Assembly: GCF_016907535.1 (NCBI RefSeq)
Contig: NZ_JAFBCF010000001.1
Location: forward strand, 2,480,001 to 2,544,000
DNA from: Microlunatus panaciterrae
GTDB taxonomy: Bacteria; Actinomycetota; Actinomycetes; Propionibacteriales; Propionibacteriaceae
Length of the DNA stretch: 64,000 nt
Reading direction: 5' to 3'
A model generated the notes under the pieces. The model was given only the letters and a program-made list of their open reading frames with translations, ran no database searches and was not told the DNA's origin. The position numbers were made by a program, and so were the translations under genes. The stretch's first letter is position 1. Each line of letters begins with the position of its first letter. This document shows, in pieces, positions 1 through 64,000 of this stretch.

Positions 1-1
1 G

Positions 2-52
2 GCCACCGCGGCGGCCGGGGTCGGCGCCTCCGACGCGCTCAGCCGCCCATAG
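2..52 (+). CDS. C-terminal end of an upstream gene, possibly purF
   Basis: An open frame enters from the left edge and ends at TAG (50-52), encoding an Ala/Gly-rich tail that finishes LSRP. Only 16 codons are visible, so homology cannot be judged. In actinobacteria the gene before purM and a DUF3073 gene is usually purF (amidophosphoribosyltransferase), and the 32-nt spacing to purM fits an operon. The purF identity is inferred from gene order only. Confidence 0.35.
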   Translation, partial: ATAAAGVGASDALSRP

Positions 53-84
53 GCTCACCGCCACCGAACTGCGAAGGGACGCTT

Positions 85-1179
85 GTGAGCGAGACCACAC
101 CCGACAACGGGACCGGCAGGTCGGCGTACGCCGCCGCCGGCGTCGACATCGAGGCAGGGGAGCGCGCCGTCGACCTGATGAAGGAGTGGGTGGCCAAGAC
201 CCGGCGGCCCGAGGTGCGCGGTGGGCTGGGCGGCTTCGCCGGACTCTTCGACGCCAGCGCCCTCGCCCGGTATCGTCACCCGCTGCTGGCCACCTCCACC
301 GACGGAGTCGGCACCAAGGTCGCGATCGCCCAGGCGATGGGTGTCCATGACACCATCGGCTTCGACCTGGTCGGGATGGTGGTGGACGACCTGGTGGTGT
401 GCGGTGCGGAGCCACTGTTCATGACCGACTACATCGCCTGTGGCAGGGTCGACCCGGACCGGATCGCTGCGGTCGTCAAGGGGATCGCCGAGGCGTGCGT
501 CGCCGCCGGCTGCGCCCTGATCGGTGGCGAGACCGCAGAGCATCCCGGGCTGCTGCAGCCAGACGAGTATGACGTGGCCGGCGCCGCCACCGGTGTGGTG
601 GAGGCTGACCGGCTGCTCGGTCCCGACCGGGTCGTGACCGGCGACGTTGCGCTGGCGCTGGCCTCCTCCGGGCTGCACTCCAACGGCTACTCGCTGGTCC
701 GGCACATCCTGCTGGAACTGGCGGGGTGGACCCTGGACCGGGAGGTGCCCGAGCTGGGCGGTGCGCTGGGCCCAGAGCTGCTGACCCCGACCAGGGTGTA
801 CGCGCTGGACTGCCTGACGCTCATCGACGCGGTCGAGGTGCACGCGATGAGCCACGTCACCGGCGGAGGCCTGGCCAACAACCTCAGTCGGGTACTGCCG
901 ACCGGAGTCCAGGTGACCGTGGACCGCTCCAGCTGGCGTCCGGCGCCGATCTTCGACCTGGTGCAGTCCGTCGGACAGGTGTCCCAGCCCGATCTCGAGG
1001 CCACCCTCAACATGGGCGTCGGGATGGTCGCGTTGCTGCCGGCCGATGCGGCGGACGGCGCCATCGACCTGCTCGCCGAGCGGGGGATGAAGGCCTGGGT
1101 GTGCGGCCAGGTCGAGGCCGCGGACGTCCCGTCAGCCCCGGGATCGGTGCGGCTGGTGGGGCAACACGCGTCCCAATAA
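85..1179 (+). CDS. purM: Phosphoribosylformylglycinamidine cyclo-ligase (AIR synthetase)
   Basis: PurM closes the imidazole ring: it converts FGAM plus ATP to AIR in cytosolic de novo purine synthesis. The 364-aa length is normal for the family. Visible family motifs are GGFAGLFD (about residues 49-56), the ATP-binding STDGVGTK segment (71-78), VVDDLVVCGAEP (99-110) and IGGETAEHPG (146-155). The start is GTG at 85, just after the purF-like stop. The gene ends at TAA, and a promoter-like sequence lies between it and the next gene, so the DUF3073 gene is probably transcribed separately as well as by read-through. Confidence 0.97.
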   Translation: MSETTPDNGTGRSAYAAAGVDIEAGERAVDLMKEWVAKTRRPEVRGGLGGFAGLFDASALARYRHPLLATSTDGVGTKVAIAQAMGVHDTIGFDLVGMVVDDLVVCGAEPLFMTDYIACGRVDPDRIAAVVKGIAEACVAAGCALIGGETAEHPGLLQPDEYDVAGAATGVVEADRLLGPDRVVTGDVALALASSGLHSNGYSLVRHILLELAGWTLDREVPELGGALGPELLTPTRVYALDCLTLIDAVEVHAMSHVTGGGLANNLSRVLPTGVQVTVDRSSWRPAPIFDLVQSVGQVSQPDLEATLNMGVGMVALLPADAADGAIDLLAERGMKAWVCGQVEAADVPSAPGSVRLVGQHASQ

Positions 1180-1191
1180 GTGTCCCGAGAT

Positions 1192-1219
1192 TTGCACCCT
1201 TGAAGTCATTGGGTAGCCT
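1192..1219 (+). promoter_or_regulatory. Sigma-70-like promoter for the DUF3073 gene
   Basis: TTGCAC (1192-1197) and TAGCCT (1214-1219) are separated by 16 nt and lie about 75 nt before the DUF3073 start, within the purM intergenic gap. Placement and hexamers fit a housekeeping actinobacterial promoter. Inference from sequence only. Confidence 0.4.
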
Positions 1220-1292
1220 GTCTCTCACGACATTAATCAACCTGAGCCGCGGCTAGGCCGCTGGCGGACAAATGCGAGGGGGTCGACCCGAT

Positions 1293-1517
1293 ATGGGGCG
1301 CGGCCGTGCAAAGGCGAAGCAGACGAAGGTTGCTCGCGAACTGAAGTATCGCTCATTCGAGACGGACTTTACGTCGCTGGAACGCGAACTTCGGGGAGAC
1401 TCTGAGGACACCCCGGTGGTGCCTGAGGCCTATGCCGATCTGGCTGAGGAGTATGAGGAAGACCCGTACTCGTCGCCGCCGGACGAGGCGTACGGACACC
1501 TGCGCAAGTCGGGTTGA
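1293..1517 (+). CDS. DUF3073 domain-containing protein
   Basis: This small, highly charged 74-aa protein begins MGRGRAKAKQTKVARELKY, the hallmark N-terminus of the actinobacterial DUF3073 family. Its function is unknown. An ATG seven codons upstream (1272) is in frame, but 1293 matches the family start. The middle is acidic (DTPVVPEAYADLAEEYEED) and the tail is SSPPDEAYGHLRKSG. Genes of this family commonly follow purM in actinobacteria, as here. No membrane segment or catalytic motif is visible. Confidence 0.93.
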   Translation: MGRGRAKAKQTKVARELKYRSFETDFTSLERELRGDSEDTPVVPEAYADLAEEYEEDPYSSPPDEAYGHLRKSG

Positions 1518-1605
1518 ACCATGCCGCGCCCTTTGATCATCTCTTCGAAGAATGATCAGGGGCGCATCTCTTTCCTTGCCCTCGGCGAAGCCCTACCCTT
1601 CTCCC

Positions 1606-2202
1606 ATGACTGAGAATCGTCCGGAATATCAAGGCGGACAACCAGACCCGGCAGCCACCCCATCACAGGACGGCGGAGGCCAGCCGTACGGTGCGCCAGG
1701 CTACGACCAGGGACAGTACGGCCAGGGCGCCTATGGTCAGCCGCAGGGTGGATACCCTCCCCAGGGAGACTACGGTCAGCAGCCGTACACCCAGCCGCAG
1801 CCGTACGCCCAGCCGCAGCAGTACGCCCAGCCGCAGCAGTACTACGGCGGCCAGCCGCCGGTGGCCGGGCAGCCACCCGTGTCGGCGTCGGACGAGAAGC
1901 TCTGGTCGATCCTCGCGCACATCTCGATCCCGTTCGTCGGGTTCGTCGGCCCACTGGTCGTCTACCTGATCTACAAGGATCGCAGCCAGTGGCTGAAGGA
2001 CAACTCGGTCGAGGCGCTCAACTTCTCGATCCTCTACAGCATCGCGATGATCGTCTCGTCGATCCTGACCGTGGTGGTGATCGGGGTCGTGCTGTTGCCG
2101 CTGGTTGCCATCGGCGGTCTGGTGCTGTGCATCCTGGCCGCAATGGCCGCCAACAAGGGCGAGTTCTACAAGTACCCGGTCAACTGGCGGTTGGTGAAAT
2201 AG
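1606..2202 (+). CDS. DUF4870 domain-containing membrane protein with Q/G/Y-rich N-terminus
   Basis: A 198-aa protein. Residues 1-85 are low-complexity Gln/Gly/Pro/Tyr, including three in-frame 6-residue repeats (YAQPQQ type). Residues about 95-198 contain the DUF4870 pattern (SDEKLWSILAHIS, hydrophobic segments, DRSQWLKDNSVEALNFSI) with about three membrane segments. Function is unknown; family members are integral membrane proteins. ATG 1606 is preceded by TACCCT (1594-1599) with a 6-nt gap and no Shine-Dalgarno, which points to a leaderless mRNA. The 3' end overlaps the convergent aminotransferase gene by 23 bp. Confidence 0.9.
   Translation: MTENRPEYQGGQPDPAATPSQDGGGQPYGAPGYDQGQYGQGAYGQPQGGYPPQGDYGQQPYTQPQPYAQPQQYAQPQQYYGGQPPVAGQPPVSASDEKLWSILAHISIPFVGFVGPLVVYLIYKDRSQWLKDNSVEALNFSILYSIAMIVSSILTVVVIGVVLLPLVAIGGLVLCILAAMAANKGEFYKYPVNWRLVK
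1786..1839 (+). repeat. Three tandem 18-bp coding repeats
   Basis: Three near-identical 18-bp units (TACACCCAGCCGCAGCCG, then two copies of TACGCCCAGCCGCAGCAG) sit in frame inside the DUF4870 gene and encode Tyr-(Thr/Ala)-Gln-Pro-Gln-(Pro/Gln) repeats. Unit number may vary between strains by slippage. Confidence 0.9.
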
Positions 2203-3373
2203 CCACCAGCGCGTCGCTGAGGCGCTGGTAGTCGTCGAGCGTGTTGTATGCGTGGGCGCTGAGCCGGACATACCCCTGTCCGGCGAAGCAGGTGACGGCG
2301 GTCTCGATCCCGTGCTCGTCGGCGATCCGGTCCCGGAGCACGCCGGCGGCCAACGGGTCGGTGGCCACACCGGCCGGCAACGGGACCAGCCGCATCGACA
2401 GCGCGGTCCGTCCGACCTCGGGGACGGCCACGTCCAGCGCGGAGCAGACGAGCTGCTGAGCCGCGTCCGCCAACGCGGACATGTGGCTGCGGACCGCCGC
2501 CCAGCCCAGTCGCTGCTCAATCAGATGCACCGCATGGGGTGCCGCCACCCAGTTGGCGCAGCTCGCGGTGCCCTGCTGGTCGAAGCGCCGGGCGAAGGGC
2601 TCGTGCTCATACCAGGACGCAACCAGCGGCACCGTGTCCAGCCGGTCCTCGCTGACCACCAGCGCGGCGGTGCCACGCGGGGTGCAGGGCCACTTGTGGA
2701 AGTTCCCGGTCCAGAAGTCGGCCTCCTCGATGCCTGCCACCGGTGCCTCGATCAGGCCCGGCGCGTGGGCGCCGTCGATGGCGATCGGCACCCCGGCGTC
2801 TCGGCTCAGTCGGGCCAGCCGGCCGACCGGGAGGAGCTTGGCAGTCGCGGAGGTGATCTGGTCGACCACCAGCATCGCGGCGCCGTCGAGCTCGGCCGCG
2901 ATGGCGGCGACCACCTGGTCGTCGTCGGCGTCCAGCGGCACTGACAACCTGACCGGCACCGCGCCGGTTCGCGCTGCGGTCCGCTCGATGGCGTACTGCA
3001 CCGCACCGTAGATGTGGTCGGTGAAGATGATCTTCCGCCCGCGCGCCTCGGGGCCGAGAGTGTTCAGGGCGATCGTCATGCCGGCACTGGCGTTCTGCAC
3101 CAGGCCCATCCTGTGCTCGTCGACGCCGATCCACTCTGCCAGTGCCACCCGGGCGTCCGCAATCTCGTCCCTGACCGTCCGGAACCAGCCCTGCGGGTTA
3201 CTGTCCTCGACCTCGATCAGCGCGTGCAGGAAGGCGGAGGTCTCGGTCGGCACCCGGCCGAACGAGCCGTGGTTGACCTGGAGCACCTTGTGATCAGGAG
3301 CCCACAGGGAGTCGACGACCGTCGGGTCGAGCGGGATGTCCGTTGCCTGGCTGGCGGGAACCTCGGCGTTCAT
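2180..3373 (-). CDS. PLP-dependent aminotransferase class V-fold protein
   Basis: A 397-aa fold-type I PLP enzyme of the class V group (isopenicillin-N-epimerase/cysteine-desulfurase-like). Visible features are HGSFGRVP near the N-terminus, the cofactor Asp in VDQITSAT (about 170-177) and AIDGAHAPG (198-206), and the Schiff-base Lys in WTGNFHKWPCTPRG (about Lys227). The substrate cannot be read from sequence. ATG 3373 is chosen over a TTG three codons upstream because TAGGTT lies 7 nt before it, so a leaderless mRNA is likely. It is divergent from the hydrolase at 3397, shares overlapping -10 elements with it, and overlaps the DUF4870 gene tail to tail. Confidence 0.9.
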   Translation of the reverse strand: MNAEVPASQATDIPLDPTVVDSLWAPDHKVLQVNHGSFGRVPTETSAFLHALIEVEDSNPQGWFRTVRDEIADARVALAEWIGVDEHRMGLVQNASAGMTIALNTLGPEARGRKIIFTDHIYGAVQYAIERTAARTGAVPVRLSVPLDADDDQVVAAIAAELDGAAMLVVDQITSATAKLLPVGRLARLSRDAGVPIAIDGAHAPGLIEAPVAGIEEADFWTGNFHKWPCTPRGTAALVVSEDRLDTVPLVASWYEHEPFARRFDQQGTASCANWVAAPHAVHLIEQRLGWAAVRSHMSALADAAQQLVCSALDVAVPEVGRTALSMRLVPLPAGVATDPLAAGVLRDRIADEHGIETAVTCFAGQGYVRLSAHAYNTLDDYQRLSDALVAISPTAS

Positions 3374-3380
3374 GGCCCTC

Positions 3381-3390
3381 AACCTACCCT
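3381..3390. promoter_or_regulatory. Overlapping divergent -10 elements
   Basis: The 10-bp string AACCTACCCT reads TACCCT on the plus strand (3385-3390, 6 nt before GTG 3397) and TAGGTT on the minus strand (3386-3381, 7 nt before ATG 3373). The two hexamers share the self-complementary TA at 3385-3386. Both flanking genes lack a Shine-Dalgarno. This looks like one bidirectional promoter core giving two leaderless mRNAs. Confidence 0.55.
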
Positions 3391-3396
3391 TGATCT

Positions 3397-4365
3397 GTGA
3401 GCGCCTGGAAACCCGACATCCTCGAGGAGTTCGAGAGACTCGACCTGCCGCTGCCTGCCGTCGCAGTGGCCGCCGGTGAACCGCCGGATCAGGAGATGGT
3501 GGCGACGCTGATCCGTCGAACCCCCGGCAACCAGAGTCGGCGGGCCCTTCTCTATGTGCACGGCTGGAACGACTACTTCTTCCAGACCCACCACGCGGAC
3601 TTCTGGGCCGGGATCGGCTTCGACTTCTACGCCATCGATCTTCGGCGCTATGGCCGGAGCCTGCGGAGTGGACAGCTGCACGGGTTCATCACCAACCTCG
3701 ATGACTACGCAGCCGAGCTCGACGCCGCGCTGGAGGTGATCTCCGCCGACCATGATCAGGTGCTGCTGATGGGCCACTCGACCGGTGGACTGGTGGCCAC
3801 CCTGTGGGCGGCCCAGCATCAGGATCAGCTGGTCGGGCTGGTGCTCAACTCACCGTGGCTGGACCTGCAGGGATCGGCGGTGGTCCGCGCGCTGGGCACG
3901 CCGGTGATCCAGGCACTGGGCAGCAGCCGGCCGACCTCGTTTCTGAAGCTGCCGGATGCGGGCCTCTACAAACGCGCCATGCACCTGTCACACGGCGGCG
4001 AGTGGGACTACGACCTCGAGCTCAAGACCTCCCCGTCACCGCCGCTGCGGGCCGGCTGGCTGCGGGCGATCCTGCAGGGCCACCAGCGGGTGGCCGCCGG
4101 ACTCGACCTGCAGATCCCGGTGCTGGCCATGTGCTCCACCAAAACGGACTTCCGCCGCCGGTGGCATGAAGATATCCGCAGCGTCGACAACGTCCTGGAC
4201 GTGGACCAGATCGCGTCCCGGGCCGCCCTGCTGGGCCGCCACGTGACGATCGTGCGGATCGACCGGGGAGTGCACGACCTGGTGCTGTCGGCGCCGGAGG
4301 TGCGTGAGCAGGTGTTTGCCGAGATGCGCCGCTGGGTGGGCGCCTACCTCGACGCCCCGGAGTGA
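3397..4365 (+). CDS. Alpha/beta hydrolase (serine aminopeptidase S33-like)
   Basis: A 322-aa cytosolic alpha/beta-hydrolase fold protein. The oxyanion-region HGW lies near 55-57, the strand-end DLRRYGRS near 81-88, and the nucleophile elbow is GHSTGG with Ser at about 128. A catalytic His is probably in GVHDLV near the C-terminus. The pattern resembles lysophospholipase/monoacylglycerol-lipase-type S33 proteins; the substrate is unknown. The start is GTG with TACCCT 6 nt upstream and no ribosome-binding site. It is followed after 52 nt by the NADH dehydrogenase gene, which has its own strong Shine-Dalgarno. Confidence 0.88.
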   Translation: MSAWKPDILEEFERLDLPLPAVAVAAGEPPDQEMVATLIRRTPGNQSRRALLYVHGWNDYFFQTHHADFWAGIGFDFYAIDLRRYGRSLRSGQLHGFITNLDDYAAELDAALEVISADHDQVLLMGHSTGGLVATLWAAQHQDQLVGLVLNSPWLDLQGSAVVRALGTPVIQALGSSRPTSFLKLPDAGLYKRAMHLSHGGEWDYDLELKTSPSPPLRAGWLRAILQGHQRVAAGLDLQIPVLAMCSTKTDFRRRWHEDIRSVDNVLDVDQIASRAALLGRHVTIVRIDRGVHDLVLSAPEVREQVFAEMRRWVGAYLDAPE

Positions 4366-4417
4366 GACACAGCACAGAACCTTGGGGTCGGCCCGTCCCA
4401 CCTGGGAGGATGAGGAC

Positions 4418-5689
4418 ATGACCGATATGCCCCATGTCGTCGTGCTCGGCGCCGGTTTCGCCGGCATCGCCGCCACCAGGAAGCTGGCCAAGGCGGGCTT
4501 CCGGGTGACGGTCATCGACCGGCACCCGTACAACACGTTCCAGCCGTTGCTGTACCAGGTGGCCACCGGCGGCCTCAACCCCGGAGACGTCACCTACTCG
4601 CTCAGGTTCTTCGCTGCCCGGAAGAAGGGCGTGAAGTTCCGGCGCGCGGACGTCGTCGGGATCGACCACGAGAACCAGGCCGTCATCTGTGCCGACGGCG
4701 TCAACGTCAGCTTCGACTACCTGATCATCGGTACCGGTGTGACCACGAACCATTTCGGCATTCCCGGAGCCGCCGAGTACACGATGTCGATGTACACGCG
4801 GGCCGAGGCGATCAAGGTCCGGGACACGATCTACGGCGGGATGGAGGCGCTGGCCGCACGGAGGGACCCGGGGTCGCGCGGCTTCACCGTGCTGGTGGTC
4901 GGCGGGGGAGCCACCGGCGTCGAGATGGCCGGGTCCCTGGCCGAGATGCGGTCGGCCATCCCCAAGCTCTTCCCGGAAATCGACCGCGCCAAGGTGCATG
5001 TGATCCTGGTGGAGATGGCGCCGCATCTGCTGGCACCCTTCGACGCCAAACTGCGTGACTACACCCGCAAGGAACTGATCAACAAGGGCGTCGAGGTGCG
5101 GCTGAACACCGCCATAGCCGAGGTGCATGCCGATCATGTCGACCTGAAGAACGGGCAGACGCTGCCCGCCGACCTGGTCATCTGGGCGGCCGGCATCGGT
5201 GGCTACACGCAGATCAAGGAGTGGGGCCTGCCGATCGGACGCGGTGGCCGGATCGAGACCGGGACCGACCTCAGGGTGGTCGGTCAGCAGCGGATCTTCG
5301 CGGTCGGCGACGCGGCGGTGAGCAACGACGACCCGCTGCCGCAGCTGGCGCAGCCCGCGATCCAGGGCGGCGAGCATGCGGTGGCGCAGATCATCCGGCT
5401 GGAACGCGGAGAGCCGACCATGCCCTTCCACTACCACGACAAGGGAACGATGGCGACGATCGGCAACCAGGCGGCGGTGCTGCAGCTGCCCATCGGCGTC
5501 AAGATGAAGGGAACGCTGGCGTGGATCGGCTGGATCGTGCTGCACATCTACACCTTGCTGGGCGGCCGGAACCGGGTGCAGACCTTCATCAACCTGGCCT
5601 GGCGCTACCTGTCCTGGCCGCGCGATGTCGGCTCCATCGTCGGGGACATCGCCAAGACCCCCGCCATGAAGGCGATCGAGAACGACTGA
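4418..5689 (+). CDS. ndh: Type II NADH:quinone oxidoreductase (NAD(P)/FAD-dependent)
   Basis: A 423-aa single-subunit flavoprotein that should oxidise NADH and reduce quinone at the inner face of the membrane without pumping protons. Two Rossmann motifs are visible: GAGFAG (11-16, FAD) and GGGATG (162-167, NADH). YNTFQPLLYQVATG (38-51) and the late AVGDAA FAD-contact are typical of NDH-2. A hydrophobic C-terminal stretch (LAWIGWIVLHIYTLLG) and a cationic tail suggest membrane association. ATG 4418 is preceded by a clear GGGAGG ribosome-binding site at 4404-4409. Confidence 0.9.
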   Translation: MTDMPHVVVLGAGFAGIAATRKLAKAGFRVTVIDRHPYNTFQPLLYQVATGGLNPGDVTYSLRFFAARKKGVKFRRADVVGIDHENQAVICADGVNVSFDYLIIGTGVTTNHFGIPGAAEYTMSMYTRAEAIKVRDTIYGGMEALAARRDPGSRGFTVLVVGGGATGVEMAGSLAEMRSAIPKLFPEIDRAKVHVILVEMAPHLLAPFDAKLRDYTRKELINKGVEVRLNTAIAEVHADHVDLKNGQTLPADLVIWAAGIGGYTQIKEWGLPIGRGGRIETGTDLRVVGQQRIFAVGDAAVSNDDPLPQLAQPAIQGGEHAVAQIIRLERGEPTMPFHYHDKGTMATIGNQAAVLQLPIGVKMKGTLAWIGWIVLHIYTLLGGRNRVQTFINLAWRYLSWPRDVGSIVGDIAKTPAMKAIEND

Positions 5690-5732
5690 CCTGATGTGGG
5701 CGCGCCGAGCGCGGAGGATAGAGGTGGATCGG

Positions 5733-5806
5733 TGGCCAGGGCCGGGCTCGAACCGGCGACCTTTCACTTTTCAGGCGAACGCTGCTACCAACTGAGCTAC
5801 CTGGCC
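5733..5806 (-). tRNA. tRNA-Phe (GAA)
   Basis: A cloverleaf on the minus strand: acceptor GGCCAGG/CCTGGCC, anticodon loop CTGAAAA giving GAA (5772-5770), and a T-arm with GGTTCGAGCCC. The D-stem has one C-C mismatch. CCA is not encoded. A minus-strand TAGATT (5825-5820) lies 13 nt upstream and could be its own promoter, because a terminator separates it from tRNA-Asp. Confidence 0.97.
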
Positions 5807-5844
5807 GTGTCCTGAGCCCAATCTACGACTGGGTCACCGAACAC

Positions 5845-5879
5845 AAAAACGGCGATGCCGGCGTGATGCTGCATCACCG
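5845..5879 (-). terminator. Intrinsic terminator after tRNA-Asp
   Basis: On the minus strand CGGTGATGC (5879-5871) can pair with GCATCGCCG (5858-5850), nine pairs including one G-U, followed directly by TTTTT (5849-5845). It lies six nt downstream of the tRNA-Asp 3' end and upstream of tRNA-Phe. Confidence 0.7.
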
Positions 5880-5885
5880 CTCTCG

Positions 5886-5959
5886 CGACCCCGACGGGAC
5901 TCGAACCCGCGACCTCCGCCGTGACAGGGCGGCGCGCTAACCAACTGCGCTACGGGGCC
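5886..5959 (-). tRNA. tRNA-Asp (GTC)
   Basis: A minus-strand cloverleaf: acceptor GGCCCCG/CGGGGTC, anticodon arm CCGCC-CTGTCAC-GGCGG giving anticodon GTC (5925-5923), T-arm GCGGG-TTCGAGT-CCCGT, discriminator G. CCA is not encoded. Confidence 0.97.
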
Positions 5960-6017
5960 CTAAGACTGCTAGGACCATCTGGTCTTGCCTACTGCTCGCA
6001 CTTAACGTGCCCGCGAA

Positions 6018-6046
6018 ACTATAGCGCAGTTACCGCCAACCTTAAA
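6018..6046 (-). promoter_or_regulatory. Promoter for tRNA-Asp
   Basis: On the minus strand TTTAAG (6046-6041), a 17-nt spacer and TATAGT (6023-6018) lie about 59 nt upstream of the tRNA-Asp 5' end. The rest of 5960-6235 holds nothing else recognisable except a TAGTTA at about 6141 that may serve the next gene. Confidence 0.5.
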
Positions 6047-6235
6047 ATTCGTCTGCGGCGCGCTTTCGACCCGCTGGCGACCGCGTCACTGCCGCTCCCA
6101 CCTGCCTTTTTGCCCGTTGTTCACCTGCCGGCAACTGGATAGTTAGCCACACGAATCGTGGGGCTGGAAGGTTCGTTGCTGGCCGCTTCGGGGAGGCCTC
6201 CACCCAGTGTGCACTCATCCCCAGAAGAAGGTCGA

Positions 6236-9025
6236 ATGAAGAAGAAGCTCAGCAGGAGCCTGCTGGCCGTCACGGCGATCGGGGTCGCAGCGACCGCCTC
6301 GTTGTCGATGGTGGTCGGGGCCACCGCGGACAGCAACGCGCCCCTCGGGACGAACCTGGTCGGTCGGCAGGCCGACGGTTCGGTGCTCGTACCGGAGGGG
6401 AAGTACGTCAAGCCGCTCGGCACGACGATCGAACAGAGCGGCCAGGTGATGGACCTCGCGATCCGTCCCGACGGCCGCACGGCCGTCGACCTCACCAAGT
6501 CGGGCAAGGGTCTGTTCACCGTTGTCGACCTGGTGAACAACACGGTGCTCCAGCAGTACACGCCCCCGAAGGGCACCGGCAGCGGCAATGTCGCGGTCGG
6601 TGGCCTGCTCTACTCCGCCGACGGCACTCAGCTGTGGGCGGCCCAGGCGAAGAACCTCCTGCGTTTCGACGTCGCTGCTGACGGGACGCTGAGCAATCCC
6701 GTCGTCGTCAAGCTCCCGGACAGCGCGCCCGGGGGAGTACCCAAGGGCCCCGACGGGTCGCTGGCGCAGCCGCTGCCGAGTGGACTCGCCTGGGCCCCGG
6801 ACCAGAAGACGATCATCGCCTCGCTGTCGGGCTACGACACCGTGGTCGGGATCGACTCGACGAGCGGTGCGACCTCCTGGCAGACGGCAGTCGGTATCGC
6901 TCCGCGCGATGTCGTTGTGGTCGGCAACCGCGTCCTGGTCAGCAACGAGGGCGGCCGCCGAACCAAGTCGTCCGACTTCACCAACTACTCCTACAACTCC
7001 CGGGTGGTCGCCGACCGCCGAGACGGCCGCGCCGACTCGGGTACGGTCAGTGAGCTGGATCTCAGCTCACACGCCGTCGTTCGCACCTACGACGTCGGCC
7101 TCGACCCCTCGGCCCTGATGGTGCGCGGCAGCGACGTCCTGGTCACGAACTCCAGTGACGACACCGTCTCCGTTCTGAACACCGCCACCGGCGAGGTCGC
7201 ACGCACCTTCAACGTCAACCCGATCCCGGGTCAGCCGTACGGCAGTTCGCCTAACGCGTTGGCGATGATCGACGACGACCACCTCGCGGTCAGTCTCGGT
7301 CGCAACAACGCGCTGGCGATCTATGAGCTGGCTGGCACCCGCAGTACCCCGGCTTTCGCCGGGTTGGTCCCGACGGCGTGGTATCCCGGCAAGATCATCG
7401 TGGACCGGCAGCTCGGCAAGATCGTCGTCGGGAACCTCAAGGGCGTGGGCGCACTCGGTGACCCGCGGACCATCGCCGAAGGCCCCGGCACCGAACCGGC
7501 GACCGGAAGGCAGGTGTACTCCGATGTGGGTGTCGTCCAGCTGCTCGATCCGCCGAAGGCGGAGGACATGGCCAGCCTCACCAGCCAGGTGTTCTCCAAC
7601 AACCAATGGCACAATCTCGAGGCACGCAACGAGAAGGCGGGCACGACCAAGGCGAGGCCGGTCCCGGTGCCGGAGCGGATCGGTGACCCGTCGCCGATCA
7701 AGCACGTGTTCCTGATCGTCCGGGAGAACCGGACCTACGACCAGGTGCTCGGCGACGACCCTCGCGGCAACGGGGATCCGACTCTGACCCAGTTCGGCCG
7801 CAAGATCACCCCGAACACCCATGCCCTGGCTGGGGAGTTCCCGCTGATCGACAACCTCTACTCCGACGGCACCAACTCCGCGACCGGGCACACCTGGCTC
7901 GATGCCGGGTTCGTCAACGACTACCTGGAACGCTCCTACGCCAACTACGTCCGCAACTACGGCCAGCCCGACGCCATGGTCTACCCGAGGTCAGGCTTCC
8001 TGTGGGACAACGCCCTGGCGCACCGACTGAAGGCGAGAGTGTGGGGGGAGTACGCCGAGTGGTTCACCGGAGCCGATGGTTCAGCCGCGACCGGGAGCTG
8101 GTCCGACTGGTACCGCGACTCACAGATCCTGGAGGGCAAGCGGACGGGTCAACCGCATGTGCCGCTGGGAACCTTCACCACGAAGACAGACGTGCCGTCA
8201 TTGGCCAGCATCCTCGACCGGGACTACCCCAACTTCAACACCAAGATCCCCGACCAGTACCGGGCCGACCTGTTCCTGAACGACTTCGACGAGATGACGA
8301 AGAAGGACTCGCTGCCCAACCTGAACATGCTCTGGCTGTCCAGCAACCACACCAACGGCTCGTCGCCGGGATACCCGACGCCGGCAGCGATGCAGGCCGA
8401 CAGTGATCTTGCGGTGGGTCGGATCGTGGACAAGATCTCCCACTCCAAGTATTGGAAGAGCAGTGCGATCTTCGTGATCGAGGACGACTCCCAGAACGGT
8501 GTCGACCACGTCGACGGACATCGCAACGTGCCCCTGGTGATCAGCCCCTATGCCAGGCGCGGCGCGGTGGTCCACACCAGCTATACCCAGGTCAACGTCA
8601 CCAGGACCATCGAGCAGATCCTCGGCCTGCCGCCGATGAACCAGGTCGACCTGGCCGCTCAGCCGATGTACGACGTCTTCACCACCAGGCGCAACCTGAC
8701 GCCGTACACCAAGCTGGACAACACCGTGCCACTCGACACGATGAACCCCACGCTGGCACAGGCGGACAGCACCATGCAGAAGACCTGGATCGCCTGGTCC
8801 GAGCAGCAGGACTTCACCAAGGTTGACCAGCTCGCCTTCGAGCCCTTCAACCGGCTCACCTGGTATACCTCGAACCACTTCACCAAGCCGTACCCGGGCG
8901 ACGCGAAGGTGATGACGCCGCAGGAGGTGTTGGCGAAGTTCCCGCAGGCCGCCGTCAGCCATGACCCGGACGGCAAGCTGCCGGAGACGAAGGCGCTGCG
9001 CCCGCACAGCGCAGGTAGCCGATGA
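6236..9025 (+). CDS. Secreted YncE-like beta-propeller / alkaline phosphatase-type phosphoesterase fusion
   Basis: A 929-aa exported protein. A signal peptide (KKKLSRSLLAVTAIG, Ala-rich to about residue 31) precedes a YncE-like propeller region (about 40-450, with repeats such as GYDTVVGIDSTSGATSWQ and SSDDTVSVLNTATGEV). The C-terminal half is a phosphoesterase: IKHVFLIVRENRTYD near 487, TGHTWLDAGFVNDYLERSY near 550, and a VEDDSQNG/DHVDGHR metal-binding region. Homologues are annotated as bifunctional YncE/alkaline phosphatase family; the substrate is unknown. ATG 6236 follows GAAGAAGG. The stop overlaps the next start (ATGA), so it heads a four-gene operon with an ABC exporter and a lipoprotein. 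Confidence 0.9.
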   Translation: MKKKLSRSLLAVTAIGVAATASLSMVVGATADSNAPLGTNLVGRQADGSVLVPEGKYVKPLGTTIEQSGQVMDLAIRPDGRTAVDLTKSGKGLFTVVDLVNNTVLQQYTPPKGTGSGNVAVGGLLYSADGTQLWAAQAKNLLRFDVAADGTLSNPVVVKLPDSAPGGVPKGPDGSLAQPLPSGLAWAPDQKTIIASLSGYDTVVGIDSTSGATSWQTAVGIAPRDVVVVGNRVLVSNEGGRRTKSSDFTNYSYNSRVVADRRDGRADSGTVSELDLSSHAVVRTYDVGLDPSALMVRGSDVLVTNSSDDTVSVLNTATGEVARTFNVNPIPGQPYGSSPNALAMIDDDHLAVSLGRNNALAIYELAGTRSTPAFAGLVPTAWYPGKIIVDRQLGKIVVGNLKGVGALGDPRTIAEGPGTEPATGRQVYSDVGVVQLLDPPKAEDMASLTSQVFSNNQWHNLEARNEKAGTTKARPVPVPERIGDPSPIKHVFLIVRENRTYDQVLGDDPRGNGDPTLTQFGRKITPNTHALAGEFPLIDNLYSDGTNSATGHTWLDAGFVNDYLERSYANYVRNYGQPDAMVYPRSGFLWDNALAHRLKARVWGEYAEWFTGADGSAATGSWSDWYRDSQILEGKRTGQPHVPLGTFTTKTDVPSLASILDRDYPNFNTKIPDQYRADLFLNDFDEMTKKDSLPNLNMLWLSSNHTNGSSPGYPTPAAMQADSDLAVGRIVDKISHSKYWKSSAIFVIEDDSQNGVDHVDGHRNVPLVISPYARRGAVVHTSYTQVNVTRTIEQILGLPPMNQVDLAAQPMYDVFTTRRNLTPYTKLDNTVPLDTMNPTLAQADSTMQKTWIAWSEQQDFTKVDQLAFEPFNRLTWYTSNHFTKPYPGDAKVMTPQEVLAKFPQAAVSHDPDGKLPETKALRPHSAGSR

Positions 9026-9984
9026 CGGCCGGTTCGACCGGGCAGAACGCCCACCCTTTCGGGGGTGGGCGTTCCGCCGTTGCGGATGCCGGGTTGCGGG
9101 TCACCGGTCTGACCAAGGCCTACCGGGGGGTGGCCGCGCTCGAGGACGTGGAGCTCGAGGTGCGTCCTGGCCGGATGCATGGTCTGGTCGGGCCGAACGG
9201 TGCGGGCAAGTCGACCCTGCTGGCGGCTCTGCTCGGTCTGCTCGACCCGGACAGCGGCTCGATGGAGTTCGACGGTATGGCGCTGGGAGCGCTGCGGAGC
9301 CGAGTGCCCGGCGGCATCGCCGGTGCGGTGGAGGAGGCCCGGTTCTATCCCTACCTGGACGCCGAGGCCAATCTCGAGGTGCTGGCGCGGCTCGACGACG
9401 CTGGAGGGATGTCGCCGACCGACGCACTCGGCCGCGTCGGTCTGCAGTCCCGGGCGAGCACCAAGGTGGCGGCCTTCTCGATGGGGATGCGGGCCCGGCT
9501 CGGCGTGGCGGCCTGCCTGATGCGCTCACCGGCGCTCCTGGTGCTGGACGAGCCGACCGGCGGCCTCGACCCCGGCGTCGCGGCGGATCTGCTGGCGCTG
9601 CTGCGCGAGCTCGCCGACGGAGACGTGTCGGTGTTGTTGAGCAGCCACGATCTCGAGGCGGTGGCAGGTGCCTGCGACGACGTGACGATCCTGGTCCGCG
9701 GAAGGGTGGTGATGTCGACGCCGACGCAGGCGTTGGCCGGCCTGGCGCCGCCGGAGGTGGTGCTCCGGACGAGCGATGACGACGCCGCCCTGGCGGTGGC
9801 GGTCTCGCTCGCTGGCGTCGAGGTGCGCTGGCAGGAGGATCGACTGGTGGTGCGGGGTGGACAGGCTGCGCTGGACGAGCTGGTGCTGTCGCTGGCTGCT
9901 GCCGGCATCGCGATCCGCAGACTCGAGCCGCGGGAGACCCCGTTGCGCGCACTGTTCGACCGCCTGGACAGGGCGCCGAAGTGA
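9022..9984 (+). CDS. ABC transporter ATP-binding protein
   Basis: The nucleotide-binding subunit of an ABC-2-type exporter, 320 aa from the ATG that overlaps the previous stop. Walker A is GPNGAGKST (about 57-65), the signature region is FSMGMRARL (about 152), and Walker B is LLVLDEPTGG (about 172). The first 24 residues lie over a perfect 12-bp hairpin (9045-9074) and do not resemble an ABC N-terminus. TTG 9094, in front of RVTGLTKAYRG, is therefore an alternative start. Its partner permease starts at an overlapping GTGA. Confidence 0.92.
   Translation: MTAGSTGQNAHPFGGGRSAVADAGLRVTGLTKAYRGVAALEDVELEVRPGRMHGLVGPNGAGKSTLLAALLGLLDPDSGSMEFDGMALGALRSRVPGGIAGAVEEARFYPYLDAEANLEVLARLDDAGGMSPTDALGRVGLQSRASTKVAAFSMGMRARLGVAACLMRSPALLVLDEPTGGLDPGVAADLLALLRELADGDVSVLLSSHDLEAVAGACDDVTILVRGRVVMSTPTQALAGLAPPEVVLRTSDDDAALAVAVSLAGVEVRWQEDRLVVRGGQAALDELVLSLAAAGIAIRRLEPRETPLRALFDRLDRAPK
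9045..9074 (+). terminator. Perfect 12-bp hairpin at the phosphoesterase/ABC junction
   Basis: GAACGCCCACCC (9045-9056) and GGGTGGGCGTTC (9063-9074) flank a 6-nt loop, 20 nt after the phosphoesterase stop. There is no U-tract. It may act as a U-less terminator, an attenuator setting the enzyme:transporter ratio, or an mRNA-stabilising structure. Confidence 0.6.
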
Positions 9985-10802
9985 CGGCCGCCGGAGTCGG
10001 GCAGGTGTTGCGGCTGGAGCTGCGGAAGCTCTTGGCCCAGAAGCGGATCATCGTCGTGTGGTGGGTGTGCGTGTTGGCGCCCATCCTGCTGGTGGGGGTG
10101 CTGAAGGTGGCCAGCACGACCCCCTCGGACACCCTGTTCGGTCGCTGGGTGCATGTGTCCGGTCTCGCGCTCCCGCTGCTGGTGCTCGGCTTCGGGGGAC
10201 AGTGGGCGTTTCCCGCGCTGGCGGCTCTGGTCGCCGGCGACGTCTTCGCTGCGGAGGATCGCTATGCAACCTGGAAGCTGGTGCTGAGCAGGTCGCGGAG
10301 CCGCGCCGAGGTGTTCGCCGGCAAATGTCTGGTCGGACTGGGTTTCCCGGTCGTCATGACCCTGGTGGTGGCGGCCATCAGCACCGGAGCCGGCGTGTTC
10401 CTGGTCGGCAGTGATCCCATCATCAACCTGTCGGGATCCCTGGTGCAGGTCGCCAAGGGGGTGGAACTCGTCGCGTGGTCCGGCCTCAGCCAGCTGTGCC
10501 CGGTGCTGGCGCTGGCCTCGTTCGCCCTGCTGCTGTCCGTTGTGACCCGCAACAGCCTGGTGGGGGTGGGCGGACCGGTGCTGTTCGCGCTGGTGGCGCA
10601 GCTGGGTGCGCTGACGGATCTGCCGCCGACCGTGCGAATGCTGTCACCGGCCGGCGCGTTCGCCTGCTGGCATGGTCTGTGGCTGGACCGGCCCGATGTC
10701 GTGCCGTTGTGGCTGGGGGTGTCGGCGAGTCTGCTCACGGCGGTGACCTGCCTTGCCATCGCTGCCACCGTCTTCGTACGCAGGGATGTGGCGGTCCGAT
10801 GA
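9981..10802 (+). CDS. ABC-2-type transporter permease
   Basis: A 273-aa integral membrane protein with about six hydrophobic segments (for example IIVVWWVCVLAPILLVGVL, ALPLLVLGFGGQWAFPALAALVAG, VSASLLTAVTCLAIAATVFV). It begins at GTG overlapping the ATPase stop and is preceded only by coding sequence, so it is probably translationally coupled. The EDRYATWKLVLSRSRSRAEVFAGK segment resembles the cytoplasmic loop of ABC-2 permeases. The exported substrate is unknown; the neighbouring phosphoesterase and lipoprotein suggest a cell-envelope role. Confidence 0.88.
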   Translation: MTAAGVGQVLRLELRKLLAQKRIIVVWWVCVLAPILLVGVLKVASTTPSDTLFGRWVHVSGLALPLLVLGFGGQWAFPALAALVAGDVFAAEDRYATWKLVLSRSRSRAEVFAGKCLVGLGFPVVMTLVVAAISTGAGVFLVGSDPIINLSGSLVQVAKGVELVAWSGLSQLCPVLALASFALLLSVVTRNSLVGVGGPVLFALVAQLGALTDLPPTVRMLSPAGAFACWHGLWLDRPDVVPLWLGVSASLLTAVTCLAIAATVFVRRDVAVR

Positions 10803-11260
10803 CCCGTCCTCCGAGGCGATCACTCGGCCGCCTGGTGCTGGGGGGTTCTCTGGTCCTGCTCTCGCTGTGGCTGCCCGGCTGCAGCTCCGCGATCACCGAG
10901 GCCCGGGTGGAGCAGGCGATGGTCGAGTCGTTCTCGCACCTGCTGGTCCTGCAGCAGCGGCAGCGCGGCACCCGGCTCGCGGCGGCCGACCTGCATCCGA
11001 CCGCCGACTGTGCCCGGCAGAACCGCCGGGGCAGCACGTCTGGGCCGGGCGACGACTGGGTCTGCAACGTCACCTGGCGTACGCCGCGGGCCACCACCGG
11101 CGCCGCTGCCTACTCGCTGACGGTGAGACCCGATGGCTGCTTCGCGGCCGACGGCGACGGACCGGCCGATCTCAACGGGGAGCCGACCGTGGTGGCCGCT
11201 GACGGTGAGGTGGTGGTCAACCCGCTGTGGGCCTTCGACGGCTGCTTCCCGTTGCACTGA
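10799..11260 (+). CDS. Small secreted lipoprotein of unknown function
   Basis: A 153-aa protein with an Arg-rich n-region, a hydrophobic core and lipobox LPGC (Cys at about 28), so it should be acylated and anchored on the outer face of the membrane. Four later Cys residues (in TADCARQ, WVCNVTW, DGCFAAD, DGCFPLH) could form two disulfides. ATG overlaps the permease stop (ATGA), so this is the last gene of the operon. A palindrome CCACGATCGTGG lies right after its stop (11261-11272). No named family was recognised. Confidence 0.85.
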   Translation: MTRPPRRSLGRLVLGGSLVLLSLWLPGCSSAITEARVEQAMVESFSHLLVLQQRQRGTRLAAADLHPTADCARQNRRGSTSGPGDDWVCNVTWRTPRATTGAAAYSLTVRPDGCFAADGDGPADLNGEPTVVAADGEVVVNPLWAFDGCFPLH

Positions 11261-11295
11261 CCACGATCGTGGGGTGGACAAGATCGGGGGCAGCG

Positions 11296-12222
11296 TCAGT
11301 TGGTCAGCCCGAACGCCACGCGCATCGAGCGGGCCGAGGATGCCTTGCCGAGCAGTCTGCTCTCGTGACAGGTGGTGCCGTACAGCCTGGCGAGGGAGTA
11401 GTGGGTCAGCCGGGTCCTGACGACCTTGTGGGAGACGGAGCGGCTGAGCACGACGGTCAGCACCCGGTTGGTCGTGCTGGACCGGTTGGCCTCGTCGGCG
11501 GTGATGACGATGGCGAGTCGGCCGCTTCTGAAGTCCGGTCCAGCCATCAGCGTCGGCAGCCAGCTCTGCAGGTATCTGTCCGCGGTGGCCAGCGAGGCAT
11601 CGTGCGCGTCGTGGATCAGGTTCGGCACCAGCATCCCGGCGCAGGGGAGCCTCCCGGACGCCGCGTCCGAGCGGAGCCGGCCGGCCTTCGGCGTGCCCGC
11701 CGGAACGTCGCCGGAGGCGCAGCCGGCGGAGCCGTACGCCCACGGATTGTGCTTCACGGCGTACGGGTAGGTGTTGGTGCGCTGACAGTGGTCTCTCATC
11801 GACTCGGCATAGACCCGGGCGCCGGTGCCGTTGCGGCGGGCCAGGGAGATCACGCTGTCGCCCTTCACCCGGTGCTGGCGTGGCGGCCCGTCGTCGGTGA
11901 CACCGGCGGTGGTGCCGAACGCGATGGCGAGGTAGTTGGGCAGGGAGGGATGGGTGACGGCCCGGTAGTCGGTGGCGTAGCCGTAGCGCCTCGCCAGTCG
12001 GTTGAGGTAGGGCATGCCCTGACGCATCTGCGTCAGGCTGTGGTTCTCGATGACGATGGTCAGGATCTTGGTGGTGCGCACAGGGGCGGGTCGAGACGCG
12101 GCCACCTGCTGCGGTGCCGCCATCGAGCCCGGCGACACGCGGACCGGCGGACTGCAGCCTGCGGCGGCCAGGCACAGCACAGCGGCCGAGCACAGAGCGG
12201 TGGCACGGGCGAGAGCTCTCAT
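11296..12222 (-). CDS. Phosphoesterase-family lipoprotein (acid-phosphatase-like)
   Basis: A 308-aa exported protein with lipobox AAGC (Cys about 23). TKILTIVIENHSL (about 51-63) and AVTHPSLPNYLAIAFG (about 88-103) match the PF04185 phosphoesterase core: metal ligands in IENHS and the THPS nucleophile region. ITADEANR (near 240) probably supplies more metal ligands. It is convergent with the lipoprotein gene of the phosphoesterase/ABC operon, so two members of the same enzyme superfamily sit back to back. ATG 12222 has AGGAG upstream. Confidence 0.88.
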   Translation of the reverse strand: MRALARATALCSAAVLCLAAAGCSPPVRVSPGSMAAPQQVAASRPAPVRTTKILTIVIENHSLTQMRQGMPYLNRLARRYGYATDYRAVTHPSLPNYLAIAFGTTAGVTDDGPPRQHRVKGDSVISLARRNGTGARVYAESMRDHCQRTNTYPYAVKHNPWAYGSAGCASGDVPAGTPKAGRLRSDAASGRLPCAGMLVPNLIHDAHDASLATADRYLQSWLPTLMAGPDFRSGRLAIVITADEANRSSTTNRVLTVVLSRSVSHKVVRTRLTHYSLARLYGTTCHESRLLGKASSARSMRVAFGLTN

Positions 12223-12363
12223 ATCGACTCCTGATCTCCCTGACGGGCCGCCTGATGGCTACCGATCACTCTACGACCACCGACGGTGGCAACCCGGTCG
12301 TCGTCTCGGGTGGAGGCCGTCTGGTCTAAGCAACCTCGAAGATTGATCACCGATCCTGTGCGG

Positions 12364-12882
12364 GTGAGTACTGTCATTGTCCTGGTCGCGAAGTACGCGG
12401 TGTTCCTGATCCCGCTCGGAGCGCTTCTTGCCTGGTGGCGGGCCTCCCGCCAGGCCAAGGCGGCCATGATCATCGCCGGAGTGGTGGCGCTGGCGCTGGC
12501 GGCGATCGCGATCAACGTGTCCGCGGCCGTCTGGTTCGACCCGCGGCCCTTCGCTGTCGACGGGCATCCACCGCTTTTCGCCCACGCACCTGACAACGGG
12601 TTCCCTTCCGATCACACGACGTTGGGTGTCGCTATCGGAGCGACGCTGTTCGGATGGCGCCGCAGGCTGGGCGCCAGTCTGGTGCTGGTGGCGTTGACTG
12701 CTGGCGCGGCCCGGGTGGCGGCGCACGTGCACCACGTCCCCGACATCATCGGCGGTCTCGTTCTCGGCATCCTCTGTGCGCTGGGCGGTGTGCTGGTGGC
12801 CAAGCGTTCCGTCGTGTGGATGGACTCCCGCCGCAGGGCCAGCATCCTCAGCCGAGCGAGACTGCGCGGGGAAGAGCACTGA
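12364..12882 (+). CDS. PAP2-family phosphatase (BcrC-like undecaprenyl-diphosphatase candidate)
   Basis: A roughly 172-aa membrane phosphatase with several hydrophobic segments. PAP2 motifs in order are WFDPRPF (KxxxxxxRP-like, Lys position not conserved), the FPSDHTT nucleophile-region motif, and RVAAHVHHVPDIIGG supplying Arg-x5-His. BcrC-type enzymes recycle undecaprenyl diphosphate for cell-wall synthesis; that role is inferred. GTG 12364 is chosen because the first membrane helix starts right after it. In-frame GTG 12358 and 12286 are alternatives. No Shine-Dalgarno is seen. Confidence 0.85.
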   Translation: MSTVIVLVAKYAVFLIPLGALLAWWRASRQAKAAMIIAGVVALALAAIAINVSAAVWFDPRPFAVDGHPPLFAHAPDNGFPSDHTTLGVAIGATLFGWRRRLGASLVLVALTAGAARVAAHVHHVPDIIGGLVLGILCALGGVLVAKRSVVWMDSRRRASILSRARLRGEEH

Positions 12883-12936
12883 CGCTAGGGTAGCGAACCG
12901 GCTCCCCATTCCAGCGCCGAAGACAGGAAGCTCAAC

Positions 12937-13332
12937 ATGACCGGACTGACGCCCTACCTCTCGTTCCCTGGCACAGCCAGGCAAGCGCTCACGTTCTACC
13001 GGGAGGTGTTCGGCGGCGAGCTGGTGCTGAACACCCTGGCCGACTTCGGACGTAACGACGGACCGCCCGATGCCATCTCGCACGGCATGCTGCAAGGGCC
13101 GGTCGAGCTGTTCGCCTCCGACGCGGCCGACGGCGAGCCCAGCCTACGGCTCGAGGGAGTGCTGTTCTCGCTGCTGGGCACTGCCGATCCCGGCACGCTC
13201 GAAGCGTGGTTCGCCGCGCTGAGCAGCGGCGGGGTAGACATCGACCCGTTGCAGCTGAGGCCGTGGGGCGCCCACGACGGACAGGTCACAGACCGATTCG
13301 GTGTCCGCTGGCTCATCGGCTACGAAGGTTGA
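12937..13332 (+). CDS. VOC-family protein (PhnB-like)
   Basis: A 131-aa vicinal-oxygen-chelate-fold protein: TPYLSFPGTARQALTFYREVFGGEL (about 5-29) and DPLQLRPWGAHDGQVTDRFGVRWLIGYE are characteristic of PhnB/3-demethylubiquinone-type VOC proteins. Ligand and reaction cannot be assigned. AGGAAG lies 8 nt before ATG, and TAGGGT (about 12888) may be the -10. The stop codon is 4 nt before the tRNA-Glu-like repeat at 13336. Confidence 0.9.
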   Translation: MTGLTPYLSFPGTARQALTFYREVFGGELVLNTLADFGRNDGPPDAISHGMLQGPVELFASDAADGEPSLRLEGVLFSLLGTADPGTLEAWFAALSSGGVDIDPLQLRPWGAHDGQVTDRFGVRWLIGYEG

Positions 13333-13335
13333 CCC

Positions 13336-13359
13336 ATCCCCAACGGGATGCGAACCCGC
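13336..13359. repeat. Copy of the tRNA-Glu 3' end (possible att relic)
   Basis: Plus-strand ATCCCCAACGGGATGCGAAC continuing CCGC matches the 3' end of tRNA-Glu (15629-15652, same orientation) at 23 of 24 positions, then TGCCG after a 2-nt gap. No full cloverleaf exists here. A duplicated tRNA 3' end is the usual footprint of a site-specific integration; the block between the copies is about 2.3 kb. Confidence 0.6.
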
Positions 13360-13367
13360 TGCCGGGG

Positions 13368-14276
13368 TCATGCGGCGCGTTCGAACCAGTCGAGCGCGAG
13401 GTCGGCGACTGCGGCGGGTGCGTCGTCGGTGATGAAGTGCGCTGCGTCGTCGACGTAGGCGAACTCGACGCGATCGGCGTACCGCTCGGCGTTGCGGCAG
13501 ATGCGCCCCAGGACCTGCTCGGTCCAGGGGTGGTCACGGCGGCCGTATACGACGAGGGTCGGCACCGTGAGCCGCCGGCGTCGGTAGACGCCGCGCATCA
13601 TGCGCATGGCTTCGGGCAGGACCATGCCGCGGGTGAGCGGACGCACCGCGCCGTCGATCTCGGGTCGGCGCAGCGGGGCGAGGTGGGCTTCGATGGTCGC
13701 CTCCGACATCGGGCGCGCGACGTACGCCTCGGAGAAGACTCCGCGAAGTGAGGCGCCAGGGCGGTGCCAGATGAAGGGGGGTAGGTGCCGGAACCCGGGG
13801 ATGATCTTCGGGCTGAACCTGAAGAAGGCCGGCGGCACCGCGAGTTGCACTGCCGTTCGAACCCGCTCGGGGTGATCGTAGGTCAGCTGCATCGCGGTGA
13901 TGACGCCCATGTCGTGGGACACGACGTGGGCGCGCTCGATGCGGAGGACGTCGAAGAGGGCGAGCAGGTCGCTAAGCCGAGTCTCCCGTTCGACCCGCGG
14001 ATCGTCGGCCACGGTCCAGCCGGCCCCGCGCAGGTCGGGACAGATGACGCGGTAGCCGCGTGCGGCGATGACCGGAGCTACCGCGTGCCACTGCCACCAA
14101 TGCTCAGGAAATCCGTGCAACAGCACGACCGGTTCGCCCTCGCCGATGGCGGCGACGTGCGTACGCAGGCCGGGCGTCTCGATGACAAGATGGTCGAAGC
14201 CGGATGCCTCGGTAAGCGGCGGCGACCACGCCGAAGCGTCTACGGAGCGGGTGATACGTGGTTCGGGCGTAGGCAT
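13368..14276 (-). CDS. Alpha/beta hydrolase (epoxide-hydrolase-like)
   Basis: A 302-aa alpha/beta-hydrolase. HGFPEHWWQWH is the oxyanion HG motif of epoxide hydrolases and haloalkane dehalogenases. VVSHDMG carries an Asp nucleophile (SHDMG instead of GHSxG), which supports the epoxide-hydrolase/dehalogenase branch. VVYGRRDHPWT and DDAAHFITDDAP supply the acid and His regions. ATG 14276 is preceded by GGAGGAGG. It is divergent from a TetR gene across a palindromic operator, so it is probably repressed by that regulator. It lies inside the tRNA-Glu-bounded block. Confidence 0.9.
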   Translation of the reverse strand: MPTPEPRITRSVDASAWSPPLTEASGFDHLVIETPGLRTHVAAIGEGEPVVLLHGFPEHWWQWHAVAPVIAARGYRVICPDLRGAGWTVADDPRVERETRLSDLLALFDVLRIERAHVVSHDMGVITAMQLTYDHPERVRTAVQLAVPPAFFRFSPKIIPGFRHLPPFIWHRPGASLRGVFSEAYVARPMSEATIEAHLAPLRRPEIDGAVRPLTRGMVLPEAMRMMRGVYRRRRLTVPTLVVYGRRDHPWTEQVLGRICRNAERYADRVEFAYVDDAAHFITDDAPAAVADLALDWFERAA

Positions 14277-14306
14277 GATTGCCGCCTCCTCCGGTCCTAC
14301 TACTGT

Positions 14307-14319
14307 GTTTATAGTAAAC
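14307..14319. promoter_or_regulatory. Palindromic TetR operator overlapping the -10
   Basis: GTTTA-TAG-TAAAC is a perfect inverted repeat in the 62-bp gap between the hydrolase and TetR genes. It overlaps the plus-strand -10 TATAGT (14310-14315). Position and symmetry suggest autoregulation and co-repression of the hydrolase. Confidence 0.6.
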
Positions 14320-14338
14320 CTCGTCGAGGGAGACGTCC

Positions 14339-14893
14339 ATGCCGCCGGCCACCCGGGAACGTGCACTCGAGGCGGCCGTGGAGTTGCTCGGCACCGCGGG
14401 AGTCCGCGCGCTGAGCCATGCTCGAGTCGATGACAGAGCGGGCCTGCCGCCCGGGTCGACCTCGAACTGGTTCCGCACCCGCCGAGCGCTGCTCGGTGGC
14501 GTGGTCGACTGGATCGCCGAGCGCGAGCGCGCCGATTTCGACCCGGCCGCGATGCCGGCGATCATGGGACTCGACGGGCTGATCGAGGGCTTGTGCGCCA
14601 TGGCCGAACTTCAGACCGGAAGGTTCGCCGCGCGCACCCGCGCACGCTATGCCCTCTTTCTCGAACTCTCCAGCGATCCTGAGCTGGGCGAGCCACTGCG
14701 CCGGCAGCGCCGCGAGTTCGAGCGGTGGACCGGGCTGATGGTGATGGCCGTCGGCATCGCCGATCCCGTGCCGGCGACCCGGGCCCTCATGGCGCTCGCC
14801 GACGGACTGCTCCTGCACCGGCTCACCGTCGACCCCGAGCTTGACCTGCGCCCCGTCATCGAACGCGCAGTGCGCGCCCTGGCAGCGTCTTGA
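14339..14893 (+). CDS. TetR/AcrR-family transcriptional regulator
   Basis: A 184-aa regulator. The N-terminal HTH spans about residues 5-50 (RERALEAAVELLGTAGVRAL and LPPGSTSNWFRTRRALL). The C-terminal ligand-binding domain is all-helical. GAGGGAGA lies before ATG 14339. The divergent alpha/beta hydrolase is its likely target, with the ligand possibly that enzyme's substrate (inference from layout). Confidence 0.92.
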   Translation: MPPATRERALEAAVELLGTAGVRALSHARVDDRAGLPPGSTSNWFRTRRALLGGVVDWIAERERADFDPAAMPAIMGLDGLIEGLCAMAELQTGRFAARTRARYALFLELSSDPELGEPLRRQRREFERWTGLMVMAVGIADPVPATRALMALADGLLLHRLTVDPELDLRPVIERAVRALAAS

Positions 14894-14953
14894 ATGCACG
14901 CTCGGCGCGACATCGTCTCGAGCCGAGCGACTTGTGGAGACGACGTAGGGCCG

Positions 14954-15577
14954 TCAGCCGTCGCCTCTTACAGGAGGGCTGGAACGGTTGGGGGTGGGCG
15001 TGCTCGGGGCGACCTGGCGCACCATCACGCAATTGCCTTGCCCCTTGGGGCGGTCGTAGGCGAAGCCTTCGTGCTCGTACATGGCGCGGGTGCCGTTGTA
15101 GAGGAAAGACGAGTTCTTCTTGCGGATCCCTGCGGTGTCGTGGGGGTAGCCCTCGACCAGGCCGCCGCCGGCCTGGGCGATGAGGTCGACGGCCCCGCGC
15201 AGGGCGATCGCTGCCAGGCCCTGTCCGCGACGGCCGCGCTCGACCAGGATGCAGGTGATCCGGTAGTCGGGTAGTCGCTCGGCGGTGGCGAGGTACTCCT
15301 TGCGGTGATGGATGTCGGGCAGTTCCTCGGGTGATCCGTATTCGGCCCAGGCGACGGCAAGGTCGCCGTCGTAGACGAGCGCCGCGTGGGCGATCCCCTC
15401 GGCCACCAGTCGTTGCTTGAGTGTCCGGTTGCCTTCGGCACTCTGGCCCTTCTCCGGGCAGTCGGGATGGAATTTCGTGCACCAGCAGCCGGAGAACATG
15501 CCCTTGTTCCGCTCCACGAGCGCGGCGAAGTCGTCGAAGGTGTTCGGTGTGAGTGCCTTGATCGTGAAATCCGGCAT
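14954..15577 (-). CDS. GNAT-family N-acetyltransferase
   Basis: A 207-aa protein. The CoA-binding motif A region reads ITCILVERGRRGQGLAAIAL (Q/RxxGxG/A at RGQGLA, about residues 115-121). CWCTKFHPDC near residue 31 is a Cys-rich segment seen in one GNAT subgroup. The substrate is unknown. TATAGG (minus strand, 15591-15586) ends 8 nt before ATG with no Shine-Dalgarno, so it is probably leaderless. It lies inside the tRNA-Glu-bounded block. The C-terminal tail after VAPSTPTPN is low complexity. Confidence 0.88.
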   Translation of the reverse strand: MPDFTIKALTPNTFDDFAALVERNKGMFSGCWCTKFHPDCPEKGQSAEGNRTLKQRLVAEGIAHAALVYDGDLAVAWAEYGSPEELPDIHHRKEYLATAERLPDYRITCILVERGRRGQGLAAIALRGAVDLIAQAGGGLVEGYPHDTAGIRKKNSSFLYNGTRAMYEHEGFAYDRPKGQGNCVMVRQVAPSTPTPNRSSPPVRGDG

Positions 15578-15624
15578 GGCGGCACCCTATACCGACCGAT
15601 TTTTGGGTCAGCGTCGGATTGAGC

Positions 15625-15700
15625 TGGTATCCCCAACGGGATTCGAACCCGCGCTGCCGCCTTGAAAGGGCGGTGTCCTAGGCCGCTAGACGATGGGGAC
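15625..15700 (-). tRNA. tRNA-Glu (TTC)
   Basis: A minus-strand cloverleaf: acceptor GTCCCCA/TGGGGAT (final G-U), anticodon arm ACCGCC-CTTTCAA-GGCGG giving TTC (15666-15664), T-arm GCGGG-TTCGAAT-CCCGT, discriminator A, and an encoded CCA (15627-15625). Its 3' end is duplicated at 13336-13359. Confidence 0.97.
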
Positions 15701-15726
15701 CGGACCGAAGCACTATATGGCGGCCA

Positions 15727-15761
15727 CGACCCCAGGCCCAAACCGGGTGGACCTGGGGTCG
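15727..15761 (-). terminator. Hairpin after the SH3-domain gene
   Basis: CGACCCCAGG (15727-15736) pairs with CCTGGGGTCG (15752-15761) around a 15-nt loop that can itself fold. It lies 30 nt downstream of the SH3-protein stop and 26 nt upstream of tRNA-Glu. There is no U-tract. Confidence 0.6.
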
Positions 15762-15791
15762 CAGCCTTTGTCGTTCGGTCGGTCGGCCGGC

Positions 15792-17132
15792 TCAGTTGAG
15801 AACCGTGATGTGGACGTGGTTCTTGTGGTTGGCCGAGTCGCCACCACGGTCGGCCATGAACCGCCATCCCTCGTCGGCACGCTTCACATTCCAGATGTGC
15901 TGGTTCCAGATCACGTACTCGATGTTGAGCTGGCTCTGGTTGGCCTGCGCCCAGGCTGCGATCCTGCCACCCAGCGCCTTCCCCGACGCTGACTGGTAGT
16001 TGGGGAGCATGATGTCCAGCGCCTTGCCGGACGGATGGTCCGGGATCGCGTCCGGTCGCACGCCATAGAAGGTCGTCACCTGCGGGAACGCCGCATGCGC
16101 TGCGAACAGCACCCTCTTGGTCGTGGGTCGCAGGGTCGCCAACCCGGAGCCTCCGATACTGCCGGTCGAGGGCGCAGGCGGGGAGGCCGCCGGTCTGCTG
16201 GTCGACAGGTACTGCGCTGTCACCCAGCGGACGGCATTGTTGTAGATGACCTGGGCCCGACCGTTCTGAGTCACCCCGGTGATGGACAGCCGTGTCCCCC
16301 GAGGCACCTCGCCGAGAACCTTGTGATTGGTCCCCGAAGCGCTGCGGATGTCGAGCGGCGCTGTGGCGTACCGCGTGCCGGTGACCCTTGGCAGCGCCGG
16401 TGTTGTGGGCCGGGTCGCTCCCGCAGTGGACAGGTACTTGGCCGTCACCCAGCGGACCGCGTTGTTGTAGATGATCTGGGCCCTGCCGTTCTGGGTGGCC
16501 CCGGTGATCGAGACCTGTCCGCCCTTCTTGATCTCGGTGACCACCTTGAAGTCCTCGTCCGCGGTGGTGCGGACCATCAGGTCGGCTGTGGCGGTACGGG
16601 TGCCAGTGATCTCGGGCAGGCCTCTGGTCGAACTGGCCAGGTACTGGGTGGTCACCCAGCGCCGGCTGTTGGCATAGACGATCTCGCTGAAACCACGGGA
16701 GTACTTGCCGGTCAGCTTGACGATGGAGCCGGTCCCGATGACCCCGACGACCTTGCCCTGCAGGCTCGGGCCGGTGCGGACGTTCAGCCGCGCCGTGGTG
16801 ATCTTGGTGCTGGCCGTGTTGATCTTGACTGGAGCAACCGGTGCTCCCTTGCCGCTCCTGGTCAGGTAGCGGCTGGAGATATAGGCGGTCGAGCCGTTGA
16901 AGCGCACCTTCGTCCAGCCGCTCTTGGTGGTGCTGATCGCGGGGATGGACTGGCCGCGATACAGACCTCCCACGATGGGCTTGTTCGTGCCCGGCCCCGA
17001 TCGAATGTTCACCCCCTCAACGGCGGTGACAGTGGACTCAGCCGATGCCGGCGTCCCCGTAAGACCAACGATTAAGCCCGCAGAGGCGGCAAGGCCGATG
17101 ACGGCCCTGGCTCTGCGTATGGCGATGTTCAC
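15792..17132 (-). CDS. Secreted protein with four SH3 repeats and a C-terminal peptidase-like domain
   Basis: A 446-aa exported protein. A signal peptide ends near ASA (about 31). Four bacterial SH3 repeats follow (about 35-92, 108-166, 178-236, 246-306), each with a NIRSGPG / NVRTGPS / MVRTTAD / DIRSASG start and a (K/R)WV(T/S)xxYL end. The C-terminal domain (about 325-446: HPSGKALDIMLPNYQ, YVIWNQHIWNV, HKNHVHITVLN) has the His/Asp pattern of D-Ala-D-Ala-peptidase-like domains. It is probably a cell-wall-binding hydrolase. The start is GTG 17132 behind GAGGAGG. A 30-bp palindrome lies about 190 nt upstream. Confidence 0.9.
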   Translation of the reverse strand: MNIAIRRARAVIGLAASAGLIVGLTGTPASAESTVTAVEGVNIRSGPGTNKPIVGGLYRGQSIPAISTTKSGWTKVRFNGSTAYISSRYLTRSGKGAPVAPVKINTASTKITTARLNVRTGPSLQGKVVGVIGTGSIVKLTGKYSRGFSEIVYANSRRWVTTQYLASSTRGLPEITGTRTATADLMVRTTADEDFKVVTEIKKGGQVSITGATQNGRAQIIYNNAVRWVTAKYLSTAGATRPTTPALPRVTGTRYATAPLDIRSASGTNHKVLGEVPRGTRLSITGVTQNGRAQVIYNNAVRWVTAQYLSTSRPAASPPAPSTGSIGGSGLATLRPTTKRVLFAAHAAFPQVTTFYGVRPDAIPDHPSGKALDIMLPNYQSASGKALGGRIAAWAQANQSQLNIEYVIWNQHIWNVKRADEGWRFMADRGGDSANHKNHVHITVLN

Positions 17133-17321
17133 TGCTGTTTCCTCCTCGGCGGCCTTCCCGGACCGTCTGGATAAATGGGCAGTTCAGAGTCGACGAATCA
17201 TGACGCCCCGACCGCCGCAGAAGTAACAACAACCCCAAACACCGCACGACTTTAATCGCGTCACATGCGTAACGGCAAGTCTTGAGTACGCGTTTAGGAC
17301 GTTTGGCAAGTCGACACGCGG

Positions 17322-17351
17322 ATCACATCAGCGAAATTTCACCGATGTGAT
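17322..17351. promoter_or_regulatory. 30-bp near-perfect palindrome between divergent genes
   Basis: ATCACATCAGCGAAA (17322-17336) followed immediately by TTTCACCGATGTGAT (17337-17351): 13 of 15 positions are symmetric. It lies between the SH3-protein gene (minus) and the metallopeptidase leader (plus), about 50 nt before the latter's -10. The rest of 17133-17403 contains nothing else recognisable. Likely an operator for a dimeric regulator. Confidence 0.6.
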
Positions 17352-17403
17352 TTGCTCACTTGTCGCATCATCGGAGGTGATGGCGAGCCATTACGCTCGG
17401 TCC

Positions 17404-17493
17404 ATGGAGGCCGTTCAGTACGGGTGGCTGGGTGCGCTCGCCGTACTCGGCGACCGGGACCTGCCCGGCGGCCGCTTCGTCAGCGACACGTAG
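17404..17493 (+). CDS. 29-codon leader ORF before the metallopeptidase gene
   Basis: ATG 17404 opens a short frame (MEAVQYGWLGALAVLGDRD then PGGRFVSDT) that stops at TAG 3 nt before the metallopeptidase ATG. TACGCT (17392-17397) ends 6 nt before it, so it would be the first codon of a leaderless mRNA. The downstream gene has no Shine-Dalgarno, so translation of this ORF may feed ribosomes to it. No homology is recognised; coding status is inferred from layout. Confidence 0.45.
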   Translation: MEAVQYGWLGALAVLGDRDLPGGRFVSDT

Positions 17494-17496
17494 CCG

Positions 17497-17853
17497 ATGG
17501 CCATCGAGCTGGGTGCCGACGAGTTCGAGCAGCTCGTCCTGGAGGCGATGGACCAGGTCCCCGACGAACTGGCCACACTCGTCGACAACTGCGTGATCCT
17601 GGTGGAGGACTATCCGCCGCCGGAGCAGCCGCCCGACACGCTCGGGTTCTACGACGGCATACCGCTGACCGAACGGGGTGGATGGTATGGCGGTGTGCTG
17701 CCGGATCGCATCTACATCTTCCGGCACCCGACGCTCGCCATCTGCGACAGCCGCGAACAGGTGACGCGGGAAGTGCGCATCACCGTCGTGCACGAGATCG
17801 CCCACCACTTCGGCGTCAGCGATGCCCGACTTCACGAGCTCGGCTACGGCTGA
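17497..17853 (+). CDS. Minimal zincin-like metallopeptidase family protein
   Basis: A 118-aa protein with HEIAHHFG (about residues 98-105), the HExxH zinc site; a downstream Asp/His (SDARLHELGYG) probably completes the site. The N-terminal region (DEFEQLVLEAMDQVPDEL, NCVILVEDYPP) and length match the small actinobacterial metallopeptidase family PF06262. The substrate is unknown. No signal peptide is seen, so it is cytosolic. No ribosome-binding site precedes ATG, and it is probably coupled to the leader ORF. Confidence 0.9.
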   Translation: MAIELGADEFEQLVLEAMDQVPDELATLVDNCVILVEDYPPPEQPPDTLGFYDGIPLTERGGWYGGVLPDRIYIFRHPTLAICDSREQVTREVRITVVHEIAHHFGVSDARLHELGYG

Positions 17854-17893
17854 AGCACGACGACGCTGACGCGCCCTGAGCTACCACAACGAC

Positions 17894-17944
17894 GCGCCCT
17901 GAGCTTGTCGAAGGGCGAGAAGCTCTTCGACAAGCTCAGAGCGC
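17894..17944. terminator. Bidirectional hairpin between convergent genes
   Basis: CTGAGCTTGTCGAAG (17899-17913) and CTTCGACAAGCTCAG (17925-17939) form a perfect 15-bp stem around an 11-nt loop. After one mismatch, four more GCGC pairs extend it. It lies between the metallopeptidase (plus) and alcohol dehydrogenase (minus) stops. CTTCGACAAGCTCAG is a dispersed repeat known in many actinobacterial genomes. Confidence 0.75.
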
Positions 17945-17954
17945 GGTGCGGCAG

Positions 17955-19010
17955 TCAGTGCGCGGTGCGGAGGGTGTCGATGTCGATCACGAACCGGAAC
18001 CGGACATCGCTGGCGACCACTCGGTCGTACGCCTCGTTGATCTGCTCGCCACTGATCACCTCGATCTCGCTGGCCAGCCCATGTGCGGCAGCGAAATCGA
18101 GCATCTCCTGCGTCTCGGCGATGCCGCCGATCATGGAGCCGGAGAGGCTGACCCGCGGGTTGATCAGGCTGCCTGCCTTGACCGGGATCGGGTTCTCGGG
18201 CAGCCCGACCTCGACCAGAGTGCCGTTGCGGTCGAGCAGCTCCAGGTAGTCGTCGATGTCGAGGTTGGCCGACACCGTGTTGATGATCAGGTCGAAGGAG
18301 CGCTTGCAGGTCTCGAAGGTGGCCGGATCATTGGTCGCGTAGTAGTGGGCGGCCCCCATCCGACGACCGTCGGCCTCCTTGGACAGGCTCTGGCTCAGCA
18401 CGGTGACCTCTGCACCGAGTGCTGCGGCGAACTTGACCGCCATGTGACCCAGGCCGCCCAGTCCGATGACGGCGACCCTGGTGCCCGGTCCGGCCTTCCA
18501 GTGCCGGAGCGGGGAGTACACGGTGATGCCGGCGCACAGCAACGGTGCCGCCGCGTCCAGGTCGAGACCCTCGGGGATCCGCAGCACGTAGTTCTCATCC
18601 ACCACGATCGCCGTGCTGTAGCCGCCCTGGGTGATCTCTCCGTTGGGCAGCTCGGCGTCGTAGGTGCCGACCATCCCCTCCTCGCAGTAGTTCTCCTCGC
18701 CGTCCCGGCAGGCGGGGCATTCGCGGCAGGAGTCGACCATCACCCCGACACCGACGCGGTCGCCGACGGCGTACCGGCTGACGTCGGCGCCGACAGCGGT
18801 GACGTGACCGGAGATCTCGTGGCCGGGGGTGAGCGGGTAGTGCGCCTGCCCCCACTCATCACGGACGGTGTGGATGTCGGAGTGGCAGATACCCGCATAG
18901 GCGATGTCGATGGCGACATCGTGCGGTCCCAGCTCGCGCCGGGTGATGGTGGTCTTCTCCAACGGGGCCTTGGCGGCGGGGGCTGCGTAGGCGATTGCGG
19001 TTGTCGTCAT
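17955..19010 (-). CDS. Zinc-dependent alcohol dehydrogenase (CAD/YahK-like)
   Basis: A 351-aa MDR-family enzyme. The catalytic zinc site is CHSD and GHE ([22 protein letters not shown]). The structural zinc Cys cluster is [14 protein letters not shown]. The cofactor motif is GLGGLG ([18 protein letters not shown]). It probably oxidises alcohols or reduces aldehydes with NADP(H), as in the cinnamyl-alcohol-dehydrogenase branch; the substrate is unknown. ATG 19010 follows a minus-strand TAGATT with a 7-nt gap and no Shine-Dalgarno, so it is leaderless. An in-frame TTG three codons upstream is rejected for that reason. Confidence 0.93.
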
Positions 19011-19041
19011 GCGTGCCAATCTAGCGGCTGATGCGGGTGCC

Positions 19042-19362
19042 TCAGCCGGCGACTACGTACGCGAGACCGCCGGCCGCGGCGAGCACGACGAGCACGGTGA
19101 CCAGCAGGTTCTGCCAGCCGTCGCCGATGAGCCGGTTGGCATGCAGCGAGGAGTGGGTGCGGCGATAGCGCCGGATCGAGAGCAGGCCCAGAGAGGCCGT
19201 GGTGACCACACCGGCGAGCACGATGAGCAGCGCCAGGGTGGTGGACACGTCGGCGACCAGGCGGGCGATCAGCAGTAGGCACCCCAGCACCGAGAGCGTG
19301 GTGCGTTGCCAGGCCAGTCGAGTGCGCTCGTTCTGCACGCCGGCATCCCAGGGTCGCTCCAT
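19042..19362 (-). CDS. DUF202-family small membrane protein
   Basis: A 106-aa protein. [17 protein letters not shown] matches the DUF202 signature (N-E-R-T-x-L-A-W-x-R-T). Three hydrophobic segments follow (about 19-40, 43-62, 85-105). Function is unknown. It lies 5 nt after another DUF202 gene on the same strand, a common tandem arrangement, so the two products may form a heteromeric membrane complex (inference). Confidence 0.9.
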
Positions 19363-19367
19363 GGCGT

Positions 19368-19757
19368 TCAGGACAGCAGAACGACGAACGCGATCAGGGC
19401 GACGATGGTCACTCCGACCGTGAGGAACGGCATCAACGGCGAGGAGGGGAGGGCCTGGTTGAGCCGGATGGCCCGCTCGTGGCGAGCCCAGCGGGTGAAT
19501 GCGCCGACCCCGGCCGCAAGCCCGCAGATCACCAGAACCAGCGAGGCGACGTGCACCTCCAGAGTCAACGAGTGGTTGAGCTGGGAGATGGCGGCGACCC
19601 CCACCCCTGCGGCCACCAGGGCCAGTGCGGTGCGGATCCAGGCGAGGAAGGTGCGTTCGTTGGCGAACGAAAACCGCGGGTCAGGCTCGTCGCCGACGCC
19701 GAAGACGTGCCGCGGCCAGCGCCTGTCGGTCTGGCCGGTCTCGCTGGAAGGGCTCAC
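19368..19757 (-). CDS. YidH-like DUF202 membrane protein
   Basis: A 129-aa protein. FSFANERTFLAWIRTALALVAAG is the classic YidH/DUF202 motif, followed by three membrane segments. The start is GTG 19757 (SPSSETGQTDRRWPRHVFG), supported by a minus-strand TAGCAT (19770-19765) ending 7 nt before it with no Shine-Dalgarno. It is the first gene of the DUF202 pair. Confidence 0.9.
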   Translation of the reverse strand: MSPSSETGQTDRRWPRHVFGVGDEPDPRFSFANERTFLAWIRTALALVAAGVGVAAISQLNHSLTLEVHVASLVLVICGLAAGVGAFTRWARHERAIRLNQALPSSPLMPFLTVGVTIVALIAFVVLLS

Positions 19758-19791
19758 CCGGCTGATGCTAGCGGGCAGCGCGCCGGTCCAG

Positions 19792-21468
19792 TCAGGTTGC
19801 CCGACCATGGTGGCCGACGAGCACGGGTACCCGTGGATGGTGGATGTCGCAGCGCGGTATCGACACGACCCGCGCGCGTCCGCGGTCGTCCTGCCGCGCG
19901 GGAGGGGGCGTCTCCGCTGCTGTGGTGATCTTCCGGGCGGCATGCCACACCGACTCGGCCAGGTGGTCGTTGCCGAGGTTGTGCGTTCCGGTGTGGTCGA
20001 CCAGATAGATCCAACCAGTCGGCGATCGCCAAAGGTACGCGCCGGGGCGCGGTTGTTGCAGCTGCCAGCGGCCATGGGTCTTGATGCGGTGGCTGAGCGT
20101 GGTCGTCAGGCCAGCGTTGCCGATCCGGGTCTGGCCGGGCGGTCCGCCGCGGTCCCTCGGCCGGTACGGAATGGTGTGGTCGATCTGTTTGCGACGGCCG
20201 GTGTGCGTGCTAAACGGGAAGATGTCGGCCGGGTTGCGGAGGAAGAGGTTGGTACGGAGACGCGCCGGGAACTCGTAGCCGTCGACGGGTGGGGCGTCGG
20301 CCAGGTCGATCACGGGCTGCAGGGTGATCTGGCAGTCGGAGCCGAGGAGCTCGCGCACCTGACCGAGGGTGATCGGTCCGGCATCCTCGAGTCGTGCGAC
20401 TCCGCCTCCGGCGAGCAGAGTGTCGCGATGCAGGTGGACATAGAGGGTGACGTTCCGCAGCCTCCGGAGCAGGTCCTGGGGGAGTGCTCTCACCAGCGCC
20501 GGCAGGTTGTCGGTCGAGGACGGTCCCTGAGCTGGACGGTCCTCCGCGTCATTGTCGCGGGGGTGCAGATCCCACTCGGACACGTGACGTCGGTCATCCC
20601 TGGCTTCGCTGGCCGCGGGAGTCTCATCGCTGACAGCCGTCAGGGCGACTGGCTGGTGTTCCTCGAGGTCGGCAGGTGGCTCGTGGCGGTCGGTGTAGTC
20701 GAGCAGCAGGGCAAGGGCCTGGGCGGGGTTGGCGAGGATGCCGATGGCCTTGGCGCGCCGGGTGTCGGCTGGGTCGGTGTCACCGTGCAGCTGCAGGATC
20801 TGCGCGATCCGGTCGGCCATGGCCACAAAGAGGATGACGTCGCCGGCGTTGGCCTTGGCGATGAGCACCTTGAGTCCGTGCTCGTTGGACTGTGTTGCGC
20901 GGACGAACCGGTCGGCGGCTTCCATGCGGGCGCGTGCCTCTGCCTGGTCGGGGTCGGCGGTGATGATGGTCGCCTCGACCAGGGTCTGGAACCGGCTCCA
21001 GGGCAACGCGTTGGCGTGGCCGGCGACCCGGGAGTCGACGTATGCGGCGGCGGCGGGACTGAGATGTCGGGTGTGCTGCGCGACCCAACGGGCTTGGTAG
21101 GCCCGGACCTGTCCGGCCTGCAGACGCTGCCAGAGCCGGGGGAGCCGGTGCCGAAGGTCCAAGGCGTCGGCGATCAACTTGCCGGCGGAGACGGCTCCCA
21201 TCTCCTGCAGGGCGCCCAGCTCGGCCGCGGCGAACTCAAGCACCTCCGGCGTGCTCTCCCCGCCGAAGGGGCGAGGATGTTCGCGACCTGGCAGCGCGGT
21301 GGCGACCTGCTGAGGATCGGGCTGGGCGTGCAGGTCGGCCCAGACCGCGGCGAGCTCCAGTTGGGCGGCCTCCGCGGCCACCAGCGCCCGGTAGGCGGTC
21401 CCGACCCTGGTGGCCAGGGTGGCGGTGTCCCACCCTTTGGCCGGTTCCGCTGTCGCCGCTTCGAACAT
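19792..21468 (-). CDS. DUF222 / HNH-endonuclease-type protein (13E12 repeat family)
   Basis: A 558-aa protein. The N-terminal DUF222 helical region (about 30-240; VRAYQARWVAQHTRHLSPAA is typical) is joined by a variable Asp/Pro-rich linker to a C-terminal HNH-like module (about 440-500: IDHTIPYRPR, RIGNAGLTTTLSHRIKTHG). The usual CRRHH core is replaced by TTTLSH, so nuclease activity may be weakened. Members occur in many copies in actinobacterial genomes and often behave like mobile genes. ATG follows a strong minus-strand TAATAT (21480-21475) by 6 nt, so it is leaderless. Confidence 0.9.
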   Translation of the reverse strand: MFEAATAEPAKGWDTATLATRVGTAYRALVAAEAAQLELAAVWADLHAQPDPQQVATALPGREHPRPFGGESTPEVLEFAAAELGALQEMGAVSAGKLIADALDLRHRLPRLWQRLQAGQVRAYQARWVAQHTRHLSPAAAAYVDSRVAGHANALPWSRFQTLVEATIITADPDQAEARARMEAADRFVRATQSNEHGLKVLIAKANAGDVILFVAMADRIAQILQLHGDTDPADTRRAKAIGILANPAQALALLLDYTDRHEPPADLEEHQPVALTAVSDETPAASEARDDRRHVSEWDLHPRDNDAEDRPAQGPSSTDNLPALVRALPQDLLRRLRNVTLYVHLHRDTLLAGGGVARLEDAGPITLGQVRELLGSDCQITLQPVIDLADAPPVDGYEFPARLRTNLFLRNPADIFPFSTHTGRRKQIDHTIPYRPRDRGGPPGQTRIGNAGLTTTLSHRIKTHGRWQLQQPRPGAYLWRSPTGWIYLVDHTGTHNLGNDHLAESVWHAARKITTAAETPPPARQDDRGRARVVSIPRCDIHHPRVPVLVGHHGRAT

Positions 21469-21538
21469 ACGTTCATATTAGAGTGGCCCACTGACACTCT
21501 GTTCCGAGTGCCGCTCCCGGCCGGCCTCGGTGCCAGTG

Positions 21539-22468
21539 CTAGTCCGCAGACGGGCTGCTGGTGGATGCGACCCGCTCGCGCGACTGGTCGTGCGGCACCG
21601 GGCGCCGCCGCCACAGTGTGAGTGGCTGCCCCAGCACGACCGCCGACAGCACCAGGACCGCGCCGAAGAGCTGCCAACCGTTCAGGGTCTGGTCCAGCAC
21701 GATCCAGCCGATGACCGCAGCCACCACGGGGTTCAGCAGGGAAAGAAAAGTGACCGAGCTCGCCGGGAGCCGCTGCAGAGACCAGAACCAGAGCGCGTAC
21801 GCGATGATCCCGCTGAACAGCACGAGATAGACCAGACCGCCGATGTTGCGGCCCGTGAGCCGGTCCGGGAGGCCCTCGAAGAGCAGGGTGAAGGGCAGCA
21901 GGGTCAGACCGCCGAGCAGGAAGGTCCACCCGGTGAAGCCCATCGCGTTCATGCCGGGTGGTTGACCCCAGCGCTTCGTCAGCACCGTGGCCACGGCCAT
22001 CATCGAGACCCCGACCACCATGGCGAGCACACCGAAGAGGTCGAGTCGGGCCGTCGAGCGCAGCACGAGCAGGGCGACACCGAGCGCACCCACCAGACCG
22101 GCGACGATCTGGACCGGACGCACCCGGGCGCCCAACCAGGGGACCGACAGCAGCACCACGAGGATCGGGCTGAGCGAGTTGATCACCGAGGCCACCCCAC
22201 CCGGGAGGCGGTAAGCCGCCACGAAGAGCAGCGGAAAGAAGGCCGAGCAGTAGAGCACCGACAACAGCAGGAACCGCAGCCGCCACCCCAGCGGCGGGAC
22301 CCTGGTCCCGATCACCAGCACGAGTCCAGTCGGCAGCGCTCTCATCGTGGCCACCAACAGTGGCCGGTCGGGCGGCAGGAAATTGGTGGTGAGGATGTAC
22401 GTGGTGGCGAAGATGATCGGGGTCAGGACGCCGAGGTATCCCCAGTTGGCGTGTCTGGTGCTGCTCAC
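21539..22468 (-). CDS. EamA/DMT-family transporter
   Basis: A roughly 309-aa membrane protein with about ten hydrophobic segments in two EamA halves (about 10-140 and 155-285). FSGIIAYALWFWSLQRLPASSVTFLSLLNPVVAAVIG contains the usual second-repeat hallmark. Likely an exporter of metabolites or amino acids; the substrate is unknown. GTG 22468 (SSTRHANWGYLGVLTP) is chosen because the first helix starts within 15 residues. The open frame extends much further upstream over unrelated sequence. Confidence 0.88.
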   Translation of the reverse strand: MSSTRHANWGYLGVLTPIIFATTYILTTNFLPPDRPLLVATMRALPTGLVLVIGTRVPPLGWRLRFLLLSVLYCSAFFPLLFVAAYRLPGGVASVINSLSPILVVLLSVPWLGARVRPVQIVAGLVGALGVALLVLRSTARLDLFGVLAMVVGVSMMAVATVLTKRWGQPPGMNAMGFTGWTFLLGGLTLLPFTLLFEGLPDRLTGRNIGGLVYLVLFSGIIAYALWFWSLQRLPASSVTFLSLLNPVVAAVIGWIVLDQTLNGWQLFGAVLVLSAVVLGQPLTLWRRRPVPHDQSRERVASTSSPSAD

Positions 22469-22496
22469 CCTGGTGCCAACCGTTCGGTGGGAGCCA

Positions 22497-23225
22497 CTAT
22501 TCCGCCGAGCTGATGTCGTCGGTGTCCGAAGCCGAGGGAGCAGTGATGATGAAGCTGGTCGAGGCGGAGCTGACCCACCGCTCGCAGCTGCCGAGCATGT
22601 CAGGCGGCACGAAACTGGCCTGGAGGTCGGTGTGGCTGACCGGAACGCCACCAGTAGCCCCAGCGACAGGCCGCAGCACAGCGGCGTCCTCGCTGACGAC
22701 GGCCAGCAGCGGCATCGTCCTCCTGATCACGTTCACCTCCAGAGTCTTCAACACCTCCTCCGACATCGACGGTGCGCAGACCACCAACGGAGTCCTGCTC
22801 AAGATCAACTTCTCCAGTACGGGCAGCAGCTCGCGGATGGAGTCGACCCGGTCGGAGCAGATCAGCACCCGCGGCCGGTCCAACACCGACCACGAGGCGG
22901 CGGAGTCGGTGACGAAGGCCGGCGACGCATAACCAGCACCGATCCTGGTGGTGCTGGTCGCATCCAGCTGCTGCGTGATCTTCTGTCGCTGGCTCAGTGT
23001 CAGGGCGGTGGGCGGGGCATCGGCGGGTGGTCGCCGTGCCTGCAGCTCGGACAGGTAGTGCGGCGCCGGCGCGTCAGGGCGGAACTGCGGAATGACACGT
23101 TTGGGCGGAGCCAGCATCTCTGCCGCGGCGCGCCTGTTCCTGCCCCGGTCCGACAAGGCTCCGAAGACGATCACGGCGAGGCCGACCACCATGACGGCGA
23201 TCAGTCCGACGATCCACGGATCCAT
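22497..23225 (-). CDS. Membrane-anchored protein with a GroEL apical-domain-like region
   Basis: A 242-aa protein. One N-terminal membrane helix (about 4-24, then RGRNRR) and a Pro/Ala linker (about 30-80) precede residues 95-230, which align with the GroEL/Cpn60 apical domain. Matching segments are GYASPAFVTD (98-107), RELLPVLEKL (131-140), EEVLKTLEVNVIR (156-168), TGG (191-193) and LG (211-212). The family's KAPGFGDRRK loop is shortened. Equatorial ATPase and intermediate domains are absent, so it cannot work as a chaperonin. Most polypeptide-binding positions are hydrophobic as in GroEL. ATG 23225 follows a minus-strand AGGCTGAGG. It is divergent from a DUF1992 gene. Confidence 0.75.
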   Translation of the reverse strand: MDPWIVGLIAVMVVGLAVIVFGALSDRGRNRRAAAEMLAPPKRVIPQFRPDAPAPHYLSELQARRPPADAPPTALTLSQRQKITQQLDATSTTRIGAGYASPAFVTDSAASWSVLDRPRVLICSDRVDSIRELLPVLEKLILSRTPLVVCAPSMSEEVLKTLEVNVIRRTMPLLAVVSEDAAVLRPVAGATGGVPVSHTDLQASFVPPDMLGSCERWVSSASTSFIITAPSASDTDDISSAE

Positions 23226-23301
23226 GACCTCAGCCTGCCACAGCGTGGTCGGGTAGAGTTCGGGCCGTTGGCGCACTCGACTCCGAGGCGGTGTTGCGAC
23301 C

Positions 23302-23682
23302 ATGCCCCCTTTCGAATCCTGGATAGACCGACAGATCCGCGAGGCCCAGGAGCGAGGTGAGTTCGACAACCTGCCCGGCAGCGGGAAGCCGATCAAGGGA
23401 CTCGACGGCCGTCCTGACGAGAACTGGTGGGTCAAGGGCCTGATGGAGCGGGAGAAGATCTCCGCACCGCTGCCTGGCTCGCTCCTGCTACGCAAGGAGG
23501 TCGCCAACCTTCAGGAAGCCTTGGCGGAGGAACGATCGGAGGACACCGTGCGCGCCATCATCGAGAACCTGAACAGCCGGATCCGAGAGTCCCGGATCCG
23601 GGGCATCGACGGTCCGAACATCTTCATCAAGACCGTCGATGTGGAGCAGGCTGTGCAGACCTGGCGAGAGGGACGCGGCTAG
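23302..23682 (+). CDS. DUF1992 (DnaJ-family-domain) protein
   Basis: A 126-aa protein. PPFESWIDRQIREAQERGEF, LPGSGKPI and ENWWVK are the core of DUF1992, a domain shared with eukaryotic DNAJC28 that lacks the J-domain HPD motif. It is predicted helical and cytosolic; function is unknown. The 76-nt gap from the divergent GroEL-apical-like gene contains a plus-strand TAGAGT (23254-23259). Pairing with a chaperonin-derived neighbour is suggestive but unproven. Confidence 0.92.
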   Translation: MPPFESWIDRQIREAQERGEFDNLPGSGKPIKGLDGRPDENWWVKGLMEREKISAPLPGSLLLRKEVANLQEALAEERSEDTVRAIIENLNSRIRESRIRGIDGPNIFIKTVDVEQAVQTWREGRG

Positions 23683-23700
23683 CGGCGCTGGCCGCCGGGG

Positions 23701-25413
23701 CTACCGGCTGAGCAGCTGCCGGGCATGTCGACGCTCGCTCTGTTCCCGTGGATCGGGTACGGGTGCCGCCGCGAGCAGCCGCTGCGTGTACGGCTGCTGA
23801 GGCATGGTCAGCACTGTGTTGGTGGGCCCCTGCTCGACGATGCGGCCATGATGCATGACCGCGATCTGGTTGGTCACCTCACCGACGACGGCCAGGTCAT
23901 GGCTGATGAACAGACACGCAAAGCCCAGCCCGGCCTGCAGGTCGCGCAGCACGTCGAGGACTCTGGCCTGCACGGACACGTCGAGGGCGCTGGTGGGCTC
24001 ATCGGCGATCAGCAGCGCTGGGTTGGTCGAGATGGCCCGCGCGATGGCGACCCGCTGCCTTTGCCCACCGGACAGCTCGTGCGGATAGCGTCCGGCCAGG
24101 GCGGCGCTCAGCTGCACCGCCTCCAACAGCTCGCGCACCCGTGATCGCAGCTGCGCCGAGTCATGGCGCCCCTGCAGCCGGAGGGGTTCACCGACACTGC
24201 GTCCGATCGTGTGACGGGGATTCAGGCTGGAAGCTGGGTCCTGGAAGACGATGCCCAGCCGGGTGCGGGCCCGCCGCAAGGTACTCCGGGAGGCCCGGGC
24301 CAGATCAACGCCGTCGAGGAGCGCGTGCCCTGACGCCACTGGAACGAGTCCGGCGAGGGCCCGGCCCACCGTTGACTTGCCTGATCCGGACTCGCCGACC
24401 AACCCGACGGACTCCCCGCGCGGAATCGACAGGGTGACGTCGTCGACCGCCCGCACCCCGGAGCCCAGGTCCCGGCCGTGGTAGACGACGCTGGCCCCGA
24501 CCAGCTGGGCTGCCAGAGCCGGTTCCGGTGGCACCGGGATGCTGTCGGGTGGGGTGGCCGGCCGCTCGGTCAGCCGGAGGGCGGCCAGTCGGGGTACCGA
24601 GTCGAGCAGCGTCCGGGTGTAGCTGCTCTGCGGTTGGGCGAAGACCGCACCGGCGGCCGCTGCCTCCACGATCGTGCCGTCCTTCATCACGGCCACGTCG
24701 TCGGCGATGTCGGCCACGACACCCATGTCATGGGTGATCAGCAGCATCGCCATCCCCAGCCGGTCCTTGAGGTCGCGGAGCAGATCGAGGATGCCGGCCT
24801 GGACGGTGACGTCCAGAGCGGTGGTGGGCTCATCCGCGATCAGTGCCAGCGGGTTGTTGCCGATCGCCATCGCGATCATGGCGCGCTGCAGCTGGCCACC
24901 GGACATCTCATGCGGGAAGGCTCTGGCGATCCGGCGCGGGTCGCGCACCTCCACGGAGTCGAGCAGCTCCAACACTCGCTGTTTGGCCTGCTGCCTGGAC
25001 ATGGCGGGCTGGTGCTCACGCAGACCCTCGGCGATCTGGTTGCCGATCGTGAACACCGGGTTGAGCGCGTTCATCGGCTCCTGGAAAATCGTGCCGACCT
25101 GGCCACCACGGACCTGGCGCAGCCTCCGGGTCGATGCTCCGACCAGCTCCTCCCCCTGCAGCCGGATGCTTCCGGAGAAGCGGGCAGTGGCCGGCAGCAG
25201 ACCGAGGGTGGACATCGCGGTCACACTCTTGCCGGAGCCGGACTCGCCGACCAGAGCGAGCACCCGACCGGGTAGGAGGTCGAAGCTGACCCCGTGGACG
25301 ACCTCACGCCAACCACCGTTACGCCAACCACCGTTACCGGGCACGCCGGCGGCCGTGAACGAGATCGAGACCCCGTCCACGGCCAGCACCGGCGTAGTCA
25401 CCCTGGTGTTCAC
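23701..25413 (-). CDS. Fused double ATP-binding protein of a peptide/nickel-type ABC importer
   Basis: A 570-aa fusion of two OppD/OppF-like ATPases. Walker A GESGSGKS occurs twice (near residues 55 and 345). Signatures are MSGGQLQRAMIA and LSGGQRQRVAIA. Walker B segments are LIADEPTTALD and LIADEPTSALD. It energises import with the two permeases and binding protein encoded just upstream on the same strand. Its start overlaps the binding-protein stop by 4 nt. The N-terminus contains an in-frame 5-residue duplication (NGGWR twice) from a perfect 15-bp tandem repeat. Confidence 0.95.
   Translation of the reverse strand: MNTRVTTPVLAVDGVSISFTAAGVPGNGGWRNGGWREVVHGVSFDLLPGRVLALVGESGSGKSVTAMSTLGLLPATARFSGSIRLQGEELVGASTRRLRQVRGGQVGTIFQEPMNALNPVFTIGNQIAEGLREHQPAMSRQQAKQRVLELLDSVEVRDPRRIARAFPHEMSGGQLQRAMIAMAIGNNPLALIADEPTTALDVTVQAGILDLLRDLKDRLGMAMLLITHDMGVVADIADDVAVMKDGTIVEAAAAGAVFAQPQSSYTRTLLDSVPRLAALRLTERPATPPDSIPVPPEPALAAQLVGASVVYHGRDLGSGVRAVDDVTLSIPRGESVGLVGESGSGKSTVGRALAGLVPVASGHALLDGVDLARASRSTLRRARTRLGIVFQDPASSLNPRHTIGRSVGEPLRLQGRHDSAQLRSRVRELLEAVQLSAALAGRYPHELSGGQRQRVAIARAISTNPALLIADEPTSALDVSVQARVLDVLRDLQAGLGFACLFISHDLAVVGEVTNQIAVMHHGRIVEQGPTNTVLTMPQQPYTQRLLAAAPVPDPREQSERRHARQLLSR
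25306..25335 (-). repeat. Two tandem 15-bp repeats in the ABC ATPase gene
   Basis: ACGCCAACCACCGTT occurs twice in a row (25306-25320 and 25321-25335), encoding NGGWR-NGGWR on the minus strand in the ATPase N-terminus before the first Walker A. Confidence 0.95.
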
Positions 25414-27086
25414 TGCTTGAGCGTCACCTTGAGGTAGTTGGGATAGGCGGGGAAGGCGCCGATGAAGAAGTTCTGCACATTCGAGCCGTGCAGGAACGAG
25501 TTCTTCGTGTAGGTCAACGGGATGATCGGGGCGTCTTCCATGATCTTCTTATCGACCTCGGCCCACAGCTGTCCGGCCTTGTCCTGGTCGACCTCGCCGA
25601 TCGCCTGCTTGATCATCTTGTCCACCTCCGGGTTGCTGTAGCGGGAGGTGTTGTAGTTGCCGTTGCCGATCTGGCTCGAGTCGAACAGCGGCTGGATGTT
25701 TCCGTTCGGGCTGGGGAAGTCGGGCTGCCAGCTCCCGAGGTAGAGGTCATAGTCGCCCTTGTTGCCGGTGACCTTCTCGCTGAGGGCGTTCGAGTCCAGC
25801 GGCTGAAGCGTGATCTTCACGCCGGCCTTGGCGAAGCCCTGCTGCAGTGCCTGCGACTGGGCGAGCGCGATCGGGTCGTTGGAGGTGACCAGAGTCAGCT
25901 TCAGGTCAGAGGCGTGTCCCGTTGCGGCCAGCAACTTTTTGGCCTTGGCCATGTCACCCGAGTCGGGCGCCGGATAGAGGTCGTACTCCTGACGGCCGGG
26001 GATACCTGGCGTGATCAGCGTCGTGGCGTTCTCACCGGAGATCGAACCACCGGCAGCGATCTTGTACGCCTGCCGATCGGCCGCGTACTGCAGCGCCTGT
26101 CGCACCTTGACGTCCTTCAGCGCACCACGGGTGGTGTTGAAGGCGAGGTAGGAGAGGGCGCCTGGCTGTGAGGTGACGAGCCGACCTTTGACGTTGGGAT
26201 CCTTCTGCGCCTGGGCCAGCTGGGCGGCCGGCACGAACTGGGCGCCGAAGGAGTTCTTGGCGTCACCGGAGTCGGAGATCAGCGCCTGGGCCGCAACGGT
26301 GGGGTCCTGGCTCAGCTTGAAGATGATCTTGTCCGGTCCCGCGGTCCGTACGTCGTCGGTCTTGGGGTCCCAGCTGTCGTTCCGGGTCAGGTTGAGGGCG
26401 ACGCCCTGTTGGTAGGACTCGACCTTGTAGGGCCCTGAGGCGGCAGGCTTCTCGCCGTAGGTGTTGGGGTCGTCCTTGGCCTTCGGAACCGGCGTGAAGG
26501 CCGGCGTGGAGGCTACCCAGGGCCAGTCGCCGTAGGGGCTGTTCAGCTTGAACACGATCGTCTTGTCGTCGGGCGTCTCGATCGAGGAGAGCTCGCCGCC
26601 GGAGTAGGGACCCTTGTATTTGTCCCCACCCACCAACAGGCCCTTGTGATAGCCCAGGCCGCCCGAGAGCTCAGCGGCGAACGAGCGCTCCAGTCCGTAC
26701 TTGATGTCAGCTGAGGTGATCGGGCTGCCATCGTCGTACTTGAGGCCGTCCTTCAGCGTGTAGGTCCAGGTCTTGCCGCCGTCGGTGGCCTTGCCGATGT
26801 CGGTGGCCAGGTCTGGCACCACCTTGGCCGGCTGGTCCGGGGAGATGTCCCAGGTGGTCAGCCGACGGTTGACCAGGCCGAGGGAGGTGATGGCCAGGCT
26901 CTGGCTCTTGGCCGGGTCGAAGCTGATCTCGGTCTGGGCGGTCAGGATGTTCAGGGTGCCGCCCTTCTGCGATGACTGCGGCGTCTGGCTTGCCCCCTTT
27001 GATCCGAGCTCCGGGTTGGCGTTGCAGCCGCTGAAGAGCAGGGCGGCGGACAGTGCCACCGCCCCGATCCGTGCTAGGCGTCTCAT
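25410..27086 (-). CDS. ABC transporter substrate-binding lipoprotein, family 5
   Basis: A 558-aa DppA/OppA-type binding protein. The signal peptide ends in lipobox FSGC (Cys about 20). Family features include LNILTAQTEISFDPAKSQSLAI, RLTTWDISPDQPAKVVPDLA and the YTLKDGLKYDDGSPITSADIKYGLERSF motif. It would capture peptides or another small solute outside the membrane and deliver it to the permeases. It is the third gene of the operon, 35 nt after the DppB-like gene, with AGGAACG-type sequence before ATG 27086. Confidence 0.94.
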   Translation of the reverse strand: MRRLARIGAVALSAALLFSGCNANPELGSKGASQTPQSSQKGGTLNILTAQTEISFDPAKSQSLAITSLGLVNRRLTTWDISPDQPAKVVPDLATDIGKATDGGKTWTYTLKDGLKYDDGSPITSADIKYGLERSFAAELSGGLGYHKGLLVGGDKYKGPYSGGELSSIETPDDKTIVFKLNSPYGDWPWVASTPAFTPVPKAKDDPNTYGEKPAASGPYKVESYQQGVALNLTRNDSWDPKTDDVRTAGPDKIIFKLSQDPTVAAQALISDSGDAKNSFGAQFVPAAQLAQAQKDPNVKGRLVTSQPGALSYLAFNTTRGALKDVKVRQALQYAADRQAYKIAAGGSISGENATTLITPGIPGRQEYDLYPAPDSGDMAKAKKLLAATGHASDLKLTLVTSNDPIALAQSQALQQGFAKAGVKITLQPLDSNALSEKVTGNKGDYDLYLGSWQPDFPSPNGNIQPLFDSSQIGNGNYNTSRYSNPEVDKMIKQAIGEVDQDKAGQLWAEVDKKIMEDAPIIPLTYTKNSFLHGSNVQNFFIGAFPAYPNYLKVTLKQ

Positions 27087-27121
27087 ATTGCGTTCGTTCC
27101 TCTCATGGTGACGGTCGAAGG

Positions 27122-28122
<1,001 letters not shown>

Positions 28123-28123
<1 letters not shown>

Positions 28124-29058
28124 CACCGGCCCAGGCTTTCCGACCGCGGATCGAGTGCATCGCGAAGGCCATCGCCGAACAGGTTGAAGCCCAGCGTGGC
28201 GAGGAACAGCGCAGCACCCGGGAACACCAGGAACATCGGATCCGTCTGGACCCAGCTGATCGCCTCGCCGATGGAACGGCCCCAGGCGGGGGTGGGCGGA
28301 GGGACCCCGACACCGAGGAAGGACAGGGCTGCCTCCGCGCCGATCTTGCCCGGGATGGAGATCGTCGCGAACACGATGATGGTGGCGGCCAGGTTGGGCA
28401 GCAGTTGGCTGAAGAGGATGTGGAACGCGCCGGCGCCGGCCGCCTGCGAGGCCACGACGTAGTTGCGCTCCTTGAGCGCCAGGGTCTGACCGCGGACGAC
28501 GCGGGCGATCGCCGGCCAGCCGAAGAAGCCGATCACCAGGATGATCAGCAGCGACTTGGGAAATCTCGGTGGTGCGATGGCGCCGAGGGCGATCATGAAG
28601 ATCAGGCCGGGAAAGCCGAAGACGACGTCGATGGTGCGGCTGAGGATCCGGTCCGTCCAACCGCCGAAGTAGCCAGCGACGATGCCGATCAGCACACCCA
28701 GGGCGACCGAGACGACGGTGGCGGCGACACCGACCAGGATCGAGGTGCGGGCACCGTAGACGACCACGGCGAACAGGTCGCGGCCGGTCAGCGGCTCAAC
28801 TCCGAACCAGTGCCTGGCGCTGATGCCACCACCGAAACCCGCAGGTGCCGTGGTCTCGTCCAGTGCCCCCAGGTCGTACTCGTACGGCCCGTGACCGGAG
28901 ATCCTGGTGATGAGCGGGGCGAGGGCGGCCACCAGGATGAAGAGGATGACCAGCGCACCGCCGATGACGGCGGCCGGGTCATGGAGCAGTCGGCGCTGGA
29001 CCTGGCGTCCGTTATGCGGCGTCTCGAGGACTGGTTCGATACCCGCTGGGGTCGCCAT
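28123..29058 (-). CDS. ABC importer permease, DppC-like
   Basis: A 311-aa membrane protein with the DppC N-terminal cytoplasmic segment (RRLLHDPAAVIGGALVILFILVAALAP), HWFGVEPLTGRDLFAVVVYGARTSILVG and the EAA motif YVVASQAAGAGAFHILFSQLLPN. ATG 29058 has AGGAGAGG upstream; 13 extra in-frame codons further upstream are not needed. It is first in the operon, giving the unusual order C-B-binding protein-ATPase. Confidence 0.93.
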
Positions 29059-29266
29059 GCAGTTCCTCTCCTGTCGCGCTCCGGGTTGCGTCGGCAAACC
29101 AGGCTGCCACAGTAGGGAATCCGGTCACCGCCTGGGGTCAACAGGTGGGATATGGACTTTGTTTCGCCGTGGTCTGTGATGTGCGTTACAGGGAGGGACT
29201 TTCGCCTCTGTATCGCGACGCGACCGCTCTCTAGGGTTCTTGCAGTACGTCCGAAGGACACCGCTC

Positions 29267-30739
29267 ATGTTCTGCACCCTGCGCCGCAGCCTCGGCTGCC
29301 TGGTCGCGCTGGCCGTGGGGGCGATCAACCCCCTGGTGCTCACCCCGACCGCGTCGGCCGCGACAGTGTGCCCGACACCGGCGCGAAACATCATCTGGTC
29401 GGCGCCGGGGTCCGGGAAGACGGTCGCGCTCAGCTTCGATGACGGTCCAGGAAGGGCCACCCCTGAGATCCTGAAGATTCTGCGCAGGTACAACGTGCGC
29501 GCCACCTTCTTCGACACCGGCCTGCACGACTCCCAGCGGCCGACAGACACCAAGGCGATCTCCGGTGAGGGCCACCTGGTGGCCGACCACACCTGGGACC
29601 ACCGGTACCCCTATGAGGTTGCGGGCGGCTGGAGCGCTGCCTATCTCCATGACCAGTTCGCCCGGACCAATGCGCAGCAGCGGAAGCTCACCGGCAAGAC
29701 CAGTTGCTTCTTCCGTCCGCCGGGCGGCTTCCTGCCCTCCGGCGTGGTCGCGGCCGCAGCGCGCGACGGGATGTCCACGGTGATGTTCAGCGTCGACACT
29801 CAGGACTGGAAGCAGGCCTCCACGACCACGACGGCCTCCATCGAGATGATCGAGCGGAACGCTCGGGCCGGCTATGCCCAGCAGCATCCGATCGTGCTGA
29901 TGCACACCGCCAAGGCCAGTCACGAACCGGAGTCGGAGGTGACGAGCAACCGGAGCAACACCGTCGCCGCGCTGCCGGTCGTCATCCAGGGTTACCTCGA
30001 CCACGGCTACCGCTTCGTCGACCTGAACGGCACCAGCGGTCTACCGGCGAGATACACGACCCTGTCTGTCAGCACGGGCAGGGTGAATGTCCCGGTAGGG
30101 CGGGCAACGCTGGCAGTGACCGGCACGGTCAGAAGCGTCTCCGGGCCGGTGGTGGCCAAGAGCGTGCGCTGGTATTCCCGTACCCACGGCACGACGGCCT
30201 GGACCTATCGCGGCACCGTGCTGACCGACAGCAAGGGCGTGGCGCGCGCGAACGACCGGCCGGCGCGCCCGACGGACTACACGATGCTGTTCCGGGCGAC
30301 GAGCGGCTACCAGGAGGCGAAGACGACCGGCTTCCGCTACCTGTTCACCTACCGGCCGGCTCCTGCGGTCGCTGGTGTCTCTCGGCTCGGGTCCTGTGTG
30401 GACGGCGGTGGCGTGGCCTGGCGGTCGAAGGTGACGTGGGGTTCGACGTACGTCTCCTCCGGTGTCACCCGGGTGTCGGTAAACTTCGCCGGCTGGACGA
30501 CGACCAGGTCCGGCATCATCCCCACCGACTCGGTCGTCAAGAGCTACGACGGCTCCGGGCGCCTGCTGCAGACGTTGACCCGGACGGCCTCCGTGAACTA
30601 CACCGGAGGCACCTTCTATGACGCGCGCAACCCGCTGAACCCTCCGTCGGCGCCCGGTCGGGCCAAGGTCACCGTGAGCACCGGGGTTGATGGCGATGGC
30701 AAGGCGAACTGCACTGTGACCTTCCGCCAGCCCAGCTGA
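29267..30739 (+). CDS. Secreted polysaccharide deacetylase (NodB domain) with C-terminal Ig-like region
   Basis: A roughly 490-aa exported protein with a signal peptide (to about ASAAT, residue 32). The NodB domain spans about 45-265: motif 1 ALSFDDGP, motif 2 HTWDH (H-x3-H metal ligands), motif 3 RPPGG, and motif 5 LMHTAK. It should remove acetyl groups from peptidoglycan or another cell-wall glycan. The C-terminal about 220 residues are beta-rich repeats without a named family. ATG 29267 has GAAGGA 8-9 nt upstream; TAGGGT (29232-29237) may be the -10. Confidence 0.9.
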   Translation: MFCTLRRSLGCLVALAVGAINPLVLTPTASAATVCPTPARNIIWSAPGSGKTVALSFDDGPGRATPEILKILRRYNVRATFFDTGLHDSQRPTDTKAISGEGHLVADHTWDHRYPYEVAGGWSAAYLHDQFARTNAQQRKLTGKTSCFFRPPGGFLPSGVVAAAARDGMSTVMFSVDTQDWKQASTTTTASIEMIERNARAGYAQQHPIVLMHTAKASHEPESEVTSNRSNTVAALPVVIQGYLDHGYRFVDLNGTSGLPARYTTLSVSTGRVNVPVGRATLAVTGTVRSVSGPVVAKSVRWYSRTHGTTAWTYRGTVLTDSKGVARANDRPARPTDYTMLFRATSGYQEAKTTGFRYLFTYRPAPAVAGVSRLGSCVDGGGVAWRSKVTWGSTYVSSGVTRVSVNFAGWTTTRSGIIPTDSVVKSYDGSGRLLQTLTRTASVNYTGGTFYDARNPLNPPSAPGRAKVTVSTGVDGDGKANCTVTFRQPS

Positions 30740-31011
30740 GACCTCAGCCATCTCAGGCGGGTGACCGCGGGACTTCTGCCCCTACCCGGGCAGTGCCCGC
30801 GAGGAGAACCTGGAGACATCATCCCCACGCGGAAGGTCCGATCATGATCAGACATCGCCCACCTGGTCGGCGCAGGCGCTCCCCCTCAGGAGTCACTGTG
30901 GTCATCATTCGCCGCGGTGGACCGGGGCCTCGGCGCCAGTCGTGGTCGACCTCAAGCCACCCGATCTTCCAGCGGCACGATGCTGCTCGAGATGGGCATT
31001 CGCTGCGGACG

Positions 31012-31494
31012 ATGCTCGGGGTGGTCGGGGGCGTCCTGGGCGTGCTGGCGGCCTTCTCGATCGCGCTACGGCTCGGCGGGGAGCGAACGAGGGACGTCGT
31101 CAAGGTGATCAACAAGTGGGTGCTCAACCCGGCGATGCTGACGGTCGCAGGGCGACGGCACTGGTACGCCTCCGTGGTCCATCACACGGGGCGCCACTCC
31201 GGGCGGCCGTATCAGACCCCCGTTGTCGCCGTGCCCGTGGAGGACGGTTTCGTCATCCCGCTGCCGTACGGGGAGAATGTCGACTGGCTCAAGAACGTCC
31301 TCGCGGCGCGTCGGGCGACCTTGGTGACTCGGGGCGTCACCCACGAGCTTGTCTGGCCCGAGGTGGTTGACGCCAGTGTCGTGCTACCCCTTCTCGACGA
31401 TGAGCACCGAAGGGCCTGGCGGCGCTATGGGATCGAACGGTTCGTCCGATTGAGTCCACGCCAGAAGGTCTCGCCCTTTGAGCCCGGTGCATAG
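31012..31494 (+). CDS. Deazaflavin-dependent nitroreductase-like protein (DUF385)
   Basis: A 160-aa protein. RRHWYASVVHHTGRHSGRPYQTPVVAVPVEDGFVIPLPYG carries the DUF385/Ddn-family core (S/T-G-R-x-S-G-x-x-x-x-T-P). A hydrophobic N-terminal helix (LGVVGGVLGVLAAFSIALR) may attach it to the membrane. Family members use F420 or related cofactors; the substrate is unknown. ATG 31012 gives the family-like length. An upstream in-frame ATG at 30844 with GGAAGG before it would add 56 Arg-rich residues and cannot be excluded. Confidence 0.85.
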   Translation: MLGVVGGVLGVLAAFSIALRLGGERTRDVVKVINKWVLNPAMLTVAGRRHWYASVVHHTGRHSGRPYQTPVVAVPVEDGFVIPLPYGENVDWLKNVLAARRATLVTRGVTHELVWPEVVDASVVLPLLDDEHRRAWRRYGIERFVRLSPRQKVSPFEPGA

Positions 31495-31552
31495 CGCGGC
31501 TGGACAAATCGCTCATTACCATGCACTCTGTGTCCCACAAGTGAGGCGCGCC

Positions 31553-31578
31553 GGGGGGCAACCACTTGGCCCCCCTTT
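31553..31578 (+). terminator. GC stem followed by TTT
   Basis: GGGGGGC (31553-31559) pairs with GCCCCCC (31569-31575) around a 9-nt loop and is followed by TTT, 58 nt after the DUF385 stop and 25 nt before the CHAP-protein start. Confidence 0.55.
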
Positions 31579-31602
31579 CCCTTCGCTTCTCAGGAGCCCG
31601 CC

Positions 31603-33081
31603 GTGGGACACTCCGCCTTGCGCGCCCAGACCCGCTCATTCCGACTCGTGGTTGCCCTCGTCGCCGCCACCCTGGTGATGTTGCTGAGCGGTGCCGAACT
31701 GGCCGCCGCCGATCCGCCATCCGCCGGCTCAACGCTGACGATCAAGGCTCCGCAGTCGATCACCGCCGGCACGTCGGCGAAGATCAGTGGCACCCTCTCA
31801 GCCGTGTCCGGCGCCAAGATCGCGTCTGCCCCCATCGTGGTGCGCTGGCGCACGGTCGGCGCCTCGAAGTGGAGGGGAGCAGTCAACGTCAAGACCTCGA
31901 GCAAAGGGAACTGGTCGACCAAGATCGCGATGTCGCTGAACACCGAGTTCAGCGCGGAGTTCGCCGGCTCCTCAACAGCGCTTGGCGTGAAGAGCGTTGT
32001 GGTGCGCACGTCAGCAGTTCAGTCGATCATGGTCACGACGCTCTCACCGAGCCGGCCGGCGATAGGCCAGTTCCTGACCGTGAAGGGAACGGTCAGCCCC
32101 GCACTGCGCTCGACGACACTGAGCCTGCAGCGCTGGCGGAACGGCGCCTGGACGACCTTGCTGAAGACCAAAGTGTCGAGCACCGGCACGTACTCGGCCA
32201 AGATCCGCATTGCCGACGCCTCCACGCAGATCCTGCGGCTGCGCAGTGGATCGCGCAAGTCGATCACCCGCGCGTTCAGTGCGACCCGGAACGTCTACGT
32301 GGCGGTGACAGCGACGCTCGGCACCGGAGCGACCCTAAAGGCTCGGCAGGTCCTGATGTCGCCCAACGGCGTCTACAGCGCCACCCTCCGAACCGACGGC
32401 AACCTGGTGGTCACCGACAGCCTCGGGGCTCCGCTCTGGGCGTCCGGGACCTCGGGCAGGAGCCCTGCACTGACCATGGGCACCGACGGCAACCTCGCGC
32501 TCGGCTCGTCCGGGCGGTCGTTGTGGTCCACCGGCACCAAGGGGGGCGCGGCCGTCCTGGTGATGCAGAACGACGGCAGCCTGGTGGTGTTCTCCAAGGG
32601 CACATCGCTCTGGTCGTCGACGAAGGGGACCGCGGCGAAGGTGCAGCCCGCGGCGTGCTGGTCGGTCAGTTTCGACTGCATCAGCTTCAGCAGCTATCGG
32701 CCGTACACGAGCTATTGGGCGATGTACTCCGGGCACAACTGCACCAACTACGTCGCCTACCGGATGATCACCAAAGGGGTGACCAGGTCGCCGTGGGGTC
32801 TCCCCGGTGGGTCGGCCTGGCAGTGGCGTGCGAACGCCAAGAAGGCCAAGATCAAGGTGGACACTGTGCCGACGGTCGGTGCGGTCATCCAGTGGAACCG
32901 CTACACCTACGGCGGCGGTTCCAGCGGTCACGTCGCGTATGTGGAGAGCGTGAGCCGGACCTCCATCGTGATCAGTGAGGACAGCTGGAGCGGTCATGGC
33001 GCGGTGCGCACCATCCGCCGGGACAGCCCGTCGTTCACCAGTGCGCGCTTCATCCACATCAAGGACGGCGGGAGCAACTAG
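31603..33081 (+). CDS. Secreted CHAP-domain hydrolase with Ig-like and bulb-lectin domains
   Basis: A 492-aa exported protein. Order: signal peptide (to about AAADP, 37), two beta-sandwich repeats (about 43-135 and 140-235), a bulb-type mannose-lectin-like domain (about 240-345; YSATLRTDGNLVVTDSLGAPLWASGT, LTMGTDGNLALGSS), and a CHAP amidase/peptidase domain (about 365-490) with Cys in HNCTNYVAYRM (about 379) and His in SGHVAYVES (about 441). It probably cleaves peptidoglycan. GTG 31603 follows AGGAG. It converges with the MFS gene, 3 nt apart. Confidence 0.9.
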   Translation: MGHSALRAQTRSFRLVVALVAATLVMLLSGAELAAADPPSAGSTLTIKAPQSITAGTSAKISGTLSAVSGAKIASAPIVVRWRTVGASKWRGAVNVKTSSKGNWSTKIAMSLNTEFSAEFAGSSTALGVKSVVVRTSAVQSIMVTTLSPSRPAIGQFLTVKGTVSPALRSTTLSLQRWRNGAWTTLLKTKVSSTGTYSAKIRIADASTQILRLRSGSRKSITRAFSATRNVYVAVTATLGTGATLKARQVLMSPNGVYSATLRTDGNLVVTDSLGAPLWASGTSGRSPALTMGTDGNLALGSSGRSLWSTGTKGGAAVLVMQNDGSLVVFSKGTSLWSSTKGTAAKVQPAACWSVSFDCISFSSYRPYTSYWAMYSGHNCTNYVAYRMITKGVTRSPWGLPGGSAWQWRANAKKAKIKVDTVPTVGAVIQWNRYTYGGGSSGHVAYVESVSRTSIVISEDSWSGHGAVRTIRRDSPSFTSARFIHIKDGGSN

Positions 33082-33084
33082 CGG

Positions 33085-34422
33085 CTAGCCGAACTCCGGG
33101 TTCTCGGTGTCCGCCGCGGCGCGCAGGTTGCGCTGCCGGACCGCATGCTCGTCGGTGCGCGAGTCGTAGTGCCAGAAGTCACGGAGGGCCGCGGCTGTCA
33201 CCGCCACTCCGGCCACGCAGAGCACGCCGCCACTGATGATGGAGGTGCGTACGGTGGTCAGATCGGCCACCACACCGGACCGCAGCTGGCCACCGAGCGG
33301 ACCGATGGAGTAGGAGAGCATCTCGATCCCAGCCAGCCGGCCACGCATTGAGTCGGGGATGGTCTGGTGCCAGATCACCCCGCGGAACACGCCGCTGATC
33401 ATGTCGCAGCCGCCGGCCACGGCGAGCAGGGCGACGGTCAGCCAGAGGTTGGGAGCCAGCCCGGCCAGGCCGATGGCGGCGCCCCAGCCCATTGCCGCGA
33501 GGGTGACGGCACGGCCGTGGCGATGCACCCGCGCCGTCCAGCCGCTGGTGAGGGTGGCGATCATCGAGCCGATGGCCTCGGCGGTGTAGAGCAGGCCCAG
33601 AGCCTCGGGCTGCCTGAGGACTTCGATGGCGAGGGCCGGGAACAGCACGATCGGCATCGCCATGAACATGCCGACCATGTCGACGACATAGGTGCCGAGC
33701 AGGTCCTTGCGGCGGACCGCGTAGCGGATCCCCTCGGTGATCGTCGCCAGGCTCGGCGGTTTGCTCTCCCGGGCAGGGGGAAAGGGGCGCAGCCGGATCA
33801 GCATCAGGGTGGCCACAGCCATGCCGACCACCTCGACGGCGTAGGCGAGCCCGACGTCGAAGCGAGCGATCAGCAGGCCGCCGAGGCCAGGGCCGACCAG
33901 CATGCCCAGCTGGGATCCCAAAGCGGAGACGGAGATCGCCGCCGGCAGCTCGTCATGCTTGACCACCAGCGGGATGAGCGCCTCGCGACTGGGCCGTTGC
34001 AGTGCCGACGCGGTCGACATCAGAGCGCCGACGACATAGAGGACCCACGTGTGGGGGTCTTCGAGGAGCGCATTGGCGAGCAGCACACCCACGAGTGCGG
34101 CCTGGGCGGCTCCGGTGACGAGCTGCAGCCTGCGACGGTCGACATGATCGGCGAGCGCGCCGCCGTACAGCCCGAAGATGATCAAGGGAACCAGCTGCAC
34201 AATCCCCATGGCGCCAACGGCCAGGTTGGAGCCGGTCAGCTGGTAGAGCTGGTAGGGGACCGCGACGTAGCCGAACATCGCCCCGAGGTAGAAGATCGTT
34301 CCCGAGATGAAGAGCGTCCGAAAGTCCCGCGACGTCCGCAACGGCGTGATGTCGATCCGGGCGCCGAGCAGGCGTCTGCGCCAGCCACCCTGTCGTGCTG
34401 GTGGGGAGTCGCCGGTGGTCAC
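33085..34422 (-). CDS. MFS transporter (EntS-like)
   Basis: A 445-aa protein with about 12 hydrophobic segments. GALADHVDRRRLQ is the MFS loop 2-3 motif (GxLaDxxxRRr). ALQRPSREALIPLVVKHDELPAA and MRGRLAGIEMLSYSIGPLGGQLRSG are typical of the enterobactin-exporter/MFS_3 branch. The probable role is drug or siderophore efflux; the substrate is unknown. The start is GTG 34422, with a minus-strand CAGAAT 8 nt before it and no Shine-Dalgarno. It ends 3 nt from the convergent CHAP gene. Confidence 0.9.
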   Translation of the reverse strand: MTTGDSPPARQGGWRRRLLGARIDITPLRTSRDFRTLFISGTIFYLGAMFGYVAVPYQLYQLTGSNLAVGAMGIVQLVPLIIFGLYGGALADHVDRRRLQLVTGAAQAALVGVLLANALLEDPHTWVLYVVGALMSTASALQRPSREALIPLVVKHDELPAAISVSALGSQLGMLVGPGLGGLLIARFDVGLAYAVEVVGMAVATLMLIRLRPFPPARESKPPSLATITEGIRYAVRRKDLLGTYVVDMVGMFMAMPIVLFPALAIEVLRQPEALGLLYTAEAIGSMIATLTSGWTARVHRHGRAVTLAAMGWGAAIGLAGLAPNLWLTVALLAVAGGCDMISGVFRGVIWHQTIPDSMRGRLAGIEMLSYSIGPLGGQLRSGVVADLTTVRTSIISGGVLCVAGVAVTAAALRDFWHYDSRTDEHAVRQRNLRAAADTENPEFG

Positions 34423-34527
34423 GGTGGCTCATTCTGACAGACGGCTCCGGCGCCCCGGCCTTGAACGCCCCCACCTCCTACGGTTGAATGAGCACCCGGA
34501 CGTCGGACCTGCAGGTCCCACGCCCCT

Positions 34528-34600
34528 GGGCCTCTAGCTCAATTGGCAGAGCAGCGGACTTTTAATCCGCGGGTTGTGGGTTCGAGTCCCACGGGGCCCA
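34528..34600 (+). tRNA. tRNA-Lys (TTT), integration target
   Basis: Cloverleaf: acceptor GGGCCTC/GGGGCCC, anticodon arm GCGGA-CTTTTAA-TCCGC giving TTT (34561-34563), T-arm GTGGG-TTCGAGT-CCCAC. CCA is not encoded. From the anticodon stem to just past the 3' end it carries the 40-bp core repeated at 39137 and 49143. Confidence 0.97.
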
Positions 34601-34605
34601 CAAAA
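34566..34605 (+). repeat. att site 1 (tRNA-Lys 3' end)
   Basis: A 40-bp core starting TCCGCGGGTTGTGGGTTCGA and ending GGGGCCCACAAAA. It is identical to 39137-39176 and has one mismatch to 49143-49182. The integrase gene starts 78 nt away. Confidence 0.9.
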
Positions 34606-34682
34606 CACCTAGTGAACGGCCTACTGCAACGATGTGACTTCCGACCGCGCGCACGTTGGGGACGAACTGCGGGACGAATGGC

Positions 34683-35864
34683 TTACTGATCCGGGTTTGC
34701 GGCTCGCGGCTCGACGATGACGCCGTCCGGGTTGTAAGCCTCGAGCACAACGACGTTGGTGGCGTTCGTCGCACGCCGCCCGAGGTAGACGTCCTGCGTC
34801 ATCGAGACCCGTGAGTGACCGAGCTGGTCGGCGATCATGCGCGCAGTGGCTCCGCTGCGATCGAGGAGAGTCGCTACCGTCTTGCGATAGGTGTGGGTCT
34901 TCACCCAGTCGAACTCAGACCCCTCCCGGACGCGACGGAAGGCCTTACCGACGTTGCTTCGGTCACGCCAGCCACCGTGCGAATCGGGGAAGATGGGGCC
35001 ATCGAAACCTCCGAGCCGCACACGTCGCTGCTTGAGCAACTCGATACACCACGCCGGCAAGATCAGCCCTCGTTCCGAGGCGCGCGATTTCACCCGGTTG
35101 GCGACCAGTCCCTTGCCCTGCACGCGGATGATCGTGCGCCGGACAGCGATGGTGCCGGCGGCGAGATCGAGATCGGCCCACGTGACGCCGAGGGCCTCGC
35201 CGAGCCGGAGACCGGTCGCGAGCATGAACCGGGCGAGCTCGGGAAGGTCGTGACGCTGCGCGAACTCATTGCTGTCGAGGATGGCCAGCCAAGTCCGTAC
35301 TTCTTCAAATGAGAGGGCTCGCGCGGTGCGGTCTCGGTCGAGTTCGAGCGGAGTCAGATCGCGTACGGGGTTGCTCGGGATGGCTCCGCGCCGGACCAGC
35401 CAGCTACAGATCCCGGACAGCACCGACCTGGTCAGCTTGGCCGTCGCATACCCACGGTCGACGAGCACGGCCTGGACGAAGCGGTCGAGACGTGGAGTGG
35501 TCAGCTCGCCAAGCCGCAACGACCCGACGCCCGGCTCAATCACCCGCTTGACGACGTGGCGGTACTCGTCGTATGTCGATGGCGACCGTGCTCCCCGCTC
35601 GACCTGCGCCGCAAACATCTCCAGCCAGCCCTTCGCGGCATCGTCAAAGGTGGTCTTCGCCGTGTACTCGTCGTCGCCCGACGTGCCGAGCGCTACCTTG
35701 ACCGCCTTGAGCACCTCACGCGAGGCCTCTGCCCTCGACCGTCCGCTGCGCTTGATGCGTCGACCGCGGCCGGCGAAGTCGCGATAGCGAAGGTAGGCGA
35801 CGTACGACGAACCCTCACGAACGATGGTGAGACCTCCGTGCTCGCCCAGTCCGAGCGGCTTCAT
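34683..35864 (-). CDS. int: Tyrosine site-specific integrase
   Basis: A 393-aa tyrosine recombinase. An N-terminal arm-binding region (about 10-60) and a SAM-like core-binding domain (about 70-165) precede the catalytic domain with R220 (ATGLRLGEAL), K259 (RVKSR), H324-x-x-R327 (KTHTYRKT), H350 (QLGHS) and the nucleophile Y360 (DVYLG). All catalytic residues are present. It should recombine the tRNA-Lys 3'-end core. It overlaps the excisionase gene by 4 nt and lies next to att site 1, the usual AICE layout. Confidence 0.96.
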   Translation of the reverse strand: MKPLGLGEHGGLTIVREGSSYVAYLRYRDFAGRGRRIKRSGRSRAEASREVLKAVKVALGTSGDDEYTAKTTFDDAAKGWLEMFAAQVERGARSPSTYDEYRHVVKRVIEPGVGSLRLGELTTPRLDRFVQAVLVDRGYATAKLTRSVLSGICSWLVRRGAIPSNPVRDLTPLELDRDRTARALSFEEVRTWLAILDSNEFAQRHDLPELARFMLATGLRLGEALGVTWADLDLAAGTIAVRRTIIRVQGKGLVANRVKSRASERGLILPAWCIELLKQRRVRLGGFDGPIFPDSHGGWRDRSNVGKAFRRVREGSEFDWVKTHTYRKTVATLLDRSGATARMIADQLGHSRVSMTQDVYLGRRATNATNVVVLEAYNPDGVIVEPRAANPDQ

Positions 35865-36061
35865 CCGGCGATCTCCGTCGGGAGCGCGGCAACCCAGTCG
35901 CGCACATCTTGAGGCCGGTAGCGGAGCCGGCGCCCGACGATACGCCCGGGAGGCCCGGTCATTGCGCTTCGCCAGGCATACAACGTGTGCACGGGGATGC
36001 CGAGGTACTCCGAGACGTCCTGCACTGACCAGAGCCGGTCGTCGACCTTCGATACCGCCAT
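35861..36061 (-). CDS. xis: Excisionase / helix-turn-helix protein
   Basis: A 66-aa protein. LWSVQDVSEYLGIPVHTLYAWRSAMTGPPGRIVGRRLRYRPQDV is a winged-helix MerR/excisionase-like DNA-binding domain. It lies between rep and int, overlapping int by 4 nt and starting 5 nt after rep. It probably directs integrase toward excision. Confidence 0.9.
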   Translation of the reverse strand: MAVSKVDDRLWSVQDVSEYLGIPVHTLYAWRSAMTGPPGRIVGRRLRYRPQDVRDWVAALPTEIAG

Positions 36062-36066
36062 GATTC

Positions 36067-37559
36067 CTACCTCTCGTCCGGTTGATGTGAGTTCTTGTGT
36101 TCGGCTGCCTTCTGGGCGTATTCGCGGGCTCGGGCGGCGGCGGAGAGGGCGACGGCTTGTTCGGCGTCGTTGTCCCAGCCGGCGCCGGCGTATTGCCAGT
36201 GGCCGATGATCAGGGTGGTGTCGTCGTCGGCGTCGGCGAGCAGGTCAGCCTCGAGCGCCGCCAGGTCGAGTGGGCGGCCACCCTCGCGGGTTTCGGCGAT
36301 CAACGCGCTGGCGCGGCGTCGGGCTCGGCGGAGCGCGCCGAGAGTGATCGCGTACCGATGCGACTTGGAGGCGAAGTGGCCCCGGAAGCCGAGCATGCCC
36401 ACCCACTTGCCGAGCAACAGGTAATCGTCGGCGCCGGCATGACCCTGAACGCCGGCGAACCGCGCGCGTTGGGCGAGGTCGCGGACGGTGGCGCTGATCC
36501 GTTGTCCGTGGGCGGTGCCGCCCGGTCCGGTGTCGTCGACGGATTTGGTGGCGTACTTCGCGAGGTATCCGGCGACCTGCTCCGGGACGAGCGGAGCAGT
36601 GGGGTCGTCGGAGCGGCGGCCGATCCGCACGGGTCGGACGTCGAGCTGCTGCCCGAACGCCAGGGTGCGGGCGGGGTCGTCCTGGTCGACGCCGGGCACG
36701 GTCAGTCGGACGGTCTCACGGCGGCCTGGACGATGCGGGCGAGGAGTCGGCTGTCGAGCCGGGCCGGGGCGGCGGCGAACCCGTCCGGGGTGCTCGGCCC
36801 GTCGAGGCGGATGAGGGCGTGGAAGTGGACGACGCCGCGGCGTTGGTATTCGGCGACCTCGGCGTATTGCACGGTGGCCAGATCGCAGAGACGGTCGCCG
36901 CGGACGCCGATGGTTTTGGCCATCAGCCGGCGCAGGGTGATGGTGAATCGGCGCCAGAGCTCGGGCACCCACCATTGCCACACGACCTGGGAGTGGTAGT
37001 CGTAGCAGTCCGGGCAGAGCGGCTGGCCCAGGTCGGGGTCGTCGTCGCCGTGGCGGACCGGGCAGCTCAGGGGGCGGCCGTGTTCGCAGTGGCGGGTGTT
37101 GCGGTGCGGCCGGCCGCAGGCCCGGGTGCCATGGACGTGTCCGAACGACGGGGCTGTGAGGGTGGCGAACACCAGCGGGTTCTCCGCGACCGACTCGGGC
37201 ACGGTCTTGCCACCGATGACGCCGGCCCGGATGAGGTGGAACATGTCGGCGGCGTACACGCGTGAGCAGGCCGGGCACACCGATTCCCGCCGGTTGCCGC
37301 AGCGGATGTAGGTGACGCCGAGCGGTGCGTCGCTGCTGGCGTAGCTGGACAGAATCTCGCCCGTCGTGGCGTCGACGCGCATGGAGGAGCCGCGGAGCCG
37401 GATCGGGTGGGCGCAGTTGCCGACCCGGGCCAAAGCCTCAACGAACGGCATGAACTGGTTGGTGGCGCACATGCGCTGCAGCTGGTCGAGCATCTGCGGG
37501 GACCAGCCGGCGAACTGGTCGGCGACGATCGCCGCCAGGTTGAGATCAGACGCCGCCAT
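36067..37559 (-). pseudogene. RepSA-like replication initiator, frameshifted
   Basis: Reading from ATG 37559, the first 280 codons encode a Rep N-terminus with paired Cys motifs (CGNRRESVCPACS, CPDCYDYH) and the rolling-circle-type YQRRGVVHFHALIRLDG His motif. This frame ends early at 36702. The next frame continues homologously (ETVRLTVPGVD, YLAKYATKSVDD, MLGFRGHFASKSHRYAITLG) to 36067. A single missing base near 36718 explains both. Together they make about 496 residues, typical for AICE Rep proteins. It may be truly inactivated, or a sequencing error. A decayed relative lies at 44509-45085. Confidence 0.8.
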
Positions 37560-38030
37560 GTCCACGCCACCGCCCCAGGGGCGGGCCGCGCGATCCAACT
37601 AGGGCGGCTCCCACCGCGCGACCCACCCGGTCCAGGGGTCACCGCCACCGTGGAACGGGTGGCGGCCGCTCAGCGCCGGGAGCCTCCAGGCACGCTGAGA
37701 TATCAGGGACGACGGCGCAGATTCTGGAGTGAGGATTTGTGCGGCTCAGTTGGTGTATCGGCCACTCGGGCCGGGGTGGAGGTGCCGACCCTCCGGGGCT
37801 ATGCCCTCAATGTTTGGTATGTTTGCCGTCGATCAAAAGCATATGACATGGGTCTGACGACCCGGTCTCAGAAATAGGCGCCGAATTGACCGCCACTGTC
37901 CACCGACGTCCGCTGGTGCTCACTGATGCGCAATGGCTCTCATCCGTTGATCTAGCCGACGGACGGTGCGTTATGAAATCGTTACGGCGATGCGCTGAAT
38001 TCGCCCAACTTGCGTACAGGAGGCAATGCC
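37560..38030. other. Non-coding region upstream of rep (possible origin)
   Basis: No convincing gene. CCGCCACC (37642-37649) and GGTGGCGG (37658-37665) form an 8-bp inverted repeat, and a locally AT-rich patch (about 37810-37855, with CATATGACATGG) lies further out. The gap separates divergent rep and the MPI-domain gene, and an AICE origin often lies within or beside rep. Confidence 0.3.
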
Positions 38031-38648
38031 GTGGACGGACTCGAGATGGCGACCGCCGAGCGCACGGACCTCGCCGAATTCCTGTCGACTATGACGCCTG
38101 AACAGTGGGAGGCGCAATCGCTCTGCGAGCACTGGCGGGTGAGGGACGTGGTCGCTCATGTGATGAGCTTCGACGGCGTCACTCCGCTCGACGTGCTTCG
38201 CCGTGCCATCCGCGGTCGGCTCGTGAACATCAATCAGGTGGCCGTCGACGACCTTGCGTCCCTGAGCATCGACCAGCTCCTCGACAAGCTGCGGACTCAT
38301 CTGCGGCCACAGGGTTTGGCAACAACGTTCGGGGGCCGGCTCGCCCTGCTTGACGTCACCATCCATCATCAAGACATCCGGCGGCCGCTCGGTCTGCCAC
38401 GCCAGATCCCAGCTACACGGCTGCGCCGGGTATTGGCCGACAGCGTTCGAAGCCCCGAGCTACCGGGATGGCGCCATTCTCGCGGACTCCGCCTGACGCC
38501 GACTGACCTCGACTGGAGGCACGGCTCGGGACCCGAGCTCACAGGACCAGCGGAAGCCATGCTCATGGCGATCGCCGGGCGACGCGATGCCATCGGGGAA
38601 CTATCTGGTCCAGGCCAACCCCTATTGGCCCGCAGGCTCACCCGCTGA
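38031..38648 (+). CDS. Maleylpyruvate-isomerase-type (DinB-like, mycothiol-dependent) domain protein
   Basis: A 205-aa protein of the TIGR03083/MDMPI_N group: FLSTMTPEQWEAQSLCEHWRVRDVVAHV is the characteristic helical core with the metal-site His in VVAHV, and a second His region is DVTIHHQDIRR. Such proteins are DinB-fold thiol-dependent enzymes; the substrate is unknown. GTG 38031 is chosen because AGGAGG lies 8 nt upstream. It is the only cargo gene of unit 1. Confidence 0.85.
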   Translation: MDGLEMATAERTDLAEFLSTMTPEQWEAQSLCEHWRVRDVVAHVMSFDGVTPLDVLRRAIRGRLVNINQVAVDDLASLSIDQLLDKLRTHLRPQGLATTFGGRLALLDVTIHHQDIRRPLGLPRQIPATRLRRVLADSVRSPELPGWRHSRGLRLTPTDLDWRHGSGPELTGPAEAMLMAIAGRRDAIGELSGPGQPLLARRLTR

Positions 38649-39136
38649 CCGAAGGGCAACGAGCAGAAGGCAAGGAGCGGTATGCGACAACGGTTACGAA
38701 TTTCTATACTGACTCAAGGGCCTCGCTGCGCTCGGCCGCCGGCAGCTCCGCGTGTCCTCGCTGCGCTCCGGGCCGCTCCGCCGCCGGCACGAGGAGAGAA
38801 ACCAAAGGGGCGCAAAGAGCGATCCGCAGCCGTTTTCATGACCAAACCGTGCGGATCGCCGGTAGGAGGGAGTCGGCGGCCCGAAGTTGAGGGTTGGCTC
38901 AGCGCTGCCCGGCGTCAAGGGCGCTGCGCGTCGCTGCGCGATGGCCTCCGGCCACCCTTGACCCCGACCATCACCGAGCAAATTGGGCTGGTCATCGGGC
39001 CGCCGCCGGCTCCTGGCCGCGGGACGTATCAGGGGACAGATGCGGTCCAATTTCGCGGCAATCAGCCATGATCAACAGGCGCACAAGTTGGCTCTGAGAA
39101 GGCAGGTTGTTCTGATCGGTGCTGCCCAGAGAGGTT
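38649..39136. other. Non-coding attachment-proximal region with inverted repeats
   Basis: No credible gene. GCGATCCGCA (38819-38828) and TGCGGATCGC (38850-38859) form a 10-bp inverted repeat around 21 nt. GTCAAGGG (about 38914) is mirrored by CCCTTGAC (about 38955). CCTCGCTGCGCTC-type strings occur near 38722 and 38758. These may be arm-type or regulatory sites of the element. Confidence 0.35.
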
Positions 39137-39176
39137 TCCGCGGGTTGTGGGTTCGAGTCCCACGGGGCCCACAAAA
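39137..39176 (+). repeat. att site 2 (between the two tandem units)
   Basis: Exact 40-bp copy of the tRNA-Lys 3'-end core. After one different base the next five bases (ACCTA) also match site 1. Only the 3' part of the tRNA is present, so this is not a tRNA gene. Confidence 0.92.
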
Positions 39177-39379
39177 GACCTAATGGGACTCGTAGCGGTT
39201 TCTGTTTCGGTGGATGCTGTTGTCCGAGCCGGTCGCCGGTGATCACTTCAAATGCCTGGCCTCCTAGTCGGGGGCTTCTTCATCACAGTCCGTTGATCGG
39301 ATGACGCAGACGCCGTCACGATGCTGTCACGCTAGTGAGGGAGGCGCCTGCTGAGGCGGGCCACAATAGTGCCAGACGC

Positions 39380-39791
39380 ATGCGGAGCTGGCTTTGGGCA
39401 GTCGAGGCAGAGACCGCTGCCGCTGCCCATGAGGATCGTGGGTGCCGTAGCGCGCTGATCCATGCAGCCGACTGCCTGCCGCAGGGGTCAGGTATCGACC
39501 CAGAGCTTCCGTACCTCTCCCTTGACGAGCATCACCTGACCCGCTGGCGGGGGAGCGCGTTAGCCCGTCTCGGCGACCAGGAGGCCGTCAACCAGCTGAG
39601 CGCTGCTCTTGCGGACATGGACCCGGAGTACACGGGCGCCAAAGGCGCTCTGCACATCGACCTCGCTCAAGCGCTCGTCGCCGCGGACGCAAGAGATGAC
39701 GCGCGCAGCCACTTGCGCTGCGCGAGCCAACTCGCCGACCAAAACAGGATCAGTCAGGCAGCGACGACGCCTAGCGACCCTGGCCGCCTAA
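39380..39791 (+). pseudogene. Truncated TPR-containing (XRE-type) regulator remnant
   Basis: MRSWLWAVEAETAAAAHEDR, DPELPYLSLDEHHLTRWRG and MDPEYTGAKGALHIDLAQAL match the C-terminal TPR part of Streptomyces-type XRE regulators. No HTH is present. The natural ending (TGSVRQRRRLATLAA, stop 39789-39791) is in a different frame from the body, so there is a frameshift near 39745. It is convergent with the Nudix gene. Confidence 0.6.
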
Positions 39792-40362
39792 GCCTGCCGC
39801 TTCCCGTTAGCCAAGACGTACAGCAGAGCCACGAGCGACCCAGAGCCCAGAATCTCCCCTCGGCCATCAGCTCCATGACTGATCCCAAGGGCACCCAGTC
39901 GACACGACCCGCTTCCTCAGGGTCGGGCGGCTCCCCGATGCGTGTGGCTGAGTTGGCGACGTAGAGCTCGTGCGGGCTGTCGACCATGCCGATCATCGGC
40001 TGAAACGTCAGCAGGTCTGTGAGCGGTCCAGGCCGCCAGCCAGTCTCTTCCTCGACCTCACGGGCCGCGGAGGCTGGGCCTTCCTCCCCGGGGTCCACGA
40101 TCCCGCCCTGCAGCTCCCAGCCCCATTCGTCCGTGACGAACCGGTGCCGCCAGAGCATCAGCACCCGGTCCGCGTCGTCCATCACGGCCGCGATGGCGAC
40201 TCGTTGCAATCGCACCACGTGATGCTCGAAACGCTTGCCGTTCGGCGGCTCGACATCGACCTTGACCAGCCGCACCCACGGGTTGTCGTACAGCGTCCGC
40301 TCACCGAACACCTTCCAGCGGGCGCTCTCTAGCGTCTCATCCGTCAGTGCCTCATCTGCCAC
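39788..40362 (-). pseudogene. Nudix hydrolase (pif-like), frameshifted near its C-terminus
   Basis: The Nudix box is complete: G-IVDPG-E-EGPASAA-REVEEETGW (GX5EX7REUXEEXGU) at about residues 86-109. The frame then departs from family expectation at EGRFWALGRSW. A run of four C (39856-39859) is one base short: restoring it gives GEILGSGSLVALLYVLANGK and a stop at 39788. As read, the frame instead ends at 39754. In pSAM2 the immunity factor Pif is a Nudix protein, so this may be the entry-exclusion gene of unit 2. Confidence 0.7.
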
Positions 40363-40945
40363 ACCACGACGGTACAGCAGCCGCCCCGGCCAAGCCCGCC
40401 GTGAGTACTTTCCTTACTCGTTCAAGGCGAGCCTGCGGGCGCTCGCTGCGCTCGCGTCCTCGGCTCGCGGGGGCCAAGGCCCAACTCTGACCTAGCCCAT
40501 CACGAGTCGCTGGCCTGCATGGTGTCCCGGGGACAGCATAGCCAGGGTGCGCGAGTTCTTCGATATGTGCTGGCGGAGGCGATCTGACTACAAGTTTGCC
40601 TAAAGGCACCAATGTCAAGGACACTCGAATAGTGGTGGTGAGGCCCTGGCGCCAACCAGAGCCCCACCGTGAGCACCTAGTTAACCGCCTAGGTGCCCAT
40701 GAGGATCCGCACTGCATTCAGGATCAGGCTTCCGACGCTCGCTGTGGTACTCACGTACCGCAGCAGTGTCGGGGCTGTGCATCCACAGTGCTTACAGGAG
40801 CACAGTCTCCGGATCTTTCCTCCTCCGTGGTCTGCCATTCTCACCTCCTCGGACTAGCGGCCCCACTCCATCCGAGTGATGAAGTAAGCCCGCAGACCCC
40901 GAGGCATCTGAGCCTCGGCAGACCGTTCACTATTGAGTTGTAGCC
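40363..40945. other. Non-coding stretch in unit 2
   Basis: No convincing gene or RNA recognised. It contains a GCTCGCTGCGCTCGCG string near 40440 and short inverted repeats (for example around CACCTAGTTAACCGCCTAGGTG at 40674-40695). It ends at the A-tract of the terminator below. Confidence 0.3.
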
Positions 40946-40989
40946 AAAAAAAAACGCACGGAGGCGATTTCAGATTCGCTCCATGCGTT
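40946..40989 (-). terminator. Strong intrinsic terminator on the minus strand
   Basis: Minus-strand AACGCATGGAGCGA (40989-40976) pairs with TCGCCTCCGTGCGTT (40967-40953) with one mismatch and one bulge, followed by nine T (40954-40946). It ends a leftward transcript from the small-gene region of unit 2. Confidence 0.85.
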
Positions 40990-41001
40990 AGAACATGCCT
41001 A

Positions 41002-41181
41002 GGCAAGGAACTATTTTCCCTTGCCAGGACATTGGTATTTCGGTTGTGCCTCCAGTATGGGGCAATGTTGGCTGATCACGCAAGCCCCATTGCATGACAG
41101 CGTCAAGCCGTCGACAACCGGCCCGGTCGTCAGCGGCTTATTGTTGCCGTCGGCTGGGTGCCAGGGTGAAGTTCAGGTTCA
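41002..41181 (-). other. Possible small Cys-rich ORF without a start codon
   Basis: After the 41179 stop the same minus-strand frame reopens (HPADGNNKPLTTGPVVDG, LSCNGACVISQHCPILEAQ, PKYQCPGKGK) and stops just before the terminator. The composition looks protein-like, with five Cys, but there is no ATG or GTG start and two in-frame stops lie at its head. It may be a decayed gene. A GGCAAGG/CCTTGCC hairpin lies at 41002-41025. Confidence 0.3.
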
Positions 41182-41337
41182 AAGGAGCACGGCGACCACG
41201 CCGATTCCTACCGGGATCATCAACAAAGTCACCGCCCACTGCACATACGTCCACTCAAACGGCAACGTCGCACCCTTCGGCCCCAACCACACCGCCCGCA
41301 GCTTGCGCGGACCATCATCGGTACGAAGATCCGGCAT
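41179..41337 (-). CDS. Small single-pass membrane protein of AICE type
   Basis: A 52-aa protein: MPDLRTDDGPRKLRAVWLGP then LPFEWTYVQWAVTLLMIPVG ending IGVVAVLL, with one C-terminal hydrophobic helix. Fragments of related sequence occur at 41342-41480 and 44223-44279 on the same strand, so it is a repeated gene family of unit 2. The function is probably related to conjugative spread (inference from context). A 21-bp palindrome (41333-41353) overlaps the start codon. Confidence 0.6.
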   Translation of the reverse strand: MPDLRTDDGPRKLRAVWLGPKGATLPFEWTYVQWAVTLLMIPVGIGVVAVLL

Positions 41338-41341
41338 CGGC

Positions 41342-41480
41342 TCAGCCGATGCCAAGCGCGCTCAAGACACGCCCACAGGGGCCACCAGACCGACACCGGC
41401 CGGGCGTCATCAGCAGCGTCATGGCCCACGGTACATACGTCCACTCGAACGGAAGGCGTGGCCTTTCGAGCCTAATGGGA
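41342..41480 (-). pseudogene. Fragment of a second copy of the small membrane gene
   Basis: RLPFEWTYVPWAMTLLMTP parallels LPFEWTYVQWAVTLLMIP of the neighbouring intact gene, then diverges to a stop at 41342-41344. The 5' part is missing. A matching 5' part (VPDLRTDDGPRKL) is found 2.8 kb away beyond two IS elements, suggesting one gene split by insertions. Confidence 0.55.
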
Positions 41481-41708
41481 CTGCAGCAGGGTCTGCCTTC
41501 GCGGGATGATGCTGTTGTCCGAGCCGGCTGTCGGTGAGCACTGCAAACGCCAGGCCCTTTGAGGTCTATGGCTAGATCGTGCCCCGGCAGGTGGTGAGGA
41601 GACCGGGAGTGCTGGTGGGATGTCGTGCCGGTTGAGCACTGATCCATTAGGTCGTAGCAGGTCTTCTCCATGACTCGTAGCTGAACGGCGAGAGAGGGGA
41701 GACGGGGA

Positions 41709-42920
41709 ATGTTGTTCATCGGTGACGACTGGGCTGAGGCCCATCACGACATTGAGATCGTGGACGACTCTGGGGGGTTGCTGGTGCGGCGGCGGTTGCC
41801 GGAAGGGCTGACCGGGATCAGTACCTTGCACGAGCTGGTCGGCGAGCATCTTGACCCGACCGGGGAGACCGGCCAGGTGCTGGTGGGGATCGAGACCGAG
41901 CGGGGTCCGTCGGTGCAGGCACTGCTCGCCGCGGGCTACCGGGTGTATGCGATCAACCCGCTGCAGGTGGCCCGGTATCGGGAGCGGCACTCCACCTCGG
42001 GGGCGAAGTCCGATCCGGCGGATGCGCATCTGCTGGCCGAGATCGTCCGGCTGGACCGGGCCCATCATCGCGAGGTCGCGGGGGATTCTGAGCTCGCCGA
42101 GCATGTCAAGGTCGCCGCGCGGGCGCATCAGACGATGATCTGGTCGCGGGTCCGGCAGGTGAATGCGCTGCGGTCGTTGTTGCGGGAGTACTACCCGTCG
42201 GCGCTGGCCGCGTTCGGCGCCGACCTCGCAGACCGTGACGCTCTGGCGGTGCTAGCCGCCGCCCCCAGCCCCGACCAGGGCCGAAGGCTGTCCCAGGCCC
42301 GGATCGAGACGCTGCTCCGCAAGGCGGGCCGGCAACGCAACATCGCCAGGACTGCGACGAAGATCAAGACCGCGCTCGGCAGCGAGCAGCTGGCTGCCCG
42401 ACCCAGTGTGGTCGGCGCCTACGCGGCGTCCGCGTCGGCGCTGGTGGCGGTGCTGAGTGTGATGGTCGCCCAGACCGAGGTGCTGGCCGGGCAGGTGGAG
42501 CAGGGTTTTGGCCAGCACCCGGACGTTGAGATCTACCGCAGCCAACCCGGCCTCGGTGCGATCCTCGGCGCCCGGGTGCTGGCCGAGTTCGGCGACGACC
42601 CCGCCCGCTACGCCGACGCGAAAGCCCGGAAGAACTACTCCGGTATATCCCCGATCACCAAAGCGTCCGGCACGAAACGGGTTGTGCTGGCCCGGTACGC
42701 CCGGAACCGCAGGCTCGGCGACGCGCTGTTCCGGCAGGCCTACAGCGCCCTGCGATCCTCACCCGGCGCCCGGGCCTACTACGACCAGCACCGTGCCCGC
42801 GGCGCCACCCACTACCAAGCTCTCCGGACCCTGGCGAACCGGCTCGTCGGCATCCTCCACGGCTGCCTAGCTGTGATGTCCAGGGAGGTTGTATCGCCGG
42901 GGATCGGTGAGCCTGCCTGA
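41709..42920 (+). CDS. IS110-family transposase
   Basis: A 403-aa DEDD transposase. The RuvC-like N-terminal half has D6/D7 (FIGDDWAE), E62 (GIETERG) and D102/D105 (KSDPADAHL). The C-terminal Transposase_20 domain contains QPGLGAILGARVLAEFGD and KNYSGISPITKASG with its conserved Ser. It looks full length. IS110 elements lack inverted repeats and move by recombination guided by a bridge RNA encoded in the non-coding end. The roughly 150-230 nt before the gene (41480-41708) is the place to look for it. Confidence 0.95.
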   Translation: MLFIGDDWAEAHHDIEIVDDSGGLLVRRRLPEGLTGISTLHELVGEHLDPTGETGQVLVGIETERGPSVQALLAAGYRVYAINPLQVARYRERHSTSGAKSDPADAHLLAEIVRLDRAHHREVAGDSELAEHVKVAARAHQTMIWSRVRQVNALRSLLREYYPSALAAFGADLADRDALAVLAAAPSPDQGRRLSQARIETLLRKAGRQRNIARTATKIKTALGSEQLAARPSVVGAYAASASALVAVLSVMVAQTEVLAGQVEQGFGQHPDVEIYRSQPGLGAILGARVLAEFGDDPARYADAKARKNYSGISPITKASGTKRVVLARYARNRRLGDALFRQAYSALRSSPGARAYYDQHRARGATHYQALRTLANRLVGILHGCLAVMSREVVSPGIGEPA

Positions 42921-42938
42921 CAGACGAAGGCCTCCGGT

Positions 42939-43977
42939 TGTGAAGTGGAGCTGTCTAGTTCACCGCTTCGCTGACCGGAGGCCCTCGTGTCCCACGCTAA
43001 CGCTGCCCTCACCCCCCGCGCCCGTTTACGGCTCGCCGAACTCGTCGTCGACCGCGGCTGGACCTTCGCCGCCGCTGCGAAGATGTTCATGGTCGCGCCT
43101 CGCACAGCGAAGAAGTGGGCCGACCGCTATCGGAGCGAAGGTGCTGCCGGGATGGTCGACCGCAGCTCGCGGCCACATTCGAGCCCGACAAAGACCACGC
43201 CGGACGTGGTCCGGCGGATCGTGCGGCTTCGGTGGCGGCACCGGCTCGGCCCGGTCCAGATCGCCGGCCGGCTTGGGATGCAGGCCTCCACCGTGCACGC
43301 CGTACTGGTGCGTTGTCGGATCAACCGGCTCTGCCATATCGACCGGGTCACAGGCGAGCCGCTGCGCCGATACGAACACCCACACCCCGGCTCGCTGATC
43401 CACGTCGACGTCACCAAGTTCGGCAACATTCCCGATGGTGGTGGATGGCGCTACCTCGGCAAGCAGCAAGGAGATCGCAACCGCGCTGCAACCGACACCC
43501 AGCGGCGAAGAGGCCCAGTGCGTGGCCCGCTGATCGGCACCGCATACGTGCATACCGTCATCGATGACCACTCCCGGATGGCCTACGCCGAGATCTGTGC
43601 CGACGAGAAGGCAGCGACGGCGATCGAGGTTCTCCATCGTGCCGCGGCATGGTTCACAGACCACGGTGTCACCGTCGAGCGTGTGCTGTCCGACAACGGA
43701 TCGGCCTACAGGTCCCACGCCTGGCGCGACGCCTGCGCCGAGCTTGGCATCACCCACAAGCGCACACGTCCCTACCGGCCGCAGACCAACGGAAAGATCG
43801 AGCGGTTCCACCGCACACTGGCCGACGGGTGGGCCTACGCCCGGTTCTATGAATCAACCGAGCAACGCAACACCGCCCTGCCCGGCTGGCTCCACTTCTA
43901 CAATCATCACCGAGCCCACTCCGCCATCGGAGGCAAGCCGCCAGTCACCCGGCTGACCAACCTCGCTGGACATCACA
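42939..43977 (+). mobile_element. IS481-family insertion sequence
   Basis: The left end begins TGTGAAGTGGAGC (42939) and the right end, read inward on the minus strand from 43977, begins TGTGATGTCCAGC. That is 10 of 13 matches and the TGTGA start typical of IS481 ends. One transposase gene fills the element. It lies 18 nt after the IS110 gene. Confidence 0.7.
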
Positions 43978-43982
43978 CCTAG
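42987..43982 (+). CDS. IS481-family DDE transposase
   Basis: A 331-aa transposase. The N-terminal HTH (RGWTFAAAAKMFMVAPRTAKKWADRY, about 23-48) is followed by the integrase core with D about 140 (LIHVDVTKFG), D about 235 (VLSDNGSAY) and E about 272 (TNGKIERFHRTL). It is complete and probably active. The stop codon extends 5 nt past the right inverted repeat, as often seen in this family. Confidence 0.95.
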   Translation: MSHANAALTPRARLRLAELVVDRGWTFAAAAKMFMVAPRTAKKWADRYRSEGAAGMVDRSSRPHSSPTKTTPDVVRRIVRLRWRHRLGPVQIAGRLGMQASTVHAVLVRCRINRLCHIDRVTGEPLRRYEHPHPGSLIHVDVTKFGNIPDGGGWRYLGKQQGDRNRAATDTQRRRGPVRGPLIGTAYVHTVIDDHSRMAYAEICADEKAATAIEVLHRAAAWFTDHGVTVERVLSDNGSAYRSHAWRDACAELGITHKRTRPYRPQTNGKIERFHRTLADGWAYARFYESTEQRNTALPGWLHFYNHHRAHSAIGGKPPVTRLTNLAGHHT

Positions 43983-44222
43983 CCAGCCACACCTGCTACG
44001 ACGAACACCACGCCTGGCACACCGACGCCGAACACGCCATCGCCGCCTGACGAGGAAGCCTCGCAGCCGCGGGATTCCTCCTGCCCAGCCAATCCCGCCG
44101 GAACGCAGCCGCGGTCAACCCGGCGCGAACTCGCCATGCCCGCAGAAAGCTTGACCGAAGCGAGCACCGGCACACAATCACACCCGAAGGAATCCCCCCT
44201 TGACTCATACGGTCGTGGTTGT
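43983..44222. other. Non-coding debris between IS481 and the small-gene fragment
   Basis: No recognisable intact gene. On the minus strand a frame (DNHDRMSQGGIPSGVIVC) continues from the VPDLRTDDGPRKL fragment if a 2-nt insertion near 44241 is ignored, consistent with decay after IS insertion. Confidence 0.35.
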
Positions 44223-44410
44223 CTAGCCAGACCGCCCGGAGAGCTTGCGTGGTCCGTCGTCCGTTCGTAGGTCCGGCACGGGCTCAGACGATTACCAGAG
44301 CGGCGACCACACGGCGGCCCAACGCGACGCACTCGATGGCGCCCATGCCGATGGCCACGATCACGATCGCCACCAGTGTGTTGAAGCCGGCGGATTCGCT
44401 CCCCCTTCAC
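44223..44410 (-). pseudogene. Remnants of two small AICE-type genes
   Basis: GTG 44279 starts VPDLRTDDGPRKLSGRSG and stops at 44223. The first 13 residues match the gene at 41337. Upstream on the same strand (44406-44284) a hydrophobic stretch NTLVAIVIVAIGMGAIECVA then LGRRVVAALVIV looks like a one-helix membrane protein without a start in frame. Both are probably decayed transfer or spread genes. Confidence 0.5.
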
Positions 44411-44508
44411 CCTTGACGACCGCCCCTACGACCCGGGTGGGCTGGAAATCGGGAAGGCCGAGCTATGGCCCGCCAGCGCGCAAAGGTCGCGGTCGCACGC
44501 CCGGCCTG

Positions 44509-45085
44509 TCAGTCGTCTCTGGCGCGGGCAGCGGACGCGGCCGCGAGAGCGGCGTCGCCGGCCGTGAGCCAGCCGATCCCGGCAAACCGCCACGACGCCA
44601 CCACCAGCGTCGAGTCGGCGTGCAGCTCGGCGAGGTCTGCGTCGTCCCCGACCCGGACCGGCTCACCGGTGTGCAGCTTGTTGAGGCGGGCCCGGACGTG
44701 ATGACGGCGGGCTGCCGCAACCGACCGAGCGTGGTGGAGTACCGGCGCGACTCCGACGCGAAGTGACCACGGAAGCCGAGCATTTCCGCCCACCGTGACC
44801 AGCCCTTGTACGGACCATCCGACCCGGTGAGCCCGGCGATCCCGGCCCGCAACGCTGTCTTCGACACCAGCCCTTGAGCCGGGCCAGGTGCGGGTTGCGG
44901 TGGTGCCCATCAGCCAGGTCGGCGGCGGCTTTGGTCGCGTACTTCGCCACATACGCCGCCACCGTCTCCGGATGCAGGTCCGCGCGACCGATGGCTTCCC
45001 GGTCCGCGTCACCATGCATCGGCCGAGCGTCGACCTGGCGACCGAACCGCAGCACCCGCGGCATGTCGTGCCGGTCGACCGGGGA
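44509..45085 (-). pseudogene. Decayed C-terminal part of a Rep gene
   Basis: Three frames are needed: RHDMPRVLRFGRQVDARP and VAAYVAKYATKAAADL (near 45080-44925), MLGFRGHFASESRRYSTTLG (near 44790), then ELHADSTLVVASWRFAGIGW to a stop at 44509. Each aligns with successive parts of the unit 1 Rep (FGQQLDVRP, GYLAKYATKSVDD, MLGFRGHFASKSHRYAITLG, DDDTTLIIGHWQYAGAGW). The N-terminal half is gone and joins a TPR-regulator remnant at about 45086. Confidence 0.75.
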
Positions 45086-45087
45086 GC

Positions 45088-45537
45088 ATGCTGCACCTAC
45101 GTACCGCCCTGGCGGCAGTTCGGCATCAAGATCGCTCGACAGCAACTGCACTCCTGGCCCAAGCCGAACACACGGCCAGCCGGCTCGGCCGTGACGCGAA
45201 CTACTGGCAGACCGCCTTCGGACCGCCCAACGTGCAGCTCCACCGCATTGCGGCCAGCCTGGACCTCGGTGACGTTGCCTGGGTAATCGAGCGCGGTCCC
45301 GAAATCGACCCGTCCAACCTTCCACCGGAACGGTGGGTTGCTCACCGAGTCGAGTGCCTCGCGCGTTCTCCTATGTCGCTCGCGACGATGAGGCTCTGAC
45401 CTTCCTGCTCGACGCCGAGCACCGCAGATCGTGCGCCACTCAGCGTCGGTGCACGACACCGTGAAGACCATGCACCGCCGCACAGCACCGGCACCCCGCT
45501 ACTCGGTCTCGCCGAGCGCGTCAGAGCCATTGCATGA
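45088..45537 (+). pseudogene. TPR-type regulator remnant with several frameshifts
   Basis: MLHLRTALAAVRHQD, LLAQAEHTASRLGRDANYWQ and FGPPNVQLHRIAASLDLGDV match the TPR C-terminus of Streptomyces-type XRE regulators. The body then shifts frame (SYVARDDEALTFLLDAEH, QIVRHSASVHDTVKTMHRR, TGTPLLGLAERVRAIA) and stops at 45535-45537, overlapping the flavoprotein ATG. The N-terminal HTH is absent. Confidence 0.65.
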
Positions 45538-46104
45538 CCGCTGTTGGTGTCGTCGCAGCATCGGCGGGCGGCGTAGAGAAGTTGCGCGAGGGATTGGTGC
45601 AACCGCTCCTTGACGACGGCCACCAGGTCGCCATCATCTTGACTCCGACGACCGCCATGTGGCTCGACCACATTGGCGAGCGACAGCGGCTGGCCGATAT
45701 CACCGGGCTTCCCGTGCGATCCGACCCACGGCTGCCAGGAGAGTCAAGCCCACACCCGAAGATCGACGTCTATGTGGGTGCACCGATGACAGCCAACTCC
45801 ACCGCCAAACTCGCGCTGGGCATAGCTGATAACCAGGCACTCGCCGCGCTTTGTGAGAACGTCGGAACGACGCCGATGATCATCTTCCCACGCATCAACC
45901 CTGCGCCACGCGCGTCAGCTGTCTGGTCTAGCCACATCGCCGGCTGCGATCTGTCGGCTCGAACTGATCTATGGCGACGACGTCTGGCCCCTTGCCGAGC
46001 TGCGAGCTGCAGGGCCGCGCGATCTTCCCTGGCCTGCGATCCTGACCGCGGTTAACGCCGCGGCCAGGCCCTCGGGCCGGGGCGCCATCCTGGGCCGTGA
46101 GTAG
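45534..46104 (+). pseudogene. Flavoprotein (HFCD-family) gene, frameshifted
   Basis: TAVGVVAASAGGVEKLREGL, ILTPTTAMWLD and VGAPMTANSTAKLALGIADN are typical of homo-oligomeric FMN-binding Cys decarboxylase-fold proteins that follow XRE/TPR regulators in actinomycetes. The frame breaks near 45950: the expected continuation LIYGDDVWPLAELRAAGPRD then LPWPAILTAVNAAARP is in another frame and ends at TAG 46102-46104. ATG overlaps the regulator stop. Confidence 0.7.
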
Positions 46105-46202
46105 TTTCTGTAGTCCGTCAAGCGCCTCGCTGCGCTCGGCGCGGCTGCGGTCCGTGTCCTCGCTCGCTGGCGCTCGCTGCGGGCCGGTCCTCGCTTTGCG
46201 CA

Positions 46203-46208
46203 TATACT
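46203..46208 (+). promoter_or_regulatory. Near-consensus -10 (TATACT) for the low-GC cassette
   Basis: TATACT ends 8 nt before ATG 46217, giving a leaderless start for the membrane-protein gene. The 46105-46202 stretch before it is GC-rich repeat sequence (GCCTCGCTGCGCTCGGC). Confidence 0.5.
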
Positions 46209-46216
46209 CAGCCGTC

Positions 46217-46890
46217 ATGAGCACAGATGCCGGCTTCTTCCAATATCCGGGCCAGGGCAGTTGCTTTTCGAGCTCGGTTCCATCTTTTGGGCCACACTCA
46301 TTGCTGCGGCTATCGTCTCTGTGCTCACGACGCTTGTAGTCGAATACGCCGCCAAGCCACATCTTGAGGCCCGCAAGGAACGCATACTTACGGAACACCG
46401 TGAGCGCCGCACCTTATCTCGCTCGATTGGCGAGCTCGCGTTCTGCTGCGGCCGAATCTCAGCGTTTTTCGATGAATCCATCCCAAAGCCAAAGAATGCG
46501 ACCGAGAGCGAGCTTGCAGAGAAACACATTAGGCGCCTCTCAGAAGAGGCCGTCAGGCTCATAGACGAGATCCGCCCGCTCATTCGTACGGCCGACTCGC
46601 AGACCGACGACCTCCTGCACGACACGTTGCCGGTGATCGGCGCCTTCGCGGAAGGATTGCCTCCTGCTATCCAACGCATTGGAATTGACCAAGTCTTAAC
46701 AAATCCCTGGGAACTTTTTGATGATGCTGGGTCCTCTCTCGACCAACTCGCCGAACTTGTAGAGCTGCCGCGATGGCGATTCCGACAGCGTGCGCAGATT
46801 GTCTCGTCAGTCCTCGGCATAGCTAAGAATGTGCAGATAATTCGCGATTCGGAACTCGGTCGTCCATCTCGACGCGATGCCGGCGAATGA
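46217..46890 (+). CDS. Membrane-anchored protein of unknown function (cassette gene 1)
   Basis: From TTG 46261 the frame encodes 209 aa: one N-terminal membrane helix (SIFWATLIAAAIVSVLTTLVV), a basic stretch (AKPHLEARKERIL) and a helical cytosolic domain of about 150 residues with no recognised family. A better-placed leaderless start is ATG 46217 (MSTDAGFFQYPGQG), but it is in another frame. One missing base near 46255 would join them as PGQGQLLFELGSIFW. Base composition is clearly AT-richer than the flanks. It is followed after 30 nt by a nuclease-like gene, suggesting a two-gene module. Confidence 0.6.
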
Positions 46891-46920
46891 CAAAAGCAGA
46901 CAGAAAGGAAATAGCCTAGA

Positions 46921-47823
46921 ATGCTCGATTTTAAGGAACTCGGTGCCAATGGACGCGCGTTCGAGCAGCTACTTCGTGAGCTAGCTTTGACGCTAGGACT
47001 AGATGTCGCATGGAGCGGTGTTGGCCCAGATGACGAACACGATTTGATAATCGAGGAACGTGGCGATGTTCTCTTTGGCGCCACAACGCGCCGCTGGCTC
47101 GTATCGGCGAAGGACTACTCCTCGGCCAATTCGGGGCAGGGACGGGCTGTCAGTAGTTCCGATGTAGCCGACAGCGGCGGGATACGAGACGCCCTTGATC
47201 ATCATGCGGCAGACGGTTTTCTACTTGCGTGCACAACGTATCCTTCATCAGCACTTGTTCGTCGCTTTGATTCGATCCGCGCGACTCGTCGGATACCGCT
47301 GCATACTTGGGACAGCGTGGCTATTGAGCGCCTTCTCGACACGCCTGCGGGTTGGGCGGTCCTGCAAAGATTCTTGCCCAACTCCGCAGATGCACTGGGC
47401 TGGCGAGTCTTTGCCACCGAAAGCCCCAACCGATACGTTGGGGTGACAAGAGGTATGTGGTTTCGCCTCACAGGAAGATACGGTGGGGCGGTTAAGGAGT
47501 TTCACCTAACTAGCGTCGCGAAGCGCATTGATTTCGCACTTGCTCGCACGCTCCCCGACGATCATCAGCTCAGGCTCCGAGGCGTCTTTTATGATGATAA
47601 GAATGGCAGTTTCACAAGCCATTGGGATTACCTCTGGCAGCATGAAGCTCCAAGCGTGGACGCGATTCAGAGAATGGTAGATTATCTAGGCGATGGTCAA
47701 GTCCGATTTAAGGATGGCCAGACGGATTGGGTGACTGTGGACGCCCGTCGGGTGTTTCGACAGTCAGATAACTATGACGCCGACAGTCCAAAATACTACG
47801 AGCAACTTCCGTCCTACTGGTGA
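46921..47823 (+). CDS. Mrr/PD-(D/E)XK-like restriction endonuclease (cassette gene 2)
   Basis: A 300-aa protein. The N-terminal 125 residues fit a restriction-endonuclease-like fold: GRAFEQLLRELALTLGLDVA (helix with E15), DDEHDLIIEE (acidic, D41), then the strand RRWLVSAKDYSSANSG carrying K64, followed by the helix and DGFLLACTTYPSSALVRRFD. The canonical Glu two residues before Lys is Ser62, a variant I recall from other Mrr-like proteins. The C-terminal half (about 140-300) is unrecognised. GAAAGG lies upstream of ATG. Together with the membrane protein it makes a plausible defence pair (inference). Confidence 0.65.
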   Translation: MLDFKELGANGRAFEQLLRELALTLGLDVAWSGVGPDDEHDLIIEERGDVLFGATTRRWLVSAKDYSSANSGQGRAVSSSDVADSGGIRDALDHHAADGFLLACTTYPSSALVRRFDSIRATRRIPLHTWDSVAIERLLDTPAGWAVLQRFLPNSADALGWRVFATESPNRYVGVTRGMWFRLTGRYGGAVKEFHLTSVAKRIDFALARTLPDDHQLRLRGVFYDDKNGSFTSHWDYLWQHEAPSVDAIQRMVDYLGDGQVRFKDGQTDWVTVDARRVFRQSDNYDADSPKYYEQLPSYW

Positions 47824-48163
47824 TTCTTTCACCATGGTCGCTGACCGCAGAGGGCTCAAAGAGACGCTGGGGTGAGACGCTGGGGTCCAGGCTGTTGCCG
47901 CCGAAACTGCCAGATCAACTGACAGTCACCGACTCACTCGATGACCGGTCTTGACCGGACCGTGATGGATACCCGCCAGGCGCAAAGACCCTACCGGCCC
48001 AGCAGAGCCAGGGTTCACACCGAAGCAGTCGCCCGACGCGACGTCGACAGCCAGACTACCAACCAGCCGGGCAATGATCGAGCCGACTCTTCACCCACGA
48101 CTACGCACATCCAGGCGAAAAACACCTAGCCAGCCCGGTTCGCCTGCGCTGACACGGAAGTGG
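47824..48163. other. Intergenic stretch with a tandem repeat
   Basis: GAGACGCTGGGGT occurs twice in tandem (47861-47873, 47874-47886). A 62-codon frame from ATG 47941 (MTGLDRTVMDTRQAQRPYRP) is open but has no recognisable family or clear ribosome-binding site. Nothing else is seen. Confidence 0.35.
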
Positions 48164-48841
48164 TCAATATTCGTACTCGTCCCTCATCCACCGCTCGTAC
48201 TCTTCTCGCATTCTGGCGTCCTCGTATACGGCCGTGCCGGCACCTTCGAAGAAGTGTGTTAGCCGAAGCATGGAGTCGTGGAAGGCCGCGAGGTCGATGT
48301 ATCGGATCTCACCAAGACTCGGTGTTTTATCGTCTTTGGTGGGATATCTAAACTCCTGGGCCGACTTGTCAGCATTGTGAAGCTGCATCAACATTTCTTC
48401 GACGTGATCCAAGTCAGCGATATCGTCAGGCCGGGCCTCCTCCAGCCTGGGTCGTACCTCTCGCCACAATTTGGCGAGGTCATGTGTATTCGGGGCTTTG
48501 ATCGCGTTGCGTTGATATCGCTGCAACTCCATCAGAAGACTCTTGAGCTGTAACTCCATATGGTGTCGCCAGCAGAGTCCGAAGGGAAAGACCAGCTGAT
48601 CCGAATCCGACCCAGTCTCCTTGATATGCTTGAACATCAATTCCGCGGCGAGGCGGAATCCTGAGATGTATCCATACTCTCGTATGTCGGGCGAGTGTTG
48701 CCATTGCAGGAAGGCGTAATACCTCTGCTCATTGCCGCCGGCCAGGATGTTAAGTCCTGCCACGGGCCAAAGGAAGTCGTCCTCGTCGTCCACAGCAGCA
48801 CCGTAGAACAGTCCGTCCCCGGTGCAGACACAGGCATGCAT
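48164..48841 (-). CDS. HEPN-like alpha-helical protein
   Basis: A 225-aa protein, probably soluble and helical. CWRHHMELQLKSLLMELQRY (about 90-109) with THDLAKLWREVRPRLEE (about 118-134) resembles HEPN-like or HEPN-adjacent families in defence islands, although no R-x4-6-H motif is certain. Base composition is AT-rich compared with neighbours, so it is probably acquired. ATG 48841 has no strong ribosome-binding site. It points toward the nuclease cassette but 340 nt separate them. Confidence 0.55.
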   Translation of the reverse strand: MHACVCTGDGLFYGAAVDDEDDFLWPVAGLNILAGGNEQRYYAFLQWQHSPDIREYGYISGFRLAAELMFKHIKETGSDSDQLVFPFGLCWRHHMELQLKSLLMELQRYQRNAIKAPNTHDLAKLWREVRPRLEEARPDDIADLDHVEEMLMQLHNADKSAQEFRYPTKDDKTPSLGEIRYIDLAAFHDSMLRLTHFFEGAGTAVYEDARMREEYERWMRDEYEY

Positions 48842-49142
48842 GCTTGCTGCTGTTCGGTTCGAGAGTGCTCATGCTTCTTCGTGCCTTGAGTGACAACGTG
48901 GTGACACAACCGCCAGCATCCGACGGATCACTACGCATACTCACGGACACGCTTTGGTGTGGACCGGTCCGGAGACACCGCCCCCGATCCCGATGACATG
49001 GAAGCGGCCAGCATGAAACGTGGTGCAGGGACGAGTCCAGGGACGAATGCTTGCCAGTGCTGCCATGAGGAACCGGCCGGTTCGAGCACCCCAACCGCGT
49101 GCGCGGAGAGAAGAGTCGTGACTGAACGGGCCTGGACAGGTC
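48842..49142. other. Non-coding flank of att site 3
   Basis: No convincing gene or structure seen between the HEPN-like gene and att site 3. Confidence 0.3.
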
Positions 49143-49182
49143 TCCGCCGGTTGTGGGTTCGAGTCCCACGGGGCCCACAAAA
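49143..49182 (+). repeat. att site 3 (outer boundary of the island)
   Basis: Copy of the 40-bp tRNA-Lys core with one substitution (CCGCC for CCGCG at position 6); the last 34 bases, GGTTGTGGGTTCGAGTCCCA to the CACAAAA end, are identical. Normal chromosomal gene density resumes after it. Confidence 0.9.
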
Positions 49183-49234
49183 CGCATCCGAGTGAATCGG
49201 TGCCTCGAAGAGCCGCCAGCCCTAGATTCGAGGC

Positions 49235-50161
49235 GTGAATCTTTCGGATCTCGGCACGCCGGTCGCGCCGATGGTCCGCGTCCACGGCGGGTTCGCCAAC
49301 CGGATGTACCGGCTCGACACCGACCAGGGATCGTTCGCGGTGAAGGAGTTGAGCCTCGTCGACCGCCGCTGGACCTACCACGTCGAGGACGTGTTCAGGT
49401 TCGAGCGGGCGGCCTTCGGTGCTGGCATTCCGATGCCCGAGCCGATCTCGGCGGATGACCACACGCTCGTTCATCGATGGGTCGAGGGAGAAAGGGTGCC
49501 CGAAGCGCCGGTGTCGGCGGAGTACGGGTTCGAGATCGGTGAAATCCTCGCGCGCATTCACGCGCTTGACGTCGCGTGGGCCCACGGGTCGATCGAGGAA
49601 CGGGCGTCACGGGACTGGCCCGAGCTCGCGGAGCGGGCGGCGACGACCGGACAGCCTTGGGCCGACGAACTCGCCTCCCAGGTCGAGACCTTCCTCGCGA
49701 TTGCCCATTTCGTCGACAGCTGCGAGCGACCAGGCCCCGTCGTACTGACCCACAAGGACATCCAACCGTGGAACTTGCTCGCTCGAGAGGGTCGGCCGGT
49801 GGTGCTCGACTGGGAGCTCTCGGGGATGCTCGACCTGTCCAGTGAGCTCGGCTCGACTGCGCTGAGCCTCGCGAAGGGACCCGGTTTCGACGACATTCAG
49901 CCCAGCATCTTCCGCTCGATCCTGGACGGCTACGTGGCAGGGGGCGGAGCGCTGCCGCCGTCGGGCCCAAGCTGGTTTGTGTTCATGATCGGCGGCTGGC
50001 TGGGGCACACGAGGTGGAACATCCTCCGCTGCCTCGCCGGTGTCGAGGTGAGCACCGGCCCTGACCTCGCGCTGTCGCACGATTCCGTCCGCGACGGTCT
50101 GCGCGGCCTGCCTGTCCTGTTCGGCCGACTTCCGGAACTCCAGGAGCTGCTCCTGCGCTAG
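49235..50161 (+). CDS. Aminoglycoside-phosphotransferase-family kinase
   Basis: A 308-aa APH/choline-kinase-fold protein. FAVKEL has the ATP-site Lys, LTHKDIQPWNLL is the catalytic loop (H-x-D-x4-N), and VVLDWELSG holds the metal Asp (DWE). The physiological substrate is unknown; resistance cannot be assumed. GTG 49235 follows TAGATT (49223-49228) by 6 nt with no Shine-Dalgarno, so it is leaderless. It is the first chromosomal gene after the island. Confidence 0.88.
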   Translation: MNLSDLGTPVAPMVRVHGGFANRMYRLDTDQGSFAVKELSLVDRRWTYHVEDVFRFERAAFGAGIPMPEPISADDHTLVHRWVEGERVPEAPVSAEYGFEIGEILARIHALDVAWAHGSIEERASRDWPELAERAATTGQPWADELASQVETFLAIAHFVDSCERPGPVVLTHKDIQPWNLLAREGRPVVLDWELSGMLDLSSELGSTALSLAKGPGFDDIQPSIFRSILDGYVAGGGALPPSGPSWFVFMIGGWLGHTRWNILRCLAGVEVSTGPDLALSHDSVRDGLRGLPVLFGRLPELQELLLR

Positions 50162-50202
50162 CGACCTGACCCCTGGGTGGGTGCGCGTGACGTGCGCTCC
50201 CA

Positions 50203-51186
50203 TCAGCCGCCGGCCGCTGCCAACCGCTCGCGCAGGAGCGTCGCAGTGGCTCGGAAGGCGTCGCCGAGTTCCTCGTCCTCGAAGAGTTGGAAGCCGCTGA
50301 AGACCTGCAACCCCCATGACGGCCGGCTCGCATCGGCCATCTCGCGCAGCGCAGCCGGACCGTCGAGCGCGTCGCCGATCAGCTGCACGACCCGGTCGGC
50401 TGGTACGAAGTCGGCGCTGGCCTCCAGCACCTCACGCCCCCACGATGCCGGCCGGCCGCTCTTGGTGGCGTAGACCAGCGGGGTGAAGACGTCGATGCTG
50501 GGGGCCAGCAGGGCGTGGTCTTGTGCGAACACCCGTCGCAGTGCACCCCCGTACTCGTCCGGCGTCCATGGGCACATGTAGGCGCCGACGACACATCCGG
50601 GTAGGGCGTCGCGGATCAAAGCGGAGTAGTGGGCGCCGAATCGGGCGACCCGGTCGCACTGGTGCGCGGTCCAGGCCTCACCGTGCCTGGCGACGATCTG
50701 GGCAGGGGACGTGTCGATGCCTGTTGCCGCACCGAAGTCGGCCAGACAGTCTGCGCAGAAGCAGCTTTCCTGAAGGTCCGGCTCGGGCGTCTCGAACCAA
50801 CCGGCTCCACTCAGGTAGTCCAGCCACACCCCGGCCGGCTGGTACCTGCTCAGGCCGGCCACCAAACGATCTTCGACCTCGGCCAGGAACTCGCGTCGGG
50901 ACAGACATACCCCCTGGACCAGGTCACCGTGACGGATCGGCAGGCCGTCCACACCGATGGGGGTCAGCTCCGGCTGGGCGTCCAGGTCGGCCCGAAACGT
51001 CGGGAACTCAACGCACGCCCGGATCTCGTGGCGGGCGCAGAGTTCGAAGGCCTCGCTGTCGAAGCCATGGAACCAGACGCTGTCGGCGCCGAGGTCAACG
51101 AAGCGGTCGGCATGCCGCAACGCGGGCACGCCGTACGGTCCGAACATCGGTGCAACAGACGGTGGCGAGAGTGGGGCGGCGGTCAC
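50203..51186 (-). CDS. GHL6-like (putative glycoside-hydrolase-type TIM barrel) protein
   Basis: A 327-aa protein. WFHGFDSEAFELCARHEIRACVEFPTF, VWLDYLSGAGWFETPEPDLQ and the Cys cluster SCFCADCLADFG match hypothetical glycosyl hydrolase 6-type sequences. VGAYMCPWTPDEYGG, DVFTPLVYATKSGR and PSWGLQVFSGFQLFED follow in barrel order. The substrate is unknown. GTG 51186 is supported by a minus-strand TACGAT (51198-51193) 6 nt upstream; a longer reading would run into the divergent VOC gene. Confidence 0.75.
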   Translation of the reverse strand: MTAAPLSPPSVAPMFGPYGVPALRHADRFVDLGADSVWFHGFDSEAFELCARHEIRACVEFPTFRADLDAQPELTPIGVDGLPIRHGDLVQGVCLSRREFLAEVEDRLVAGLSRYQPAGVWLDYLSGAGWFETPEPDLQESCFCADCLADFGAATGIDTSPAQIVARHGEAWTAHQCDRVARFGAHYSALIRDALPGCVVGAYMCPWTPDEYGGALRRVFAQDHALLAPSIDVFTPLVYATKSGRPASWGREVLEASADFVPADRVVQLIGDALDGPAALREMADASRPSWGLQVFSGFQLFEDEELGDAFRATATLLRERLAAAGG

Positions 51187-51264
51187 GCGCCGATCGTAGC
51201 GGTCAGCGCATGTGACCTGCCGACAGCACGCCCCAAATTGAACGCGTCTCGGTAACGTCTTCGC

Positions 51265-51702
51265 ATGCTGATCAAACTCGAAAACGTGGGCATCGCCGTC
51301 CGCGATCTCGAAGAGGCCATCGCCTTCTTCACCGACCTCGGTCTGACCGTTCTTGGCCGCGACACGGTCAGTGGGGAGTGGACCGACACAGCCGTCGGAC
51401 TGGATGGCAACCATGCCAACATCGCCATGCTCCAGACACCAGACGGCAACGGACGCATCGAGCTATTCGAGTACATCCACCCCGATGCGATCGAGACGAC
51501 TCCCACCCGACCCAACGAGATTGGCATGCACCGCGTCGCCTTCTCAGTCGACGACCTCGACGAAGCCCTCCGTATCGCCGCAGGGCATGGCTGCCATCCC
51601 CTACGCGGCGTGGCCACCTACGGTGACGTCTACAAGCTCACCTACGTCCGTGGCCCCAGTGGCATCATCGTGATGCTTGCGGAGGAGCTGAAGAAGAGCT
51701 GA
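51265..51702 (+). CDS. VOC-family protein
   Basis: A 145-aa glyoxalase/bleomycin-resistance-fold protein with two beta-alpha-beta3 halves: LENVGIAVRDLEEAIAFFTDLGL and MHRVAFSVDDLDEALRIAAGHG. His/Glu metal ligands are plausible in each half, ending with LTYVRGPSGIIVMLAEEL. The reaction is unknown. TAACGT (51253-51258) ends 6 nt before ATG with no Shine-Dalgarno, so it is leaderless. It is divergent from the GHL6-like gene (78-bp gap). Confidence 0.9.
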   Translation: MLIKLENVGIAVRDLEEAIAFFTDLGLTVLGRDTVSGEWTDTAVGLDGNHANIAMLQTPDGNGRIELFEYIHPDAIETTPTRPNEIGMHRVAFSVDDLDEALRIAAGHGCHPLRGVATYGDVYKLTYVRGPSGIIVMLAEELKKS

Positions 51703-51783
51703 CTTCGTGTCGGATTCGCCTGTCGCCGTTCGTAGGGTAGGTGAACGTGGGCCACCGGGTCCGCCAGAGGAGAAGGAGCAGTC

Positions 51784-52140
51784 GTGACCGAGTACCTCAT
51801 CTACTTCAACCAACAGTGGGTGGGCGACCACACCGAGGAGTGGTTCCGCGGACGCGGACCACTCGCCATGGCGGTCGTGAACGAGATGAAGGCCGCCGGG
51901 GTGTACGTCTTCGCCGGGGGGCTGGAGGAGGACGGCCCGGTCTACAGCGCCGACGCCACCAGTGGCTCCCTGATGATCTCCGACGGGCCCTACGTCGAGA
52001 CCAAGGAGTTTCTGGGCGGGTTCGCCCTGGTGGACGCGGCCGATGACGAGGCCGCCAAGATGTGGGCGGGCAAGCTCGCGGAGGCCTGCGGCTGGCCCCA
52101 GGAGGTCCGCCGATTCAAGCCGCAGCCGCAGACCGGATGA
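51784..52140 (+). CDS. YciI-family protein
   Basis: A 118-aa protein. DGPYVETKEFLGGFALVDAAD is the YCII/DGPF-domain motif, and YLIYFNQQWVGDH begins the fold. Members are small, possibly enzymatic proteins of unknown substrate, often near sigma factors or VOC proteins. A clear GGAGAAGGAG precedes GTG 51784. Its stop overlaps the next start (ATGA), so it is coupled to a kinase-like gene. Confidence 0.9.
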   Translation: MTEYLIYFNQQWVGDHTEEWFRGRGPLAMAVVNEMKAAGVYVFAGGLEEDGPVYSADATSGSLMISDGPYVETKEFLGGFALVDAADDEAAKMWAGKLAEACGWPQEVRRFKPQPQTG

Positions 52141-53120
52141 CCCTGACGTCGAGTCCTGACGTGTTGCCACCGGGCCTGTCCATGCTGTGGGAGGAAGCCG
52201 TCGAGCCAGAGGCCGCGTTACGGACGCGGTTCGGGTTCGACGGGTTTGCGTCCGCTGTCCACTGGATCTCGTCGGCCTTGAAGGACGTCTGGGCAATCGA
52301 GGTGGTCGATTGCGGTCGATTGGTGATCAGTGACCACAACGCGATTGTCTGGGTCGACAGCAGTCACGGACCACTTGTGGTGAAGTGGTCGAGCGCTTGG
52401 GATCGCTTCGCGAGCCTTGCGGCCTCAGCGCGGTTGTTGCGACGCCTTGACCGGCGGGGCCTGCCCGTTGCCGCGCCGATAGCGGCGGAGGACGGGCAAG
52501 TCAGGGTAGTGCGGGACAGCCCACTCGGAACGTTGTCGGTCGCGGCGCTGCCGGAGGTGGCGGGCGCCTGGCTCGACGTGGAGGATGACGCGGCGGTGCG
52601 GGCGGCCGGGGCCTCCTTGGCGGAGCTGCACGGAGCACTTCGCGGCTATGCGGACGATGGGCTGCCGTCCGTGACTGAGGTCGAGGCGTTGAACGGTCAG
52701 ATCGAACGCTGGTTGGCGACCGGCGATCGCAGGTGGGCGCCGTCGGCGTCCGCGCGGTTGAAGGGTCTGGTGACCGACCTCCCACCTTTGGACGATGGGA
52801 TGCAGCTGGTGCACAACGACTTTCGAGCGGCCAACATCCTGACGAGGGAGTCCAAAGTCGTCGGCGTACTGGATTTCGACGAGATGGCGCTGGACCACCG
52901 AGTCAACGACCTGGCCCGAGCCAGCGTCTACCTGAGTACGCGGTTCACGGACTGGCGGCCGACGCCGGACTCCGTGCGGAGGGAGCTTCGAGCCGGCTAC
53001 GAGTCGGTACGACCTCTTGAGCCCGCCGAGGACCGATGGTTCGACGCCCTGCTGTTGTGGCATGCGATTCGGGCGATACCTGAGGAGTCTGACCCGGCCG
53101 GCTGGGCCGAGGCGTTGTGA
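52137..53120 (+). CDS. APH-family phosphotransferase-like protein
   Basis: A 327-aa APH-fold protein. PLVVKWSS has the ATP-binding Lys, LVHNDFRAANIL is the catalytic loop (H-N-D-x4-N), and GVLDFDEM holds the metal Asp. It differs from the gene at 49235 in the N-terminal lobe. ATG 52137 overlaps the YciI stop. The substrate is unknown. Confidence 0.85.
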   Translation: MTLTSSPDVLPPGLSMLWEEAVEPEAALRTRFGFDGFASAVHWISSALKDVWAIEVVDCGRLVISDHNAIVWVDSSHGPLVVKWSSAWDRFASLAASARLLRRLDRRGLPVAAPIAAEDGQVRVVRDSPLGTLSVAALPEVAGAWLDVEDDAAVRAAGASLAELHGALRGYADDGLPSVTEVEALNGQIERWLATGDRRWAPSASARLKGLVTDLPPLDDGMQLVHNDFRAANILTRESKVVGVLDFDEMALDHRVNDLARASVYLSTRFTDWRPTPDSVRRELRAGYESVRPLEPAEDRWFDALLLWHAIRAIPEESDPAGWAEAL

Positions 53121-53140
53121 CCCGGGGAGTAGCATGCCGG

Positions 53141-55528
53141 TCATCCGCGCACCGGCGACACGTCGCAGACCGAGGAGCGCAGCGGCGAGCTGCCGCTGAC
53201 CGCGTCACTGGGTGTCTGGCGCAGGACGAGGTTGAGGTTGACGCCATCGTCAGCAAAAGGGTCCTCGTCGGGGAGGCCGAGCTCGGCGCACCCCTGCCAC
53301 CAGCCGTGCTGCCCGCACACGACGTCCGGCGCGAGGCTGGCGTTTAACCGTGCTCGGGCCCGGACGCTGCCGTGCGGGGTGTCGATGCGTACCCAGTCCC
53401 CAGCGCTGATGCCGCGCCCGGCCGCCGTCTCCGGATTGAGTTCGACCTGGGGATCCGGAAGCGCGCGGCGGAGCTCGGGGATCTGGCGATGTTGACTCTC
53501 GCAGAACCAGAGCGGCTTGGCGCAGGTGAGGACGAGGGGATAACGACCCGCGAGGTCCGGACGGGAGCGCGGGCTCACCGGGGGTTCTTCGAATGTCGGC
53601 AGGGCCGGGTATCCGTGGGTGGCCAGCGTCTCGGAGTGCAGCTCGACCAGGCCGGATGGCGTCCTGAATCCGTGCGCCACACCGTCGTGCTGCTCGGCGT
53701 GCTTCTGGTGTCGAGTCTGCAGCGGTACACGCACCCCTCGCGGCTGCTCCCGCAGTTGTTCGAGAGTCACACCGCTCGGCGCGAGTTGGTGGCGGAAGGC
53801 GTCCTCGATGCTGCCGCCCCAGAAGTGCTCCCCGAGGCCGAGCCGGGTGGCGAGGGCGAACACGATCTCCAGGTCGGATCGAGCCTCCCCACGGCGCTGC
53901 GCCACCGGCCGCCGGAGTTGGACGTGCGCTTGCGCCGGCTGGCTCACCTCGAAGCCGACGCGCAGCGCCTCGGCCTCGAAGGGTGTCGCCACCGGCAGCA
54001 CGATGTCGGCGGACTCCGACGTGGGGCTGAGGAACAGGTCGGCGTGAACAAAGAAATCGAGCGCGCGCAGCGAGTCTCGGCCACGTGCGCTGTCCCCGTG
54101 CGCCATCACCAGGTTGCCGCCGAAGTCGACCAGGGCTCGGGCCCGATAGGGATAGCCGGTGAGCGCCGCGGTATAGAAGTCCTCGCCGGTGACGAACTCG
54201 AAGCGGGCGGGTCCCAGCGGGCGGTCCTGGACACCGATCGCCTTGGCGCGCTGCGAGGGTGCCAATAGCTCGACGCCATCGATCGGGTTGGTGGGCACGG
54301 CCGAAAAGAGCACGTTGCCTCCGGGTGCATCCAGGCTGCCGGTAAGGGCATAGAGGACATTGACCGCGCGGATGATCTGCGTGGTGTCGCTGTGCTGCTC
54401 CAAGCCGCTCCAGGTGTAGAACGCGACCGGCCGCGAGGTCCACAGCGTCTCGGCGGCGCGCTCGATGTCCGCGGCGTCGACCCCGGTGATGGCCGCGGCC
54501 GACTCGAGGGTCATCGCCGTGCAGTGGCGCAGCAGCATCTCCAGGACCGGCCGGCACGCGACCTCCCCGTCACGGGTGGCGATCCGCACCTCGCCGTTCA
54601 GCGCGAGGCGTTCGACGTTGACGTCGTAGTTTCGACGCGCCGGGTGGTAGCCGACCGGACCAGCGGCGGTCTCGTCCCACGCGACGAGGCCGGCGCCCGC
54701 ACCCGGCCACACCTCGTCGGCGCGGAGCAGCCGTCCAGTGTCCGTCCGAACCAGGTGCGGCGCGTTGGTCCAGCGGCGAACGAACTCCTCGTCATACCAG
54801 CCGCGGCGCAGCATGACGCCGATCAGGGCCAGCGCGAGTGCGGCGTCCGTACCCGGCCGGACGCGCAGCCAGCGGTTCGCCTTGCTGGCCAGGCCGGCGC
54901 GGCGCGGGTCGACGACGACCAGCTGGGCTCCCCGGCGGAGTGCCTCCGCGGTCGCCGTCGCGTGGACGAGCCGGGATACCGAGGGGTTGTAACCCCAGTA
55001 CAGGATGCAGCCGGCGCGCTCGAGGTCCGGCATAAAGGCGCCGGGCACGGGGGCACCGTAGGTGTAGGTCGAGGCGAGGTAGCGTCCCCAGCCGCAGAGC
55101 TCCATCGCGCAGGTGAAGTTCGGGCTGCCGAAGCCGCGACGCAGCCGCGTGATCCAGTCAACGGAGTCGCTGACAGCGGTCGTCGAGGGCGACGACGACG
55201 CGAAGACGACGGACTCTGGGCCACTCTCGCCGGCGATCTGCGTCAGTCGCGTCGCGACGGTGTCGAGGGCCTCGTCCCAGCTGATGCGCTGCCAGCCCGG
55301 GTCGGAGGCACCCTTGGGGTTGGTACGCCGCACCGGGTACAACAGCCGGTCGGGGTGGTCGACGATGCGCGGCGCGGACTTGCCCTTGACGCACACGGCC
55401 GCTCCGGTCGGGTGGGCGGGATCGGACGTGAGCTCGATGAACCGTCCGTCCTCCACAGTCGCCATCGCGCCGCAGCGGGACACGCAGAGCGGGCAGAAGG
55501 TCGGGACTCGTTCCGTCCGGGTCACCAT
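53141..55528 (-). CDS. Molybdopterin-dependent oxidoreductase (formate dehydrogenase/CISM-type)
   Basis: A 795-aa catalytic subunit of the DMSO-reductase superfamily. The N-terminal 4Fe-4S site is C-x2-C-x3-C (FCPLCVSRCG) plus Cys in AAVCVKGKS. The Mo-bis-MGD domain has CAMELCGWGRY, YWGYNPSVS, DPRRAG and a C-terminal MopB domain (WVRIDTPHGSVRARARLN). There is no Tat-like signal, so it is cytosolic. No iron-sulfur or membrane subunit is nearby, so its electron partner is unknown. GGGAGG lies before ATG. It starts 32 nt after the HelR-like gene on the same strand. Confidence 0.92.
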   Translation of the reverse strand: MVTRTERVPTFCPLCVSRCGAMATVEDGRFIELTSDPAHPTGAAVCVKGKSAPRIVDHPDRLLYPVRRTNPKGASDPGWQRISWDEALDTVATRLTQIAGESGPESVVFASSSPSTTAVSDSVDWITRLRRGFGSPNFTCAMELCGWGRYLASTYTYGAPVPGAFMPDLERAGCILYWGYNPSVSRLVHATATAEALRRGAQLVVVDPRRAGLASKANRWLRVRPGTDAALALALIGVMLRRGWYDEEFVRRWTNAPHLVRTDTGRLLRADEVWPGAGAGLVAWDETAAGPVGYHPARRNYDVNVERLALNGEVRIATRDGEVACRPVLEMLLRHCTAMTLESAAAITGVDAADIERAAETLWTSRPVAFYTWSGLEQHSDTTQIIRAVNVLYALTGSLDAPGGNVLFSAVPTNPIDGVELLAPSQRAKAIGVQDRPLGPARFEFVTGEDFYTAALTGYPYRARALVDFGGNLVMAHGDSARGRDSLRALDFFVHADLFLSPTSESADIVLPVATPFEAEALRVGFEVSQPAQAHVQLRRPVAQRRGEARSDLEIVFALATRLGLGEHFWGGSIEDAFRHQLAPSGVTLEQLREQPRGVRVPLQTRHQKHAEQHDGVAHGFRTPSGLVELHSETLATHGYPALPTFEEPPVSPRSRPDLAGRYPLVLTCAKPLWFCESQHRQIPELRRALPDPQVELNPETAAGRGISAGDWVRIDTPHGSVRARARLNASLAPDVVCGQHGWWQGCAELGLPDEDPFADDGVNLNLVLRQTPSDAVSGSSPLRSSVCDVSPVRG

Positions 55529-55560
55529 GGGACCTCCCTCGAGAGCTTGCTCCTGCCCTC

Positions 55561-57663
55561 TCAGGATATGAGATTCGACCCCCGAGAGTGTGGTGTTCGT
55601 GACGCATCGGGCAACGGGCCTGCTGGGACGCTGGCAACGCCTCCGACGGTGCGCTGCAGGACGTCTGGAAGAGGGCCGTCCGAGATCACGCCGAGCCGCC
55701 TGGTCGCCCGGGTCACCGCGACATAGAGGTCCGATCCGCCGCGGGGGGACTCACGCAGAATCGCGCCGGGGTCGGCGATCAGGACCGAATCGAACTCGAG
55801 CCCCTTCGACTGACCCACCTCGAGGATGGCAGTGGTGGCGTCGAGCAGCCCCGGATCCGATCCATGAGCGACTCCGGGGAGCGCGGCCGACACCAGGGTG
55901 GTGAGCTCCGCGTACCGGGACCGGGGCACGATCACAGCCAACCGTCCGTCGCCGATCCTGGCCTGCTCGGCTGCGACGGACTCGATCAGGGTTCGGCCCA
56001 ACTGGCCGGCGGGCACACACCGGCTCCACGGGACCGCCCCGGTCGACCGTGCCGAGGCCGGGGGCGCGGCAACCGGGTCGATCGCCGTCAGCACGTCGGC
56101 CGCAACGGCCATGATCTCCGCCGGCGTCCGATAGTTCACGGTCAGCTCTGCGGTCCGCCAGCGGCCGGGTGCGTGCTGATCGAGCAGCTCCGCCCAGGAC
56201 CGCACTCCCGCATCGGTCCCGGCCTGCGCAAGGTCACCCACCAACGTCATCGACCGCCGCCGGCAGCGGCGCATGAGCATCCGCCATTCCATCGGCGACA
56301 GCTCCTGCGCCTCGTCGACGATCACGTGCCCGAACTGCCAGGTGCGATCGGCCGCGGCGCGTTCAGCGATGGTGCCCAGGGCGTCGCGGTGCCGAGTCCG
56401 CTCCGCCATCAGTGTGATGAACTGATCGACCTCCCACGGCTCGAGCGTCAGCCCGTCCGCGGCGAGTCCGGTGTGCACAACCTCGCGGGTATACGCCAGA
56501 TGCTCGGCATCCTTGGCGGCCCGCTCGGCGTCGGCGCGGCGGCGCTGCTGCACCACCGCGTCCGTGTCGCCGAGCAGGTCGGCCGCCTCATCGAGCAGCG
56601 CCACATCGGCCCGGGTCCACGGAGTCCCCGGCGGGCGGTGCAGTGCCGCGCGGTCGGTCTCGGAGAGTTCCGGCGCGACGTCGGCGAGGCGCTCCGGCGA
56701 CGACCAGAGCGAGGTGAGCAGCGTCGCGGGCGTGGCATCCCTGCCGGCCCGGCCGCTCCGCACCGCCCGGACGGCCCGGGCGATCACCTCGACCATCTGA
56801 AGTTCGCCCTTGACCCGGCTCGCCTCCGGGGATTCGGCCGCGGTCCCCACCACACCGGGCAGCAACTCGCCGATGGTGGACAGCACCACCTCGGTTTCGC
56901 CGAGCGACGGCAACACCTGCTCGATGTAGCGCAGGAAGGTCGCATTCGGACCGACCACCAGCACCCCGCGCCGGGCGAGCTGGTCACGGTAGGTGTAGAG
57001 CAGGTAGGCGGCGCGGTGCAACGCGACAACGGTCTTGCCGGTGCCGGGGCCACCCTGGACCACCAGCACCCCGGGCAGGCCGGACCGAATGATCGCGTCC
57101 TGCTCCGCCTGGATCGTGGCGACGATCTCGGACATCCGACCGGTGCGGTCGGCCGAGAGCGAAGCAAACAGAGCCGCTTCACCGATCAGGTTGTCATGAT
57201 CATGATCGTCCCACGCGGCCAGGTCGAGGATGTCGTCGTCGACGGCGACGACGGTCCGCCCGCTCAGACGGATGTGGCGCCGTCGGAAGACCCCGATCGG
57301 GTCGGCCGCCGTTGCCCGATAGAAGGGTTGCGCCACTGGCGCGCGCCAATCGATGAGCAGCGGATCGTGATCATCGTCAAAGAGCCCGATTCGACCGATG
57401 TAGAAACGCGCCTTATCGATGGTGTCGATCCGACCGAAGCACAATCCGCGCTCGACGGTCATCAATTGACTCGAGCGATCAGCGTAGGTCCTGGCGAATG
57501 AATCGCGCTCGGTCGCCGCCTGCTCGGTGCCCGTCGTTGCGCCTGCGTAGACCCGTTGAAGTTCGGCGGCGGCGCGGGCGCGAGCGCGTTCCAACACCTC
57601 GTACAGCATCGTGACATAGCCTTGTTCGTGGGCGATCTCGTGCCTCAGCACGCTCTCGGTCAT
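55561..57663 (-). CDS. helR: HelR/HelD-like RNA polymerase recycling motor ATPase
   Basis: A 700-aa superfamily I helicase-like protein. A long N-terminal coiled region (HEQGYVTMLYEVLERARARAAAELQRV) precedes YIGRIGLFD and DWRAPVAQPFYRA, Walker A GGPGTGKTV (about 230-238), motif II VIVDEAQELSPMEWRML, and the C-terminal motifs VNYRTPAEI and LYVAVTRATRRL. HelD/HelR proteins displace RNA polymerase from DNA, and HelR protects it from rifamycins. ATG 57663 with GGGAGAG is used; the frame extends 35 codons further upstream over promoter-like DNA. A palindrome lies about 70 nt upstream. Confidence 0.88.
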   Translation of the reverse strand: MTESVLRHEIAHEQGYVTMLYEVLERARARAAAELQRVYAGATTGTEQAATERDSFARTYADRSSQLMTVERGLCFGRIDTIDKARFYIGRIGLFDDDHDPLLIDWRAPVAQPFYRATAADPIGVFRRRHIRLSGRTVVAVDDDILDLAAWDDHDHDNLIGEAALFASLSADRTGRMSEIVATIQAEQDAIIRSGLPGVLVVQGGPGTGKTVVALHRAAYLLYTYRDQLARRGVLVVGPNATFLRYIEQVLPSLGETEVVLSTIGELLPGVVGTAAESPEASRVKGELQMVEVIARAVRAVRSGRAGRDATPATLLTSLWSSPERLADVAPELSETDRAALHRPPGTPWTRADVALLDEAADLLGDTDAVVQQRRRADAERAAKDAEHLAYTREVVHTGLAADGLTLEPWEVDQFITLMAERTRHRDALGTIAERAAADRTWQFGHVIVDEAQELSPMEWRMLMRRCRRRSMTLVGDLAQAGTDAGVRSWAELLDQHAPGRWRTAELTVNYRTPAEIMAVAADVLTAIDPVAAPPASARSTGAVPWSRCVPAGQLGRTLIESVAAEQARIGDGRLAVIVPRSRYAELTTLVSAALPGVAHGSDPGLLDATTAILEVGQSKGLEFDSVLIADPGAILRESPRGGSDLYVAVTRATRRLGVISDGPLPDVLQRTVGGVASVPAGPLPDASRTPHSRGSNLIS

Positions 57664-57907
57664 GCGCTCTCCCTGCTTGCTGAACGGTGGTACTTGACGA
57701 ACGTCGCAGCCTGAGTTACTTTTAAATTGAGGCACCGATAATTCGGTGCTTCCGTTGTGTCCAGACAAATACGACAGAATATCAATTCGCTCGCGATCTG
57801 CGCAATACCGAGAATTGCGACGGCGCGATTGGCGAGCCGGTCGGTTGTCGGGTGGTCGCGAAGCAGGTCGCGTCCCGATCCTTGGTCAGCGTCGTGTCTG
57901 TCAGACC
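57664..57907. other. Upstream region of the HelR-like gene with an 18-bp palindrome
   Basis: GCACCGA (57732-57738), TAAT, TCGGTGC (57743-57749) is a perfect inverted repeat in an AT-rich stretch with TTTAAA-like sequence beside it. The published rifamycin-associated element is not present. Otherwise this 244-nt gap has no feature recognised. Confidence 0.5.
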
Positions 57908-59510
57908 TCAGGGAACGAAGGCGTCAGAGCGACCAACGTCCTTGACGTCGGGAGGGACCTCGAATCCGATGGTGCCCGAGGTGCAGTCACCCCGGGCGAG
58001 CTGGGTGGGTTGCAGCCAGGCCGTTCCTGCCGGGGTGACCCTCAGCTGGTTGTTCGGGGTGCCGTCCAGGGAGAACTTGTCGGGGGCGATGTAGTTGCGA
58101 GCGTCGGCGGACGTGCTCTCGTCGACCGTTGGTCCTCCACCGCAGAACTTGACCCGGGCCAGCAGCACGGGCGAGGTCACCCCCGGCACCTTTCCCTGCC
58201 TTACGTTCGAGACTGTCACGGTCGACCCGTTGGCCGGCGCCACCGTGGTCCCCACGGCCACCTGCCTGGACACCAGCGGTTGGTCGTCACTGCCCGATGC
58301 CTGGATCCCGACAATGCCGGCTGCGACCAGCGCCAGGAAGGCTGTCACCCCGGTCAGCACCTTGCGCCGCCGCCCCAGCTGACGACTGACCGCCCGGTCG
58401 AGGCCCAGGTCATCAGGGAGCCTGAGCCGCCCGCCGCGGGGGAGCGCCGCGTCCACCACCGTCTCCAGCGTCCAGCGCCGGCGATGGCCGGCCAAGTGAC
58501 CTGAACCCGACGGTCCTCCTCATCGACCAGCAGCGACGAGCTCTTGCCCAGGTCGATGCGAGCGATCAGGCGGGAGAGGTCGACGGTCCTGGTCGTGATC
58601 GGCTGCCAGTTGCGCCCTCCCAGCACGGTGCTCACGCTGAAGGCGTCCCCCTCCCGGGAGACCAGCACGTGCGACCAGCCGCCGGCGACCGGGACGGGCA
58701 CTATGGACCGGTGGCGGGCGCGGCGCCCGGAGCGGCCGCTCGTCGCCGCAAGGGCGGTGGTGTCGATGGGCATCGGTCGACGCAGCGGGAAGTCCGCCGG
58801 CGTCTCGGCGCCGGAGGGGACACCGATCAGGAGGTTGTCCAGCAGCCTGGTCAGCTCCGCGCGGACCCTCGCCGCCGTCAGCCCGGAGGCGTCCGCAGCG
58901 ACCCGCGCTGCGGTCAACTCCTGGCCGCCGTGTAGCGCCTGCCGCGCGAGAGCGAGTGGACTGCTGAGGGTCTCGAGGACTTCCGGTGACCGCATCCGCT
59001 CCACCTGCTGCGCGACCGAGTCGGGTGCAGGCTGCGCAGCGCCTCGGTGACGACCTCCTCCGATGGCCTCAGCCTCGGGCGGAACTCGGTCGAGAGTGCT
59101 GCCGGCCCGGCACCGAACCACACGGCCAGCTCGCTGCCCCAGCCAGCGAAGGGGTGGTCGAGACGCGACGCCTGTTCGTGCTCCAGGCCCAGCAGAACGG
59201 GGTCGCGCAGCATCGTATCCAGCCGGAGCAGACCGCTGCGCACGGTCTCGGGCTCACCGCGCAGCTGAACGGTGGTCTCGTACAGACCGACATCGACCCG
59301 GACGGCAGCCTCCCGGACGCCGCCGGCCGACCGCTCCATCGGACGGCTGAGCGTGAGCCGTACGACCTCCGCGGCAGCGTCGAGCGAACCCAGTTGATCC
59401 ACCTGCTGGTGCGCGTACCCACGCCCCAGTACGACGGCGGCGACGGTTCCCTCGCCGAGGGCGGGTCGGTACAGCCAGGGAAGGCCCCCAGCGTGGTGCC
59501 ATCGGTCCAT
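57908..59510 (-). pseudogene. Large protein with C-terminal membrane anchor, two frameshifts
   Basis: Three consecutive minus-strand frames read as one protein of about 534 aa if two single bases are restored. The N-terminal frame (59510, DRWHHAGGLPWLYRPALGEG) runs to ALRSLHP. It continues as DSVAQQVERMRSPEVLETL in the next frame (one C missing near 59028), then ALETVVDAALPRGGRLRLPDD-like sequence in a third frame (one base missing near 58497). A membrane helix (VLTGVTAFLALVAAGIVG) and an extracellular domain end the protein. The N-terminal part vaguely recalls an M16-peptidase fold without HxxEH; function unknown. The errors could be sequencing artefacts. Confidence 0.55.
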
Positions 59511-59581
59511 GGGGGCGACCCTATCGGCGACCGTCGCGGGGTCTCAGGGCCGCCATCGGGGTTCGGCGGTAACTTGGGACG

Positions 59582-60427
59582 GTGCAGCTTCGCGTATGGG
59601 GGCGCCTCGCAGCGGGGCTGATCGTGCTCCTCGCTGCCGTCCTGGTCACCTCAGTCAGTTGTGACGGCCCGGCAGGCCGGTCCGCGCCCGCCCCGTCAGA
59701 CTCACCCTCGGCCACCCTCTCGCGGCCGGCAATTGCGTGGACTGCGGTTGCTCTGGGCGACTCCGTGACTTCGGGCTACGGCTGTGGCTGCTCAGCGTTT
59801 CCCGACCAGTACGCTCACGCCGCAAGCGCCCGGTATGACGTTCCGATCACCATGCACAACCTCGGTCAGGGTGGCCTCACCAGCGGGCAGCTGCTGTCCA
59901 GGCTCTCCGACTCCGAGTCTGCCGAGAGCCAGCTGGTGAGCTCAGCCGACATCGATCTCATCACGATCGGGGCGAACGACTTCGCGGACCAGCATGAGGC
60001 GATCACTCAGGGTGCCTGCCTCGGAGCCGGGGTCAAGGTCTGCACCGAGGACGAGCTGCGTCAGCTCAGCAGCAACGTTGCCGACATCATCGCCACCATT
60101 CGGCAGCGCCGGCAGGGCCTGCCTACCGCGATCTTGATCACCGGGTACTGGAACGTGTTCGAGGATGGCGATGTGGCCCGAGCGTCCTTCCCGAAGGCGG
60201 GGCTCAGGGCATCAAAGGACCTCACCGCAGTGGTCAACCTGGCCATTCAGTCTGCGGCGAGTGCCGCCGGAATCGACTACGTCGACCTGTCCGGCCCCTT
60301 CACAAGACAAACCCCGAGCAGCGACGTCACCACCTTGCTGGCGCCGGACGGCGATCATCCCAATGCCGCCGGACACGCGCTGATCGCCAGGACCCTCTTG
60401 TCGGAGGGACTGCCCGGCCTGGCCTGA
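59582..60427 (+). CDS. SGNH/GDSL-type hydrolase, lipoprotein-like
   Basis: A 281-aa exported esterase-like protein. The N-terminal helix ends in VTSVSC (lipobox-like, Cys about 27), followed by a Pro/Ser linker. SGNH blocks: ALGDSVTSGYG (Ser), NLGQGG (Gly), TIGANDF (Asn), and DGDHPNAAGH (Asp/His). It probably deacylates a cell-envelope or environmental ester; the substrate is unknown. TAACTT (59570-59575) ends 6 nt before GTG 59582 with no Shine-Dalgarno, so it is leaderless. Confidence 0.9.
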   Translation: MQLRVWGRLAAGLIVLLAAVLVTSVSCDGPAGRSAPAPSDSPSATLSRPAIAWTAVALGDSVTSGYGCGCSAFPDQYAHAASARYDVPITMHNLGQGGLTSGQLLSRLSDSESAESQLVSSADIDLITIGANDFADQHEAITQGACLGAGVKVCTEDELRQLSSNVADIIATIRQRRQGLPTAILITGYWNVFEDGDVARASFPKAGLRASKDLTAVVNLAIQSAASAAGIDYVDLSGPFTRQTPSSDVTTLLAPDGDHPNAAGHALIARTLLSEGLPGLA

Positions 60428-60472
60428 GTCCCTTGACGCTGCCCGCGACCCGGCTGGCAGTGCTGAGCGGGC

Positions 60473-61621
60473 TCATCGACTGGTCAGGCCCACCGCATCG
60501 AGGAGCTCATCGGCGCAGTCGGTGGGTGCCCGGCCCGATGTGTCGATGACGACGTCGCCGATTCCGCTCCGGTCCAACAGCGTGGACTCGGCCAGTGCCT
60601 GGTCGATCACGGGGCCGAGCTCCGCGACGGCTCTGCCACGTAGGCAGTCTCCGGCAAGGTGAGGCCCGCCCCTCACTGCCGTACGGGCGGCAACGCGTTG
60701 TCTCAGATGGTCGCTGGTGGCCCGGAGCCGACCCACGGTCAGGGTGCCGGGGGCCAGCGCCTCGCTGTACGCGCGAAGGTCGGCGCTGTGCAGGATCGAG
60801 CCGACCGCGATCACGACGGTGGCGCCGCCCTGGTGGAAGTTGCGGGCCATCGCGGCCAGGTTGTGGGCTCGGAGGCGGTGTCGGCCGAGGGGGGCGACCG
60901 ACGCCTCCCCGACGAAGCCGACTTGGGCCAGGTCGACGAAGGCGGAGGTGCGCAGCCCCCAGAGGTGTTGGAACGTCTCCCAACCCACCGTCGAGGTGCC
61001 CACTGCGCGGGGTCCGCAGAGCAGCAGCACGCGCGGCTGCGCGTTCGCGGCACCAGAGAGACGACTCACCGCCGGCGGCTTCCCGATGATCTTGGGACGG
61101 TCACGGTCGGCGACCTGAGACCAGTGGGCTAGCGAGTCCTGGACGCGCTTCACTACGGCAGCGACAGTCAGACCCGTCGTGTCGATCGTCACCTCGGCGA
61201 AGTCGCTCTGAGCGAGGGTTGCGGCGTGCTGATCAAGATCGGGCAGCAACTCGCTCTGACCGTCCCTGCCGAGGAACCGCGTGTGGAGCTGAGCCCGGTC
61301 GGCCTCAAGCCGAACCCAGGTGATGTCCGCACCCGCGGCCTCGAACGCCGGTACCTCGTCGGGTAGTGCCACCCCGGAGACCAGCACCTGCTGGGCGCCG
61401 GCTGCGCGGTAGTTCGCCAGTACCACCGCGAGGTTGGCGGCCTTGATCAGCGTGTTGCCAGGATCGTCGGCGGGGGTGGGCAACCTCATCCCGAGCTGAT
61501 CGATGTCCAGGTAGCCCGTCGGATGGCCCCGCTGAGCGGACTCGGTGAACAGTCTCCAGGCCACCGTCGACTTGCCCGCTCCTGGTGGGCCACAGAGCCA
61601 TAGCACACGGAGAGGTTGCAC
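60473..61621 (-). CDS. Protein with two P-loop kinase-like domains, the second degenerate
   Basis: About 382 aa from GTG 61621. Domain 1 has an intact Walker A (LCGPPGAGKST, about residues 9-19), GYLDIDQLG, and WVRLEADRAQLHTRF, resembling adenylate-kinase/gluconate-kinase-type P-loop folds. Domain 2 repeats the pattern (LLCGPRAVGTSTVGW, AFVDLAQVGFVG) but lacks the Walker A Lys, so it is probably non-catalytic. The substrate is unknown. Starts at 61666 or 61783 are open, but a DosR-like box at 61691 argues for the shorter start. A minus-strand CAGACT lies 7 nt before GTG 61621. Confidence 0.7.
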   Translation of the reverse strand: MQPLRVLWLCGPPGAGKSTVAWRLFTESAQRGHPTGYLDIDQLGMRLPTPADDPGNTLIKAANLAVVLANYRAAGAQQVLVSGVALPDEVPAFEAAGADITWVRLEADRAQLHTRFLGRDGQSELLPDLDQHAATLAQSDFAEVTIDTTGLTVAAVVKRVQDSLAHWSQVADRDRPKIIGKPPAVSRLSGAANAQPRVLLLCGPRAVGTSTVGWETFQHLWGLRTSAFVDLAQVGFVGEASVAPLGRHRLRAHNLAAMARNFHQGGATVVIAVGSILHSADLRAYSEALAPGTLTVGRLRATSDHLRQRVAARTAVRGGPHLAGDCLRGRAVAELGPVIDQALAESTLLDRSGIGDVVIDTSGRAPTDCADELLDAVGLTSR

Positions 61622-61690
61622 GACGCCGAGTCTGGCGCAGCGCCGACCTGAACGCCAACCAGCCATCGCTCCACAGCGCTGCGCGTCAAA

Positions 61691-61704
61691 GGGCCTAAAG
61701 TCCC
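61691..61704 (-). promoter_or_regulatory. DosR/DevR-like box
   Basis: The minus strand reads GGGACTTTAGGCCC, 13 of 14 to the core of the known DosR motif TTSGGGACTWWAGTCCCSAA. It lies about 70 nt upstream of GTG 61621, a normal distance for activation. Confidence 0.5.
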
Positions 61705-61784
61705 TACCGGCGGGGACGTGACGGGTGACAGTCTGGGACCACTCGATGATGAGTGGGCGTTGTTCAGCAGAGTGCAACGTCATC

Positions 61785-61818
61785 GCATGACCAGCAGAAA
61801 CGCATGACCAGCAGAAAC
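61785..61818. repeat. Two tandem 17-bp repeats
   Basis: GCATGACCAGCAGAAAC occurs twice with no gap (61785-61801, 61802-61818) in the divergent gap between the P-loop gene and the ABC pair. The second copy runs into the hairpin below. Confidence 0.9.
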
Positions 61819-61854
61819 CGGCCCACCTCTTCGGGGGACAAGGTGGGCCGGTTT
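61815..61854. terminator. 14-bp hairpin in the divergent gap
   Basis: AAACCGGCCCACCT (61815-61828) and AGGTGGGCCGGTTT (61841-61854) are perfectly complementary around a 12-nt loop. T-rich ends occur on both strands. It lies upstream of both neighbouring genes, so it terminates neither gene; it may end a short unseen transcript or insulate the two promoters. Confidence 0.55.
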
Positions 61855-61943
61855 GTGCGTCCCTGGGCGGGTCTCATCGGCGAGCCCGGTCGGACTCCGC
61901 TCCAGCGGATCACCTGAGGCGTCTGCGGTGACAGGATGGTGCG

Positions 61944-62696
61944 GTGGCCCAGGTGGACGGCATCGCCGGCGGCATCGTGGCGACGGGGCTGTCCCGCAGC
62001 TTCGACGGAGACCGCGCAGTGGACCGTGTCGACCTGGTCGTCGAGCACGGCCAGATCCACGCCCTGGTGGGTCTCAACGGAGCTGGCAAGACGACCTTGA
62101 TGCGCCTACTGCTGGGCATGCTCGTCCCGGAGGCCGGCTCCGTCATGATCCTGGGCGTGCCGGTGGCGCGGACCGGTCGGTCGGTCTGGGGACGGGTTGG
62201 TCACATGATCGACACGACGTCCGGCTATCCGGAGCTCACCGTGGCCGAGAATCTGCGTTGTGCCGCACTGCTCAAGCGAATGGAGCCGGCGACGACGTCC
62301 CAGACCATCGCGAGGAGCATTGCCGATCTACGTCTGGATCGATGGGTTGACCGCCGTGCCGGGGCGCTTTCCTCCGGAAACCGACAACGGCTGGGTCTGG
62401 CCGGTGCCTTGATCAACAGGCCGGAGGTGGTGGTGCTCGACGAGCCGACGGCCGCCTTGGATCCTGCCGGCGTGCTCCTGGTCCGGGCTGCGCTTCGCGA
62501 GGCTGCCGGGCGGGGCGCCGCCGTGCTCGTCTCGAGTCACCATCTCGATGAGATCTCCCGAGTCGCCGACACCATCTCGGTGATGCATCGAGGTCGGATC
62601 GTCGGCAACCTGCCCCCGGGCGGGGTGGACCTGGAGCGTGCCTTCTTCGATCTGCTCCTGCAGATCGACGACCGTGACGGGCACCGGGAGTCGTGA
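61944..62696 (+). CDS. ABC transporter ATP-binding protein
   Basis: A 250-aa ABC ATPase of the ABC-2/DrrA-NatA type. Walker A is GLNGAGKTT (about 43-51), signature LSSGNRQRLGLA (about 140), Walker B VVVLDEPTAALDP, and H-switch SSHHLDE. GTG 61944 has CAGGAT 6 nt upstream and no Shine-Dalgarno. It overlaps its permease gene by 4 nt. The exported substrate is unknown. Confidence 0.92.
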   Translation: MAQVDGIAGGIVATGLSRSFDGDRAVDRVDLVVEHGQIHALVGLNGAGKTTLMRLLLGMLVPEAGSVMILGVPVARTGRSVWGRVGHMIDTTSGYPELTVAENLRCAALLKRMEPATTSQTIARSIADLRLDRWVDRRAGALSSGNRQRLGLAGALINRPEVVVLDEPTAALDPAGVLLVRAALREAAGRGAAVLVSSHHLDEISRVADTISVMHRGRIVGNLPPGGVDLERAFFDLLLQIDDRDGHRES

Positions 62697-63466
62697 TGTG
62701 GCCGGCGATGCTGGTTGAGTGGCTGAAGTTGCGCCGGAGTCGGCTGGTGTGGGTGACAGCGGCGCTGCTGGTGGTCGGCGTCCCAGCCATGGCGTCCGGG
62801 TTCCTCTCAGCCGCCCGGTTCGGCTCGCCTGGCTCGCCGACGGTGCTCAAAATCAGCACGATGGTGGTAGGCGAGGGATGGGCGGCCTACCTCGGCGTGC
62901 TGGGCCAGATTATGTCTGTCGCCATGCCGCTCGGGGCCGGCATCGTCACCTCGTGGTGCTTCGGGCGGGAGTTCATCGACCGCACCGTCTCGTCGTTGTT
63001 CGCCATGCCCACCTCGCGGGCCACGGTTGCGGTGGCGAAGTGCGCCGTGGTGACCGGCTGGGCCTGCGGAGTGGGCGTGGCCAGCGTGGTCGTCGGATGC
63101 CTGCTTGGACCCGTTGCCGGCATCTGGACGCCGGATCGGCTCATGTTCGATGCGGCCGGCAAGGTCCTGCTGGTGTCACTGGGAAGTGCCATGTTGACCC
63201 TTCCGCTGGCGTTTGTCGCCTCCGTTGCCCGAGGCTATCTCCCTGCGATCGCGGTCCTGATCCTCATCGTCGTGCTGACCCAGATCGTGACGGTGATCGG
63301 CGTCGGCAGATGGTTCCCCTATGCCGCGGTGAGTCTGTGGGCCGGGATGGGCGGTGAAGGTGCAGCGGCCGAGATCCATCTCCGTCACCTCGCGCTCGTA
63401 CCGGTGACAGGGCTGGCAGGGGTCGCCGTCACGACCTGGTGGTGGCGACGGATGCAGGTCGTCTAG
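62693..63466 (+). CDS. ABC-2-type permease
   Basis: A 257-aa membrane protein with six predicted helices (for example LVWVTAALLVVGVPAMASGFL, AVAKCAVVTGWACGVGVASVVVG, AIAVLILIVVLTQIVTVIGVG). The cytoplasmic EFIDRTVSSLFAMPTSRATVAVAK segment is typical of ABC-2 permeases. GTG 62693 (or ATG 62696) overlaps the ATPase stop. It overlaps the convergent monooxygenase gene by 4 nt at its end. Confidence 0.9.
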   Translation: MMWPAMLVEWLKLRRSRLVWVTAALLVVGVPAMASGFLSAARFGSPGSPTVLKISTMVVGEGWAAYLGVLGQIMSVAMPLGAGIVTSWCFGREFIDRTVSSLFAMPTSRATVAVAKCAVVTGWACGVGVASVVVGCLLGPVAGIWTPDRLMFDAAGKVLLVSLGSAMLTLPLAFVASVARGYLPAIAVLILIVVLTQIVTVIGVGRWFPYAAVSLWAGMGGEGAAAEIHLRHLALVPVTGLAGVAVTTWWWRRMQVV

Positions 63467-63999
63467 CGTGCGCCAACGAGGTCCAGCCAGGCTCCGAGCT
63501 GTCCGGCGTCGTACTGGCCGGTGCGAAACCCGACGTGACCATCGGGCCGTACGGCCAGCAGCCCGTGACCTGGCCAGCTGGCGACGCGATGCAGGCTCAC
63601 GTGGTTTCCGAGTGGACGAGCATCGGGAACCACCGTGTCGCGCTGCAACAACAGGTGGAGCCCCGGCCGGGCCGTCAGGTCATGCAGGCGGAGCCGTCGG
63701 CCGTCGCAGTTGACCTCCTCATCGGCCAGCCGGTCGCCGGGACGGGGGCCCGGACCGCCGGGCTGGCCCTGGACCGACAGGGCACTGTGCCGATACCGCA
63801 CCCACCGCTGGGAGAGAACGCGGACGACCTGCGCCATCAGCAGCGGCCGACCGAGCAGCAGGGGTAGGGCAGGGGCGGCGACCGGCATCAGGGTCCCGCG
63901 CAGGAAGGCAGGCAGCGGGTTCGTCGACGACTCCGCGAAGAAGACCAGATGGGTCAGTGCCAGCACCTGCCGCGCGACCGGGCGGCGCTCCAGGCTGTA
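63463..63999 (-). CDS. C-terminal part of an FAD-dependent monooxygenase (window edge)
   Basis: The frame enters from the right edge (YSLERRPVARQVLALTHLVF) and ends at TAG 63465-63463. The segment covers the end of the FAD-binding domain (RRPVARQVL follows the usual DxYxxERRPVA motif) and a C-terminal thioredoxin-like domain (CDGRRLRLHDLTARPGLHLL, LLAVRPDGHVGFRTG), as in PheA/TfdB-type aromatic hydroxylases. The N-terminal GxGxxG region is outside the window. The aromatic substrate is unknown. Confidence 0.88.
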   Translation of the reverse strand, partial: YSLERRPVARQVLALTHLVFFAESSTNPLPAFLRGTLMPVAAPALPLLLGRPLLMAQVVRVLSQRWVRYRHSALSVQGQPGGPGPRPGDRLADEEVNCDGRRLRLHDLTARPGLHLLLQRDTVVPDARPLGNHVSLHRVASWPGHGLLAVRPDGHVGFRTGQYDAGQLGAWLDLVGAR

Positions 64000-64000
64000 G

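Follow-up and report, generated by a model that had tools for sequence, protein, structure and literature searches.

A stand-alone GroEL apical-domain homologue with a predicted membrane anchor in one family of Actinomycetes

The window analyzed here, a 64,000-nt stretch of the Microlunatus panaciterrae genome, carries on its minus strand a gene (22497..23225) for a stand-alone apical-domain protein (AP) of 242 aa plus stop, delimited by its open reading frame and by NCBIfam, phmmer and hhalign matches. The gene begins with an ATG at 23225 and ends with a stop codon at 22499–22497. In the ORF list, the frame stays open upstream as far as a TTG at 23507, but we retained the ATG as the start, since relatives share this Met and a -10-like box, CAGGCT (23232..23237, minus strand), lies 12 nt before it. 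We found that a TGGCANNCT-like box is positioned 12–13 nt upstream of the AP start codon in 26 of 33 regions (the window and relatives); scored as a [TC]ANNNT box starting at -15 to -10, it occurs in 26/33 AP upstream regions versus 5% at shifted positions. A Shine-Dalgarno-like word was present in 5 of the 33. Judging from this box spacing, mostly without a Shine-Dalgarno sequence, the AP mRNA is likely leaderless across the family. No complete HAIR- or CIRCE-type operator was seen in the 33 upstream regions of 80 nt each, where exact half sites of heat-shock operators appear once.

The N-terminus of AP is occupied by a membrane helix (residues 5–23; 23157..23213, minus strand) with a mean Kyte-Doolittle value of 2.91, next to which lies the basic stretch SDRGRNRR. 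All 30 orthologues read possess a hydrophobic helix within residues 1–25 and an excess of Lys and Arg on its C side; the 20 further members likewise all show a helix with a basic stretch after it, their start codons having been picked for the best helix. As the basic flank lies C-terminal to the helix, an N-out/C-in topology is predicted by the positive-inside rule, and the apical domain would thus face the cytoplasm. The helix is followed by a conserved linker (residues 26–74; 23004..23150, minus strand) with a PPxRxIPx...PxYL motif, in which P41, P46, P55 and Y57 are invariant among 28 AP sequences. Residues 75–230 (22536..23003, minus strand) are homologous to the GroEL apical domain by profile and alignment matches, and include the equivalents of helices H and I (22731..22835, minus strand), where R131, L134, L137, L159, T161, E163, V164 and N165 correspond to GroEL R231, L234, L237, L259, T261, V263, V264 and N265. 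In GroEL, these helices span residues 230–244 (H) and 256–271 (I) (excerpt of PMC1885994). The domain lacks the KAPGFGD loop of GroEL and ends with a family-specific segment of the DLQAGYVPxxxLGxxxxWVS type.

The initial annotation had described a membrane-anchored, stand-alone apical domain devoid of the ATPase and intermediate domains, and both statements are borne out by the homology at residues 75–230 and by the helix common to the orthologues. Eight NCBIfam GroEL models align AP residues 75–230 with GroEL 173–335 (best E 4.4e-19); the matches are limited to this interval, these residues gave no other match in the searches, and the equatorial ATPase and intermediate domains of GroEL are missing. 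A phmmer search against PDB yielded 64 distinct sequences (best E 4e-17), of which the 60 listed are all named GroEL, chaperonin or Hsp60, with one "glomalin"; a profile of the AP family again retrieved 64 sequences, 60 of them listed. Alignment of a 28-member AP family with 11 GroELs by hhalign gave a probability of 99.2 and an E-value of 5e-20 over residues 87–234. A Cpn60 match had been proposed as a check; it is significant with NCBIfam and hhalign, whereas Pfam PF00118, the model named in that proposal, gave E 0.063 and 12.4 bits, below its 34.3 cut-off. Similarly, none of the 14 members of AP alignment A5 reached E 0.01 with Pfam, while 14/14 scored E ≤0.001 with one of the NCBIfam GroEL models, and TIGR02348 scored AP at 61.6 bits, below its curated cut-off of 582.1. 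AP thus falls outside chaperonin 60 as these tests define it and shows a known domain in a new architecture; the fold of this domain is presumably that of the GroEL apical domain. A PF00118 search of the same genome revealed two ordinary GroEL genes, both located outside the window.

To describe the gene context, we looked at 32 loci drawn from the better-scoring members, in 30 of which AP could be placed. The next genes include one for a PF06262 zincin in 28/30 loci and one for an SH3 protein, likewise in 28/30. In the window, these are represented by a convergent zincin-like metallopeptidase gene (17497..17853, plus strand) and a gene for an SH3-repeat protein of the PF08239 type with a signal-like N-terminus (15792..17132, minus strand). 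DUF202-type genes follow AP in 15/30 loci as counted by clustering, a count looser than the 11 of those 15 loci with a recognizable DUF202 signature, because AP and DUF202 were merged through a read-through ORF in locus L049; in 7 of the 11 signature loci, DUF202 starts 76–130 nt past the AP stop codon. The L049 frame itself (5150–6274) is a single 375-aa ORF in which no stop codon separates AP from DUF202, on a metagenome contig with a coverage of 3.85, and is either a natural fusion or a sequence error. The window contains a pair of DUF202 membrane protein genes on the minus strand, one ORF at 19368..20075 (PF02656 at residues 134–202; its true start is probably later) and a second at 19042..19362, separated from AP by an EamA transporter gene and another ORF. 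This other ORF, of 558 aa (19792–21468, minus strand), has no Pfam match and presumably resembles DUF222/HNH-type repeat proteins. Divergent from AP lies a DJC28_CD/DUF1992 gene (PF09350; 23302–23682, plus strand), named after a DnaJ-like protein; it was rejected as a partner neighbor, being absent from the recurrent neighbors of AP. The zincin loci of 15 genomes picked as seemingly AP-less had no AP nearby; G003 and G027, which belong to this set, carry a divergent AP away from the usual locus. Synteny is thus kept in most loci examined but is not universal.

We determined that AP is present in 71 of 97 genomes of the bacterial family to which the window belongs, some of these genomes being incomplete. 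With the window protein as query, at least 44/97 genomes gave a match starting in the membrane helix; a 28-member profile (A1) then returned a short-frame, non-GroEL match in 28 of 53 re-searched genomes; the 28 include G138, which does not belong to the 97, and the re-search omitted G035, which does. In total, 50 AP proteins (30 + 20, including that of G138) were read, the rest being counted by match coordinates and frame length. Scanning the genomes of named species with a sequence pattern gave 35 matches, which resolved into 13 AP loci from Micropruina, Propionicicella, Propionibacterium, Desertihabitans, Avipropionibacterium, Aestuariimicrobium, Tessaracoccus and uncultured relatives, one of them titled only "Actinomycetes bacterium"; Propionicicella is assigned to Nocardioidaceae by NCBI, but grouped with the window in our genome set. 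Judging from these names, the group probably corresponds to Propionibacteriaceae as defined by GTDB. Nine divergent AP proteins (L155–L163) retain the membrane helix, and 8/9 the Asn equivalent to N265, although they are no longer scored by the GroEL profile.

Outside the family, AP did not turn up in 30 sister-family genomes for which all matches were listed, each match lying in a frame of at least 471 codons; these were the genomes richest in matches plus some from each family. An earlier pass over 97 sister-family genomes gave, among the matches listed, only GroEL-length frames. Across the phylum, no AP was found in 79 other genomes (80 were searched, including the window's own), the remaining short rows at contig edges being judged by position only. 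Three short frames were rejected as GroELs broken into several frames (G492), split over two frames (G544 C1) or cut by a contig end (G512). A class-wide search with the AP N-terminus alone gave matches in 11/296 genomes at E up to 0.01, two of which are known genus members; the nine others (E 0.001–0.009) were taken as chance, and the match in G398, which was inspected, belongs to a protein in which several weak matches to the helix occur. Eleven stretches of viral contigs fit the AP pattern, none of them a relative. By tblastn, phage and plasmid GroELs match AP (10 of 1138 plasmid and 10 of 26 phage records listed). The match in Bacteroides phage DAC16 was dismissed as an AP since it lies inside a GroEL-length CDS of 1623 nt, while the match on a Rhizobium plasmid has no listed gene beneath it.

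The fast evolution of AP could suggest a decaying GroEL fragment or a chance ORF: in a tree built from apical domains only, AP forms one clade (support 99) whose branch measures 1.92 changes per site, as estimated by a quick method with long-branch warnings from 136 columns and 76 rows, including 18 of the 30 AP proteins read. Yet, we consider such an origin practically negligible and reject it in view of the presence of AP in 71/97 genomes with the same architecture, the recurrent synteny and promoter spacing, and dN/dS values well under 1, i.e., 0.14–0.44 in nine of ten pairs and 0.71 in the tenth (pairs picked by hand, three of which share the same sequences). The AP coding sequence is under purifying selection. 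As for its descent from one of the two GroELs of the family, the apical-only tree gives AP no placement among GroELs.

The initial annotation had reported that six of the eight GroEL substrate-binding residues are kept, a call which proved letter-for-letter correct against E. coli K-12 GroEL (Y199=Y, Y203=A, F204=F, L234=L, L237=L, L259=L, V263=E, V264=V). Its meaning shifts, since the departures at 203 and 263 turned out to be family-wide. Position 203 holds an aromatic or large hydrophobic residue in 0/30 AP proteins, and position 263 is Glu in 16, Ala in 10, Arg in 2, Ile in 1 and Val in 1; with Ala counted as lost, the hydrophobic residue is gone in 30/30 and 28/30, respectively. Position 199 retains a large hydrophobic residue in 24/30, and V264 is replaced by Ala in 9/30. 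We ranked 138 apical columns, each filled in at least 24/30 AP sequences, and found N265 to be the most conserved, followed in a tie by R231, L234, T261, G198 and V214. The eight classic sites rank 107 (Y199), 91 (Y203), 7 (F204), 5 (L234), 37 (L237), 87 (L259), 53 (V263) and 31 (V264). The N265 equivalent is kept in 30/30 sequences (49/50 when all proteins read are counted), and those of R231, L234 and T261 in 29/30 each. In the 20 further members, the alignment of which is less certain, L234 is replaced by Gln in 6 and V264 by Ala in 15, and V263 is large and hydrophobic in 13. GroEL R197 has a role in ring contacts; its equivalent is not Arg in any of the 29 listed of 30 AP proteins.

Read against GroEL mutant and contact data, this pattern suggests a groove that is kept and a client-binding rim that is partly lost. 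In GroEL, the GroES loop makes contact with L234, L237 and V264, and the N265A mutation blocks GroES binding but not substrate binding (both from the available portion of PMC3514286); the H/I groove is where small peptides bind, and a hydrophilic change at any of the hydrophobic sites abolishes polypeptide binding (both from an excerpt of PMC1885994, which cites Fenton 1994 for the latter). Retention of R231, L234, T261 and N265 alongside the changes at 203 and 263 would point to a docking site for specific peptides or loops rather than to promiscuous holding. This split between groove and rim is blurred by the fact that, in Fenton's 1994 work, the same residues were reportedly also needed for GroES binding.

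On sequence grounds, we consider AP more likely to be a docking module that faces the cytoplasm and binds particular peptides or loops without ATP than to be a promiscuous holdase. According to this proposal, the apical domain of a GroEL would have become a separate gene in one Propionibacteriales lineage; it carries a signal-anchor helix, which would hold the protein in the membrane with its apical domain in the cytoplasm. Devoid of ATPase, hinge and ring, AP could bind only passively, its H/I groove being retained to dock a loop or an extended peptide that belongs to one partner or a few, whereas the rim used by GroEL for unfolded chains would now be partly polar or small. The ligand might be the adjacently encoded DUF202 membrane proteins or a protein delivered to them. 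We assign a probability of roughly 0.45 to AP being such a tethered domain, acting as a membrane adaptor or a selective holdase. Against the docking proposal, the eight classic sites as a set are not the most conserved part of AP, the conservation of F204, L234 or G198 could reflect a place in the domain core, 15/30 loci have no adjoining DUF202 gene, and L234, V263 and V264 drift in the 20 further members.

The same observations leave room for the fold having been re-used without groove function, to serve a DUF202 membrane complex structurally or in protein-protein contacts; the conserved residues would then belong to the core, or to an interface newly formed around the DLQAGYVP...WVS end. 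The adjoining DUF202 genes and this C-terminal motif would agree with it (Gly and Trp in 28/30 each, Leu and Pro in 26/30 of AP sequences not selected by motif; that DLQ.G.VP never varies among the 13 named loci is no evidence, since these were found by that motif), as would a precedent, the Fab1_TCP domain of PIKFYVE, which is most like the CCT3 apical domain (excerpt of PMC2846930). We nevertheless hold it to be somewhat unlikely, given that the helix H/I equivalents of N265, R231, L234 and T261 all rank within the top six columns by conservation. A natural minichaperone, i.e., a promiscuous, ATP-independent holdase that prevents nascent or unfolded chains from aggregating close to the membrane, comparable with the artificial GroEL 191–345 fragments, appears unlikely. 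The AP boundaries almost coincide with those of working minichaperones (191–345; GrAD 190–333; excerpt of PMC9138447), six of the eight binding residues are present in the window protein and position 199 is mostly large and hydrophobic; yet, the loss at 203 (no aromatic or large hydrophobic residue in 30) and at 263 (Ile or Val in just 2/30), the absence of a complete HAIR- or CIRCE-type operator from the 33 upstream regions and the limitation of AP to one bacterial family among those searched all speak against general holding. The earlier view of AP as a tethered peptide-binding module is supported as regards a natural, ATPase-free and conserved family, but less so as regards a general minichaperone. 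It is also conceivable, if decidedly improbable, that AP is an inner-membrane receptor for the mobile loop of GroES (Cpn10) or a mimic of it, a reading suggested by the groove keeping L234, L237, V264 (or Ala) and N265 while the rim is partly given up; if true, AP would bring the co-chaperonin, or a client bearing such a loop, to the inner membrane or keep it sequestered there. Whatever its ligand under the favored reading or the alternatives, AP would be an apical-domain protein that occurs on its own in nature, of which we found no example in the literature searched, a search covering few subscription papers. Its lineage offers a natural experiment on which apical residues are selected once ATP, ring and cavity are gone, and its split between groove and rim would make co-chaperonin docking and the binding of unfolded chains directly testable apart.

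Among known systems, AP shares with GroEL (Cpn60, PF00118, TIGR02348) the apical domain, including the FVTD, LLPVLEK and TLxVN motifs. In contrast to GroEL, it has no equatorial and intermediate domains, hence no ATP site, has a membrane helix but no KAPGFGD loop, and is encoded by a separate gene beside two normal GroELs. It also differs from the phage and plasmid GroELs, since those inspected or annotated are GroEL-length genes. Like AP, Fab1_TCP of PIKFYVE/Fab1 kinases is a natural chaperonin apical-type domain outside a chaperonin, but it is CCT3-like (Group II), eukaryotic and part of a large lipid kinase (as described in the accessible part of PMC2846930). The isolated GroEL apical domain is familiar as a laboratory construct, and AP residues 75–230 correspond to an isolated domain of ~145–185 residues, whereas the full hydrophobic polypeptide-binding face is not retained, positions 203 and 263 being replaced family-wide. 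The ends of the domain are near-identical to those of the minichaperones GroEL 191–345, GroEL 191–376 and T. thermophilus GrAD 190–333, and a minichaperone of nearly these limits aids refolding without ATP in vitro; yet, such constructs are engineered, soluble and keep the substrate-binding surface of GroEL (PMC9138447, available in part), while AP is natural and equipped with a membrane helix.
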